In this document: in pieces, positions 1-47,066 of the stretch
Position numbering within the stretch: the first letter of the stretch is position 1
Layout: each line of letters begins with the position of its first letter
Assembly: GCA_017552715.1 (NCBI GenBank)
Contig: JAFZOW010000070.1
Span: forward strand, 1 to 47,066
Reading direction: 5' to 3'
DNA: 47,066 nucleotides
Source of the DNA: Lachnospiraceae bacterium
Lineage (GTDB): Bacteria > Bacillota > Clostridia > Lachnospirales > Lachnospiraceae
Translations under genes and position numbers: made by a program
The notes under the pieces: generated by a model
Told to the model about the DNA's origin: nothing
The model's input: the letters and a program-made list of their open reading frames with translations, nothing else
Database searches by the model: none

Positions 1-123
1 AAAAAGAAAGATGACGAGAAGTCCAGGCAGATGGCCGAGCTGATATCAAAATCCTATGATATTTCGGATATAAAATATATTGAACCGGTGGTCTCGTACC
101 TCCGGGGAGACGACGCGCATTGA
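1..123 (+). CDS. C-terminal fragment of an unidentified protein
   Basis: An open frame enters from the left edge and ends at a TGA at 121-123, leaving only the last 40 residues. The fragment is charged and ends VSYLRGDDAH. It is too short to assign a family or function. The stop codon sits directly on the stem of a strong intrinsic terminator, so this gene is the last of its transcript and converges on the merR-type gene downstream. What is visible is the reading frame and the terminator; everything else is unknown. Confidence 0.6.
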   Translation, partial: KKKDDEKSRQMAELISKSYDISDIKYIEPVVSYLRGDDAH

Positions 124-151
124 AAAAGGACCGGGTTCCCGGTCCTTTTTT
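123..151. terminator. Bidirectional rho-independent terminator
   Basis: A near-perfect inverted repeat (A5 GGACCGGG / CCCGGTCC T5, arms at 123-135 and 138-150) with a tetraloop-sized turn is flanked by A and T tracts on both sides. It can therefore terminate both the plus-strand gene ending at 123 and the minus-strand regulator ending at 159. Its stem resembles hairpins at 2241-2266, 17685-17720 and 31514-31547. Confidence 0.9.
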
Positions 152-158
152 ACATACA

Positions 159-1028
159 TCATACCTGATCGAAAAAGCCCGGTGAAGAATAAAATGCTTC
201 GATCGCTTCCCCGATATACTTTGCGGCTCCGCTTCCCAGAACGGAATCCATTCCTTTTGCAAGCTCTTCGTTTTCCCGGTATTCCTTTGCAAGATCCTTG
301 AGGAGAGGAGCTGCATCCTTAAGCTGATAAAGCTGTTTCGCGACAAAGTCGTATTCGCCGACCAGCTGACGCACCTCAAAAGAATTAACATCACAGCCGA
401 TCTTTTCGGCCAGTTTCTTCTGGATACTTTCCATCCTTTTCCGGTAAGCAGTGAATACTTCCGATCCCCGGGGATTCTTTACGGATTCTTTTACCGCATC
501 TTTGTCTCCGTACCACTCGACTACTTTTGCATAATTCTTCTGAACCTTTTCGTCGGAAGCGCCTTCGATCATGTGCTTTTCCCACGCTTCTATACTGCCG
601 TAGCGATCGATAAAAAGCTGCTTTTGCGAATCACTCATGTTACGGAGCATATCGGAAAACATGCTCCGAAGCTCCGATTCATCAAATACCCTTAAGTCCA
701 TCATATCATCTCCTTTCAGCATTCTGTCCAGACCGGCGATGATGCGTTCGATACGCTGCTGTTTCATAAGCAGCATTTCCCGCTGTTTTGCCAGTACACT
801 GTTACGGTCAAGATCTGGATCATCCATGATGAGCTTTATATCCGAAAGGGAAAGATCCAGCTCGCGGAAAACCAGGATCTGTCCGAGCCTCGCCATGGCT
901 TTATCGTCATAAAGCCTGTATCCCGCTTCCGTGACTTCCGCGGGCTTCAGCAGCCCGATCTCGTCGTAGTAATGAAGCGTGCGCACTGAGATACCCGTAA
1001 GCTCCGACACTTCTTTAACACTTTTCAT
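159..1028 (-). CDS. MerR-family regulator with TipAS-like C-terminal domain
   Basis: 289-residue protein starting MKSVKEVSELTG. The N-terminal 70 residues are a MerR winged helix (SVRTLHYYDEIGLL, then YRLYDD) followed by a dimerisation helix. The C-terminal ~150 residues look like the TipAS effector domain (helical, conserved WEK near the start, ending in an AKYIGEAIEAFY-like helix), which in TipAL binds thiopeptides and in relatives binds other drugs. I chose the ATG at 1028 because GGGAGG lies 9 nt upstream; the two in-frame ATGs at 1061 and 1037 lack a usable ribosome site and fall at or near the promoter. The gene is alone, with a MerR-type promoter at 1060-1090, so autoregulation is likely. 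The inducer and any other targets cannot be read from the sequence. Family call is secure, TipA subgroup probable. Confidence 0.9.
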   Translation of the reverse strand: MKSVKEVSELTGISVRTLHYYDEIGLLKPAEVTEAGYRLYDDKAMARLGQILVFRELDLSLSDIKLIMDDPDLDRNSVLAKQREMLLMKQQRIERIIAGLDRMLKGDDMMDLRVFDESELRSMFSDMLRNMSDSQKQLFIDRYGSIEAWEKHMIEGASDEKVQKNYAKVVEWYGDKDAVKESVKNPRGSEVFTAYRKRMESIQKKLAEKIGCDVNSFEVRQLVGEYDFVAKQLYQLKDAAPLLKDLAKEYRENEELAKGMDSVLGSGAAKYIGEAIEAFYSSPGFFDQV

Positions 1029-1059
1029 CCTGTTCATCCTCCCGTATCCTGATGGAGAC

Positions 1060-1090
1060 ATCCTAGCCTATGACGTAACGTGAGAGTCAA
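1060..1090 (-). promoter_or_regulatory. MerR-type promoter with 19-bp spacer and operator dyad
   Basis: On the minus strand TTGACT (1085-1090) and TAGGAT (1060-1065) are separated by 19 bp, the over-long spacer typical of promoters that MerR proteins activate by DNA distortion. The spacer holds an interrupted palindrome, CTATGACGT-A-ACGTGAGAG on the plus strand (1068-1086), whose half-sites match at 7 of 9 positions. The regulator starting at 1028 is the obvious ligand, which implies autoregulation. The following gene-free stretch up to 1226 shows no further clear signal. Confidence 0.8.
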
Positions 1091-1226
1091 TACTTTTTTT
1101 AAAAACTTTTCGGCTTTTCATCAAAGGTTCATTAAGTTATAAGATAAGCTTCCTTCAGCAGATTTTCAAGCCGATAACCCTTGGATACGGATGGGATCTT
1201 CCTTTGCCTGTCCCCCCGATTCATTA

Positions 1227-1255
1227 TGGTCAAATAAGCACATTTATGGTACAAT
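1227..1255 (+). promoter_or_regulatory. Predicted sigma-A promoter for the first esterase
   Basis: TGGTCA (1227-1232), a 17-bp spacer and TACAAT (1250-1255) precede the esterase gene at 1308, giving a leader of about 46 nt that contains the GGAGGG ribosome site. The -35 is weak and the -10 good. Confidence 0.55.
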
Positions 1256-1307
1256 CCACTATGTCGGCTGTAAGCTGCGGCATTAACGAAAACGGAGGGA
1301 CTGACAG

Positions 1308-2156
1308 ATGGAATACGTATATGAGATGCCGGGAGAAATGCTGGAAAAATGCGACAAGGCGGGTAAGGTGGAACGCTTTGAATATGACAGCTTTACATAT
1401 GAGGAGGACAATAAGCCGCTTCATAAGGGAGCCTGGGTATATCTCCCCTATGGCTATGATGAGGGGAAAAAGTACAATGTGCTCTATCTGCTTCACGGTG
1501 GATTTGTGACGGAGGACTGGTGGTTTGTGACCTATCCGGATACCGTAACGATACTGGATAATATGATGGCAAAGGGACTCTGCGAGCCCTGCATCATCGT
1601 CACGCCGACCTATTACAGGGGGGATGAGGAAGCAGACCGGCAGGCGGAGCATATCACGGAACACTTCCGGACAGAACTGCGGAAGGATCTGATACCTGCG
1701 GTGGAAGCGCATTATGCCACTTATGCGGGGAAGGACGTTTCGGAGGAGAACCTGATCCGTACCCGTGAGCACAGGGCTTTTGCGGGGCTTTCTCTCGGAT
1801 CCATGACGACTTACCGTGCCGCCTTCTACAATAACTTCGATCTTTTTGCCTGGTATGGGCCTTTTTCCGGCTGCGGCGGGCCCAAGGGAGACCGTGACGA
1901 AGAAGTAAAGCGCATCTGCGAAACCCTGAAGAAGGGAGAGGAAGCGGGGCTTGCGCTTAAGTATATGTTCTGCGGCAACGGGGATGCGGATATCGCTTAT
2001 GCCGAACACAGCGAGATCATGGGGAAGGCGCTGGAAGTCTGCCCACAGCTTAAGAAAGGGGAGAATTATGATTTCTACGTGATCCCCGGCGGCGTGCATG
2101 ACATGAAAGCCTGGCAGCTGCATCTTTATCATGCGCTGCAGCTGTTCTTCCGATAA
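1308..2156 (+). CDS. Alpha/beta-hydrolase esterase (EstD / feruloyl-esterase type)
   Basis: 282-residue serine hydrolase with no signal peptide, so probably cytoplasmic. Visible hallmarks are the oxyanion-side motif YLLHGGF near residue 63, the nucleophile elbow GLSLGS (Ser about 162), an acidic residue in CGNGDADIAY (about 222) and the catalytic His in GGVHDMKAW (about 264). Members of this fold deacylate feruloylated or acetylated xylo-oligosaccharides or other acyl esters; the substrate here is not determined. The start has GGAGGG 8 nt upstream. It precedes the MutS-like pair by 41 bp and has a paralogue-like esterase on their far side (5337). Family confident, substrate unknown. Confidence 0.88.
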   Translation: MEYVYEMPGEMLEKCDKAGKVERFEYDSFTYEEDNKPLHKGAWVYLPYGYDEGKKYNVLYLLHGGFVTEDWWFVTYPDTVTILDNMMAKGLCEPCIIVTPTYYRGDEEADRQAEHITEHFRTELRKDLIPAVEAHYATYAGKDVSEENLIRTREHRAFAGLSLGSMTTYRAAFYNNFDLFAWYGPFSGCGGPKGDRDEEVKRICETLKKGEEAGLALKYMFCGNGDADIAYAEHSEIMGKALEVCPQLKKGENYDFYVIPGGVHDMKAWQLHLYHALQLFFR

Positions 2157-2197
2157 GAAAGTACAATGTGCAGGGGCCGAAAGAATGAGGTGGCGCT

Positions 2198-3700
2198 ATG
2201 TTCAGTCTCTTGAGTAAAACTGGGAACTTGCGTGAAGACGGACCGGGAAATGTTGAGATCCCGGTCTTTTTCACCGACCTGAATCTGGATCAGATCCTGG
2301 AGCGTGTTACGGAAGGCTGGGGAGAAGATGTGAGGAAGCTCTATCTGAACTTTCCGGCGGACCGTGAGGATGAGGAGTACCGCAGAGCCGTTTACGGGGA
2401 TGTAAAAAAAGAGGGGGTGCTTTCGGCCCTGACGGAGTATTATGCCAGCATACGGCAGCGGCGCAATGTGGCAGAGCGCCGGGAAAAGGCCTACGAAGAA
2501 CTGCAGCAGCAGGTATGGTATCTGCGGGAAACTTATACCTATGCTGCGGCTCTGGATACACTGTACGAAAAACTGAATGCGGCGGAGCTTTCCTCGGAAG
2601 GGATGAAGGGCCTGGCTGCGTTTGTAAAGAGCTGTATATCGGAAGATTCCTACCGGGAGATGAAAGAGGAGATGCTTAAGCTCTGGACGGAGCTGTCCTC
2701 CTTCCGTGTGCTGCTCACATATGAAAAAGAACGTTTTACCCTTTCGGAAGGAAAGGGGGAGGGAGAGTTTGAGGCATTTCTGGCGGAAAACTTCCCCGGA
2801 CAGAGCAGGGAGTTTAAAAGCCCTTTCCTGGACATTGAATACTTTTCCAAACTGGAGGAAGAGATCGTAAAGCTCTTCCGTAAAAAACATAAAGGCTTCT
2901 TTAAAAGCCTGAGAGATTTCTGTACGGCTTATCCGGAATATCTTCACGAAGGGCTGGGTCCTCTGGAGAACGAGATCGCTTTTTATCTTTCCTATGCAAA
3001 GTTTCAGAGAAAGATGCAGGAGAAAGGTTTTGCTTTCTGCGCTCCCGGGGCGTCGGCGGATAAGCTGTCCGCTACGGGACTCTACGATCTGGCTCTTGCA
3101 CTGGTAAATATGGAGGCGGGAAAAGAAGTGGTCCCGAACGAAGCTTATCTGGCAGCGGACGAGGATTTCTTCGTCCTTACCGGTCCCAACCAGGGCGGGA
3201 AGACCACTTACGGAAGAAGCCTGGGGCAGCTGGTCTACTTTTCCAAGATGGGACTCGATGTTCCGGCGGATACGGCTCAGGTCCCGTACTACCGGAATCT
3301 CTGGACCCATTTTTCCGTGGAGGAGAGCGCGGAAACGGGCCGCGGAAAGCTCATGGATGAACTGGAACGTTTGAAGCCCATCATGGATAAGGAACAGAAC
3401 GGAGCTTTTGTTGTGATCAACGAGCTGTTTACGACGGCAGCCAACTTTGATGCCATCGAGATGGGGAAGAGGGTTCTGGAATACCTGATCAAACAGCAGT
3501 GCAAGGGGATCTACGTAACACATCTGGAAGAACTGTCCACGGCATACGAGGGTATCGTAAGTCTTAGGGCAACGGTTGGTAAAGATCACGAACTGACCTA
3601 TCACATCGAGAGGAGCAGTGTTACCCAGTCGACGGGAACGAACCGGCAGCTTGTCAAATACAGGCTCAGCTACGAACAGTTAAAGGAGAGATTCGCATGA
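2198..3700 (+). CDS. MutS-like P-loop ATPase, first of a tandem pair
   Basis: 500-residue protein with a MutS-type ATPase at the C terminus: Walker A GPNQGGKTT (329-337), Walker B region VVINELFTTA (about 405) and a downstream THLEEL. The N-terminal ~300 residues are helical and acidic, resembling the MutS core/lever, and there is no mismatch-reading domain I with its Phe-x-Glu motif and no Smr domain. Canonical MutS has GPNMGGKST and a DE Walker B; here the M is Q and the Asp is Asn. It overlaps the next MutS-like gene by an ATGA, so the two products are made together and may form a heterodimer. Canonical mismatch repair is therefore doubtful. The ribosome site is weak (GAGGTG), and a terminator-like hairpin lies within codons 15-25. 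Confidence 0.85.
   Translation: MFSLLSKTGNLREDGPGNVEIPVFFTDLNLDQILERVTEGWGEDVRKLYLNFPADREDEEYRRAVYGDVKKEGVLSALTEYYASIRQRRNVAERREKAYEELQQQVWYLRETYTYAAALDTLYEKLNAAELSSEGMKGLAAFVKSCISEDSYREMKEEMLKLWTELSSFRVLLTYEKERFTLSEGKGEGEFEAFLAENFPGQSREFKSPFLDIEYFSKLEEEIVKLFRKKHKGFFKSLRDFCTAYPEYLHEGLGPLENEIAFYLSYAKFQRKMQEKGFAFCAPGASADKLSATGLYDLALALVNMEAGKEVVPNEAYLAADEDFFVLTGPNQGGKTTYGRSLGQLVYFSKMGLDVPADTAQVPYYRNLWTHFSVEESAETGRGKLMDELERLKPIMDKEQNGAFVVINELFTTAANFDAIEMGKRVLEYLIKQQCKGIYVTHLEELSTAYEGIVSLRATVGKDHELTYHIERSSVTQSTGTNRQLVKYRLSYEQLKERFA
2241..2271 (+). terminator. Terminator-like hairpin inside the 5-prime end of the first mutS-like ORF
   Basis: GACCGGGA (2241-2248) and TCCCGGTC (2259-2266) form a perfect 8-bp stem around a 10-nt loop, followed by five T residues (2267-2271). 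It has the form of an intrinsic terminator but lies 43 nt inside the ORF. Either the hairpin attenuates the MutS pair, or it is a chance consequence of the coding sequence. Confidence 0.5.
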
Positions 3701-5307
3701 ATGTTCATTTGTTGTATGCCGACAGGGAATGGACGAGCGCAAAGTCCTATTTTGACTGGAGCGGGATGACAAAGGATCTGGGCCTGAAGACGCTGTTCCG
3801 ATGCGCAAGCCTGGATTCCATAGTTCGCAGCAGCAGAGCCGTTTATACCGAGCAGGAGGATCCTTTCCTGGGACAGACCATGAGAAGGGTCATGCGGGTG
3901 CCGCTGCAAAATGAGGAAGAGATACGTTACCGTCAGGAGATCGTTAAGGACTGCCTGCGGAAGCAGGGCTTTGTGGACAGCCTTTACCGCATCAGCTGTA
4001 AGCTCCTGGAGGATTGGGAAGCACTGGGGAGAAAGAGCACGACTGCCGGAGAGCGTGATACCAAGGCGAAGCTGCTCATGGATCTTCAGGTGTTAAAGCT
4101 TCTGGTGGACGGGATGCTGGAGGTGCAGGCCCTTTTCCTGGAGAATATAGAGGGCCTGAGTTCGGAAGGTTTTTTAAATCTCTTTGACCGCATACAGGAA
4201 GAGCTTTCGGAAGAGCGGACCGCAAGCCTCAACACTCTTTTACAGAGTCTGTCCTTTTACGTTGACATTTCGGGGCATACCACCGTGCGGAGCGATTACG
4301 TGGTGAGACTTCCCCGGATAAGAGTGGATTGTTCCCTGACCAACGGCTTAAAGATCGGCGACCTGAAGCTGGAGAGCTTTGAGACCGTAGTGAAACCCTA
4401 TTCCAATCCATACGGCCTGCGTGCCAGGATGTACGGAAAACTTACGTCTCTGGCGCCGGGGGTCATCTCCCTTTATAATGATCAGGCCATGAGGGAAGAT
4501 GCGGGAGAGCTGGAATATCAGGCAGTCAGCTATGTGTATTCCTACTGCAGTTCCCTTGTTGCTTCCTTCGGCCAGTTTTTTGACCAGCTGCATTTCCAGA
4601 TCGCTTTCTATCTTGGGGCGATCAACATCCGTTCGCAGATGCAGCGTTTCAAGATCGACCATTGTTTCCCGGAGGTGGGACAGCCCGGAGAACTGGCTTA
4701 TAAGGAACTGAAGGAAGTGGTCATGAGCATCGAGCAGGGCGGGAAGACCGTCGGTAATTCCGGCAGCCTTGACGGAAGGCAGCTGGTCATCATCACGGGA
4801 GCCAATCAGGGCGGAAAATCCACCTTCCTCCGCAGCATAGGTATCGCACAGGTGATGTTCCAGTCGGGGCTGATGGTGGCTGCCTTGTCTTACCGGGCCG
4901 GCCTGCATACTTCGCTCTTTACGCATTTTACAAGACGTGAAGACAGCGCCATGAACAGCGGCCGCCTGGATGAGGAGCTTCGCCGCATGGATCAGATCGT
5001 GAGCAATCTGGGGGAGGATCCCCTGCTTCTGCTGAACGAATCCTTTGCCACCACCACGGAAAAGGAAGGCTCCGCCATCGCTTATGATATCATAAGGGCG
5101 CTGAAAGAGGAGGGGGTACGGATCTTCATGGTGACCCATCTTCTTTCCTTTGCGCAGCAGATGTATGCCGATACGAAGGAGGAGGAGAAGGTCCTGTTCT
5201 TAAGTGCGGAGCATCTGGAAGACGGAAGGCGTACCTTTAAGATGATACCCCACGCACCGGAGCTGACCAGCTTCGGGCTGGAACTGTATGAGGAAGTGTT
5301 GGGTTAA
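3697..5307 (+). CDS. MutS-like P-loop ATPase, second of a tandem pair
   Basis: 536-residue MutS-family ATPase translationally coupled to the previous gene (ATGA overlap at 3697-3700, AAAGGAG upstream). Walker A is GANQGGKST (368-376), Walker B LLLNESFATTTEKEGS (about 445), followed by the switch His in MVTHLLSF. As in its partner, the Walker B Asp is Asn. The N-terminal part is a helical core/lever region without a DNA-mismatch recognition domain. It is only modestly similar to its neighbour outside the ATPase motifs, so the pair looks like an old heteromer rather than a recent duplication. What the pair acts on is unknown; the flanking genes are esterases. Confidence 0.85.
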   Translation: MNVHLLYADREWTSAKSYFDWSGMTKDLGLKTLFRCASLDSIVRSSRAVYTEQEDPFLGQTMRRVMRVPLQNEEEIRYRQEIVKDCLRKQGFVDSLYRISCKLLEDWEALGRKSTTAGERDTKAKLLMDLQVLKLLVDGMLEVQALFLENIEGLSSEGFLNLFDRIQEELSEERTASLNTLLQSLSFYVDISGHTTVRSDYVVRLPRIRVDCSLTNGLKIGDLKLESFETVVKPYSNPYGLRARMYGKLTSLAPGVISLYNDQAMREDAGELEYQAVSYVYSYCSSLVASFGQFFDQLHFQIAFYLGAINIRSQMQRFKIDHCFPEVGQPGELAYKELKEVVMSIEQGGKTVGNSGSLDGRQLVIITGANQGGKSTFLRSIGIAQVMFQSGLMVAALSYRAGLHTSLFTHFTRREDSAMNSGRLDEELRRMDQIVSNLGEDPLLLLNESFATTTEKEGSAIAYDIIRALKEEGVRIFMVTHLLSFAQQMYADTKEEEKVLFLSAEHLEDGRRTFKMIPHAPELTSFGLELYEEVLG

Positions 5308-5336
5308 GAGGCACATCAGAATAGGAGGATACGGAT

Positions 5337-6155
5337 ATGGCACTGCTGCAGGTAAACTATCTTTCGGGCGTTCTTTTCAGAACGGTAACGATGAACGTCA
5401 TACTGCCGGCGGACAAGATCGACGGGATGACGGGGCGCTATGTGAACGGGGAGCGGAAGTATAAGACCCTGTACCTGCTCCACGGTCTGCTGGGAAACTA
5501 TACGGACTGGGTGTGCGGAACGCGTATCCAGAGATGGGCGGAAGAACGCAACCTGGCGGTGGTGATGCCTTCCGGGGATAACTCGTTCTATATCAAGGGG
5601 CGTATGCCTTTTGACGAGTATGCCGAGTTTATCGGGAAGGAACTGCCCGAAGTGTGCCGGAGGATGTTCCCCCTTTCCGAAAAGAGGAAAGATACTTACA
5701 TCGCGGGCCTCTCCATGGGAGGCTACGGAGCGATACGAAACGGCATCGTATATTCCGATACCTTCAGCCATATCGCGGGACTTTCCGCTGCGATCCATCT
5801 CTTTGATAAAGACATGGACCGGGGCTTTGAGGATGGACTGTATGATGATCCGGCAAAGGCGGCAAAGACGGATCTGAATCCCAATGTTGCCCTGGAAGAA
5901 CTTTTGAAGGACGGACGCAAGCTGCCGCGCTTTTATCTCTCCTGCGGAAGAAATGATGATCTGTACGGTGTGAATGTGGCTTTCAGGGATCTCCTTAAGG
6001 AGAAGGGAGCAGATGTGAGCTGGGACGAGGATGATTCCGGACATGACTGGGATTTCTGGGACAGCCAGATAAAGAAGGTGCTGGAGTGGCTTCCGCTGGG
6101 AGATGTGAACAGCGGCCTGAGCAGCGGAAACGTGCAGATCCGCGAAGGGGAATGA
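5337..6155 (+). CDS. Esterase family protein (alpha/beta hydrolase, acetylesterase-like)
   Basis: 272-residue cytoplasmic-looking hydrolase. Motifs: YLLHGLLGN (about 47), GLSMGGYGA with Ser near 125, acidic residue in CGRNDDLYG (about 205) and the catalytic His in SGHDWDFW (about 238). This is the esterase D / putative tributyrin-esterase group that removes short acyl groups from sugars or small esters. The start at 5337 has AGGAGG 8 nt upstream. It follows the MutS-like pair by 29 bp and probably ends that operon, because a new promoter appears at 6169. Confidence 0.9.
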   Translation: MALLQVNYLSGVLFRTVTMNVILPADKIDGMTGRYVNGERKYKTLYLLHGLLGNYTDWVCGTRIQRWAEERNLAVVMPSGDNSFYIKGRMPFDEYAEFIGKELPEVCRRMFPLSEKRKDTYIAGLSMGGYGAIRNGIVYSDTFSHIAGLSAAIHLFDKDMDRGFEDGLYDDPAKAAKTDLNPNVALEELLKDGRKLPRFYLSCGRNDDLYGVNVAFRDLLKEKGADVSWDEDDSGHDWDFWDSQIKKVLEWLPLGDVNSGLSSGNVQIREGE

Positions 6156-6168
6156 GGGAATGCCGAAC

Positions 6169-6197
6169 TTGTTTATCCCTGCGGACTGTGGTATATT
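6169..6197 (+). promoter_or_regulatory. Promoter of the pse operon, probably giving a leaderless mRNA
   Basis: TTGTTT (6169-6174), 17 bp, TATATT (6192-6197). The expected start of transcription, about 7 nt beyond the -10, falls on the ATG at 6204, and no Shine-Dalgarno sequence lies upstream of either ATG (6198 or 6204). A leaderless first gene is the simplest reading. Confidence 0.6.
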
Positions 6198-6203
6198 ATG
6201 CCT

Positions 6204-6884
6204 ATGTCTGACATAGCCATCATTACTGCCCGCGGAGGCAGCAAACGTATACCGGGAAAGAATATCAGGGATTTCTGCGGGAAGCCCATTTTGGAGTATT
6301 CCATTGAGGCGGCGCTGGGAAGCGGCTGCTTTTCCAAAGTGATGATCTCGACGGATGATGAGGCTATCGCGGAGGTGGCAAAGCATGCCGGAGCGGAAGT
6401 TCCCTTTTACCGCAGTGCAGAGACCTCTGATGATTTTGCCACCACGGATATGGTCATTGCCGAAGTGCTGGCGGAATATGAGAAAAGAGGAGAGAGTTTT
6501 GATGCGTTCTGCTGCATCTATCCAACGGCTCCTTTTATAAGCCCGGGGCGGCTGCAGGAAGCCATGGCCCTGCTCAGGGAGCACGAGGCCATGATGCCGG
6601 TGGTGGCCTTTTCATATCCGCCCCAGAGAAGCTTTATCATAGACGGGGGTAAGCTGGTACGTAAATATCCGGAATATGCCAATGCCCGATCCCAGGATCT
6701 GGAGAAGCTTTACCACGACTGCGGTCAGTTCTATGCCTGCCGTGTGGATGCCTTCCTCCGGGGAGGGACCATGAATGTTGAGGATCGCGTACCCCTCATC
6801 CTTCCCGAGAGCGAGGTGCAGGATATCGACACCGAAGAGGACTGGATCATAGCGGAAGAGAAATACAGGCGGTTGAAGAGATAG
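6204..6884 (+). CDS. pseF: Pseudaminic acid cytidylyltransferase (PseF)
   Basis: 226-residue nucleotidyltransferase of the NeuA/PseF family, which makes the CMP-activated nonulosonic acid. Visible are the CTP-binding ITARGGSKRIPGKNI segment at the N terminus, the STDDEAIAEVA motif (about 50-60), DDFATTD, CCIYPTAPF and the C-terminal ED-rich segment DIDTEEDW. PseF rather than NeuA is inferred from the adjacent pseI and pseG and from the family-typical YPPQRSF and HDCGQFY segments. The in-frame ATG at 6198 is an alternative start, but the promoter -10 abuts it. Head of a five-gene operon with 0-bp spacing to pseI. Confidence 0.88.
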   Translation: MSDIAIITARGGSKRIPGKNIRDFCGKPILEYSIEAALGSGCFSKVMISTDDEAIAEVAKHAGAEVPFYRSAETSDDFATTDMVIAEVLAEYEKRGESFDAFCCIYPTAPFISPGRLQEAMALLREHEAMMPVVAFSYPPQRSFIIDGGKLVRKYPEYANARSQDLEKLYHDCGQFYACRVDAFLRGGTMNVEDRVPLILPESEVQDIDTEEDWIIAEEKYRRLKR

Positions 6885-7952
6885 ATGGAAAAAACTTTCA
6901 ATAAAAAGATCATGATCAACGGTCATGCGCTGGGCACAGGCTGCCCGGTCTATATCGTGGCCGAGATGAGCGCCAATCATCTGATGGATTTTGAGCGGGC
7001 CCGGCGGATACTGCATGCGGCGAAGGAAGCGGGAGCCGATGCGGTGAAGCTGCAGACCTATACGGCGGATACCATCACCATCGACAGCGACAAGGAATAC
7101 TTTCAGCTGAAGCGGGGTACCATCTGGGACGGCATTAACCTTCATGCCCTGTACTGTCAGGCCTATACCCCCTGGGAATGGCAGCCGAAGCTCTGTGAGG
7201 AGGCGAAGAGTCTCGGACTTGACTGCTTTTCCTCACCCTTCGATCCTACGGCGGTGGACTTTATGGAAGAACTGGGGATGCCGGCATATAAGATCGCTTC
7301 TTACGAGATCAATGATATTCCACTGATACGGCGCTGTGCATCCAAAGGGAAGCCGGTGATCCTGGCCACCGGAGTGGCTGAAAAGGAGGATATCCGACTT
7401 GCACTGGATACCTGCCTTGAAGAAGGGAACCGGGATGTGCTGCTGCTGAAATGCGTATCAGCCTACCCCACCCCCTATGAGGAGATGAACCTGAATACGA
7501 TCCCGGGGCTGGCGGAAGAATACGACTGCCTTACCGGGCTTTCCGACCACAGCTTCGGACATGCGGCAGCAGTGGCGGCCGTAGCCCTCGGAGGCTGCAT
7601 GATCGAAAAGCATCTGACCCTTTCCCGGGCCGACGGCGGGCCGGACGGATCCTTTTCCATGGAACCGGCGGAATTTGCCGAGCTGGTAAAGAATGTACGT
7701 ATGGTGGAGAAAGCCCTGGGAAGCCGGGAATACTCGCTTACGGAGAAACAGAAGAAAGAACGGGAAGGCATGCGTTCCCTCTTTGTGGTGGCGGACATGG
7801 CAGCAGGCGAAGAGTTTACGGCGGAGAACATCCGCTCCATCCGGCCGGGCTGCGGACTGCCTCCCGCAGAATATGATAAGATACTCGGAAAACATGCCTC
7901 ACATGCGCTGGAGCGCGGTGAGCCTTTAAAACATGAGGATATTGTGGAATGA
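6885..7952 (+). CDS. pseI: Pseudaminic acid synthase (PseI)
   Basis: 355 residues. Condenses phosphoenolpyruvate with 2,4-diacetamido-2,4,6-trideoxy-L-altrose to give pseudaminic acid. The NeuB-type TIM barrel shows IVAEMSANH, AVKLQTYTADTITID, SSPFDPTAVDF, PAYKIASYEI and GLSDHSFGH, and the C-terminal ~65 residues form the SAF (antifreeze-like) domain ending with GEPLKHEDI. The segment GTIWDGINLHALYCQAYTP is typical of PseI and separates it from sialic acid synthases. It starts immediately after pseF and overlaps pseG by an ATGA. Confidence 0.92.
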   Translation: MEKTFNKKIMINGHALGTGCPVYIVAEMSANHLMDFERARRILHAAKEAGADAVKLQTYTADTITIDSDKEYFQLKRGTIWDGINLHALYCQAYTPWEWQPKLCEEAKSLGLDCFSSPFDPTAVDFMEELGMPAYKIASYEINDIPLIRRCASKGKPVILATGVAEKEDIRLALDTCLEEGNRDVLLLKCVSAYPTPYEEMNLNTIPGLAEEYDCLTGLSDHSFGHAAAVAAVALGGCMIEKHLTLSRADGGPDGSFSMEPAEFAELVKNVRMVEKALGSREYSLTEKQKKEREGMRSLFVVADMAAGEEFTAENIRSIRPGCGLPPAEYDKILGKHASHALERGEPLKHEDIVE

Positions 7953-9010
7953 AGATCGCCATTCGTGCGGACGGAAATAAAAATATAGCCATCGGTCACC
8001 TGCGCCGCTGCATGACCATAGCCCATGAGCTGGAGCGGCGGGGAGCGGAGCTGCTCTTTATCCTGGCGGATGAAGAGAGCGGGGAGATATTCCAAAAGCT
8101 CTGCGAAATGGAAGGAACGGAGGCGCACAGTCTTCTTCTGGGAAATGCACCGGATGCGGGGCTTAAGGAACTGCCGGCCCTGCTCGCGGCTGTAAAGGAG
8201 CAGAAGGTCGACCTTCTGCTGGCGGATTCCTATGCCTTCGGCTTGGATTATTATACGGAATTACGCAGGATACTTCCGGAAAGTGTGAAGCTGGCCTGCA
8301 TCGATGACCTGCATGCCTTTGATCCGCCGGTGGACCTGCTGATCAATTATGACGTGAATATTCCGAAGGATTTTTACAGTGCGGGAACTCAGCTGCTGGG
8401 GGCTTCCTATGCACCGCTGCGGCGTCAGTTTTCGGAAAGCGGCTTCGTTATCCGCGAGAAGGCCCGGCGTTTTTTCCTGACCAGCGGCGGTACGGATCCC
8501 TATCGGGTGCTGGGTAAGATATTGGACAGTATCTGTTCGATATACGCGGAGGATCCGAAGGCGGATCACTTTATCTGTGATGTGGTGATCGGGCCGCTTT
8601 TTGATGAGGCATATAAGCGGGAGCTCAGGGCTTTTGCGGAAAAAAATAACGACATCTTCCTTCATGAAAATGTTTCGGATATGGCGTCCCTGATGAAAAA
8701 CTGTGATGTCGCGGTTTCGGCCGGCGGTACCACGGTCTTTGAACTCTGTGCCATAGGTGTTCCCTCCATCGTTTTCTCCATGGCGGATAACCAGATCGAT
8801 TTTGCCCATGCTTTCCATAAAGCCGGCGGTGTCTGGTATATCGGGGACGCCAGAAAGGATCCCGGACTGGCGGGGCGCATCATTTCCCAGGGCAGGATGG
8901 CTGTATACGATACCAATATGCGCCGTGAGATGAGCAGCAGAGCCCATGCCCTTGTGGACGGGAAAGGGGCGGAACGTATCGCCGAGACCATATTGGAGCT
9001 GATATGCTGA
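7949..9010 (+). CDS. pseG: UDP-2,4-diacetamido-2,4,6-trideoxy-altropyranose hydrolase (PseG)
   Basis: 353 residues, GT-B (MurG-like) fold. PseG cleaves UDP from the altrose intermediate to release the substrate of PseI. The N terminus IRADGNKNIAIGHLRRC carries the conserved GH-x-x-R motif with the catalytic His, and the C-terminal half has SAGGTTVFELCAIGVPSI, the nucleotide-binding loop of this fold. ATGA overlap with pseI and GAGGA 8 nt upstream. The earlier enzymes PseB, PseC and PseH are not in this window. Confidence 0.9.
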   Translation: MKIAIRADGNKNIAIGHLRRCMTIAHELERRGAELLFILADEESGEIFQKLCEMEGTEAHSLLLGNAPDAGLKELPALLAAVKEQKVDLLLADSYAFGLDYYTELRRILPESVKLACIDDLHAFDPPVDLLINYDVNIPKDFYSAGTQLLGASYAPLRRQFSESGFVIREKARRFFLTSGGTDPYRVLGKILDSICSIYAEDPKADHFICDVVIGPLFDEAYKRELRAFAEKNNDIFLHENVSDMASLMKNCDVAVSAGGTTVFELCAIGVPSIVFSMADNQIDFAHAFHKAGGVWYIGDARKDPGLAGRIISQGRMAVYDTNMRREMSSRAHALVDGKGAERIAETILELIC

Positions 9011-10083
9011 AGCTTTCCGTTATTGTACCTGTCTATAACATGGCTGAGGGAGGGAAGCTGGAGTTCTGCATCGACAGTCTGCTGGCCCAGACCCTTGATC
9101 CCGAAGAATACGAGATCATAGCCGTGGACGATCATTCCACGGATGATTCCCTGAAGATATTGAAGAAATATGAAAGTGACCGGCCCGGGCACTTTTTTGC
9201 CGTTGCTTCCGACCGTAACCGTCATCAGGGCGGAGCAAAAAACCGGGGGCTGGCCATGGCCCGGGGAGAATGGATCGGCTTTATCGATGCCGACGACTGG
9301 GTGACGCCGGATTACTATGAGCGTCTTCTTTCCGCTGCCGAGTCCGCGGGGGCGGATATGGCGGGCTGCGATTACTGCTTTACAAAGGAGCATGGCTTTG
9401 AGCCCGGGGAGCGTATACCCAATAACCGCCCGGAGCAGGCCGGGGTTCTGGATGATGAGAAAAAACGCCTGCTGCTGCTGGAACCCGGCAGTCTGGTGGT
9501 GAAGATCTACAGAAGGGAACTGATCCTGGGACTCTACAAGCCCGGCAGCAGTGAAAGGGTAGACATCTTTCCGGAAGATATCTTTTACGAAGACAACGCC
9601 GTAGCAGGGAGCTGGATGCTCAGGGCTACCTGTTTTGCTTATATCCCCGAGGCCCTGTATTTTTATTATCAGCACGACACCTCCACCGTACACAGCGTGA
9701 ACATGAAGAATCTGGAGGACAGGAAGAAATCGGCCTATCTTATGCTGGGGGCCGCCAGGGAGGAAGGCTGGTACGGAGACTATACACCGGAACTGGAATA
9801 CCGCTTCAGTGTGCTCTTTTATAAAAACACGCTGTTTTCGGCGCTTCAGGCAAAGCCCCATCCCGCGGGAGTGTACGGCTTTACGAAAGCTTTGGCCCGG
9901 CGGATGCGGGATGTGTTCCCTGACTTCCAGGATAACCCCTATTATGTCGAAAAGGTTCATCCGGAGGAAAAGAAGCTCATAGGTATGCAGCAGCGTTCAC
10001 AGCTTCTGTTTTATCTCTATTACCGGCTTTTGTGGTTCTATCGTGACGTTATCCGGGGAAAGAAAAAAGCTTCCGACAGCTGA
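9004..10083 (+). CDS. Family 2 glycosyltransferase
   Basis: 359 residues with a GT-A fold: LSVIVPVYN (3-11), DDHSTDDS (about 39-46), QGGAKNRGLAMARGEW and the metal-binding DADDW (about 95). The C-terminal ~150 residues have an amphipathic, aromatic-rich region that may sit at the membrane. It overlaps pseG by 7 nt, with GGAG upstream. It most likely adds a hexose or related sugar during assembly of a pseudaminate-containing glycan; donor and acceptor cannot be told from sequence. Confidence 0.88.
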   Translation: MLKLSVIVPVYNMAEGGKLEFCIDSLLAQTLDPEEYEIIAVDDHSTDDSLKILKKYESDRPGHFFAVASDRNRHQGGAKNRGLAMARGEWIGFIDADDWVTPDYYERLLSAAESAGADMAGCDYCFTKEHGFEPGERIPNNRPEQAGVLDDEKKRLLLLEPGSLVVKIYRRELILGLYKPGSSERVDIFPEDIFYEDNAVAGSWMLRATCFAYIPEALYFYYQHDTSTVHSVNMKNLEDRKKSAYLMLGAAREEGWYGDYTPELEYRFSVLFYKNTLFSALQAKPHPAGVYGFTKALARRMRDVFPDFQDNPYYVEKVHPEEKKLIGMQQRSQLLFYLYYRLLWFYRDVIRGKKKASDS

Positions 10084-10091
10084 AGGATCCG

Positions 10092-11171
10092 ATGATGAAA
10101 GACCGTATTTATGTATGTCACACGTTTTATCATGTATATATCGCCTGCCTGAAGGAGTTTTATGCAGCCGACGGCAAAGGGGCTTCCCTTGTGCTCTCGA
10201 AGATGAGCAACCGCTTCGGAACGCTGAAGGAACGGGCCGAACGGAGCGGTATTTTTGAGGCGGTCTACGAATATGATGAGAAGCCGGCGCAGTTCTTTCC
10301 TGAGCTGGCTCCTTTAAAGGAGGATGCGGGAAATATCGTCCTGAACATGTTCAAACGCATACGCTTCTGCAAGGCTCTGGCAAAGCGGCAGGAAAAGTAT
10401 GTTCCCGTGGATTTCCGGGAATACGGAGCGGTATACGTCTTCTGCGATTCCGATCCCATCGGATATTATCTGGACTGGAAAAAGATCCCCTACCATGCGC
10501 TGGAGGACGGGCTGGACTGTATCAAGAATTATGACACGGCCCGCTACGACAACCGGGGGCATTTCGGCATCAAGGCCTTTATGTCTTCCCTGGGCCTGAT
10601 CCATATACAGAACGGTTATGCAAAGTACTGCATCGATATGGAGGTCAATGATATCTCCGTATTGCAGTACCCCTGTAAAAAGTATGTGGAGCTGCCGCGA
10701 AAAAAGCTCACGGAGCATCTTACTGCGGCAGAGAAGGAACTGCTGCTGGCGCTTTTTGTGGAGGATCTGCCGGCCCTTAAGAGTGTGCTGGGAAAGGGAA
10801 ATGAGGATGCCCCTCCCACTCTGCTGGTACTGACGGGACCCTTATGCGATGCGGATACCCGAAAGCGTATCTTCCGGGATATCGTGGATCGTTATGATGT
10901 GATCGACGGCCGGAAGGCTTCCGTTATCATTAAGCAGCATCCCCGGGATCTGGTGGATTATCATGAGGTGCTGCCTGAGGCACTGATCCTGGATGCCGGC
11001 TTCCCCATGGAGATGTTCAATTTCCTGGAGGATATATGTTTTGACCGCCTGGTGGGGGTTTATACCGAAATGGAAGCCATCGCTTTTGCGAAGGAGAAGA
11101 TCCGCCTGGGTCACGATTTCATGGATGTCTACGAGGATCCGGAAAAACACCGCTTTAACGAGGCGATCTGA
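10092..11171 (+). CDS. GT52-like glycosyltransferase, candidate nonulosonic acid transferase
   Basis: 359 residues. The N terminus RIYVCHTFYHVYIA and the C-terminal segments ASVIIKQHPRD, ALILDAGFPMEMFNFL and GVYTEMEAIAF resemble the GT52 / LOS sialyltransferase and polysialyltransferase group, where an HP motif binds the CMP-sugar donor. It is the last gene of the pse operon (8 bp after the GT2 gene, AAGGA site), so a CMP-pseudaminic acid transferase is the natural hypothesis. Two ATGs (10092, 10095) are equivalent. Family call is moderate because similarity was judged by eye. Confidence 0.65.
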   Translation: MMKDRIYVCHTFYHVYIACLKEFYAADGKGASLVLSKMSNRFGTLKERAERSGIFEAVYEYDEKPAQFFPELAPLKEDAGNIVLNMFKRIRFCKALAKRQEKYVPVDFREYGAVYVFCDSDPIGYYLDWKKIPYHALEDGLDCIKNYDTARYDNRGHFGIKAFMSSLGLIHIQNGYAKYCIDMEVNDISVLQYPCKKYVELPRKKLTEHLTAAEKELLLALFVEDLPALKSVLGKGNEDAPPTLLVLTGPLCDADTRKRIFRDIVDRYDVIDGRKASVIIKQHPRDLVDYHEVLPEALILDAGFPMEMFNFLEDICFDRLVGVYTEMEAIAFAKEKIRLGHDFMDVYEDPEKHRFNEAI

Positions 11172-11195
11172 CAGCTGCCGGCTTCCTTCCGCTCA

Positions 11196-11224
11196 TTGAC
11201 CCTTACGGCGCTTCATGCTATAAT
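11196..11224 (+). promoter_or_regulatory. Strong sigma-A promoter for the HD-domain operon
   Basis: TTGACC (11196-11201), 17-bp spacer, TATAAT (11219-11224). Predicted transcription start near 11231, giving a ~28-nt leader before the ATG at 11259 that contains AAAGGTGGG. This separates the pse operon from the HD-NUDIX-GH2-GH36 run. Confidence 0.8.
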
Positions 11225-11258
11225 AACATCAAAGATTTTTTTGAAAAGGTGGGTTACG

Positions 11259-12395
11259 ATGATCTTTGTTGCTACGGATGAACTGAAGAGCGGAATGCGG
11301 CTGGCCAAGCCCATATTCAACCGGCAGGGCGTAATGCTTTACGAACGGGACTCCCGTCTTACGGCGCAGGGGATCAATTCCGTGCGGAATTTCGGCCTGA
11401 TCGGGGTTTATATCCTGGAGCCGGCGGAACCCCTTCCTCCCATGACGGAGGAGGACCGCGAATTTGAACGTTTTCAGACCATGTCGGTCTTTACCCTGCA
11501 GGAGATACTGCAGGATATCCGTGACGGCGCCCAGCCTGCGAAGCTGGAGAGCCTTACGGCCGAGATCACCCGCCGTTTCGGGCGGAATAAGGATAAATTC
11601 ACCTTTACCCAGAATCTGCGCAGTGCCGAGGATAATGTTTTCAAGCATTCCCTGAATGTGGCCATACTGGCGGCCGCCATTTACGGCAAACTGGCCCATA
11701 ACCCCGAAATGCAGCGCTGCTGTGTGATCGCCGGCCTGCTCCATGATATCGGTTCCATGGATATCCCGGGGCCCATCATGCGCAAGAAGGATTCGGAGCT
11801 TACCGATGAGGACCGGGAGCTGATCGACCGCTGCAGGGAAGAGGGTTATCGCCTGCTGCGCGAAAACTGTGATCTGGACAGCGAAGTGATGAAGAATATC
11901 TCTTTCCTTCTGCGCGACTTGAAAGAGCTGCGTCTGGGGCAGAAGAGAGAAGTGAAACAGCCCGATTTTCAGCTGGAGACCCTGAAGGTGGCTTATCTTT
12001 TCGATACCCTTACCGCCATGAAATACGGTGAGGATCCCCAGAGTGATATAGCTGCCTACAAATATCTCCATCATCCGCGCAACCGCATGAACCAGCAGGT
12101 GGTGCGCGCCCTGACCCAGGCCATCCATATCGTGCCCATGGGCTGCACCGTACAGCTGAGCAACGGGAGCAAGGGCATCGTCCTTACGGAGAACGGTGAT
12201 GATATACTGCGGCCCTTCATCCTTTCCTTCAACGATAACCGCATCTACAATCTGTCGGACGGGAAGGTTTTTGAAGACATGCAGATCAAAGACGTGCTCA
12301 AGACCATGGATAACCGTTATATCATGACCGATAAGTTTGCGGAATATCAGAAGCAGCTTGCGAGCGGAGAAGTCCCTGCGGTACATTTCGGATGA
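11259..12395 (+). CDS. HD-GYP-like protein with degenerate catalytic residues
   Basis: 378 residues starting MIFVATDEL. The N-terminal ~110 residues resemble the DUF3391-type domain that precedes HD-GYP phosphodiesterases; the HD domain follows (FKHSLNVAIL, LLHDIGSMDIPGP), then a C-terminal strand region (VQLSNGSKGIV, LRPFIL) common to this group. Active HD-GYP enzymes need HDIGK, a second His in Ix-x-H and an HHExxDGxGYP loop. Here HDIGK is HDIGS, the second His is Cys (DRCREEG) and the HHE/GYP loop is absent. The protein probably binds rather than hydrolyses c-di-GMP or another ligand. The longer ORF start at 11196 is rejected because it overlaps the promoter. Confidence 0.85.
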   Translation: MIFVATDELKSGMRLAKPIFNRQGVMLYERDSRLTAQGINSVRNFGLIGVYILEPAEPLPPMTEEDREFERFQTMSVFTLQEILQDIRDGAQPAKLESLTAEITRRFGRNKDKFTFTQNLRSAEDNVFKHSLNVAILAAAIYGKLAHNPEMQRCCVIAGLLHDIGSMDIPGPIMRKKDSELTDEDRELIDRCREEGYRLLRENCDLDSEVMKNISFLLRDLKELRLGQKREVKQPDFQLETLKVAYLFDTLTAMKYGEDPQSDIAAYKYLHHPRNRMNQQVVRALTQAIHIVPMGCTVQLSNGSKGIVLTENGDDILRPFILSFNDNRIYNLSDGKVFEDMQIKDVLKTMDNRYIMTDKFAEYQKQLASGEVPAVHFG

Positions 12396-13006
12396 ACATC
12401 AGGTTCCGTTCCATAGAAAATCTGTATGGTAATCCCCATCTGAATTTTTATCACATGGATGCGCTTACGGAAGGCGGGCGCAGCTTTGATTATTATTATG
12501 TCTCGCGTAACGATGCGGAGCATATCAAGGTCCGCACCGGAGAGCTGCGTGCCGAGGGCGTGGTGATATATGCCCTGCTTAAAGACGATCCGGAACGTAT
12601 CCTCCTGATCCGTCAGTACCGCTATCCCGTTGGAGATCATATCTATGAGCTTCCCGCCGGCCTGATCGAAGCCGGAGAGACTGCGGAAGCTGCGGCCATC
12701 AGGGAACTGCGGGAAGAAACGGGTTATCGTTTTGTACCGGTACACGGTGATGAGGCCTTTTCCAGGCCTTTCTATATGGGGGCGGGTTTTACGGATGAAG
12801 CCTGCGTTGCTGTCTTCGGCTGGGTAGAAGGGGATGGCAGTTTAAGGTCACTGGAAGATACGGAATCCATCGAAGTGCTTACGGCAGATAAGGCGGAGCT
12901 GCGGCGTATCCTGCGGGAAGAGCGGGTGAGCCAGCGCATGGCCTATCTGTGCATGAATTTTCTGACAGCTTCGGCCGAAGCGCCTTTTGCGTTCATAGGA
13001 GCTTAA
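12392..13006 (+). CDS. NUDIX hydrolase, ADP-ribose pyrophosphatase-like
   Basis: 204 residues with a complete Nudix box, GLIEAGETAEAAAIRELREETGY (written here in family form G-x5-E-x7-REL-x-EET-G, about residues 88-110), preceded by IRQYRYPVGDHIYELPAG, the hallmark of ADP-ribose and sugar-nucleotide pyrophosphatases. Downstream FYMGAGFTDE fits the ADPRase subgroup. It overlaps the HD gene by an ATGA and precedes the beta-mannosidase by 3 bp. Likely a housekeeping ADP-ribose or nucleotide-sugar cleaning enzyme. Confidence 0.88.
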   Translation: MNIRFRSIENLYGNPHLNFYHMDALTEGGRSFDYYYVSRNDAEHIKVRTGELRAEGVVIYALLKDDPERILLIRQYRYPVGDHIYELPAGLIEAGETAEAAAIRELREETGYRFVPVHGDEAFSRPFYMGAGFTDEACVAVFGWVEGDGSLRSLEDTESIEVLTADKAELRRILREERVSQRMAYLCMNFLTASAEAPFAFIGA

Positions 13007-13009
13007 AAG

Positions 13010-15508
13010 ATGATAACGATAGACTTAAGCAAAGAAAAATGGGAAATGACGGATCTGGAGAGCAGCCGCCGGCTGCCGGCCACGGCACCGGGAAGCGTGC
13101 TGTCCGTTTTATTGGACAACGAAGAGATCGAAGATCCTTATGACGGAGAGAACGAACGGAAGCTGCTTTCCCTTTTTGACAGGGATTACGAGTTTTCCTG
13201 TAACTTTAACCTGCGGGGAGAGTTCCTGCAGGAGGATGAACAGGAGCTGGTCTGCTACGGTCTGGACACCATCGCCGAGATCACACTGAACGGTGAGCGC
13301 GTGGGCCGCTGCAGGAACATGCACCGCACCTATCGTTTTGCGGTAAAAGATAAACTGCACATGGGAGATAACGAACTGACGGTGAAGTTTTTCTCTCCCC
13401 TGCGTTATATACGGGAATACAAAGCCGGTGAGGGCAGGGAGGTACGCTATACACCCGACGGAGCTCTTTTCGGCAGCCATCTGCTGCGTAAGGCCCATTC
13501 CTCCTTTGGCTGGGACTGGGGTCCGCAGCTGCCTGACATGGGCATATTCCGGACGATACGGCTGGAAGCCTACGACAAGGTGCATATCCGTGAGGTCTAT
13601 TTCTTCCAGGAACACATCGACGGCGGAGTGACGCTTTTCGTGGATCCCATCATGGAGTACAGCGATCCCATCCCCGTAGAGGTGATGGTAAGCGTAAGCG
13701 ACGAGGCGCCGGTGACGGTGATGACCCGTATGCCCGATCCCGGCACGGTATGTACCGTGAAGGGAGAAAACGAGATCGGTGTGACCATACACGATCCGAA
13801 GCTCTGGTGGCCCAACGGGATGGGAGACCAGCCGCTGTATGAAGTAAAGGTGGTGCTTAAGAAAGCGGACAAGATCTATGACGAACGCAGCTTCCGCATC
13901 GGACTGCGTACCGTTCAGCTTTCCCGGGAAAAGGACGAATACGGCGAGGAATTCTGTTTTGTGGTGAACGGCCGCAGGATCTTTGCGAAGGGAGCGGATT
14001 ATATCCCGGAAGAGGCGATCTATCCCCGCATCACGGAGGAGAAGCAGCGGAGGCTCATTGCCGATGCAAAGGCGGCTCATTTCAATTTCCTGCGGGTCTG
14101 GGGCGGCGGCTATTATCCCTCGGATGCCTTTTACGACATGTGCGATGAGGCCGGGATCCTGATCTGGCAGGATCTGATGTTTGCCTGCAATATCTATGAG
14201 CTTACCCCCTCTTTCGAAAAGAGCATCCTGGCCGAGACCAGGGACAATGTGGCAAGACTGCGGCATCATGCCTGTCTGGCTTTGTGGTGCGGCAATAACG
14301 AGATCGAAAGCGGCTGGGATCACTGGCCCGGCTTTGCCGATCATTCCCCCCGCCTGCGGGCGGATTATATCAAGATTTTTGAGTACCTCCTTCCCAAAGC
14401 GGTGCGGGAGGCGGACGAGACCACGGAATGGTGGCCTTCCAGTCCTTCCTCGGGAGGCAGCTTTGATGCCCCGGACGATGAAAACCGCGGAGATGCCCAT
14501 TACTGGGAGGTATGGCACGGGAAAAAGCCCTTCACGGAATACCGGAAGCATCATTTCCGTTTCCTCTCGGAATTCGGTTTCCAGTCTTTCCCGGGGCTGA
14601 AGACGGTACGCAGCTTTACCCGGCCGGAGGACCGTAATATCTTTTCCCCCGTGATGGAAAGCCATCAGAAGAATGAACAGGCCAACGGGACCATCATGTA
14701 TTACATCGCGGAAAACTTCCGCTATCCGAAGGATTTTGCCCAGCTGCTTTACGTTTCCCAGGTGCAGCAGGCACTGGCGATGCAGACGGCGGTAGAGCAT
14801 TTCCGCAGGGATTCGGGACGCTGTGCCGGTACGCTTTTCTGGCAGCTGAACGATAACTGGCCCGTGGCCAGCTGGTCGGCGGTGGATTATTACGGCCGCT
14901 GGAAAGCCCTGATGTATGCGGCAAGACGTTTCTATGCCCCCCATCTGTGCAGCCTGCTGGTGGAGGATCAGACGGTCACGGCTTATGTGACGAATGACAG
15001 CTTTGAGCAGCTTCCCATTAAGCTGCAGATGACCCTGGCCACGCTGGACGGCCGTGAGGTGCAGCATCTTACCGAGGAAGGCCGCATTCCTGCCGGCGGT
15101 GTATGGAAGGGCCAGAGCCGGGATTTCAGCCGGCGTCTCGGAGGCGATGATGTACGGCAGTATTACGTTTTTGTGGAATACGAACTGGGCCGGGAAAGCG
15201 GTATCACGGATGCGGTATTTGTTCCCTATAAACATCTGGATCTGAAAAAGCCCGATATCGACCTGAAGGTTTCGGAGTCGGAGGAGGCTTACGAGATCGT
15301 GCTCACGAGCAATGTGTTCACGCCTTTTGTGATGCTGGAGCTGAAGGATGCGGATGTGGTCTTTTCCGATAACTGCTTCTCCCTGCATAAGGGAAAGCCC
15401 CGCCTGATCCGGGCGCTGAAGGCGGATATCCGCGGGAACGCTGAATTTTCGGATGCCGAGAGTTTCAGAGAACAGCTGGAGGTTTATCATCTGTATGGAT
15501 CGTATTAA
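13010..15508 (+). CDS. GH2 beta-mannosidase
   Basis: 832 residues, intracellular (no signal peptide). Family 2 architecture: jelly-roll sugar-binding domain, immunoglobulin-like domain, then a TIM barrel. The acid/base Glu is in LWCGNNE (Glu431) and the nucleophile Glu in LSEFGFQS (Glu521); the intervening LRVWGGGYYPSDAFYD is typical of beta-mannosidases rather than beta-galactosidases. It hydrolyses terminal beta-mannosyl residues from mannan or N-glycan core oligosaccharides. It overlaps the downstream alpha-galactosidase by 14 nt, and the two activities together suit galactomannan oligosaccharides. Confidence 0.92.
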   Translation: MITIDLSKEKWEMTDLESSRRLPATAPGSVLSVLLDNEEIEDPYDGENERKLLSLFDRDYEFSCNFNLRGEFLQEDEQELVCYGLDTIAEITLNGERVGRCRNMHRTYRFAVKDKLHMGDNELTVKFFSPLRYIREYKAGEGREVRYTPDGALFGSHLLRKAHSSFGWDWGPQLPDMGIFRTIRLEAYDKVHIREVYFFQEHIDGGVTLFVDPIMEYSDPIPVEVMVSVSDEAPVTVMTRMPDPGTVCTVKGENEIGVTIHDPKLWWPNGMGDQPLYEVKVVLKKADKIYDERSFRIGLRTVQLSREKDEYGEEFCFVVNGRRIFAKGADYIPEEAIYPRITEEKQRRLIADAKAAHFNFLRVWGGGYYPSDAFYDMCDEAGILIWQDLMFACNIYELTPSFEKSILAETRDNVARLRHHACLALWCGNNEIESGWDHWPGFADHSPRLRADYIKIFEYLLPKAVREADETTEWWPSSPSSGGSFDAPDDENRGDAHYWEVWHGKKPFTEYRKHHFRFLSEFGFQSFPGLKTVRSFTRPEDRNIFSPVMESHQKNEQANGTIMYYIAENFRYPKDFAQLLYVSQVQQALAMQTAVEHFRRDSGRCAGTLFWQLNDNWPVASWSAVDYYGRWKALMYAARRFYAPHLCSLLVEDQTVTAYVTNDSFEQLPIKLQMTLATLDGREVQHLTEEGRIPAGGVWKGQSRDFSRRLGGDDVRQYYVFVEYELGRESGITDAVFVPYKHLDLKKPDIDLKVSESEEAYEIVLTSNVFTPFVMLELKDADVVFSDNCFSLHKGKPRLIRALKADIRGNAEFSDAESFREQLEVYHLYGSY

Positions 15509-17672
15509 GTATATCGAAAAATGGCGGATGTTCAAACTGGATACGCAGCACAGCAGTTATATCTGTGCGCTGGTGGATGAACCCGCTTATCTGGCCCAAA
15601 TATATTACGGGCGTCGCATCTCGGATGACGATGTGCGCAGTCTGGCAAGTATCGGGGACTGGGGCGGAGTGCCCTCTTCCAATCCCCGGGATAAGCTTAC
15701 CTTTACCGACAGTTATCCTTTCGAATATCCGGTCAGCGGCTGCGGGGATTTCCGGGAAACGGCTCTGCGGGTCCGGACGGAGAGCGGGCATGCGGCCTGT
15801 GAGCTTTTTTATTCCGGACACCGCATCGAGGAGGGAAAGCCTTCCCTTGAGGGACTGCCGGCAACTTTCGGGGACAATGCGCAGACCCTTATCATCACGC
15901 TTAAGGATCCCCTTATCGGCCTGGAGGCGGAACTGTATTATTCCGTCTTTGAAGACAGTGATGCCCTGATCCGCAGTGTAAAGCTGGTGAACGGAGGAAA
16001 AGATGCGCTTTATCTGGAGCGTGCCCTTTCGGTGGCTTTTGAGATACGGAGGACGGATGCCGAGCTGCTTACCCTGAACGGAGCCTGGGCCCGGGAGAGG
16101 CATATACAGCGGAATCCCGTGGCATACGGCTATCAGGGAGTTTTTTCCCGCAGGGGAGAAAGTTCCCATCAGCATAATCCTTTTATTGCCGTCCTTTCCG
16201 GGGATTGCCGGCAGGAGCAGGGCGAGGCTTACGGCCTGTCCCTCTGTTATTCCGGGAATTTCCGGGCCGGTGTGTTTAAAGATCCCTTCGAGCGCATCCG
16301 TGTGATGGCGGGGATCGATCCGGAAGATTTCTGCTGGAAGCTGGAGCCCGGTGATCATTTCACCTGCCCCGAGGCAGCGCTGGTATATTCCGCGCAGGGA
16401 CTGGGCGGGATGAGCCGCACATACCACGATCTGTACAGGGATCATCTGATCCGTTCCGCATGGAAGGACAGGCTCAGGCCCATACTGATCAACAACTGGG
16501 AAGCGACTTATTTTGATTTTGATTCCGAAAAGCTTTTGGCCATCGCCAAAGAAGCGGCAAAGAGCGGCATAGAGATGCTGGTGATGGACGACGGCTGGTT
16601 CGGGAACCGTTATGACGATAACAGGGCCCTTGGAGACTGGCAGGTCAATGAAGAAAAGCTAAAGGGCGGCCTGAAAAAGCTTGTGGACGGGGTGAATGCC
16701 CTGGGCCTTAAGTTCGGGATCTGGTTCGAGCCGGAGATGGTCAGCCCCGATTCCGAACTGTACCGTGCCCATCCCGACTGGGCCATTGCCGTGCCCGGCA
16801 GAAAAGCCGGTCTGGGCCGTAACCAGTATGTGCTGGATCTGACCCGGCCCGAGGTATCGGAGCATGTGTTCCGCTGCCTGACGGAGGTGCTGGATTCCGC
16901 CAATATCGAATATGTGAAGTGGGATATGAACCGTCCTCTTTCGGATCTGGGGAGCCTTGAGCTTCCGCCGGAGCGCATGGGCGAGTTCTCCCACCGTTAT
17001 ATGCTGGCTGTGTATGCTCTGCAGGAAAAACTGATAAAGCGTTATCCGGAGCTGCTTCTGGAGAACTGCTCGGGAGGCGGCGGCCGCTTCGATGCCGGCA
17101 TGCTCTACTACAGTCCGCAGATCTGGTGTTCCGACGATACCGATGCCATCGAACGTCTGGCCATACAGGAAGGTACGGCTCTGGTCTACCCTCTCTCCTG
17201 CATGGGAGCCCATGTGAGTGACTGCCCGAACCATATAACGGGACGCAGTACGCCCTTTGAGACAAGAGGGCAGGTGGCGCTGGCTGGGACCTTTGGTTAC
17301 GAACTGGATATCACCCGTATCCCTGCGGAGGACAGGGCCCGTATCCCCGGTCAGGTAGAGCTGTATAAAAAATATCATATGCTCATCGCGCAGGGGGATT
17401 ACTACCGTCTGGAGAGTTATGGCGAAAACGGAGCCGTGGATGCCTGGATGGTGGTGAGCCGGGATAAGAGTGAAGCTCTGGTCAGCTTCCTGCAGGTAAA
17501 GAACGTGCCGAATAAATACTGGATGGGGCTGAAGCTGGCCGGTCTGGATCCGGAGCGGCTGTATCGCTGGGAGGAGGGCGAGGCCCACGGGGACAGCCTG
17601 ATGTATGCCGGCCTTATGATCCATTATATGCCCGGAGATTTCCGTGGTAAACTTATACATCTTACAACTTAG
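15495..17672 (+). CDS. GH36 alpha-galactosidase
   Basis: 725 residues, cytoplasmic. N-terminal beta-supersandwich, central barrel with NNWEATYFDF, MDDGWFG, GIWFEPEM, nucleophile Asp in KWDMNR (Asp477) and acid/base Asp in CSDDTDA (about 547), and a C-terminal beta domain. Cleaves alpha-1,6-galactosyl side chains of raffinose-type sugars or galactomannan. I chose the ATG at 15495, inside the end of the mannosidase gene with GGAGG 12 nt upstream; an ATG at 15528 is possible, and the 15453 start would overlap further without a ribosome site. Co-expression with GH2 points to galactomannan use. No transporter is visible beside it. Confidence 0.92.
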   Translation: MDRIKYIEKWRMFKLDTQHSSYICALVDEPAYLAQIYYGRRISDDDVRSLASIGDWGGVPSSNPRDKLTFTDSYPFEYPVSGCGDFRETALRVRTESGHAACELFYSGHRIEEGKPSLEGLPATFGDNAQTLIITLKDPLIGLEAELYYSVFEDSDALIRSVKLVNGGKDALYLERALSVAFEIRRTDAELLTLNGAWARERHIQRNPVAYGYQGVFSRRGESSHQHNPFIAVLSGDCRQEQGEAYGLSLCYSGNFRAGVFKDPFERIRVMAGIDPEDFCWKLEPGDHFTCPEAALVYSAQGLGGMSRTYHDLYRDHLIRSAWKDRLRPILINNWEATYFDFDSEKLLAIAKEAAKSGIEMLVMDDGWFGNRYDDNRALGDWQVNEEKLKGGLKKLVDGVNALGLKFGIWFEPEMVSPDSELYRAHPDWAIAVPGRKAGLGRNQYVLDLTRPEVSEHVFRCLTEVLDSANIEYVKWDMNRPLSDLGSLELPPERMGEFSHRYMLAVYALQEKLIKRYPELLLENCSGGGGRFDAGMLYYSPQIWCSDDTDAIERLAIQEGTALVYPLSCMGAHVSDCPNHITGRSTPFETRGQVALAGTFGYELDITRIPAEDRARIPGQVELYKKYHMLIAQGDYYRLESYGENGAVDAWMVVSRDKSEALVSFLQVKNVPNKYWMGLKLAGLDPERLYRWEEGEAHGDSLMYAGLMIHYMPGDFRGKLIHLTT

Positions 17673-17684
17673 ACCGCGAGAATG

Positions 17685-17725
17685 GAAAGGGCGGCCCGGG
17701 AAGTAACGTTCCGGCCGGTCCTTTA
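17685..17725 (+). terminator. Possible imperfect terminator hairpin after the alpha-galactosidase
   Basis: AAAGGGCGGCC...GGAA and TTCC GGCCGGTCCTTT can pair with bulges around a 6-nt loop, and a short T run follows. The stem is imperfect and the T tract weak, so partial termination between the GH36 gene and ugd is the most that can be claimed. Confidence 0.35.
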
Positions 17726-17745
17726 TCGGAAGGAGGAAATGAAAA

Positions 17746-19083
17746 ATGAGAGTAGCAGTGATCGGAACGGGATATGTGGGCCTGGTGACAGGTACCTGTT
17801 TTTCCGATATGGGTAACGAAGTGTGGTGCGTGGACGTGGATGAGAAAAAGATCGAGCGTCTGAAGGCCGGAGAGATCCCCATCTACGAGCCGGGGCTGGC
17901 CGACATGGTGAAGAAAAACCATGAATCCGGAGCCCTGAACTTTACGACCCGTATCAAAGAGGCACTGGATCGCTGTAATATCTGTTTTATAGCGGTAGGC
18001 ACGCCCATGGGAGAGGACGGCAGCGCGGATCTGCAGTATGTGCTGGCTGTGGCCAAGAGCATCGGCGAGAACATGAGCCGTCACATGTATGTCATCGACA
18101 AGTCCACGGTGCCCGTGGGTACCGCCGGTAAGGTACGGGAAGCCATTCAGAAGGAACTGGATGCACGCGGCTCGGATCTTACCTTTGATGTGATCTCCAA
18201 TCCCGAATTCCTGAAAGAAGGCACTGCGGTGAACGACTGCATGCGTCCTGACCGTATCGTGATCGGTACCGATAACGAGGAAGCGGCCGAGGTGATGCGG
18301 GATCTTTACCGTCATTATGTGCTGAATACCGAGAATTTCATCCTGATGGATATCGCCAGTGCCGAGATGACGAAGTATGCCGCCAATTCCATGCTGGCTA
18401 CCAAGATCAGCTTTATGAACGAGATCTCCCGCATCTGCGAGCAGGTGGGGGCGGATGTCAATAAAGTGCGCAAGGGCATCGGAAGCGACCGGCGTATCGG
18501 TTATTCCTTCATTTATCCCGGCTGCGGCTACGGCGGCAGCTGCTTCCCCAAGGATGTGAAAGCCCTTGTGAAGACGGCTTCGGAATACGGTTACGAGGCA
18601 AAGCTTCTTTCTGCGGTGGAGGAAGTGAACTATGCTCAGAAGCATGTGATCGCCGATAAGGTGAAGGAGCATTTCGGGGAAGATTTAAGTGGAAAAACCT
18701 TTGCTTTATGGGGGCTGGCCTTCAAGCCCGATACCGACGATATGCGTGAAGCCAGTGCCATAACCATCGTGGAGGATCTGACGGCGGCCGGGGCAAAGAT
18801 CGTGGCCTATGATCCCAAGGCAATGGAGGAAGCAAAGAACTGCTACCTTAAGGGAAATGATGCCGTGAGCTACGTGGAGCGCAAGTATGATGCCCTGAAG
18901 GATGCCGACGGCCTGATCCTTGCAACGGAATGGAAAGAGTTCCGCAGCCCGGACTTCGAGGAGATTAAGAGCCTGCTCCGCACCCCCGTGATCTTTGACG
19001 GGCGGAATATCTACGGTGCAAGGGTGGCTAACCGCAACGGTTTTGACTACTATCAGATCGGAGTCCAGGCCGCAAAGGCCTGA
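17746..19083 (+). CDS. ugd: UDP-glucose 6-dehydrogenase
   Basis: 445 residues. Two-step NAD-dependent oxidation of UDP-glucose to UDP-glucuronate for capsule or teichuronic-type polymers. Rossmann motif VIGTGYVGLVTG at residues 4-15, MEY-type linker region, SNPEFLKEG, catalytic GCGYGGSCFPKD (Cys266) and the second Rossmann domain with WGLAFKPDTDDMREA. AAGGAGG lies 9 nt upstream of the start. Stands between the glycosidase operon and a structured 3-prime region; the stop codon lies inside a long inverted repeat. Confidence 0.93.
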   Translation: MRVAVIGTGYVGLVTGTCFSDMGNEVWCVDVDEKKIERLKAGEIPIYEPGLADMVKKNHESGALNFTTRIKEALDRCNICFIAVGTPMGEDGSADLQYVLAVAKSIGENMSRHMYVIDKSTVPVGTAGKVREAIQKELDARGSDLTFDVISNPEFLKEGTAVNDCMRPDRIVIGTDNEEAAEVMRDLYRHYVLNTENFILMDIASAEMTKYAANSMLATKISFMNEISRICEQVGADVNKVRKGIGSDRRIGYSFIYPGCGYGGSCFPKDVKALVKTASEYGYEAKLLSAVEEVNYAQKHVIADKVKEHFGEDLSGKTFALWGLAFKPDTDDMREASAITIVEDLTAAGAKIVAYDPKAMEEAKNCYLKGNDAVSYVERKYDALKDADGLILATEWKEFRSPDFEEIKSLLRTPVIFDGRNIYGARVANRNGFDYYQIGVQAAKA

Positions 19084-19094
19084 GCTCCGATCTG
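19054..19094 (+). repeat. Long hairpin spanning the ugd stop codon
   Basis: CAGATCGGAG...CAGGCC (19054-19071) pairs with GGCCTG...CTCCGATCTG (19077-19094) at 16 of 18 positions around a 5-nt loop; the TGA at 19081-19083 is inside the 3-prime arm. No T tract follows, so it is not a standard intrinsic terminator. It may stabilise the mRNA 3-prime end or be part of a repeated element. Confidence 0.7.
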
Positions 19095-19096
19095 AT

Positions 19097-19159
19097 GCGA
19101 TCCGGGTAATCCAGGGCAGCTTTGCTGCGACAAGGATCGCCGTAAAACCCGGGATCCGC
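19097..19159 (+). other. Structured region with mutually exclusive stems
   Basis: GCGATCC (19097-19103) pairs perfectly with GGATCGC (19134-19140), enclosing a GCAGC-TTT-GCTGC hairpin (19116-19128). The same 5-prime strand, extended through GGGT, can instead pair with ACCCGGGATCCGC (19147-19159) with two bulges. The rest of the gap to 19255 shows nothing further. No known RNA class is recognised. Confidence 0.5.
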
Positions 19160-19255
19160 AAGCTCGCCCTCACGGGATATCCTCTATGCAAAGCATTGAA
19201 GGAATTCTGTTGAATGATCAGGGGTATGGAGATGTGAAGGCATAATGCAAAAAGC

Positions 19256-19284
19256 TTGCGGAAAAGCGCTGAATATGAGATAAT
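19256..19284 (+). promoter_or_regulatory. Promoter for the SPFH/zinc-ribbon gene
   Basis: TTGCGG (19256-19261), 17 bp, GATAAT (19279-19284), then an AAAGGAGAAGGAT ribosome site before the ATG at 19331. An in-frame ATG at 19256 overlaps this promoter and is therefore not the start. Confidence 0.65.
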
Positions 19285-19330
19285 ATATGGCAGTTGGGCC
19301 GACGAGCCCTCATCAAGAAAGGAGAAGGAT

Positions 19331-20692
19331 ATGGGACTTATTCAGGCAGCAATGGGTGCGATCGGAGGTACACTGGCAGATCAGTGGAAAGAGTATTTCT
19401 ACTGCCCGGCTATTGACCCCCAGTATCTGCTGGTGGAAGGCCAGAAGAAAGTGAACGGCCGTTCCTCCAACACCAAGGGTGAGGAGAACGTGATCACCAA
19501 CGGCTCCATCATCACTGTAGCAGATGGTCAGTGCATGATCATCGTAGATCAGGGCAAGATCGTGGAAGTCAGTGCCGAGCCCGGCGCTTTCCAGTACGAC
19601 AACAGCTCTTCGCCCTCTGTTTTCGCGGGCAGCCTTGGTCAGAGCTTTGTGGACAGCATGAAGGATGCATGGTCCCGTTTCAGCTTTGGCGGCATGGCAG
19701 CACGTACTCAGAAGGTTTATTATTTCAATATGCTGGAGATCCTGGACAACAAGTTCGGAACCGCCCAGCCCATTGAATTCCGTATCGTGGATTCCAAGGT
19801 AGGTCTGGATATGGATACCAGCCTGCGTATCCACGGCACATATTCCTATCGTATCACCGATCCTCTGCTTTTCTACACCAACGTGTGCGGTAATATCGAA
19901 GGTTCCTATCGCAGGGACAAGATCGACAGCACCCTGAAGGCAGAGTTCTCTTCGGCAATGATCAACGTAGTTCCCAGTCTGGCAGATCTGGAGCTCCGTC
20001 CCAATCAGATCCCGGCACATGCCCAGGATATGACGGACCGTATGAACAATTATCTGTCCGACAAGTGGAGCAAGGGACGCGGTATCTCCATCGTATCCCT
20101 GGCCATCGAGAGCGTTACCATCCCCGAGGAAGACAAGAAGGCTCTGCAGGATTTCCAGAAGCAGGCCGTTATGATGAACCCGGGCATGCTGAACGCTGCC
20201 AGCGCCACCGCTTACAACCAGGCTCTGGTAAATGCGGCCAACAATCCCAACGGCGCGATGATGGGCTTCATGGGCATGAACATGATGCAGAACGCTGCCG
20301 GGGCTATGAATCCCCAGGCTTTCATGCAGAACGCACAGCAGCTTCAGCAGCAGCAGATGCAGCAGGCAGCTCCTGCTCCCGCTCCTGCAGCAGCTCCCGC
20401 ACCCGCAGCGGCAGGCTGGACCTGCGAATGCGGCACCAGCGGTAACGTGGGCAAGTTCTGCTCCAACTGCGGCAAGCCCATGCCGAATGCTACCCCGGAT
20501 GATGCAGGCTGGACCTGCGAATGCGGCGCCGTGAACAAGGGCAAGTTCTGCGCTAACTGCGGCAAGCCGAAGCCCGCGGGAGCTCCGCTCTACAAGTGCG
20601 ATAAGTGCGGCTGGGAGCCCGCGGATCCTCACAATCCGCCTAAGTTCTGCCCGCAGTGCGGAGATCCTTTTGACGATAACGACAAGGTATAA
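19331..20692 (+). CDS. SPFH/band-7 domain protein with three C-terminal zinc ribbons
   Basis: 453 residues starting MGLIQAAMG. An SPFH domain of the YdjI / virion-core-like type covers about residues 20-270 (KEYFYCPAIDPQYLLVEGQ, then DSKVGLDMDTSLRIHGTYSYRI in part). A Gln/Met/Ala-Pro-rich linker (about 300-360) leads to three four-Cys zinc ribbons near 362, 393 and 420 (CECG...CSNCG, CECG...CANCG, CDKCG...CPQCG). There is no membrane anchor. Relatives in Bacillus sit in stress operons with PspA-like and TPM proteins, but none are adjacent here. The codon use looks more biased toward preferred codons than its neighbours, suggesting high expression. Exact role unknown. Confidence 0.88.
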   Translation: MGLIQAAMGAIGGTLADQWKEYFYCPAIDPQYLLVEGQKKVNGRSSNTKGEENVITNGSIITVADGQCMIIVDQGKIVEVSAEPGAFQYDNSSSPSVFAGSLGQSFVDSMKDAWSRFSFGGMAARTQKVYYFNMLEILDNKFGTAQPIEFRIVDSKVGLDMDTSLRIHGTYSYRITDPLLFYTNVCGNIEGSYRRDKIDSTLKAEFSSAMINVVPSLADLELRPNQIPAHAQDMTDRMNNYLSDKWSKGRGISIVSLAIESVTIPEEDKKALQDFQKQAVMMNPGMLNAASATAYNQALVNAANNPNGAMMGFMGMNMMQNAAGAMNPQAFMQNAQQLQQQQMQQAAPAPAPAAAPAPAAAGWTCECGTSGNVGKFCSNCGKPMPNATPDDAGWTCECGAVNKGKFCANCGKPKPAGAPLYKCDKCGWEPADPHNPPKFCPQCGDPFDDNDKV

Positions 20693-20704
20693 AGTAAGTG
20701 TTTA

Positions 20705-21352
20705 ATGAACTACATTGTTTTTGACCTGGAGTGGAACCAGCCGCAGGACGGAAAACCTACTGCGGAGCGGGCGCTGGCTTTCGAGATAATCGAGATCGGA
20801 GCGGTCAAGCTGGATGAAGATTTTCAGATAGTGGACCGTTATGATCAGCTGGTACGCCCGCAGGTATACCACCAGATCAACTGGCGAATCAGAAAAATGC
20901 TGGATCTTAAGAGGGGAGAGTTGTCCGGAGGACGGCTCTTCCCTCGGGCTGCATCTGAGTTTCTTGAATGGTGCGGTGAAGATCCTCTGTGGTGCACCTG
21001 GGGAAGTCAGGACGTGGCGGAGCTTCGCCGCAATATGAAATTCTATAACATGACTCAGCTTTCGGAGGATCCTGTCCCCTACATCAATGTGCAGCGCCTG
21101 TACGGTATTCATATCGGGAATACGGCCCAGAGCCGTTCATTGGAAACGGCGGTCAAAGAACTGGAGCTTCCCATGGAAGTACCCTTTCACCGGGCATACG
21201 GTGATGCCTGGTATACTGCAAGGGTGTTGGAATACCTGCCGGAGGAATTAAAGAACGGCCACCTGTCTTACGACCGTGCTGTCCGGCCGAAGCCGCAGCG
21301 GAGGGATACACGCCGCCGCGGACGATCGAAGGAAAAGAAACTTGACCTATGA
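20705..21352 (+). CDS. DEDDh 3-prime to 5-prime exonuclease (DnaQ-like)
   Basis: 215 residues. Exonuclease motifs are FDLEWN at residues 5-10 (ExoI D-x-E), ExoII around WGSQDVAELRRN (Asp about 101) and FHRAYGDAWYTARVL (ExoIII, His-x4-Asp). The C terminus is basic (RRDTRRRGRSKEKK), which may bind nucleic acid. Relatives include KapD-type and RNase T-type exonucleases; DNA versus RNA preference is not determined. It starts 12 bp after the SPFH gene and overlaps the next gene by 11 nt. Confidence 0.85.
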   Translation: MNYIVFDLEWNQPQDGKPTAERALAFEIIEIGAVKLDEDFQIVDRYDQLVRPQVYHQINWRIRKMLDLKRGELSGGRLFPRAASEFLEWCGEDPLWCTWGSQDVAELRRNMKFYNMTQLSEDPVPYINVQRLYGIHIGNTAQSRSLETAVKELELPMEVPFHRAYGDAWYTARVLEYLPEELKNGHLSYDRAVRPKPQRRDTRRRGRSKEKKLDL

Positions 21353-23276
21353 AGCGGCTTTTGCGATCGCGTCGGTGCTGATCACCCTCGAGGTCGTTTA
21401 CAATTTTTGCAGACAGAACCGCGTGTCAGACTATCAGGGGCGGATGTTCCTCCTGCTTGCAGTGGACAACGGCATCACGGGTCTGGCCGTCGTGTTTCTG
21501 TGGCTGAGCCATCTGGTACTGGATCCTTATCCGGTCTGGGTGGCATATCTGTTTACGCAGATATATTTTATTACCCATATCCTGGTGGTGCTGTTCATGT
21601 TCATGTATCTATACGGCACCGTTAAGATCTGGCGGGAGCTGGGGCATTTTTCCCGGCTTGCAATTCTTACGCCGGTCACTCTTTATCTCCTGCTTCTTCT
21701 TTCCGCTCCCGCTACCCGGCTGATCTATGAGATCGATGAACAGGGTGTATATCACAGGGGACGATTTCTGTACATCGGTTATATATGCTTTTTGTATTAT
21801 TCGTTCCTGATCTTTTATGTGCTGGTCCGCTACCGCCGCAGCTTTTCGGCAAAGCGGCGCGGCATGATCCTGCTGGTGATGGGGCTGGGTTTTCTGAGTA
21901 CGCTGATCCAGTATGTGCTCCCGGAGATGAAGGTGGAGGTCTGTATGGAAAGTGTATGTTCCGTGATCCTCTTCCTCTTTATCCAGAACCCCTCGGAGCA
22001 GATCGATGCCGAACTGAACATGCTTACCCGCAGCGCTTTTAATGAGCGTATGAAATATAATCTTCTTGCAAGAAAGCGTTTTGATATCGTGGGGCTGCTG
22101 CTCCCGGATCTGCAGGATATTGATCATCGTTACGGTAACGAGAAAAGCCTGAAGCTCCTTCGGAATATCGGAAGATATCTGTCCTCTCTGGATTCGAACA
22201 TAGAGCTGTACCGTATCGAGAAAAACTGTTTCGCCCTGGAAGTGATCCAACCCCGTCCCGGCGAAGTGGGGGAGATGATCCGGGGTATAGAGAAGCGTTT
22301 TAAGAACAGCTGGACGGCGGAGGATGAAGAGATAAACATCACGCCCCGTCTGCTGAGGATCATCCTGCCCAGTGAGATCACGGACGATACCATACTGCAG
22401 GGTGTGATGAACCGTTTTGCCCGGAGCAGGAACGAGAACCGGGTGATGATGACTTCGGATTTTGATCTGGACGCGATCAAGAGGAACCGCGAGATCAATG
22501 CGGCCCTGGTCCGTGCCATGGAAAAGAAAAATTTTGAGTTCCGTTTTACCCCGGCCTATTCCTTTGCTCTGGAGCGCATCGTTTCCGCCGAGATCAGCCT
22601 GCGCTTCTTCGATGAGGATCTGGGCTATGTTTATGATGATGAACTGTTCCGCTTTGCGGAGCGCAGCGGACATGTGCAGCAGCTGGGAGAGCTGATCTTT
22701 GACCGGGCCTGCCGCTTCTTAAGCGAGCAGGATGCTTCGAAGCTGGGCATACGCTGTCTGGCGGTACGTCTGCATCCCGCCATGTGTCTGCAGTACCGCC
22801 TGATGGACCGTCTGCAGGAGATCATAGCCAAATACGGCGTAGATACAAACCAGATCGTTCTGCTGCTTTCGGAATATACGGTATCCACCGCAACTCCGCG
22901 TTTTAAGGAAAGCATCAATGCCCTGGAACAGCAGGGCGTACGCTTCTGTCTTGAAGATTACGGCTCGGGCTTTACCAGTATCAGTTCCAGCTTTGAACTG
23001 CCCTTTTCCTTTATGCGTATCAACCGCAGTGTGATCCGTTCGGCACTGGGTAACGAGAAGGCACGTATCACCATGGATTCCACCCTTACCATGGCCAGAG
23101 AGCTGAACCTGATGACGGTTGTGGAAGGTATCGATGATGAGAATGTCTTCCGGATGATCAAGGATATGGCCTGTGATCTGGCCCGTGGAAACTATTTCTA
23201 TGAGCAGCTGCAGGAAGAGGAATTCCTGAAGCTTCTGCAGGAGCTGTCCGGTACGGAAGGGGGTGAGGGTGCATGA
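21342..23276 (+). CDS. Membrane protein with degenerate GGDEF and degenerate EAL domains
   Basis: 644 residues if translation begins at the TTG at 21342, which has AAGGAA about 8 nt upstream; the longer ATG start at 21276 lies deep in the exonuclease gene. The first ~220 residues hold six or seven hydrophobic segments, then a GGDEF-shaped region without GGDEF, then an EAL-shaped domain. EAL is EIS (SAEISLRF), the conserved DDFGTG is EDYGSG and the KxD motif is RIN (FMRINRSVI), while VEGIDDE and GNYFYEQ persist. Phosphodiesterase activity is unlikely; a c-di-GMP sensor or partner of the next protein is the natural inference. ATGA overlap with the intact EAL gene. Confidence 0.82.
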   Translation: MTYEAAFAIASVLITLEVVYNFCRQNRVSDYQGRMFLLLAVDNGITGLAVVFLWLSHLVLDPYPVWVAYLFTQIYFITHILVVLFMFMYLYGTVKIWRELGHFSRLAILTPVTLYLLLLLSAPATRLIYEIDEQGVYHRGRFLYIGYICFLYYSFLIFYVLVRYRRSFSAKRRGMILLVMGLGFLSTLIQYVLPEMKVEVCMESVCSVILFLFIQNPSEQIDAELNMLTRSAFNERMKYNLLARKRFDIVGLLLPDLQDIDHRYGNEKSLKLLRNIGRYLSSLDSNIELYRIEKNCFALEVIQPRPGEVGEMIRGIEKRFKNSWTAEDEEINITPRLLRIILPSEITDDTILQGVMNRFARSRNENRVMMTSDFDLDAIKRNREINAALVRAMEKKNFEFRFTPAYSFALERIVSAEISLRFFDEDLGYVYDDELFRFAERSGHVQQLGELIFDRACRFLSEQDASKLGIRCLAVRLHPAMCLQYRLMDRLQEIIAKYGVDTNQIVLLLSEYTVSTATPRFKESINALEQQGVRFCLEDYGSGFTSISSSFELPFSFMRINRSVIRSALGNEKARITMDSTLTMARELNLMTVVEGIDDENVFRMIKDMACDLARGNYFYEQLQEEEFLKLLQELSGTEGGEGA

Positions 23277-25195
23277 GCGTCGAGCTTTCGTTTGACTTTG
23301 TTGCCATCTCCATCCTCATCATCCTCATGGTCTATTTCCAGAGGAAACGCAACGGGATGCTCGCCAGCTATCGTGTGTACTATTCCACGCTGATCGTGCT
23401 CCTGCTTACGGCTACCCTGGATGTGCTTTGCGGGATCTATCATCACTATCCTTTTGTGGCCACTCAGGGCATGATATATACGATGTATGTCCTGGACCTG
23501 GGTGTTACGATGTTCATCGGCACGATCTTTACGGTATATCTGCTATGCGTATGCAGCCTCGACCTGAAGCTGAATGCGAACTGGCTTCTGGCGATATATG
23601 TACCCATCCCGATACAGTGGATCATGATCATCATCTTTGCATGCAGGAGTGCCGCTGTCGGGGAAGAGGCCTGTACCTTCCAGAGCCATCCGGTGCTGCA
23701 GATCTTTCTGCTGGTATGTATACTTTACCTGATCATCCTGTGTAATATCATCGGGATACGCTATCACCGTAATCAGGACCGTATACGGCTGATTCATATT
23801 CTCGGGACTGGCATGTTCCTTCTTGTGACGCTGGGTTTGCAGGTGATATTCCCGGATTACCGCTTCATCTGCCTTGCCGCTTCTCTGGTAATGTTGGAAA
23901 TGCTGATGAGCGTGCAGCGTCCGGAAGAGATATTTGACGGCAGCGATGCCATGAAGCGGCGTTTCCTTTTCACCTCCGCCGAGCATGATTTTGAACGGGG
24001 GAAAAGCTTTTTCCTGGTCTTTATAAAGCTTCTGGATCATTCGGTGCTGGTGGATTCCCTGGGGCCGGAGGATGCGGAACAGTTTGTGCGGCATCCTGTA
24101 GCGTTTCTGTTCCAGCTGAAGAGAGGTGCGACGGTCTTTCAGCTGGATAACGATATGCTGGTGGTGAAATTCGCGGTTAAGGATAAGATGGAGCGTGACA
24201 GTCTGCTCCACGAGATACGGGAACGTTTTAAAGAGCCCTGGCGCAGCGGACTGCTGGAAAGTATGCTCACGGTGAGTTATGTTACAGCTGAATGTCCCGG
24301 GGACGTCCCGAATATCGAAACGCTCAGGAAGCTAGTCAAGAATATCTATCACAAGACGCTGGAGGCGGAAAAGCTGTTCAGTGCCGCCGATATCCTTAAG
24401 GAGGATGATGAGGAACTGATGCTGGCCGCCATACGGCGGGGGCTGGAAGAGGACAGCTTCAAGGTTTATTACCAGCCGATCTATTCAACTGAGAAGAAGA
24501 GAGTGGTGGCGGCAGAAGCGCTGCTGCGTCTTTATGATCCGGAATACGGTTTTGTCCCGCCCGAGCCTCTGATACGTCTGGCGGAAAGGGAAGGCTATAT
24601 CCTTCGTATAGGGGAGTTCGTATTCCGTGAGGTGTGCCGTTTCTATTCCGAGAATCATCTGGACGAGATTGGGATCGAGTATATCGAGGTGAACCTTTCT
24701 GCCGTACAGTGTATGCAGAATAAGCTGGCGGAGGAGTTCCTGGATATCATGCAGGAGTATAAGCTGAGCAGTGACCGCATCAATTTCGAGATCACCGAGA
24801 CCTCGGCTCTTACCGCGAATGTTGAAGTGAACCGGAATATCGTGCATTTTGAACTTCACGGCGTGAACCTCTCCCTGGATGATTACGGTACGGGATATTC
24901 GAATATCTCTTACCTGTACAATCTGCCTTTTATGATCATGAAGGTCGACAAGTCCATACTCTGGAGTGCCCAGGATAACGAGAAGGCCGATATCATCCTG
25001 CGCAATACTTTCCGTATGGCCAAGCGCCTGCATATGAAGGTTGTCATGGAGGGCGTGGAGACGGAGGAACAGATACGCAAGCTCCTGGATCTGAAATGCG
25101 ATTATTTCCAGGGCTACTATTTCTCCAAGCCCGTACCGGGTGATGCTTTCATAAAGTATGTGAAGGAATTCCGTCTCCCGGAGGTATGCAGATGA
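23273..25195 (+). CDS. Membrane c-di-GMP phosphodiesterase (EAL domain)
   Basis: 640 residues. Seven or so hydrophobic segments in the first ~220 residues, a degenerate GGDEF-like segment (about 230-370), and a complete EAL domain: EALLRLYD (about 413), NLSAVQC, EITETSA, DDYGTGYSN, KVDKSI, MEGVETEEQ and GYYFSKP. All metal-binding and catalytic signature residues are there, so hydrolysis of c-di-GMP to pGpG is expected. It shares the architecture of the upstream protein, with which it overlaps by an ATGA, so a signalling pair with one active and one inactive member is likely. Confidence 0.9.
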   Translation: MSVELSFDFVAISILIILMVYFQRKRNGMLASYRVYYSTLIVLLLTATLDVLCGIYHHYPFVATQGMIYTMYVLDLGVTMFIGTIFTVYLLCVCSLDLKLNANWLLAIYVPIPIQWIMIIIFACRSAAVGEEACTFQSHPVLQIFLLVCILYLIILCNIIGIRYHRNQDRIRLIHILGTGMFLLVTLGLQVIFPDYRFICLAASLVMLEMLMSVQRPEEIFDGSDAMKRRFLFTSAEHDFERGKSFFLVFIKLLDHSVLVDSLGPEDAEQFVRHPVAFLFQLKRGATVFQLDNDMLVVKFAVKDKMERDSLLHEIRERFKEPWRSGLLESMLTVSYVTAECPGDVPNIETLRKLVKNIYHKTLEAEKLFSAADILKEDDEELMLAAIRRGLEEDSFKVYYQPIYSTEKKRVVAAEALLRLYDPEYGFVPPEPLIRLAEREGYILRIGEFVFREVCRFYSENHLDEIGIEYIEVNLSAVQCMQNKLAEEFLDIMQEYKLSSDRINFEITETSALTANVEVNRNIVHFELHGVNLSLDDYGTGYSNISYLYNLPFMIMKVDKSILWSAQDNEKADIILRNTFRMAKRLHMKVVMEGVETEEQIRKLLDLKCDYFQGYYFSKPVPGDAFIKYVKEFRLPEVCR

Positions 25196-25235
25196 AGAAG
25201 AGCTGTGTATCGTCCCGGGCAAAGAGAGGGATCGT

Positions 25236-26435
25236 ATGAAAACACTGAATGATTTTCTGCGGGAGAAGGGCTTCCGTTTGTATATGTGTTCTCTGGACCA
25301 GCGCTATTTAAGCTTTGTTTCGGAAGAAAACTACTGTGTGAATGTTGTCTGCTGTTTTGATGAACGCCATGCCACCAGCACTGCCGTACAGATGCAGGCT
25401 TTTCTGGATGCCCATAAGGGACCGCTTTCCTACGGGAGAGGGAAGGATATCCATTTCCTGAAACTGGTATGTACCAACGCATTGGGCGTGGGCCGGCTGA
25501 TACCCGGAGTGGACGGCCATGGAGTGGAAGAATCGGAAGATACACAGGAGGACAGCTCCTGGGTGGATCAGGTATGGTATGTGATCGACGATGCCAATAC
25601 GGATCCCGAAACGGGAGGAAGCCTGGGGGTACGGCTCTTTGTTCCGCCGGAAGCGCCGGAGGATTTTTACGGTCTCCGCGGTGCACTGGACAGCCAGCTT
25701 AAGGAGAACGGGCTTTATATGCAGCTGCCGGAGCTGAACATCGACGAAGCCGGACAGACGCATTCCGCCATAGACCGGGCTCCGGCTGTTCAGGGGCCGG
25801 ACGGACGTCCCGTGATACGCAGCACCGCTCAGCCTTCGGACAAGGAGCTTTCCTGGGTGACACTGGGCCTGGTGCTTGTAAATGCCCTCATGTATATCTT
25901 AAGCAGTATGCAGATATTTGATACGGACGATTACGGCCTGACTCTGGATATCATGAGGAGTTCCGGACAGTGGTACCGTCTGTTTTCCTATATGTTCCTG
26001 CATGCCTCCCTGCCTCATCTGGCAGGCAATATGCTCATGCTCTACGCCGGAGGCAGTATGATGGAGGAACGCATGCACCGGGGGGCATTCTTCGGACTCT
26101 ATGTGCTATCGGGCCTTGGAGGAGGGCTGCTTTCGGTGATACAGCAGTTCCGGCGGGGAGAGGAATATATCTCCATCGGTGCCAGCGGCGCCATCTACGG
26201 CATCATGGGCGGGCTCATCGCCTGGATGCTGCTGAAGCGGGAATGGAAGTCCATACAGTTTTACAACCGCATCCTCATCGCGCTGCTCCTTTTGTTTTAC
26301 GGAGGCAGTCTGGATTCGGGTATAGATTACATGGCACATCTGGGCGGTTTTCTGACGGGCCTGCTTTCCACGGGCCTGTATATCATAATCACCTGGAAGG
26401 GAAAACGTTCCCTTCGGAATGAGAGGAAGCAATGA
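25236..26435 (+). CDS. Rhomboid-family intramembrane serine protease
   Basis: 399 residues. An N-terminal cytosolic region of ~200 residues of unknown fold is followed by six hydrophobic segments. Rhomboid signatures are HLAGNMLMLY, GASGAIYG (catalytic Ser about 317) and the catalytic His in MAHLGGFLTG (about 368). It cleaves transmembrane or membrane-associated substrates; the substrate is unknown. RBS GAGAGGGAT upstream; ATGA overlap with the flavodoxin-like gene. The long soluble front distinguishes it from minimal GlpG-type enzymes. Confidence 0.9.
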   Translation: MKTLNDFLREKGFRLYMCSLDQRYLSFVSEENYCVNVVCCFDERHATSTAVQMQAFLDAHKGPLSYGRGKDIHFLKLVCTNALGVGRLIPGVDGHGVEESEDTQEDSSWVDQVWYVIDDANTDPETGGSLGVRLFVPPEAPEDFYGLRGALDSQLKENGLYMQLPELNIDEAGQTHSAIDRAPAVQGPDGRPVIRSTAQPSDKELSWVTLGLVLVNALMYILSSMQIFDTDDYGLTLDIMRSSGQWYRLFSYMFLHASLPHLAGNMLMLYAGGSMMEERMHRGAFFGLYVLSGLGGGLLSVIQQFRRGEEYISIGASGAIYGIMGGLIAWMLLKREWKSIQFYNRILIALLLLFYGGSLDSGIDYMAHLGGFLTGLLSTGLYIIITWKGKRSLRNERKQ

Positions 26436-27433
26436 AGATCAATATCTATTACGGAGGAAGAGGGCTCATCGGTGATCCCACCCTGGTGGCGGTGAAGCTG
26501 ATCATGAATGTACTGGATGAGCTGAATGTGCGGGTCACGAAGTATGACCTTTTTGAGCAGAAGAGCAGTATCACGACCCTGCCCCAGACCATGAAGGAGG
26601 CAGATGCTGTGATCCTGGCGTCCACCGTGGAATGGCACGGCGTGGGAGGACCCATGATGAGCCTGCTGGATGCCTGCTGGCTGTACGGTGACAAGGAGCA
26701 TATCAGCCAGCTTTATATGGCTCCGGTGATCATGAGCACCACCTACGGTGAAAAAGAGGCGGAGCTGGATCTGGCCAATGCCTGGCAGAGCCTGGGCGGC
26801 ATCGTCTGCCCCGGTATTTCGGCTTATATGCCCGAGGCGGCAGAGCTGGAGAATAACGAAGCCTACAGAAAGCTGGTGGAAAAGGCGGCCGAGAATATCT
26901 ACCGTGCGGTAAAGCAGCGGCAGCAGAGTCTTCCCGTAAGTGTGATGGCCGTTCGCAAGGCTACCTACAAGACCCGCAACACCACCCTTACCCAGCAGGA
27001 AACGGAGCAGCTCTCCGAGTATGCTTCCGATGAACATTATGTGGCGAAGCAGAAGGAAGACATACGGGAGCTGGCAGATCTGTTCAAGGGAAAACTGAAC
27101 GAAAAAAGCCAGGGAACCGAATCCTCCGGCGATCTTTCGGAAGCTTTCCGTGCGGCGTTCCGTCCCCAGTCCGCTGTGCATCTGAAATACAAATTCAATA
27201 TCAAAGGGAAAGATAAGGCTCTGGTCCTTCGCGTGGATGTAAAACAGCTGGAGATCAATTACGGAGAGCTGGTACATCCGGATGTGGAACTTACGATGGA
27301 GGAGTCTGTGCTCCGTGATATCACGGAGGGCCGCAAGACTTTCCAGGGCGGTTTCATGGACGGCTCCATCGTCTCCAAAGGAGATTTCAAAAGCCTCCGC
27401 ATGCTGGACACCATGTTTCCCTTCAGCAATTAA
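26432..27433 (+). CDS. Flavodoxin-fold protein fused to an SCP2-like domain
   Basis: 333 residues. The N-terminal ~165 residues resemble NADPH-dependent FMN reductase / flavodoxin proteins (INIYYGGRGL start, then VILASTVEWHGVGGPMM, a flavin-loop-like segment, and IMSTTYGE). The C-terminal ~110 residues (LKYKFNIKGKD, LELTMEES, ITEGRKTFQGGFMDGSI) look like an SCP2 sterol-carrier-type lipid-binding domain, joined by a charged linker. A redox or lipid-linked function is possible but unproven. Coupled by ATGA to the rhomboid gene. Confidence 0.75.
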   Translation: MKINIYYGGRGLIGDPTLVAVKLIMNVLDELNVRVTKYDLFEQKSSITTLPQTMKEADAVILASTVEWHGVGGPMMSLLDACWLYGDKEHISQLYMAPVIMSTTYGEKEAELDLANAWQSLGGIVCPGISAYMPEAAELENNEAYRKLVEKAAENIYRAVKQRQQSLPVSVMAVRKATYKTRNTTLTQQETEQLSEYASDEHYVAKQKEDIRELADLFKGKLNEKSQGTESSGDLSEAFRAAFRPQSAVHLKYKFNIKGKDKALVLRVDVKQLEINYGELVHPDVELTMEESVLRDITEGRKTFQGGFMDGSIVSKGDFKSLRMLDTMFPFSN

Positions 27434-27445
27434 GGGATCTGTGAA

Positions 27446-29389
27446 ATGAAGGATCATTCTTCCGAAAAGTGGTATCAGTATCTTTACTACACGGATAACC
27501 GCGCGGTGAACATCGAGCGTGTGGAGACCGTCTCCGGTATCACCGGTCATGAGACCCTGGATTATGTGCTGCGCAGCCTGAGGATCCTGGAGGGCTATGA
27601 AGGAAACACTTCTCTTTCCGCAGGCGACATGGAAGTGATCCGTAAGGTCCTTTGCTGGTCGGAGGTGGCAAAGGGCGGCAGTGCCAGAGACCGGGCCATA
27701 TGGGAAGGAAAAGGCTATCCCCTGGATATTCACAATATCGCTTCTGCCGAGATCTATATGGAAGAAGAAGGTGCGTGCGACCCGGACAGAGGGATGATCC
27801 ACACACTGATCCGCACCCACGGGATGATCGGACAATGCCTTCGAGGGGAAGTATCTGTTTCGGAAAACGCTCCCTTACGGGAACTGGGCGTGGAAAAGGA
27901 AAGGCTGTTTTCCATCCTTTCCATCCTGAACGAATGTATCATCCGTGCCGTTTCCGATGAGCTGTGGGAGAGGGTGCGCCCTGCCGTACTGGCTCTGATC
28001 GACAGGATACTGGAAGGAGACCTTAAGGAGTTTACGGCGGAGGAGCGTATCCGCAGGCTGCTTCCGGGGCTCACGGAGCTTCCCGAAAAGCTGATCGGGC
28101 TCTTTGCGGAAAAACTGCTCCCTCATTATGAACTGTGGTATTTTGAAGCGGCCTTATCCGATTTTGATGCGGAACAGATCTTCGGGATCCTTTCCCGCCT
28201 GCCGGAAGGAGAGGCCTGCCGGGATGTCTGTTATATTTCTTTCAAACCCCTTTCGGACAGTCTTTATTACGATTACGAAGGAAAAAAGCATATCAATATC
28301 TATAAAAAGCGTATCATCGAAAAACACTTAAGGGACAGCAGTGTGGAGAATGTCACGCTTTCCGTGAGAAAGTGCGGAAGTGCACTTCTGGTGGATTTTG
28401 AGTTTTCAAGAGTCTGCGAAAAACTCATCGATTTCTGTGTGGAGGCCGAAAGATGCGGGCTGCTCAGTTTTGAAAAGAGCATTACCGTTCTTTACGATAT
28501 GTTCGGTTTCCGGCGGGATGAATTCGACCGTCTGAACAACGAAGAAAAATATCTTGCCACCATGAACAGCTCGGAAGAGTCTACCAAGAACAGCATCATA
28601 GACTATGTATGCGGGCAGACGGTGGTGGATGTAGGCAGCGGCGGCGGTGTTCTGCTTGACCTGCTGGAGGAAAGATATCCGGATAAGACCGTGATCGGAA
28701 CGGATATCTCCGAGAACGTCATTGATATACTGAATAAGAAGAAACATTCCGAAGGGCATCGCTGGACGGTGCAGCGTCACAATTTTGTAGACGGTCCCAT
28801 TTCTTCGGAGGGAGAGAAGGTAGATACCGTGATCTTTTCTTCCATCATCCACGAGATCTTTTCCTACACGGAAACAGAGGAAGGGCGCTTCAACATCGAA
28901 GTGGTTAAGACAGCCCTAAAGAATGCTTATGCATCCCTGAACTCCGGCGGACGGATCGTGATAAGGGATGGCATAAAGATGCCCGAGGATAAGGCATATG
29001 AGATCATGAAGCTTACGTTTAAGGAAGCTTCCGGACTGGAATTCTTCAGGAATTACATGAGAGATTTTGAAGGCCTGAAGGATATGGAAGATAAGAAGAT
29101 CCGTATCGAAGAGGAAAGTCTTACGGTCAGCGCCTGTGCCGATTTTATCCGGGAATTTCTTTATACCTATACCTGGGGACAGGAATCCTACAGCCATGAA
29201 GTGAACGAACAGTTCGGCTATTTTACCATCGACGCCTACAGAGAATTCCTGGAAAGTCTGGGGGCAGAGATGATACGTGCCGATTCCTTCCTGGAGCCCG
29301 GATATCCGGAGCATCTTCGTCCGCTGGTGACACTTGATCCGGATGTGTTTCCCGATTCCAACTGTATCCTTGTTGCAGAAAAACCCTGA
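27446..29389 (+). CDS. Large SAM-dependent methyltransferase with unrecognised N-terminal half
   Basis: 647 residues. A class I methyltransferase core starts near residue 392 with motif I VVDVGSGGGVLLDLL, then IGTDIS and the HEIFSY/FSSIIHE segment, and runs to a C-terminal strand SNCILVAEKP. The first ~390 residues are mainly helical and I cannot assign them; distinctive segments are VLCWSEVAKGG, IHTLIRTHGMIGQ and LWYFEAAL. Start at 27446 with AAGGGA upstream, 12 bp after the flavodoxin/SCP2 gene. Its stop is 9 bp from the convergent end of the minus-strand NrtR-like/PurA-like operon, and it may belong functionally to that set. Substrate unknown. Confidence 0.78.
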   Translation: MKDHSSEKWYQYLYYTDNRAVNIERVETVSGITGHETLDYVLRSLRILEGYEGNTSLSAGDMEVIRKVLCWSEVAKGGSARDRAIWEGKGYPLDIHNIASAEIYMEEEGACDPDRGMIHTLIRTHGMIGQCLRGEVSVSENAPLRELGVEKERLFSILSILNECIIRAVSDELWERVRPAVLALIDRILEGDLKEFTAEERIRRLLPGLTELPEKLIGLFAEKLLPHYELWYFEAALSDFDAEQIFGILSRLPEGEACRDVCYISFKPLSDSLYYDYEGKKHINIYKKRIIEKHLRDSSVENVTLSVRKCGSALLVDFEFSRVCEKLIDFCVEAERCGLLSFEKSITVLYDMFGFRRDEFDRLNNEEKYLATMNSSEESTKNSIIDYVCGQTVVDVGSGGGVLLDLLEERYPDKTVIGTDISENVIDILNKKKHSEGHRWTVQRHNFVDGPISSEGEKVDTVIFSSIIHEIFSYTETEEGRFNIEVVKTALKNAYASLNSGGRIVIRDGIKMPEDKAYEIMKLTFKEASGLEFFRNYMRDFEGLKDMEDKKIRIEEESLTVSACADFIREFLYTYTWGQESYSHEVNEQFGYFTIDAYREFLESLGAEMIRADSFLEPGYPEHLRPLVTLDPDVFPDSNCILVAEKP

Positions 29390-29398
29390 GAAAGAGCT

Positions 29399-30310
29399 TC
29401 AGTCAAAGCTGGGGGAGTAGAAGGCTTCCATGTTCCGCTTAAACAGTTTTGCGGGTCGATGGCCTGCTCCGCTTACGCTTTTTGAGGTCTCGATCACGTA
29501 GGGGGCCATCTTTCTGCGGAAGTTTGGTGTCAGCAGCTTCTCGCCCAGGATGATCTCGTGGGCTTCCTGCAGACTGTAGAGTGTAAAATATTCCGGCATA
29601 AGATCGAATACGATGCGTCCGGACTGTGCGGTACGGTCCCGCAGGGCTTTAAAGGCCCTCACGATGATCTCGGCGTGGTCAAAGGCAAGACCTTCATCCT
29701 CCAGGATCTCGTACTCCGTTTTTTCATGATGCTCCGTAAAGCGGCGTGTTTCTTTTACCAGCGCCGAGAGCTTTATATCTTCTTTTTCCAGCTTCAGACG
29801 ATACAGGGTTGTGATCTCCGCGCTGCTTTTGCGTACATGCTTCGTAAGCTCTTCCGTTTCCACATCGATGTAAAACCAGGCAGCTTCCCAGGCATCCGAG
29901 CCCGCCCGGACACGGTATTTTTCCGCATCCACCAAGGCCAGAAAGCCCTGGGAGATGATCCAGCCCCGGGGATCGCGGCCGGGACGGCTGAAGATACCGA
30001 AGGGCTCGAGAAAAGCGTGATCCACGGAGGTCTCTTCTTTCAGTTCCCTTTGCGCGGTTTCCTCGATGGCCTCTTTTTTGGCGGCAAAGCCTCCCGGCAG
30101 GCCGTAATGATCTTTATAAGGGAAGTTGCCTCTGCGTATCAGCAGCACGCCCAGACGTTTTTCCGGATCCTTCCGGTATTCCGGCTGCTCCCCGGCGGTC
30201 AGTATGGCAAATACAGCCATATCCGCCGTAAGGGAGGGACGGTCGTAGGCGGAGATATCGTAGTTCTTAAGATAGCGTTTTTCTTCCGCACTCATCACAT
30301 GTTTTTTCAT
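29399..30310 (-). CDS. NrtR-like NUDIX / winged-helix regulator
   Basis: 303 residues. A NUDIX domain (box about 74-96: G-x5-E-x7-RELKEET, with the last Gly replaced by Ser) is followed by a C-terminal winged helix (about 225-300: FTLYSLQEAHEIILGE, NFRRKMAPYV, GHRPAKLFK) that matches the NrtR-type regulator layout, in which ADP-ribose or a related ligand controls DNA binding. Here the Nudix box is almost complete, so it may also hydrolyse its ligand. Last gene of the minus-strand operon, 12 bp after the PurA-like gene (AAGGGA site). It is the best candidate to bind the twin operators at the operon promoter. NAD-derived ligand is inference. Confidence 0.85.
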   Translation of the reverse strand: MKKHVMSAEEKRYLKNYDISAYDRPSLTADMAVFAILTAGEQPEYRKDPEKRLGVLLIRRGNFPYKDHYGLPGGFAAKKEAIEETAQRELKEETSVDHAFLEPFGIFSRPGRDPRGWIISQGFLALVDAEKYRVRAGSDAWEAAWFYIDVETEELTKHVRKSSAEITTLYRLKLEKEDIKLSALVKETRRFTEHHEKTEYEILEDEGLAFDHAEIIVRAFKALRDRTAQSGRIVFDLMPEYFTLYSLQEAHEIILGEKLLTPNFRRKMAPYVIETSKSVSGAGHRPAKLFKRNMEAFYSPSFD

Positions 30311-30322
30311 GGCAGTTTCCCT

Positions 30323-31474
30323 TCAGTTTGAATATATGCTTTTTCTGCTTTCCCCATCGGAAAGGTAAGTTCCGGCTTTTGCGATATCGGAGACGTATTC
30401 GTTGATATGGGTCACGGCGACGGTCATACGCTTTCTGCAGCCGGCAGGAAGCCGCATGCTGTCGTAGTCTTCCCGGATCCTGCGCAGGATGCTTTTTCTG
30501 TCGGGTTTACCGTATCGTATCGTACCCTGATGCGGATTGGGAACATTGGTAAGATCCCTCATCCCGGGGTTGATCTCTTCCTTTGCACATTCCTCCGCAA
30601 AGGGGCCGGCACCGTGGCGCGTAAGGTAGGTACGGCTCACGTAGCAGCATTCCGCATACGCTTCACAGCCCTTTAAGTTTTCGATGATCAGTTCCGCCGG
30701 GTTTCGCAGGCCGGTGTTGCTGGGAGTGGTGTGACAGCCATATTCCCTGCGGGAACGGTCCAGCAGCAGGCCCTGTCCGTTTTCGAAGATCAGGCGTTCA
30801 TAATCCCGCATGATCTCTCCGCCCTTAAGTTCGGCTATGCCGCACATCTGCCGCAGATCAAAGATGTAGTTTTCGATCAGGCCCTCATCTTCCGTAAGCT
30901 CTTTCCATTCCGGCGGAAGTTCTTCGATCCCTGCTTTCCTCAGACGTTTACGCATCTGTTCCCTGCAGGGCCCCAGGAGGTGATCCTTCAACTCATTATC
31001 AGACATATCATACATTTTTTCAAGCCCCGGGCCCTGACGGAGCAGGGTTTCCCAGATCCCTATACCGCAGCTGCCGTGACGCTTTGAACCTCTGTGGCTT
31101 TCAAGGATCTGGTTGGTGATCATGTCGAAGGGAGTGGTGACGGGGCATTCCGGATCCATGAAGATACGGAAGTTCCGGCCCTTCGTTTTTTTCAGCAGCT
31201 CTTCATACTCGTTCATGAAGATCATGGGATTAACGATATAGTATCGCGGCAGCCAGCTGTCCGCACCGGCCAGTGTGCCGGAACCGAAGTGATGAAATAC
31301 ATGCCTTATCCCCTCGGGGGTAGTGACGGTATGGCCGCGCTGGGCGCCGCCGTTGCTTAAGATGACCAGGGCGGGTCTTCCGGCAGAGACGAAGCTGTCG
31401 GCAAAGTAATCCGTCATGAGTCCTTTTCCTTCATCTCCGTAATTTGCACCGATCACGATCTTGATCTCTTTCAT
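30323..31474 (-). CDS. Divergent adenylosuccinate synthetase homologue (PurA/PurZ superfamily)
   Basis: 383 residues, shorter than the ~425-430 of housekeeping PurA. Superfamily motifs: YGDEGKG (residues 12-18, catalytic Asp14), GGAQRGHTV (His48), NGQGLLLD (232-239) and YLTRHGAGPF (283-292). Two ligand motifs are changed. The guanine-recognising TKLD is THIN (VTHINEY), and the aspartate/arginine loop GTTTGRxRR is TNVPNPHQGTIR (309-320). GTP and aspartate use are thus doubtful; the related phage enzyme PurZ also lost GTP specificity. It may join an amino acid or other nucleophile to a purine-like substrate. AAAGGGGG site; follows a hairpin after the vWA gene. Housekeeping purine synthesis is unlikely. 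Confidence 0.82.
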   Translation of the reverse strand: MKEIKIVIGANYGDEGKGLMTDYFADSFVSAGRPALVILSNGGAQRGHTVTTPEGIRHVFHHFGSGTLAGADSWLPRYYIVNPMIFMNEYEELLKKTKGRNFRIFMDPECPVTTPFDMITNQILESHRGSKRHGSCGIGIWETLLRQGPGLEKMYDMSDNELKDHLLGPCREQMRKRLRKAGIEELPPEWKELTEDEGLIENYIFDLRQMCGIAELKGGEIMRDYERLIFENGQGLLLDRSRREYGCHTTPSNTGLRNPAELIIENLKGCEAYAECCYVSRTYLTRHGAGPFAEECAKEEINPGMRDLTNVPNPHQGTIRYGKPDRKSILRRIREDYDSMRLPAGCRKRMTVAVTHINEYVSDIAKAGTYLSDGESRKSIYSN

Positions 31475-31513
31475 AGCGTACCCCCTTTCGGACAGGATCT
31501 TACTTTTTTACAG

Positions 31514-31547
31514 GCCGGCCCGGAATATGGAGCTGTTCCGGACCGGC
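31514..31547. repeat. Stable hairpin between the vWA and PurA-like genes
   Basis: Arms 31514-31525 and 31536-31547 (GCCGGCCCGGAA / TTCCGGACCGGC) form a 12-bp stem with one G-T pair around a 10-nt loop. On the minus strand it follows the vWA stop by 8 nt but lacks a T tract, so it is more likely an mRNA processing or stability point, or a leaky terminator, than a full stop. Confidence 0.6.
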
Positions 31548-31555
31548 AGATCGTT

Positions 31556-32422
31556 TTACCAGCAGATCTCGGGCATTGCTTCCACTGTGCGGATACGTCC
31601 TTCCCGGGCAGTGCTTTCCGCCCGCGCGCTTACGATACGGATGATGGTGTCCGCGATCCCCGCGATGTCCGTTACTTTGAAGTGTTCGTCATCCATCAGC
31701 TCCTTCCAGCTGCGTATATAGCCTTCCGGCTGACGGCCTCCGTGACAGACAAAAAGGTGATAGACATCGTATTTTTCAAGCACCCTGTCATAAAGCTCCG
31801 TGGTCTCCACGTCTGCCCTTAAAGGTCTTCCCGTTACTTCGCTGAGTCTTTCTCCCGGAAGATAGGGATTCAGCCCCTCGTCCCCCATGGTGATGATGAT
31901 GCCCTTCTGTCCGCGTTTCCAGGCATCAAGTTTTACATGCTCGGTGCCGAAGTACCAGGCAGCCGTGTAAGATTCGTAGGAATTTCCGCCGCCGCCGAAT
32001 TCAAAGTAAAGCTTGTCGAGCTGTTCGGCGATACGGATGTCCGATTCAAACTGTGTCACCTGCAGGGGGCAGCGGTCATAAGCCAGATCCCCGATCCCCA
32101 TCACCATGAACTCCACATCCTTCACCTTCGTATACAGGCCGGTCATGATGACATTCAGCTGCTTGGCCACTTCAACAGCGGCCTGTCCCATGGATCCGGT
32201 CACATCCAGTGCCAGTATCACCGGGATCGTTGCGGGATGTTCTTCCGTATCGCAGCATTCCCTGCAAACATCCCTCGGATCCAGTTTCGGATCCATGGTC
32301 CTGGCAGTGAAGAGCTGCTGGTTGCTGAGGTTACCGCTCAGGCTGCCGCTCGCTCCCACGGTCCTTCCCAATCTTCTGGAATATTCTCTGAAGGTTTCTG
32401 TTTTCCATGTTCCGCATCCCAT
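31556..32422 (-). CDS. von Willebrand factor A domain protein
   Basis: 288 residues, no signal peptide or membrane segment. The N terminus MGCGTWKTETF precedes a vWA domain with the MIDAS motif DVTGSMG (Asp73), a conserved-looking GIGDLAYDRCPLQVTQFESDIR block, GGGGNSYESYTAAWY and TMGDEG (second MIDAS-type Asp). The domain binds a divalent metal and usually mediates protein contacts. AAAGGAG is 6 nt upstream. It is the second gene of the operon controlled by the twin operators, between the Met-rich protein and the PurA-like enzyme. Its partner is unknown. Confidence 0.87.
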   Translation of the reverse strand: MGCGTWKTETFREYSRRLGRTVGASGSLSGNLSNQQLFTARTMDPKLDPRDVCRECCDTEEHPATIPVILALDVTGSMGQAAVEVAKQLNVIMTGLYTKVKDVEFMVMGIGDLAYDRCPLQVTQFESDIRIAEQLDKLYFEFGGGGNSYESYTAAWYFGTEHVKLDAWKRGQKGIIITMGDEGLNPYLPGERLSEVTGRPLRADVETTELYDRVLEKYDVYHLFVCHGGRQPEGYIRSWKELMDDEHFKVTDIAGIADTIIRIVSARAESTAREGRIRTVEAMPEICW

Positions 32423-32470
32423 AAGCTTCTCCTTTCCGGTACCTGAGTACCTGTTGCTGATCTGAATGTT

Positions 32471-33040
32471 TCATCGATCATCGACTTCTTCTTCAGCTTC
32501 TGCCCCTTCCTCTTCGAAGAGTCCTTCGAAAAGATCGTTTCCCATACCTCCGCTCATCATAAGCAGCGGCAGGAGATTGGAGGATTCGCCTCCTTTGCCT
32601 TTCATCATCTGGGAGAGCATCATAAAGCGCATGAGCCGTCCGGGATTCTTACCCTTCTTTGTTCCGTTCCCGAACATGGATACCACTTTGCCATAGAAGT
32701 AGGTGTTTCCCATGAAGATGTATCTCTCCGGCATGATCTGCTCTACGGTGGAGTCTTCATAATTCAGGGCACAGATCCTGTCTTTTTCGGCTTCGATCAC
32801 GCATTTCGGTTTTCCGTTCGCCAGGATGATATCTCCCGGCTTTACCCGGTTGGTGGGGATCACGAAGAAGAATTCTTCTCCGAGATCAAATACAAAGCTG
32901 CTGCAGTTTGTGAGTCTTCCCGACTTGCTGTCGTAGGTCCGGTATCCGTTGGAAGTTTTGATGGCGATCCCGCCGTCCATGGATAACCTGCACATTCCCG
33001 GTGCGATCTTTCCCAGCATTCCGTTGAACATTTCATTCAT
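32471..33040 (-). CDS. Uncharacterised Met-rich, acidic-tailed protein
   Basis: 189 residues starting MNEMFNGML; I chose the ATG at 33040 because AAAGGAGGG lies 6 nt upstream, while the ATG at 33058 precedes that site. Residues 1-115 are predicted beta-rich (repeated short strands such as GIAIKTSNGYRTYD, FFFVIPTNRVKPGDIIL, VIEAEKDRICALN). A Met/Leu-rich stretch follows (RLMRFMMLSQMMKG, LLPLLMMSGGMG) and the tail is Glu-rich (EEEGAEAEEEVDD). I do not recognise the family. First gene of the operon behind the operator-bearing promoter, 48 bp before the vWA gene. Confidence 0.75.
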   Translation of the reverse strand: MNEMFNGMLGKIAPGMCRLSMDGGIAIKTSNGYRTYDSKSGRLTNCSSFVFDLGEEFFFVIPTNRVKPGDIILANGKPKCVIEAEKDRICALNYEDSTVEQIMPERYIFMGNTYFYGKVVSMFGNGTKKGKNPGRLMRFMMLSQMMKGKGGESSNLLPLLMMSGGMGNDLFEGLFEEEGAEAEEEVDDR

Positions 33041-33058
33041 GAGTTGCCCTCCTTTCAT

Positions 33059-33121
33059 ATTATCAAAATGATTATATCAGTGCTGTGAGCTAATCATATA
33101 ATCAAAATGATAATATGTCAA
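33059..33121 (-). promoter_or_regulatory. Promoter with two identical-architecture operators
   Basis: On the minus strand TTGACA (33116-33121), 17 bp, TATGAT (33093-33098). Two dyads of the form ATWATCA-AAA-TGATWAT lie at 33059-33075 and 33098-33114. One fills the -35/-10 spacer and the other lies across the start of the transcript just ahead of the ribosome site; centres are 39 bp apart. This is the layout of a repressor that blocks polymerase and may loop or bind cooperatively. The NrtR-like last gene of the operon is the leading candidate regulator. The rest of the gap (33122-33249) shows nothing clear. Confidence 0.75.
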
Positions 33122-33249
33122 GAACTTTTTTACCCCGCCATTTTTTTCTATACGTTTAAATGCCGGGGGTATGATGTTTCGGGATATGTAGCAGGGTAAA
33201 GTTTTTTGAAGATCGGAAATGATAAAGAACCGTAACAGTCCCGTATGGC

Positions 33250-35220
33250 TTATTTTTCTTCCTCTCTTTTAAGGAATTTCCACTGCACGCCTTCTTCGAT
33301 AGGTTTGTTCCACAGCTCGCTCATGGGTGTGGTCTCTTTATGGGATGCCCGGTCTCTTAAGCTTTCAAAGGCGGCGTTCATGGCTTCGGTATCTCCGTCC
33401 TTGATGATCGTGATATTTCCCAGTTCAACCTGTTCTCTCACAGCATCCACAACCTGGCCCATTCTTTCTTCCAGCGATTTCAGTTCCGCGCGGCTTCTGG
33501 TATCCACCAGATCAGCGGTTGCTTCATAGGGTGTATATTCGAGAAGACGTTTGTAGAAGGATTCCGGAAGAAAAGTGATCGTCAGAACGCCTCTCTTGAT
33601 ATCGCCCTTAACGGCAGCATCAAACAGGGGGACAGAGTGATATTTATTATATGCGCTCCCGGCCTGCATGTCTTCAAAGGAAAGCACACCAAAAGCGGCA
33701 TCGTTATCGATTCCCTGGACACTGGTGATGACCCAGTCCTCCTCTGGTGTTTCTCCCTTCTTTCCCGGCCTGGGCTGTACTTCATATCTTACAAAATAGT
33801 TACCGTCGTGCCGGTCGATCTGTGCGCAGATCCAGTCAAAGATCTCCAGTGAAAAGAGCTGCATAACAGACTGGGGAGAATACTGAATGTGGACTTTTTT
33901 GCCCTCTTTTTCCGCATTTTTGGCCGCGACTTTGAATTTTTCCATGGACATGCCCTTTGCTCCCTGCATCACATTGGCTCTGGCGATGGAACCGTTCCCC
34001 TGATCAAAAACACGGGTCTCCGACCGGGCGATCAGATCACCGATACCGAGCTTGTCCGCAAGTCTGCTGGTGGCTTCGTTTCGATCGGAGATGGCTGTGC
34101 CTCGTTCATTAAATGCAGTATGGGCTTCACTGTTTCCGGCAGCGATCTTGTTCTTGTAACTGCTGAACTGTGTCCACATTTTTTTCAGCGTTTCATCTTT
34201 ATTGATATAATTCTCGAGCACATCACTATATATGCCCCCGCTGGATCCCATACAGAGATTCCTGAAGAATACATTGAATTCGGGACTTTTGCCATCTTTA
34301 TGGATTTCATAGTATCCCTGGATCCCGTGGATCAAAGGACCAAACATGGATGCTCCGCCCTTATAGGACAGGAAGCTGTCTACGATGGAACTCTTACTGT
34401 CATCCGCTGCCATCGTTTCTTCGATCTTGATGAATTCTTTGCCGCTCTGCTCAGAATCCCTTACTAAAAGAAGAGAAGCCTGACTGCCTGCGGTTTTGGT
34501 CTTCGTAAGATCCACCGAATCCGTTTCGACCTTGGAGATGAAATCTTCCCATTCCATGTCGTCCGCCTCTTCCAGATCCTTGAAGTGTGCCTTTGCCGTA
34601 GGAGCGAAGGCCTTATATTCCCGGGTGATCAGTGAGCGGATGGACTCCACCATGGAAAGCCGTTCCTTTCCAAGGCTCAGGATACCTTTTCTCCCGCTCT
34701 TTATATGCGAGATATAGGCATCGCAGGCGGCAATAGCGTCCTCGTATTCGGAATTGATACGGGTAAGAGAGACCATGAAGGTCTGATAGAGCCGCGGAAC
34801 ATTTTTGGAAAGAGAAGCCAGCAGTTGTCTGAGGGATCTTTTGACCTCGGTCATCTCGGCGCTGTCGGTCTTTCCCTCTCCCTTAAAGGAGCTTAAAATA
34901 TCCGTGGATGTCCGGACCAGTATTTTATGGGCAGATTCAAAATCATAGGATCCGTCTTCCGAAAACTCGCTGAGTTCATCTTCGTCATTATCTTCGAAGG
35001 GATCCTCTTCTTCGTTGTCGTCCCCGCTGAATTTATCCCTGAACCAGTCCAGGAGCCCTCCGTTTTCGGAACCGTAGGGAACGGAATTGCTGACGGAAAA
35101 ACGGGCTCCCCTCCTGGCAGGTGCGGCGGCACGGGAACCCTCGTTCATATAGCGTGATTCGACGGTATCGTTTGTTTCTTCGTATGAATTACTTGTTTCG
35201 TTATCGAACTTATCGAACAT
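33250..35220 (-). CDS. Predicted atypical kinase-fold protein
   Basis: 656 residues starting MFDKFDNETS. N-terminal ~90 residues are acidic and disordered (runs of D/E near 50-80), a helical region follows (90-300), and the C-terminal third carries a catalytic-loop-like FDWICAQIDRHDGNYFV (DRHDGN at 469-474) and a metal-binding-like GIDNDAAFG (504-512). The D-R-H-x-x-N plus I-D-N spacing is what HipA, Fam20 and PI4-kinase-type atypical kinases share, so a phosphotransfer or AMP-transfer activity is predicted. No signal peptide. The start is fixed by the promoter at 35281-35309, which overlaps the longer ATG start at 35301. The gene looks more AT-rich than its surroundings. Substrate unknown. 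Confidence 0.72.
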   Translation of the reverse strand: MFDKFDNETSNSYEETNDTVESRYMNEGSRAAAPARRGARFSVSNSVPYGSENGGLLDWFRDKFSGDDNEEEDPFEDNDEDELSEFSEDGSYDFESAHKILVRTSTDILSSFKGEGKTDSAEMTEVKRSLRQLLASLSKNVPRLYQTFMVSLTRINSEYEDAIAACDAYISHIKSGRKGILSLGKERLSMVESIRSLITREYKAFAPTAKAHFKDLEEADDMEWEDFISKVETDSVDLTKTKTAGSQASLLLVRDSEQSGKEFIKIEETMAADDSKSSIVDSFLSYKGGASMFGPLIHGIQGYYEIHKDGKSPEFNVFFRNLCMGSSGGIYSDVLENYINKDETLKKMWTQFSSYKNKIAAGNSEAHTAFNERGTAISDRNEATSRLADKLGIGDLIARSETRVFDQGNGSIARANVMQGAKGMSMEKFKVAAKNAEKEGKKVHIQYSPQSVMQLFSLEIFDWICAQIDRHDGNYFVRYEVQPRPGKKGETPEEDWVITSVQGIDNDAAFGVLSFEDMQAGSAYNKYHSVPLFDAAVKGDIKRGVLTITFLPESFYKRLLEYTPYEATADLVDTRSRAELKSLEERMGQVVDAVREQVELGNITIIKDGDTEAMNAAFESLRDRASHKETTPMSELWNKPIEEGVQWKFLKREEEK

Positions 35221-35280
35221 TATCTTTGCCTTATTCGGAGTCTGTTCCAATAGTTGCAGTATCACATAGTATGCCGGTAA

Positions 35281-35309
35281 ATTATACTCTTTTCGCGGCA
35301 CTGAGTCAA
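35281..35309 (-). promoter_or_regulatory. Consensus sigma-A promoter of the kinase-like gene
   Basis: TTGACT (35304-35309), 17-bp spacer, TATAAT (35281-35286), both read on the minus strand. Predicted start of transcription is about 50 nt before the ATG at 35220. It diverges from the lipoprotein promoter at 35361. Confidence 0.85.
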
Positions 35310-35360
35310 TGTTCCTTTACCGTATTTCGGGATCGGGGATGCGGTTTACATAAAAAATTC

Positions 35361-35389
35361 TTGTTTCCTCCGGCTTGCTGTGTTAAGAT
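35361..35389 (+). promoter_or_regulatory. Promoter of the nucleoside-hydrolase lipoprotein, probably leaderless
   Basis: TTGTTT (35361-35366), 17 bp, TAAGAT (35384-35389). The ATG at 35397 lies 7 nt beyond the -10, at the expected transcription start, and no Shine-Dalgarno sequence is present. Confidence 0.6.
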
Positions 35390-35396
35390 AACTCTT

Positions 35397-36644
35397 ATGA
35401 GAAAAATGTCGTTTCCGATCTTACTTATACTGACTGTGAGCCTGTTGCTTTCCTGCGGAGCGACACGGGAAGCTGTGCCCGCCCCCCCCGTGGAGAGTGC
35501 ATCGGAAAATGTGCAGGTTACCCCGGAGGACAGTGCTCCGGAGCCTGTTTCGGTAAATACCCTTTCTGCGGACACGGTTTCGGAGGATACGGTCTCGGAG
35601 GACAGTGTTTCGGATGACTCTGTTTCCGAAGATTCCGTTTCCGAGGATTCTGTTTCGGAAGATAGCGTCTCGGAGGATTCCGCTTCCGAGGATGAGGCGA
35701 AAAAGCCCAAAAAACCCAAGCCCATCAACATGATCATCGACACGGATTTCACCACGGACGCGGATGACGTGGCAGCTCTCCGTGTGGCTACTTCCCTTGC
35801 AAAGCTGGGCAAGATCAATATAGTGGGAGCCATGGGCTCCGGCCCGGGAGAAGGCGTGCCCCGTGGGATCCATGCCTGCCTGTGTTATGACGGTTTCCCC
35901 AATGTACCCGTTGGACAGGGTCATCATGATGATATCCCCATCGATGAGATCTACACCTGGGGACTGGCGGGTCGTTACTGGGACGGCGCCACCTATAACT
36001 GTGCCGATTCCGTGGATCAGTATAAAAACGTGCTGACCCAGTATGCCCTGAAAGGGGAAAAGGTACGTATCGTGGTCATCGGTTTCCTTGTGAACATCGC
36101 CGATCTGCTGGCGGATCCCGAGGGCTATATGCTGGTGGCTTCCACCGTGGATTCCATCTGGATCGACGGCGGTGTCTATCCCGACAAGGGTACGGATTTC
36201 AATTTCTGCTTCGGCGGCGGCGTGACGGAGGCTGCGATCTTTACCTTTAATCACTGCCCTGTGCCCATGTGCTTTATCACCAACGCTACCGGTGCCGATA
36301 CCGCCCGTGCGGTGAAGTGCGGTTCCCAGCTTTCGGTGCTGGATCCCGGCATGGTGGATCCGGTGCATCTGGCTTATGATGCCTTTGAAAAATGCTATGA
36401 AAAAGACCTTTCCGGCGGGCACTTTGCCTATGATGCCCTGGCCGTATGGGCAGCTGCCCTGGATTCTACGGAGAGTTATCTCACCCTGACACCGGTGATC
36501 GCCGAGATGTTCCCCAACGGCTGTAATCTCTTTACGCCTACGGACGATCCCAACAGCCTGCGTTTTATCGTGGAGCGGGCCCTGCCCGGACTGGAGTTTT
36601 ATGAAGCCAGTATCGATGCCCTGATCTACGCGGGAGTAAAGTAA
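35397..36644 (+). CDS. Nucleoside-hydrolase-like lipoprotein with Ser/Glu/Asp repeat linker
   Basis: 415 residues starting MRKMSFPILL. Lipoprotein signal with lipobox LLLSC (Cys about 18), then a ~90-residue linker of repeated VSEDS units and a KKPKKPKP stretch, then an inosine-uridine nucleoside hydrolase-type domain: IDTDFTTDADDVAAL (metal-binding Asp cluster, about 117-131), FLVNIADLL, and a C-terminal YDALAVWAAAL segment carrying a metal-site Asp. The enzyme would be tethered outside the cell membrane to release bases from nucleosides or a related glycosidic substrate. The upstream ORF extension to 35121 has no ribosome site and crosses a divergent promoter. Confidence 0.85.
   Translation: MRKMSFPILLILTVSLLLSCGATREAVPAPPVESASENVQVTPEDSAPEPVSVNTLSADTVSEDTVSEDSVSDDSVSEDSVSEDSVSEDSVSEDSASEDEAKKPKKPKPINMIIDTDFTTDADDVAALRVATSLAKLGKINIVGAMGSGPGEGVPRGIHACLCYDGFPNVPVGQGHHDDIPIDEIYTWGLAGRYWDGATYNCADSVDQYKNVLTQYALKGEKVRIVVIGFLVNIADLLADPEGYMLVASTVDSIWIDGGVYPDKGTDFNFCFGGGVTEAAIFTFNHCPVPMCFITNATGADTARAVKCGSQLSVLDPGMVDPVHLAYDAFEKCYEKDLSGGHFAYDALAVWAAALDSTESYLTLTPVIAEMFPNGCNLFTPTDDPNSLRFIVERALPGLEFYEASIDALIYAGVK
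35577..35696 (+). repeat. Eight tandem 15-nt coding repeats (VSEDS linker)
   Basis: Eight consecutive 15-nt units encode VSEDT, VSEDS, VSDDS, four VSEDS and ASEDE. Synonymous codons vary between units (TCG/TCC, GAG/GAA), so the repeat is conserved at protein level. It forms the acidic stalk between lipobox and enzyme domain. Confidence 0.9.
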
Positions 36645-36680
36645 GATATTACCTTTTTCCACATTGCCTGAATAGTTTTC

Positions 36681-36709
36681 TTGCCTCTTTCTTTTTTCTG
36701 TGCTAAAAT
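36681..36709 (+). promoter_or_regulatory. Promoter of the nfnAB-like pair
   Basis: TTGCCT (36681-36686), 17 bp, TAAAAT (36704-36709), followed by ACGGAGG before the ATG at 36741. Confidence 0.65.
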
Positions 36710-36740
36710 ATCTTGATTTTATTGTTACGGAGGTACCCTG

Positions 36741-37583
36741 ATGTTTAAGATCCTGAATATGCAATTTTTGAATCCCACCATCTTTCGTATGGATGTGGAA
36801 GCACCTATGGTGGCCCGGGCCTGTCTGCCGGGGCAGTTTGTGATCGTTCGCAGCAATGACGAGGCGGAGCGTATTCCTCTGACCATCTGCGATTATGATC
36901 GTGAGAAGGGGAGCGTTACCATCGTTGTCCAGATCATCGGCGCGGGCACGAAGATCCTGTCTGAAATGAAGGCGGGTGACAGTCTGGCGGATTTCGTGGG
37001 ACCTCTGGGACAGCCCTCGGATCTGGTGACGGATGATATCGAGGAAGTAAAGAAAAAGAAGATCGTCTTTGTGGCCGGAGGTCTCGGCACCGCACCTGTG
37101 TATCCTCAGGTTAAATGGCTGAAGGAGCACGGCGTGGACGCGGATGTGATCATAGGCGCAAAGAATAAAGATATCCTGATCATGGAAGAGGAATTCAAGA
37201 GCGTGGCGACGAACCTCTACATCACCACCGATGACGGTTCCTACGGCCGCACGGGCATGGTGACCAAGTGCCTGGAGGATCTGGTAACGGCAGAGGGAAA
37301 AGCATACGACCATTGCGTATCCATCGGGCCCATGATCATGATGAAGTTCGTCTGCGCGCTTACGGAAAAGCTGGGGATCCACACCGTGGTCTCCATGAAC
37401 CCCATCATGGTGGACGGAACCGGTATGTGCGGAGCCTGCCGCTGCTCGGTGGAAGGAAAGACCAAGTTTGCCTGCGTGGACGGACCTGAATTTGACGGAC
37501 ATAAAGTGAACTGGGACGAGGCTATGCGCCGTTCCGGTATGTATCGTGAATGGGAAGCGAAAGAAAAGGAGGCACGGGCATGA
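36741..37583 (+). CDS. nfnA: NfnA-type ferredoxin-NADP reductase subunit (SudB-like)
   Basis: 280 residues. FAD- and NAD-binding domains of the dihydroorotate-dehydrogenase electron-transfer type (LPGQFVIVR, FVAGGLGTAPVYP near 110-125) and a C-terminal [2Fe-2S] ligand cluster (MCGACRCS near 230 and a further Cys in FACVDGPEF). With the next gene it matches the NfnAB / SudAB pair that couples NADH, NADPH and ferredoxin by electron bifurcation. ATGA overlap with its partner. Symbol assigned by context. Confidence 0.85.
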   Translation: MFKILNMQFLNPTIFRMDVEAPMVARACLPGQFVIVRSNDEAERIPLTICDYDREKGSVTIVVQIIGAGTKILSEMKAGDSLADFVGPLGQPSDLVTDDIEEVKKKKIVFVAGGLGTAPVYPQVKWLKEHGVDADVIIGAKNKDILIMEEEFKSVATNLYITTDDGSYGRTGMVTKCLEDLVTAEGKAYDHCVSIGPMIMMKFVCALTEKLGIHTVVSMNPIMVDGTGMCGACRCSVEGKTKFACVDGPEFDGHKVNWDEAMRRSGMYREWEAKEKEARA

Positions 37584-38968
37584 TCGAAGTGGATATGATG
37601 AAGAAGGTTCCCGTGCGGGAACAGGACGCAAAGGTCCGTGCAACGAATTTTGACGAAGTATGCCTTGGATATAATGAAGAGGAAGCCATGGCGGAAAGCA
37701 CGCGCTGCTTAAACTGCAAGAATGCCCGCTGTGTACAGGGCTGCCCCGTGAGCATCAATATCCCGGCATTTATCCAGGAAGTTAAGGCCGGCAACCATGA
37801 AGCGGCTTATCAGATCATCAGCGAGAGCAGTGCCCTTCCGGCAGTCTGCGGCCGTGTGTGCCCGCAGGAAAGCCAGTGCGAAGGCCTCTGTGTCCGCGGG
37901 GTGAAGGGCGAGGCGGTGTCCATCGGCAAGTTGGAGCGTTTTGTGGCGGACTGGGCCAGAGAGCACGGCATCAAGCCCGCTCCCGCAAAGGAGAAGAAGG
38001 GCAAGAAGGTGGCGGTCATCGGTTCCGGCCCTGCAGGTCTTACCTGCGCCGGGGATCTGGCAAAGCTGGGCTACGATGTGACCATCTTCGAAGCTCTGCA
38101 TAAGGCCGGCGGCGTGCTGGTATACGGCATCCCCGAGTTCCGTCTGCCCAAGGAAGCCGTAGTGGAAAAAGAGATCGAGAACGTTAAGAGTCTTGGGGTG
38201 AAGATCGAAAAGGACGTGATCATCGGCAAGTCCATCACCATTGACGAGCTCTTTGGGGAAGAGAAGTTTGATGCGGTGTTCATCGGTTCCGGTGCGGGCC
38301 TGCCCAAGTTCATGGGCATTCCCGGCGAGAATGCCAACGGCGTATTCTCCGCCAACGAATACTTAACCCGCAGCAATCTGATGAAGGCCTTTGACTCCAG
38401 TTCCACCACTCCCATCATGAAGAGCAAAAAGGTGGCCGTGGTAGGCGGCGGCAATGTGGCCATGGATGCCGCACGTACCGCTCTGCGCCTGGGTGCCGAA
38501 GTGCATATCGTATACCGCCGCAGTGAGGCGGAGCTGCCTGCCCGTGTGGAGGAAGTACATCACGCCAAGGAAGAGGGCATCATCTTTGATCTGCTCACCA
38601 ATCCTACCGAGATCCTGGAGGATGAGAAGGGCTGGGTTAAAGGGATCAAATGCATACGCATGGAACTGGGCGAGCCGGATGAAAGCGGCCGCCGCCGTCC
38701 CGTGGAAGTCGCGGGCAGCGAATTTGTCATCGATGTGGATACGGTGATCATGAGTCTGGGCACCAGCCCCAACCCGCTGATCTCCAGCACCACCAAGGGA
38801 CTGGAGACCGATAAGCGCCGCTGCATCGTGGCGGAGGAGGCTACCGGTGCCACCAGCAAGAAGGGTGTATACGCCGGCGGCGATGCCGTGACCGGCGCTG
38901 CCACCGTGATCCTCGCCATGGGTGCCGGCAAAACGGCCGCCAAGGCGATCGACGAATATCTGGAGTAA
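37580..38968 (+). CDS. nfnB: NfnB / GltA-type NADPH oxidoreductase subunit
   Basis: 462 residues starting MIEVDMMKK (GGAGG upstream, ATGA overlap with nfnA; the ATG at 37550 is inside nfnA). N-terminal Cys clusters CLNCKNARCVQGCP and CGRVCPQESQCEGLC bind two [4Fe-4S] clusters; then an FAD site VIGSGPAGLTCAGDL and an NADP site VVGGGNVAMDAART, and a C-terminal YAGGDAVTGAATVI. Often annotated as homotetrameric glutamate synthase small chain; beside an NfnA subunit and with no GltB large chain, the bifurcating transhydrogenase is more likely. Ends just before a structured palindromic element. Confidence 0.87.
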   Translation: MIEVDMMKKVPVREQDAKVRATNFDEVCLGYNEEEAMAESTRCLNCKNARCVQGCPVSINIPAFIQEVKAGNHEAAYQIISESSALPAVCGRVCPQESQCEGLCVRGVKGEAVSIGKLERFVADWAREHGIKPAPAKEKKGKKVAVIGSGPAGLTCAGDLAKLGYDVTIFEALHKAGGVLVYGIPEFRLPKEAVVEKEIENVKSLGVKIEKDVIIGKSITIDELFGEEKFDAVFIGSGAGLPKFMGIPGENANGVFSANEYLTRSNLMKAFDSSSTTPIMKSKKVAVVGGGNVAMDAARTALRLGAEVHIVYRRSEAELPARVEEVHHAKEEGIIFDLLTNPTEILEDEKGWVKGIKCIRMELGEPDESGRRRPVEVAGSEFVIDVDTVIMSLGTSPNPLISSTTKGLETDKRRCIVAEEATGATSKKGVYAGGDAVTGAATVILAMGAGKTAAKAIDEYLE

Positions 38969-38975
38969 TTTATTT

Positions 38976-39137
38976 TGCCGGCAAGGACAGCATGTGCTTC
39001 GCGGCGAGGACCGTATCGAGCCGTCGGCGCTTAGCGAGCAGGCCGACAGGCCGTTTTGCGAGCTTAGCGTCCGCTACGAGCGAGATCCGTGCGCGAGCTG
39101 AGTCCGAGCGCGAACACATGTGTCCGCCGCCGGTCAA
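38976..39137. repeat. Structured GC-rich palindromic element, ~160 nt
   Basis: The outer arms pair over about 30 nt with small bulges: CCGGC (38978-38982) with GCCGG (39129-39133), GGACA with TGTCC (39121-39125), CATGTG (38991-38996) with CACATG, TTCGCG (38998-39003) with CGCGAA (39109-39114). Inside are a GTCGGC...GCCGAC hairpin and a run of degenerate GCGAGC/AGCG words. No ORF, promoter or T tract is seen. It occupies the whole gap between nfnB and the DUF1846 gene. It could be a dispersed repeat (REP/MITE-like) or a structured RNA. Confidence 0.7.
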
Positions 39138-39167
39138 GGTCTATATACCGCCGCAAGGAGAAATATC

Positions 39168-40649
39168 ATGAAAACAGGTTTCGACAACGACAAATATCTG
39201 CAGCTCCAGAGTGAACGCATACGGGAGCGCATCAAGAGCTTCGGCGGTAAGCTGTACCTGGAGTTCGGCGGCAAGCTCTTCGATGATTTCCACGCCAGCC
39301 GCGTGCTGCCGGGCTTCCAGCCGGATTCCAAGATCCGCATGCTCAGCACCATGAAGGACGATGCGGAGGTGGTGATCGCCATCAATTCCGGCGACATCGA
39401 AAAGAATAAGATGCGGGCGGATTACGGCATCACCTATGATATGGATGTGCTGCGTCTCATCGATGCCTTCCGGGATTACGGCCTGTATGTGGGCAGCGTG
39501 GTGCTGACCCAGTTTGCGGAGCAGCCCAGTGCCGTGGCGTATAAGAAAAAACTGGAGACCCTGGGGATCAAGGTCTATAAGCATTACACCATTCCGGGTT
39601 ATCCCGCCAATGTGCAGTATATCGTAAGCGATGAGGGCCTGGGAAAGAACGAGTATATCGAGACCACCCGTTCCCTTGTGGTGGTGACGGCTCCGGGACC
39701 CGGCAGCGGCAAGATGGCTACCTGCCTTTCTCAGCTTTATCACGAGTTTAAACGCGGGGTGCAGGCGGGTTACGCAAAATACGAAACCTTCCCCATCTGG
39801 AACATCCCCCTGAAGCATCCGGTGAACCTGGCCTATGAGGCAGCCACCGCGGATCTGGCGGATGTGAACATGATCGACCCGTTCCATCTGGAGGCATACG
39901 GGGAGAAGACCGTGAACTATAACCGGGATGTGGAGATATTCCCGGTGCTGAACGCCATGTTCGAAAAGATCATGGGCGAATCGCCGTATAAATCTCCTAC
40001 GGATATGGGCGTTAACATGGCCGGCAATGCCATCATCGATGACGAGGCCGTGAGCCAGGCGTCAAAACAGGAGATCATCCGCCGTTACTATGATGCCCTG
40101 TGCCGTAAGCGGCAGGGCAGCGCGGAAGAGGAAGAGGTACTTAAGCTGGAGCTTCTGATGAAGCAGGCAGGTGTTACCAGTGAGGACAGACCTGTGGTAG
40201 GGGCGGCGCTGGTGAAGGCCGAGATGAGCGGAGGGCCTGCGGCGGCCATGCAGCTGCCGGACGGCACCATCGTTACCGGACGTACCACAGATCTGCTGGG
40301 AGCTTCGGCAGCATTGCTTCTGAATGCGCTGAAGATGCTGGCCGGACTGCCGGATGAAGTGAAGCTGATCCGTCCCGAGGTCATCGATCCCATACAGGAT
40401 CTGAAGGTGGGCAGTCTGGGTAGCCATAACCCCCGTCTGCATACGGATGAAGTGCTCATCGCCCTGGCGGTGTGCGGCGTTTCGGATCCCAATGCGGCGC
40501 TTGCCCAGGAGCAGCTTAAGAAACTGCGGGGGCTGGAGGCGCATACCAGCGTGATCCTTTCCCATGTGGACCGCAATACCTTCCGTAAGCTGGGAGTGAA
40601 TGTCACCTGCGAGCCCAATTATCAGACCAAGAAACTCTATCACAGATAA
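39168..40649 (+). CDS. DUF1846 (UPF0371) family protein
   Basis: 493 residues starting MKTGFDNDKY, with AAGGAG 8 nt upstream; the ATG at 39120 lies inside the palindromic element and is rejected. The sequence shows the family pattern of a soluble protein with FGGKLYLEFGGKLFDD near the start, APGPGSGKMATCLSQLYHE (a P-loop-like segment about 187-205) and HNPRLHTDEVLIAL. The family is conserved in anaerobic Firmicutes and structurally known, but to my knowledge its reaction is not. 11 bp before ftsH, probably co-transcribed. Confidence 0.88.
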   Translation: MKTGFDNDKYLQLQSERIRERIKSFGGKLYLEFGGKLFDDFHASRVLPGFQPDSKIRMLSTMKDDAEVVIAINSGDIEKNKMRADYGITYDMDVLRLIDAFRDYGLYVGSVVLTQFAEQPSAVAYKKKLETLGIKVYKHYTIPGYPANVQYIVSDEGLGKNEYIETTRSLVVVTAPGPGSGKMATCLSQLYHEFKRGVQAGYAKYETFPIWNIPLKHPVNLAYEAATADLADVNMIDPFHLEAYGEKTVNYNRDVEIFPVLNAMFEKIMGESPYKSPTDMGVNMAGNAIIDDEAVSQASKQEIIRRYYDALCRKRQGSAEEEEVLKLELLMKQAGVTSEDRPVVGAALVKAEMSGGPAAAMQLPDGTIVTGRTTDLLGASAALLLNALKMLAGLPDEVKLIRPEVIDPIQDLKVGSLGSHNPRLHTDEVLIALAVCGVSDPNAALAQEQLKKLRGLEAHTSVILSHVDRNTFRKLGVNVTCEPNYQTKKLYHR

Positions 40650-40660
40650 GAGAGAAGAGT

Positions 40661-42928
40661 ATGCCGGAGAACAATAATCAATCGAACGACAATAAGGATA
40701 ACAAGCAGGGAGGTCCCGGAGGGAGCGGCCACGGCGGCCCCAATATACTGGCCTTTCTGGTAGTTACCATGCTGGCGCTGATGCTCATCAGCTTCTTTTT
40801 GGGGCGCGGCGGCAGCAGCAGCGAGGAGATCAGCTATAACGAATTCCTCTCCATGGTGTCGCAGAATAAGGTGCACAGCATCCTGATCGAGGATGACCAT
40901 GTTTCCATCGTGACCAATGAAAGCTTCCGGCGTCAGAAGGAGAATGCGGAAGCTACACTCTATACGGGGCTTGCAGAGGATATCACCACTTTAACGGACC
41001 GCATGCTGGCTGCCGGTGTGGAGGTAAAGAGCAGCATCGAAGATGTGCGAAAAGTGATCCTGAGCCTGGTGGCTTCCTATGTGCTGCCCATCATACTGCT
41101 GTGGATCCTCATGGGCTTTTTGTTCCGGCGCATCGAGAGAAGCGGCGGCGGGATGTTCGGCATAGGCCGTTCCAATGCCCGTGTTTATGAAGGGAAAGAG
41201 ACCGGCATCACCTTTAAGGATGTGGCCGGTGAGGATGAGGCCAAGGAATCCCTGGTGGAGATCGTGGATTTCCTGCATAATCCCGGAAAGTATTCCAAGA
41301 TCGGTGCGCGTATCCCCAAGGGCGCCCTTCTGGTGGGCCCTCCCGGAACAGGTAAGACCCTGCTGGCCAAGGCTGTGGCAGGAGAAGCGGGAGTACCGTT
41401 CTTCTCCCTGGCGGGTTCCGATTTTGTGGAGCTCTATGTGGGCGTGGGTGCCAGCCGTGTGCGTGAGCTCTTTAAGGAAGCGGAAAAGAATTCCCCCTGC
41501 ATCATCTTCATCGACGAGATCGATGCCATAGGCCGCAGCCGTGAGAGCAAGTACGGCGGAGGCAACGATGAAAGAGAACAGACTCTGAACCAGCTGCTGG
41601 CGGAGATGGATGGTTTTGATGCCAAAAAGGGCATCATCCTTCTGGCGGCCACCAACCGGCCGGAGATCCTGGATAAGGCCCTGCTGCGTCCCGGCCGTTT
41701 TGACCGACGCATCATCGTGGAGGAGCCGGATCTGAAGGGCCGCGTGGCGATCCTAAAGGTACACAGTAAGGAAGTGCTGATGGATCAGACCGTGAACCTG
41801 GAGGAGATCGGTCTGGCTACCGTGGGTGCCGTGGGTGCCGACCTGGCCAATATGATCAACGAGGCGGCCATCCTGGCGGTAAAGGCGGGCCGCGAATACG
41901 TTTCCCAGAAGGACCTGCTGGATGCGGTGGAGCTGGTGAGCGTAGGTAAGGAAAAGAAAGACAGGGTGCTTTCCAGACAGGAGCGCAGGATCGTGAGCTA
42001 TCACGAGACGGGTCACGCCCTGATCAGTGCCCTGATGAAGAATACCGAGCCGGTACAGAAGATCACCATCATCCCCCGTACCATGGGGACTCTGGGTTAC
42101 GTGCTGAGCTATCCCGAGGAAGAGAAGTTCATGCAGACCAAGAAGGAGCTGCAGAGTGAGCTGATCAGCCTGCTGGGCGGCCGTGCCGCAGAGGAGATCG
42201 TCTTTGATACCGTGACCACCGGTGCGGCAAATGATATAGAAAAGGCAACACGGATCGCCAGAGCCATGGTGACCCGTTTCGGTATGAGCTCGGCCTTCGG
42301 AATGATGGGGCTGGAGACCGTACAGGATGAATACTTAAACCGCAGCCTGGTGCAGAACTGTGCCGATGAAACGGCGGCTTCCGTGGATAAGGAAGTACGG
42401 CAGCTCATCGCCGACAGCTATGCCGAGGCAAAGCGCATGCTCAGCGAGAACCGCAGCCTGATGGACAAGATCGCCGAATATCTCTGCGAGCAGGAGACCA
42501 TCACCGGCCGCGAATTCATGGAGATCTACTGCCGTGAAAAGGGCCTGCCCCTGCCCGAGAAGGAGGGGGATAAGGCAGGTGTCATCGGGGGAACGGAACC
42601 CGAGGGACCGCAGTATACGGAAGACGGTAAGGAGATCATCAGTGTCCGTCGCGGACGGGAAAGCGCCGCCGAGGCAGGGAAGAAGACTGCCGCTGAGCCT
42701 CTTCCTTCCCCCGGGGATACTTCTGTTCCCGCAGGATCTTTAGGGCCCGGTGATCCCGGAGAGGGACAGACTGACAGTGACAGCTCTGCGGTAAAGGAAG
42801 CGGAAGACGAAGGGGAGAAGCCTGCGGAGACCGCTTCTTCGGATACAGAGAACAGGTCCGGCAGCTTTGCCGATGAATTCAAGAACCGTATGTATAAGGG
42901 ACCGGACAGCAATGGCAGCGGATCCTGA
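40661..42928 (+). CDS. ftsH: ATP-dependent zinc metalloprotease FtsH
   Basis: 755 residues. Two membrane segments (about 27-48 and 130-152) flank a short external loop; AAA domain with Walker A GPPGTGKT (226-233), Walker B IIFIDEID and the arginine-finger region RPGRFDRR; protease zinc site HETGH (448-452) with a third ligand in [10 protein letters not shown]. The usual HEAGH is HETGH. A ~130-residue C-terminal tail rich in Glu, Ser, Pro and Gly extends beyond the protease domain, making the protein ~100 residues longer than typical FtsH. It degrades membrane and regulatory proteins. The uvrC start lies inside its last codons. Confidence 0.93.
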
Positions 42929-44765
42929 TATAGCCGAGGAACTTAAAAAACTGCCGAAAAGGCCGGGCGTGTATATCATGCGCGATGCCAATGACTGCAT
43001 ACTTTATGTGGGTAAGGCCGTGAACCTGAGCAATCGGGTGCGGTCTTATTTTCGCGATAACATCGGCCGGGGGCCCAAGATCGACCGTATGGTGAGCCTG
43101 ATCCGGCGTTTTGAGTACATCGTCACCGACAGTGAGCTGGAGGCTCTGGTGCTGGAGAATGACCTGATCAAGGAGCACCGTCCTCCTTATAATACCATGC
43201 TGCGGGATGACAAGACCTATCCCTACATCAAGGTGACCCTTGGAGAGGCCTACCCCCGCATCTTCCTGACCCGTCTGGTAAAGAAGGACAAGTCCCGTTA
43301 TTTCGGGCCCTATACCAGTGCGTATTCCGTGCGGGAGACCGTGGATCTGATCAACAAGCTGTACGGCCTGCGGGATTGTAACCGTCGTCTTCCGAAGGAT
43401 ATCGGAAAGGAACGTCCCTGTCTGAACTATCATATCGGAGCCTGCTGCGGCCCCTGCATCTCCGGAAAGGTAAGCCGCACGGAGTATGCGGAGCGCCTGG
43501 ATAAGGCCATGGATTTTCTGGGCGGAAACTACGGCCCGGTGCTGACGGAGCTGAAAAGCCGCATGGAGGCGGCCTCCGAAGCCTGTGAATTTGAAGAGGC
43601 GGCCCGCTGGCGGGATATGCTGGAGCATGTGAAAAGCATCGCGGAGAAGCAGAAGATCGAAGATACAAGGCAGGAAGACCGGGATATCCTGGCTCTTGCA
43701 AGAGACGAGAGAGATGCCGCGGTACAGGTCTTTTTTGTCCGGGCCGGCCGTATGGTAGGCAGGGAACACTTCTTTATGAAGAACAGCGAGAGCGAGAGCG
43801 ATGCGGCTATACTTTCGGATTTCATACGCCAGTTCTATGGCGGAACACCCTTTATCCCGCGGGAACTGCTGCTGGGCGGGGAATGTGAAGATGCGGAGCT
43901 GATCGAAGAATGGCTTTCCGCCAAGAAAGGCAGCCGTGTGCACATCACGGTACCGAAGATCGGACAGAAGGAGAAGCTTACGGAGCTGGCGGCGGATAAT
44001 GCCCGTCTGGCCCTTACACAGGATAAGGAAAAACACGAAAAAGAAGAGAAGCGTACCGCCGGGGCCGTAAGGGAGCTGGAAGAGCTGCTGGGGCTGGCGG
44101 GACTCAAACGGATGGAGAGCTATGATATCTCCAATATCTCGGGCTTTGAGAATGTGGGCTCCATGGTGGTATACGAGGAGGGGCGTCCGAAGCGCAGCGA
44201 TTACAGGAAATTCCGTATACGGACGGTACAGGGGCCGGACGATTATTCCTCCATGCGGGAGGTGCTTACACGGCGCTTTACCCACGGCTTAAAGGAGAGA
44301 GAGGATAATGCCGCAAACGGTCACTTTGATGTCTTTCCCGATATCATACTGATGGACGGCGGAAGAGGACAGGTGAACATTGCCCTGGAAGTACTTAAGG
44401 AGCTTTCCCTGGATATACCCGTCTGCGGGATGGTGAAGGACGATCATCACCGCACCAGGGGCCTGTATTTCAACAATACGGAGCTGCCCATTGACAGTCA
44501 CGGGGAGGCTTTCAAACTGCTTACCCGCATCCAGGACGAGGTGCACCGTTTTGCCATCGAGTACCACCGTTCCCTGCGTACAAAGGAACAGACCCATTCC
44601 GTGCTGGACGATATCCAGGGGATCGGGCCTTCGCGGCGTAAAGCCCTGATGCGCGCCTTTTCTTCCCTGGAAGAGATACGATCCGCCACCGTGGAAGAAC
44701 TTGCGGAGCGTGCGGGACTGCCCGGGCCTGTTGCGGAAAGCCTGTGGCAGCAGCTGCATGAATGA
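42912..44765 (+). CDS. uvrC: Excinuclease ABC subunit C
   Basis: 617 residues. Nucleotide excision repair nuclease that cuts both sides of a lesion with UvrB. Domains in order: GIY-YIG nuclease ([16 protein letters not shown], about 10-95), a Cys-containing region ([13 protein letters not shown]), UVR motif ([14 protein letters not shown], about 210), RNase H-like endonuclease ([17 protein letters not shown], then ILMDGGRGQ) and C-terminal tandem helix-hairpin-helix ([24 protein letters not shown]). I took the ATG at 42912, overlapping ftsH by 17 nt; the earlier ATG at 42867 lies deeper in ftsH. Next is hprK with its own promoter. Confidence 0.94.
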
Positions 44766-44766
44766 C

Positions 44767-44795
44767 TTGATAAAGAAACACTAAAACGATATAAT
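44767..44795 (+). promoter_or_regulatory. Promoter of hprK
   Basis: TTGATA (44767-44772), 17 bp, TATAAT (44790-44795) in a short AT-rich gap, then AAAGGAGGAG before the ATG at 44843. A near-consensus sigma-A promoter. Confidence 0.85.
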
Positions 44796-44842
44796 CAAAA
44801 ACAATACACGAAAAATCAAGCACAAAAAAAGGAGGAGTATCC

Positions 44843-45772
44843 ATGTCCAGTATCAGTCTTCAGCGCCTGATCGACAAACAGAAGCTGACCAATCTTACCG
44901 ACGAGATCGATGCCAGACAGATCCGCATCACACAGCCGGATATCAACCGTCCCGCCCTGCAGCTGGCAGGCTATCTGGAGCATTATGATGCCACCCGTCT
45001 GGAGATCGTAGGCTTTGTTGAATACTCCTATATGCAGCAGATGCCGGAGGATAAGAAGCGGGAGATCTATGAAAAGGTCATCGTGCCCACTACCCCGGCC
45101 TTTGTTTTCTGCAGGGATCTGCAGCCGGACCCGCTCTTTAAGGAGATCGCCGTAAAGAACGGTGTGGCCCTGCTCTCTACCAGCAAAGGCACATCCGTGT
45201 TCATGGCGGAGGTGATACGCTGGCTCAATGCCAAGCTGGCTCCCTGCATCACGGTCCACGGCGTACTGGTGGATATCTTCGGCGAAGGCGTGCTGATCAC
45301 CGGCGAAAGCGGTATCGGCAAGAGCGAATGCGCTCTGGAGCTCATCAAGCGCGGCCACCGTCTGGTAACCGATGACGTGGTGGAGATCCGCAAGGTTTCG
45401 GAAGAGACCTTGATCGGTACGGCACCGGCAGTGACAAAGCATTTTATCGAGATCCGCGGTATCGGTATCGTGGATGTACGTATGCTCTTCGGTGTACAGA
45501 GTGTTAAGGAAGATCAGGAGATCAACCTGGTGATCCGTCTTTCCGAGTGGTCCAAGGATAAGGATTACGACCGCATCGGAATGGAAGAGGAATATACGGA
45601 ATATCTGGGGAATAAAGTGGTATGCCACAATATCCCCATTGCTCCGGGGCGCAATACCGCCATGATCTGTGAGAGCGCCGCGGTGAACTACCGTCAGAAG
45701 AAGATGGGCTACAATGCGGCGGAAGAACTGTACAAACGCGTGCGCGAAGCACAGACAAAGGGGGATGAATGA
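44843..45772 (+). CDS. hprK: HPr kinase/phosphorylase
   Basis: 309 residues. Phosphorylates and dephosphorylates Ser46 of HPr, the sensor step of carbon catabolite repression in Firmicutes. N-terminal MurF-like domain (1-125), then the catalytic domain with His in TVHGVLVDIFG, P-loop GESGIGKS (154-161), DDVVEIRK, the signature IEIRGIGIVDVRMLFG (about 202-217) and the K3-type loop PGRNTAMICESAA. Strong RBS and own promoter. Followed after 3 bp by a ROK glucokinase. Confidence 0.95.
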   Translation: MSSISLQRLIDKQKLTNLTDEIDARQIRITQPDINRPALQLAGYLEHYDATRLEIVGFVEYSYMQQMPEDKKREIYEKVIVPTTPAFVFCRDLQPDPLFKEIAVKNGVALLSTSKGTSVFMAEVIRWLNAKLAPCITVHGVLVDIFGEGVLITGESGIGKSECALELIKRGHRLVTDDVVEIRKVSEETLIGTAPAVTKHFIEIRGIGIVDVRMLFGVQSVKEDQEINLVIRLSEWSKDKDYDRIGMEEEYTEYLGNKVVCHNIPIAPGRNTAMICESAAVNYRQKKMGYNAAEELYKRVREAQTKGDE

Positions 45773-45775
45773 GTC

Positions 45776-46714
45776 ATGGCTAAGAGGATCTTTGGAGTGG
45801 ATCTGGGCGGCACTACGGTAAAGCTCGGACTTTTCGATGAGCAGGGGGAGCTTCTGGACAAGTGGGAGATCCCTACACGTAAAGAAGACTCCGGCAGTCA
45901 TATCCTGCCGGATATCGCCGATTCCGTAAAAGCTAAAATGGAAGAGGCGGGGATAGAAAAGAATGATGTTGTGGGTGTCGGGATCGGTGTTCCGGGGCCC
46001 GTAGACGGAAAAGGTGTGATCCACAAGGCGGCCAACCTGGGCTGGGGCGTGTTCTCCATCCGCGAGGAACTGGCGGTGCTCCTGGGGGGGATCCCCGTGG
46101 AAGCCGGAAACGACGCCAATGTAGCCGCTCTGGGCGAAATGTGGAAAGGCGGCGGCCGGGGCTGTGAGAATATGGTGGCAGTCACCCTGGGTACCGGCGT
46201 GGGCGGCGGCATCATCGTGGACGGTAAGGTCTTAAGCGGTTCCAACGGTGCCGGCGGCGAGATCGGCCATATCCATATCGTGGATGAGGAAGAGGATGCC
46301 TGCGGCTGCGGGAATCACGGCTGCCTGGAGCAGTATGCTTCCGCTACGGGAGTGACCCGTCTGGCCCGGAAGCGTCTGGAAAAAGATGACAAAGCATCCA
46401 GTCTCCGTGACGGGGAGCTTAGCGCCAAGGACGTATGGGATGCGGTAAAGGCAGGCGATGAGCTGGCAGTGGAGGTGGCGGAACAGTTCGGGGATTACCT
46501 CGGAAAGGGTCTGGCGGCTGTGGCGGCCGTAGCAAATCCCGAGCGCTTTGTGATCGGCGGCGGGGTGAGCAAGGCCGGAGATATCCTGTTTAAATACATA
46601 GTGGAACCCTATAAGAAATATGTTTTCCACGGCAGCAGGGATGCGGAATTCGTGCTGGCAACCCTTGGTAATGATGCGGGGATCTACGGAGCTGCCCGTC
46701 TGGTCCTGGGCTGA
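45776..46714 (+). CDS. glcK: ROK-family glucokinase
   Basis: 312 residues. Phosphate-binding DLGGTTVKLGLFD at the N terminus, sugar-binding AGNDANVAALGEMW, TLGTGVGGGIIVDGK, GAGGEIGHIHI and the zinc-binding ROK signature CGCGNHGCLEQYASATG (about 178-194). No N-terminal winged helix, so an enzyme rather than a repressor. Phosphorylates glucose or a related hexose with ATP. 3 bp after hprK, 3 bp before murB. Confidence 0.9.
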   Translation: MAKRIFGVDLGGTTVKLGLFDEQGELLDKWEIPTRKEDSGSHILPDIADSVKAKMEEAGIEKNDVVGVGIGVPGPVDGKGVIHKAANLGWGVFSIREELAVLLGGIPVEAGNDANVAALGEMWKGGGRGCENMVAVTLGTGVGGGIIVDGKVLSGSNGAGGEIGHIHIVDEEEDACGCGNHGCLEQYASATGVTRLARKRLEKDDKASSLRDGELSAKDVWDAVKAGDELAVEVAEQFGDYLGKGLAAVAAVANPERFVIGGGVSKAGDILFKYIVEPYKKYVFHGSRDAEFVLATLGNDAGIYGAARLVLG

Positions 46715-46717
46715 GCC

Positions 46718-47066
46718 GTGGTTTCCGAAGGACTGATAAAAGAACTTGCGGCTCTGGTTCCCCTGCGGGAACAGGAGCCCATGGATAAGCATGTGAGCTT
46801 CCGTGCCGGCGGGGCGGCCCGGGCCTTTGTAACGGTCCCGGATGAGGAAATGCTCTGCCGTGTCCTTAAGCTTTTGGAAGCTGACGGGGCGGACTGGTTT
46901 TTGCTTGGCAGAGGGAGCAATCTGCTGGTGGGAGACGGCGGCTTTGACGGCGTGGTGATCCGGCCGGGAGAAGGCTTTGAAGAGCTTTCCGTACAAGGGG
47001 AAAGCCTGCATGCGGGAGCTGCGGTCTCATTGAACCGTCTTGCTTCCCTGGCTGCGGAGCAGTCCC
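46718..47066 (+). CDS. murB: UDP-N-acetylenolpyruvoylglucosamine reductase, N-terminal part
   Basis: Runs off the right edge after 116 complete codons from a GTG start at 46718. FAD-binding PCMH motifs are visible: HVSFRAGGAARAF (family form NTF-x-x-GG), FLLGRGSNLLVGDGGFDGVVI and LHAGAAVSLNRLA. MurB reduces UDP-GlcNAc-enolpyruvate to UDP-MurNAc in peptidoglycan synthesis. The order hprK - ROK - murB is common in Clostridia. The ribosome site is weak; no upstream ATG exists in frame after the glcK stop. Confidence 0.88.
   Translation, partial: MVSEGLIKELAALVPLREQEPMDKHVSFRAGGAARAFVTVPDEEMLCRVLKLLEADGADWFLLGRGSNLLVGDGGFDGVVIRPGEGFEELSVQGESLHAGAAVSLNRLASLAAEQS

Follow-up and report, generated by a model that had tools for sequence, protein, structure and literature searches.

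ADP-ribose is a product of NAD breakdown and is reported to release NrtR proteins. NUDIX regulators may also sense other ligands, as in the case of AraR. Many bacterial anti-phage defences consume NAD, and phages rebuild it. In PurA, [ST]TGR is the aspartate-loop motif and NKxD the GTP motif. The TerY-P triad of the Ter systems consists of a vWA protein, a phosphatase and a kinase. Excerpts of PMC12735969 give the targets of SsNrtR as pnuC-nadR and pncB. According to excerpts of PMC12884076, PurZ enzymes are aspartate-using and all 147 phage PurZ sequences (100%) have Ser in place of Asp13.

Layout and predicted control of the operon

The window is a stretch of 47,066 nucleotides from the 3.4-Mb genome of a Lachnospiraceae bacterium, kin to rumen and gut bacteria. 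It contains a minus-strand run of ORF1, vWA, PurA-like and NrtR genes located 3' of one promoter with two operators, which confirms what the preliminary description had observed. The features are:

33116..33121, minus strand: -35 hexamer TTGACA, kept in 9/9 promoters compared by eye
33094..33116, minus strand: operator 1, a predicted NrtR box; 23-bp palindrome between -35 and -10, exact match, 9/9 by eye
33093..33098, minus strand: -10 hexamer TATGAT, with a 17-bp spacer to -35
33055..33077, minus strand: operator 2; 23-bp palindrome 39 bp 3' of operator 1, exact match, 9/9 by eye
32471..33040, minus strand: ORF1, 189 aa
31556..32422, minus strand: vWA-fold protein, 288 aa, with MIDAS-type DxTGS at residues 73-77
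30323..31474, minus strand: PurA-like enzyme, a predicted ligase, 383 aa (Pfam 3e-28; phrog_1211 3.1e-51; alignment and tree)
31421..31438, minus strand: P-loop GDEGKG of the PurA-like enzyme, residues 13-18
29399..30310, minus strand: NrtR-type regulator, 303 aa, NUDIX domain and winged helix

The genes form a putative single transcription unit under operator control, as was claimed. When the whole 3.4-Mb genome was searched with up to 3 mismatches, no further operator copies were found outside this promoter. The genome has a PncB-family gene on another contig, without an operator.

The regulator matches the NrtR winged helix (PF21906, 60.1 bits, cut-off 27) and the NUDIX domain (PF00293, 49.7 bits, cut-off 21.1), and its earlier identification as an NrtR-type NUDIX protein is upheld by the presence of both. 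The winged helix was found in 57/57 scanned proteins (56 from bacterial loci and the window's own) and PF00293 in 55/57. The score against the NCBIfam ADPR-responsive repressor (NF050029) is 147 bits in comparison with an equivalog cut-off of 400, so the protein is named at the level of the family and not as an equivalog. Pfam AraR_C matches the window's NUDIX protein at 1.3e-6, as well as 40 of the 57 proteins.

Recurrence of the gene set and its NAD neighbours

Loci were collected by scanning with a vWA profile and 80 bacterial and 80 viral loci were kept. There is a PurA-like gene near vWA in 78/80 bacterial and 79/80 viral loci, and the three loci lacking one stop at or close to vWA. In 73 bacterial and 72 viral loci the PurA-like gene lies directly 3' of vWA on the same strand, with a gap of -60 to 400 bp. 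ORF1 accompanies vWA in 67/80 bacterial and 80/80 viral loci, and the viral contigs bearing all three genes reach 394 kb. Gene order shows that ORF1, vWA and PurA-like recur together, as one unit of three genes, in bacteria and large phages. A literature search for such a module found no description. The link to phages, put forward earlier as a possibility, is upheld to the extent that the unit occurs in large phages. Within the genus the distribution is patchy (16/35 same-genus genomes).

NrtR is present in 56/80 bacterial loci, always with the winged helix, and in 0/80 viral loci. One locus with the operon, L101, belongs to Eubacterium ruminantium FB3002, a rumen strain in culture. The distance from NrtR to vWA is below 2 kb in 39 of the 56, and NrtR sits on either side of the triad across differently named bacterial groups. 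Among bacterial loci with full flanks 19/28 have NrtR, all 19 on the same strand. There is no NrtR within the DNA fetched for the other 24/80 loci, 9 of which have full flanks; 4 of these 9 are titled Bacteroidales, Paludibacteraceae or Bacteroides, and in one (L089, genome G006) NrtR lies just past the flank. In 30 same-genus genomes NrtR was found in 13/14 with the PurA-like gene and 4/16 without it (Fisher p 2.3e-4, kinship ignored). The claim that the genes are conserved together is thus sustained, since loci found through vWA recur with PurA-like, ORF1 and often NrtR; the objection the preliminary description had named, that the families are not co-conserved, fails.

In a number of loci the predicted NrtR-led operon also holds NAD salvage genes. 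The gene order at L128 is NrtR–PncA-like–NadE–NadD–PncB–ORF1–vWA–PurA-like, and L121, L123 and L116 resemble this layout, with gene labels given by similarity only. In a relative (G032) the operator palindrome occurs 5' of pnuC–nadR with 1 mismatch and 5' of pncA-like–pncB with 2 mismatches; G032 is the only relative in which the operator was found to be shared with NAD genes. NAD salvage genes were labelled near only 11/80 bacterial and 10/80 viral loci, some having been missed by the gene caller. PncB-family genes were found in 27/30 same-genus genomes, and NadA in 1/30 and not in the window's genome.

Among the 46 viral contigs of at least 80 kb, the same 12 have NadE and NAPRTase-family genes. 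In 8 of the 12, NadE or NAPRTase lies less than 10 kb from vWA, against 1.9 expected, and 0/10,000 random placements reach 8; the test overstates independence, given the kinship among loci and among contigs and the clustering of NAD genes with one another. In the other 4 both genes lie ~18–126 kb away.

The PurA-like enzyme, the vWA protein and ORF1

We compared 93 PurA-like family sequences with 4 canonical PurA and phiVC8 PurZ by alignment and tree. The P-loop Asp and Lys are kept in 93/93, as is H48, so phosphoryl transfer is plausible. The fold family and the catalytic P-loop Asp and His bear out the earlier naming of a PurA-like enzyme. The [ST]TGR loop is present in 0/93 but in 4/4 canonical PurA, and is also missing in phiVC8 PurZ. 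At the aligned column of NKxD, a motif found in 3/4 canonical PurA, N is replaced by T in 93/93. The absence of both motifs leaves the substrates unsettled, because phiVC8 PurZ lacks both and yet PurZ enzymes use aspartate. The family also has a new invariant Gln and His, and its sequences group in a clade of their own (local support 0.96, with an outgroup of only five).

Identity with PurZ was rejected since the P-loop has Asp, and not Ser, in 93/93. The suggestion of nucleic acid modification is not supported in the form given, PurZ being the closest such enzyme. Phage records and PHROGs annotate the relatives as adenylosuccinate synthetase, and the finding casts doubt on the label '2-aminooxy adenylosuccinate synthetase' given to phage relatives.

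The vWA protein has the vWA fold and the MIDAS-type residues, in agreement with its first description. Metal binding, as was also claimed, is predicted from its conserved residues and fold. ORF1 is predicted to have a beta domain (~residues 10-122), followed by a Met-rich and acidic tail that is modelled with low confidence. ORF1 may resemble EF-P / eIF5A domain I, perhaps no further than in a common barrel. In a second subtype, found in mycobacteriophages and in G012/G023, vWA adjoins a kinase-like protein.

Interpretation and comparison with described systems

Taken together, the data suggest that the operon probably serves NAD metabolism as a module with an NrtR switch of its own, controlled by ADP-ribose or NAD, and also borne by phages. 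NrtR would occupy both operators and close the promoter while NAD is plentiful. By analogy with other NrtR proteins, ADP-ribose would free the promoter, and the derepressed operon would yield the three-protein unit. The PurA-like enzyme would spend NTP, phosphorylating a nucleotide oxygen and then swapping in a nitrogen nucleophile, possibly aspartate. Its substrate would most likely come from among the nucleotides of the NAD pool (NaMN, NaAD, NMN, NAD or an ADP-ribose derivative), although the exact reaction is a guess that we hold to be doubtful. The vWA protein and ORF1 may play the part of a partner or chaperone, in which the acidic ORF1 tail perhaps occupies the metal site of vWA. Overall, an NAD pool that is being consumed would be restored or remodelled, and phages would bear the unit minus the host switch.

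A more specific proposal, to which we give somewhat less than an even chance, is that a ligase of PurA fold does an undescribed step in the NAD pool, acting on a new nucleotide substrate and perhaps using a new NTP and a new amine. It would be assembled or controlled by vWA together with ORF1 or, in its place, a J-domain-like/zinc-ribbon kinase-like protein. The device would be switched by ADP-ribose in bacteria and carried by large phages to keep host NAD usable.

The preliminary description had also suggested a stress or defence system, and one could take the operon as an anti-phage or ADP-ribose conflict module. Here the NrtR-type sensor would detect ADP-ribose from NAD-consuming toxins or viral enzymes, the triad would disarm or use an ADP-ribose-type signal, and the phage copy would be a countermeasure. 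ADP-ribosylglycohydrolase-phosphatase systems are predicted by Iyer and co-workers to include Nudix transcription factors and vWA chaperones (excerpts of PMC9503650). The presence of the triad in large phages fits this, as does a macro-domain-like family (named by eye) at 5 viral and 1 bacterial loci. However, none of the window's ORF1, vWA and PurA-like proteins has a match among nuclease, toxin or glycohydrolase families or PADLOC profiles (the NUDIX protein matches only PDC-S07, at 0.0014), and the chromosomal operons inspected closely have biosynthetic NAD salvage neighbours. Neighbours and operators speak for NAD salvage in the first place; a role in defence is the less probable reading, and we regard the conflict module as unlikely.

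It is also quite unlikely that the enzyme is a divergent adenylosuccinate synthetase making AMP or a modified purine, linked to NAD indirectly through adenine nucleotides. Its family, its invariant P-loop Asp and His, the names of its relatives and the loss of [ST]TGR in common with the aspartate-using type phiVC8 PurZ (excerpts of PMC12884076) would agree with this. Against it are the exclusion of PurZ itself, the NAD genes as neighbours and a second PurA-family frame (455 aa) already in the window's genome. Finally, NrtR-controlled loci could be landing sites for mobile cargo, the function of the triad being unrelated to NAD. Three same-genus genomes do have other genes (1.8-8.6 kb) between PurA-like and NrtR, and the spread in the genus is patchy. 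This is very improbable given the closeness of NrtR, on one side of the triad or the other, across groups of different names, the operator at the triad promoter and the tendency of NrtR-less phage loci to put the unit near NAD genes. In summary, the earlier interpretation stands as to operon, regulator, enzyme, vWA and co-conservation, and is not supported, as worded, on nucleic acid modification. A triad common to chromosomes and large phages, which in a number of bacteria lies within NAD operons headed by NrtR, hints that an enzyme step is missing from the picture of NAD metabolism or of the phage–host contest over NAD.

Among described systems, TerY-P, compared here by its description, is resembled by the second subtype in having vWA beside a kinase-like protein, but a PurA-like gene replaces the phosphatase. 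The Nudix/WYL-ADP-ribosylglycohydrolase-phosphatase systems (PMC9503650, in excerpts) likewise have an NrtR-like sensor and a vWA gene; the window's operon is without the glycohydrolase family, and the excerpted text does not contain the terms 'adenylosuccinate' or 'PurA'. PurZ and PurZ0 of 2-aminoadenine phages are also phage-borne PurA relatives, and phiVC8 PurZ is similar in its missing motifs, but the P-loop residue differs (phiVC8 alignment; excerpts of PMC12884076). With PurA the enzyme shares the fold family, the P-loop and the His, Gln, Thr and Arg positions; it differs in its 383 aa, both motifs, the new invariant residues and its own clade. In its control the operon resembles those under SsNrtR of S. 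sobrinus and MsNrtR of M. smegmatis, regulators which have the same two domains and 23-bp palindromic operators. The palindrome in the window is unlike GTTTTCGA-N7-TCGAAAAC and ATA-N-TTTA-N3-TAAAA-N2-ATA (excerpts of PMC6800001). The G032 operators lie 5' of pnuC-nadR and pncA-like-pncB, much as for SsNrtR (excerpts of PMC12735969), whereas the genes predicted to be regulated in the window are ORF1-vWA-PurA-like.

The operon and its promoter

The preliminary description had placed four minus-strand genes behind a single promoter with two operators, and both points are borne out. The window is one complete contig (C97) of a 3.43-Mb genome, and the genes are as follows.

32471–33040, minus strand: ORF1, no Pfam family
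31556–32422, minus strand: vWA, no Pfam family; phrog_2971 at 2.2e-62
30323–31474, minus strand: PurA-like, Pfam Adenylsucc_synt 99.2 bits; phrog_1211 at 3.1e-51
29399–30310, minus strand: NrtR-type regulator, NrtR winged helix 60.1 bits, NUDIX 49.7 bits; phrog_1198 at 5.6e-20

The PHROGs matches of the vWA, PurA-like and NUDIX proteins were the earliest hint of phage relatives. In PADLOC, ORF1, vWA and PurA-like have no match and the NUDIX protein has just one at 0.0014. There is a GC-rich inverted repeat (31480–31555) in the 81 bp gap between vWA and PurA-like, with no T-run after it (by eye), and it is absent from the list of predicted terminators.

The TTGACA and TATGAT elements of the promoter are 17 bp apart. 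Both palindromes, which are predicted NrtR boxes, were located.

33094–33116: operator 1, overlapping the TTGACA/TATGAT spacer
33055–33077: operator 2, 39 bp downstream of operator 1

With up to three mismatches the palindrome gives seven matches in the window against 0.92 expected, a number reached in 0/100 shuffles; a search of the whole genome gave operators 1 and 2 only. The layout is identical, by eye, in 9/9 promoters (the window and eight same-genus loci).

The plus-strand gene at 27446–29389 encodes a 647-aa SAM methyltransferase (PRK06922, 580 bits against a cut-off of 602; weak PADLOC mad2 match, 2.3e-12) and is convergent with the NrtR gene, with 9 bp between their ends. A relative also adjoins NrtR in genome G001 (locus L029), and a methyltransferase-type cluster lies near the triad in 7 of the best 80 of at least 412 bacterial loci. 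The minus-strand gene upstream of the operon (33250–35301, up to 683 aa) has no convincing Pfam, NCBIfam, PHROGs or PADLOC family; a weak relative sits between PurA-like and NrtR in locus L028.

Recurrence in bacteria and phages

Of 35 same-genus genomes, 16 (counting the window's own) have a strong PurA-like relative, at E 7.4e-34 or better, against 0/25 other genomes. ORF1–vWA–PurA-like is unbroken in all eight same-genus loci of 70–74% identity. NrtR is present in seven of these, adjoining PurA-like or at most 8.6 kb away; that of the eighth, genome G032, is on a separate contig. Among 30 same-genus genomes, NrtR accompanies the PurA-like gene in 13/14 and occurs in 4/16 of those without it (Fisher p 2.3e-4, kinship ignored).

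A vWA profile search gave at least 412 confirmed bacterial and 198 viral candidates, and the best 80 of each were kept. Within these, PurA-like is found in 78/80 bacterial and 79/80 viral loci, and in 73 and 72 of these, respectively, it directly follows vWA on the same strand; in the three loci lacking it the DNA stops at or close to vWA. ORF1 is present in 67/80 bacterial and 80/80 viral loci, and at least 900 bp of upstream DNA was available in 6 of the 13 bacterial loci without it. The triad recurs in both bacteria and phages; NrtR is found in 56/80 bacterial and 0/80 viral loci. The ORF1 and NrtR profiles were derived iteratively from the very loci counted; independently of them, Pfam finds NrtR_WHD in 57/57 regulators (the 56 and the window's) and NUDIX in 55/57, and the related AraR_C model also matches 40/57. 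Of the 56 bacterial loci with NrtR, 39 have it no more than 2 kb from vWA; among loci whose flanks are complete it is present in 19/28, on the same strand in 19/19.

Annotated Rhizobium, Vibrio and Mycobacterium phages also carry vWA and PurA-like near each other, as does human-gut phage record MT835469, which has ORF1 too. At L121 (7408–7998) ORF1 is broken across two frames, through either a mutation or an error in sequencing. In a second subtype, common to same-genus bacteria and mycobacteriophages, no ORF1 was found and vWA–PurA-like is preceded by a protein of J-domain-like or zinc-ribbon type that also has a kinase-like part.

L034, 5898–6938: second-subtype protein
L036, 4234–5118: second-subtype protein
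L025, 7601–8674: second-subtype protein

The PurA-like enzyme

We aligned 93 family sequences, numbered by the window's protein. The P-loop Asp and Lys, His48, Gln234 and Thr250 are each present in 93/93, and Arg46 in 88/93. The [ST]TGR motif of the aspartate loop is present in 4/4 canonical PurA from related genomes and 0/93 PurA-like sequences, all of which have a four-residue gap there; in NKxD the N is replaced by T in 93/93. Gln316 and His287 are invariant, and were unseen at those columns in the canonical PurA aligned. In the tree a single split separates the family from the outgroup (local support 0.96, with an outgroup of five sequences only). We infer that the enzyme is an NTP-driven ligase acting on a nucleotide.

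In this alignment the PurZ of phage phiVC8 likewise lacks the [ST]TGR loop and the NKxD motif, yet PurZ enzymes use aspartate, according to PMC12884076. Judged from sequence, aspartate and GTP may thus be substrates of PurA-like. Identity with PurZ was rejected: the P-loop Asp, conserved in 93/93 and never Ser, is Ser in phiVC8 PurZ and in 147/147 phage PurZ (PMC12884076). The label '2-aminooxy adenylosuccinate synthetase' on phage relatives (L022–L025 and other phage records) is therefore doubtful.

A probable link to NAD metabolism

Leaving aside the triad and NrtR themselves, the most widespread clusters of neighbours have 13 loci each: PncB (9 bacterial, 4 viral), PncA-like (5 bacterial, 8 viral) and an SPFH/band-7-like membrane protein (by eye; 13/80 viral loci, L166–L245). 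The next-largest, of 10–11 loci, are ones to which we assigned no NAD link, and stand alongside NadE (3 bacterial, 7 viral); Nampt neighbours the unit in five viral loci. By similarity label, at least one such NAD gene is present in 11/80 bacterial and 10/80 viral loci, which is a minimum, since some genes escaped the gene caller. A macro-domain-like protein (by eye) occurs in five viral loci of L166–L245.

Locus L128 reads, in one direction, NrtR–PncA-like–NadE–NadD–PncB–ORF1–vWA–PurA-like. NrtR (NrtR_WHD, 52.9 bits; cut-off 27), NadE (TIGR00552, 140; 63.65), NadD (TIGR00482, 114.1; 112.45) and PncB (TIGR01514, 429.5; 269.55) pass their cut-offs, and the PncA-like protein passes the broad Isochorismatase cut-off and none narrower. 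L113 and L125 have short NrtR–ORF1–vWA–PurA-like runs. Within the NrtR–PncA–NadE–PncB–ORF1 run of L123 there is a radical SAM protein (5366–6313; PF04055, 6.1e-11), and L116 has a similar one (by eye).

Genome G032 has an operator with one mismatch upstream of pnuC–nadR (pnuC, TIGR01528, 148 bits) and another with two mismatches upstream of pncA-like–pncB; this pncB (L079, 684–1867) is split between two frames, as a result of either mutation or a sequencing error. In genome G012, NrtR lies beside relatives of the triad, and pnuC- and nadR-like genes adjoin on the opposite strand (by reading). NadA was found in 1/30 same-genus genomes and not in the window's own genome, and the PncB family in 27/30; these bacteria therefore probably live on niacin salvage.

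Among 46 viral contigs of at least 80 kb, NAPRTase-family and NadE genes were found together in 12 and in no others, and an isochorismatase gene was found in 19. NadE or NAPRTase is within 10 kb of vWA in 8/12 contigs (1.9 expected; eight reached in 0/10,000 random placements) and about 18–126 kb away in the other four; with isochorismatase included the count is 11/20 (3.3 expected, random maximum 10). Because the contigs are related and the NAD genes mutually clustered, this favours an NAD link of the triad as support, not proof.

The most likely role of the triad is an auxiliary one in NAD metabolism; in bacteria with NrtR it would be under ADP-ribose/NAD control, and in phages it would be released from that control. 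We found no account of the unit in the largely open-access literature searched, nor by word search within PMC9503650 and PMC7824862. Known NrtR boxes, according to PMC6800001, are also 23-bp palindromes but differ in their letters from the window's operators. In genome G006, about nine ORFs separate PurA-like from NrtR (L032, 10362–18598), including metallophosphatase-like ORFs and a HAD-type 5'-nucleotidase-like one, all named by eye, and this stretch is reminiscent of the ADP-ribose systems described in PMC9503650.
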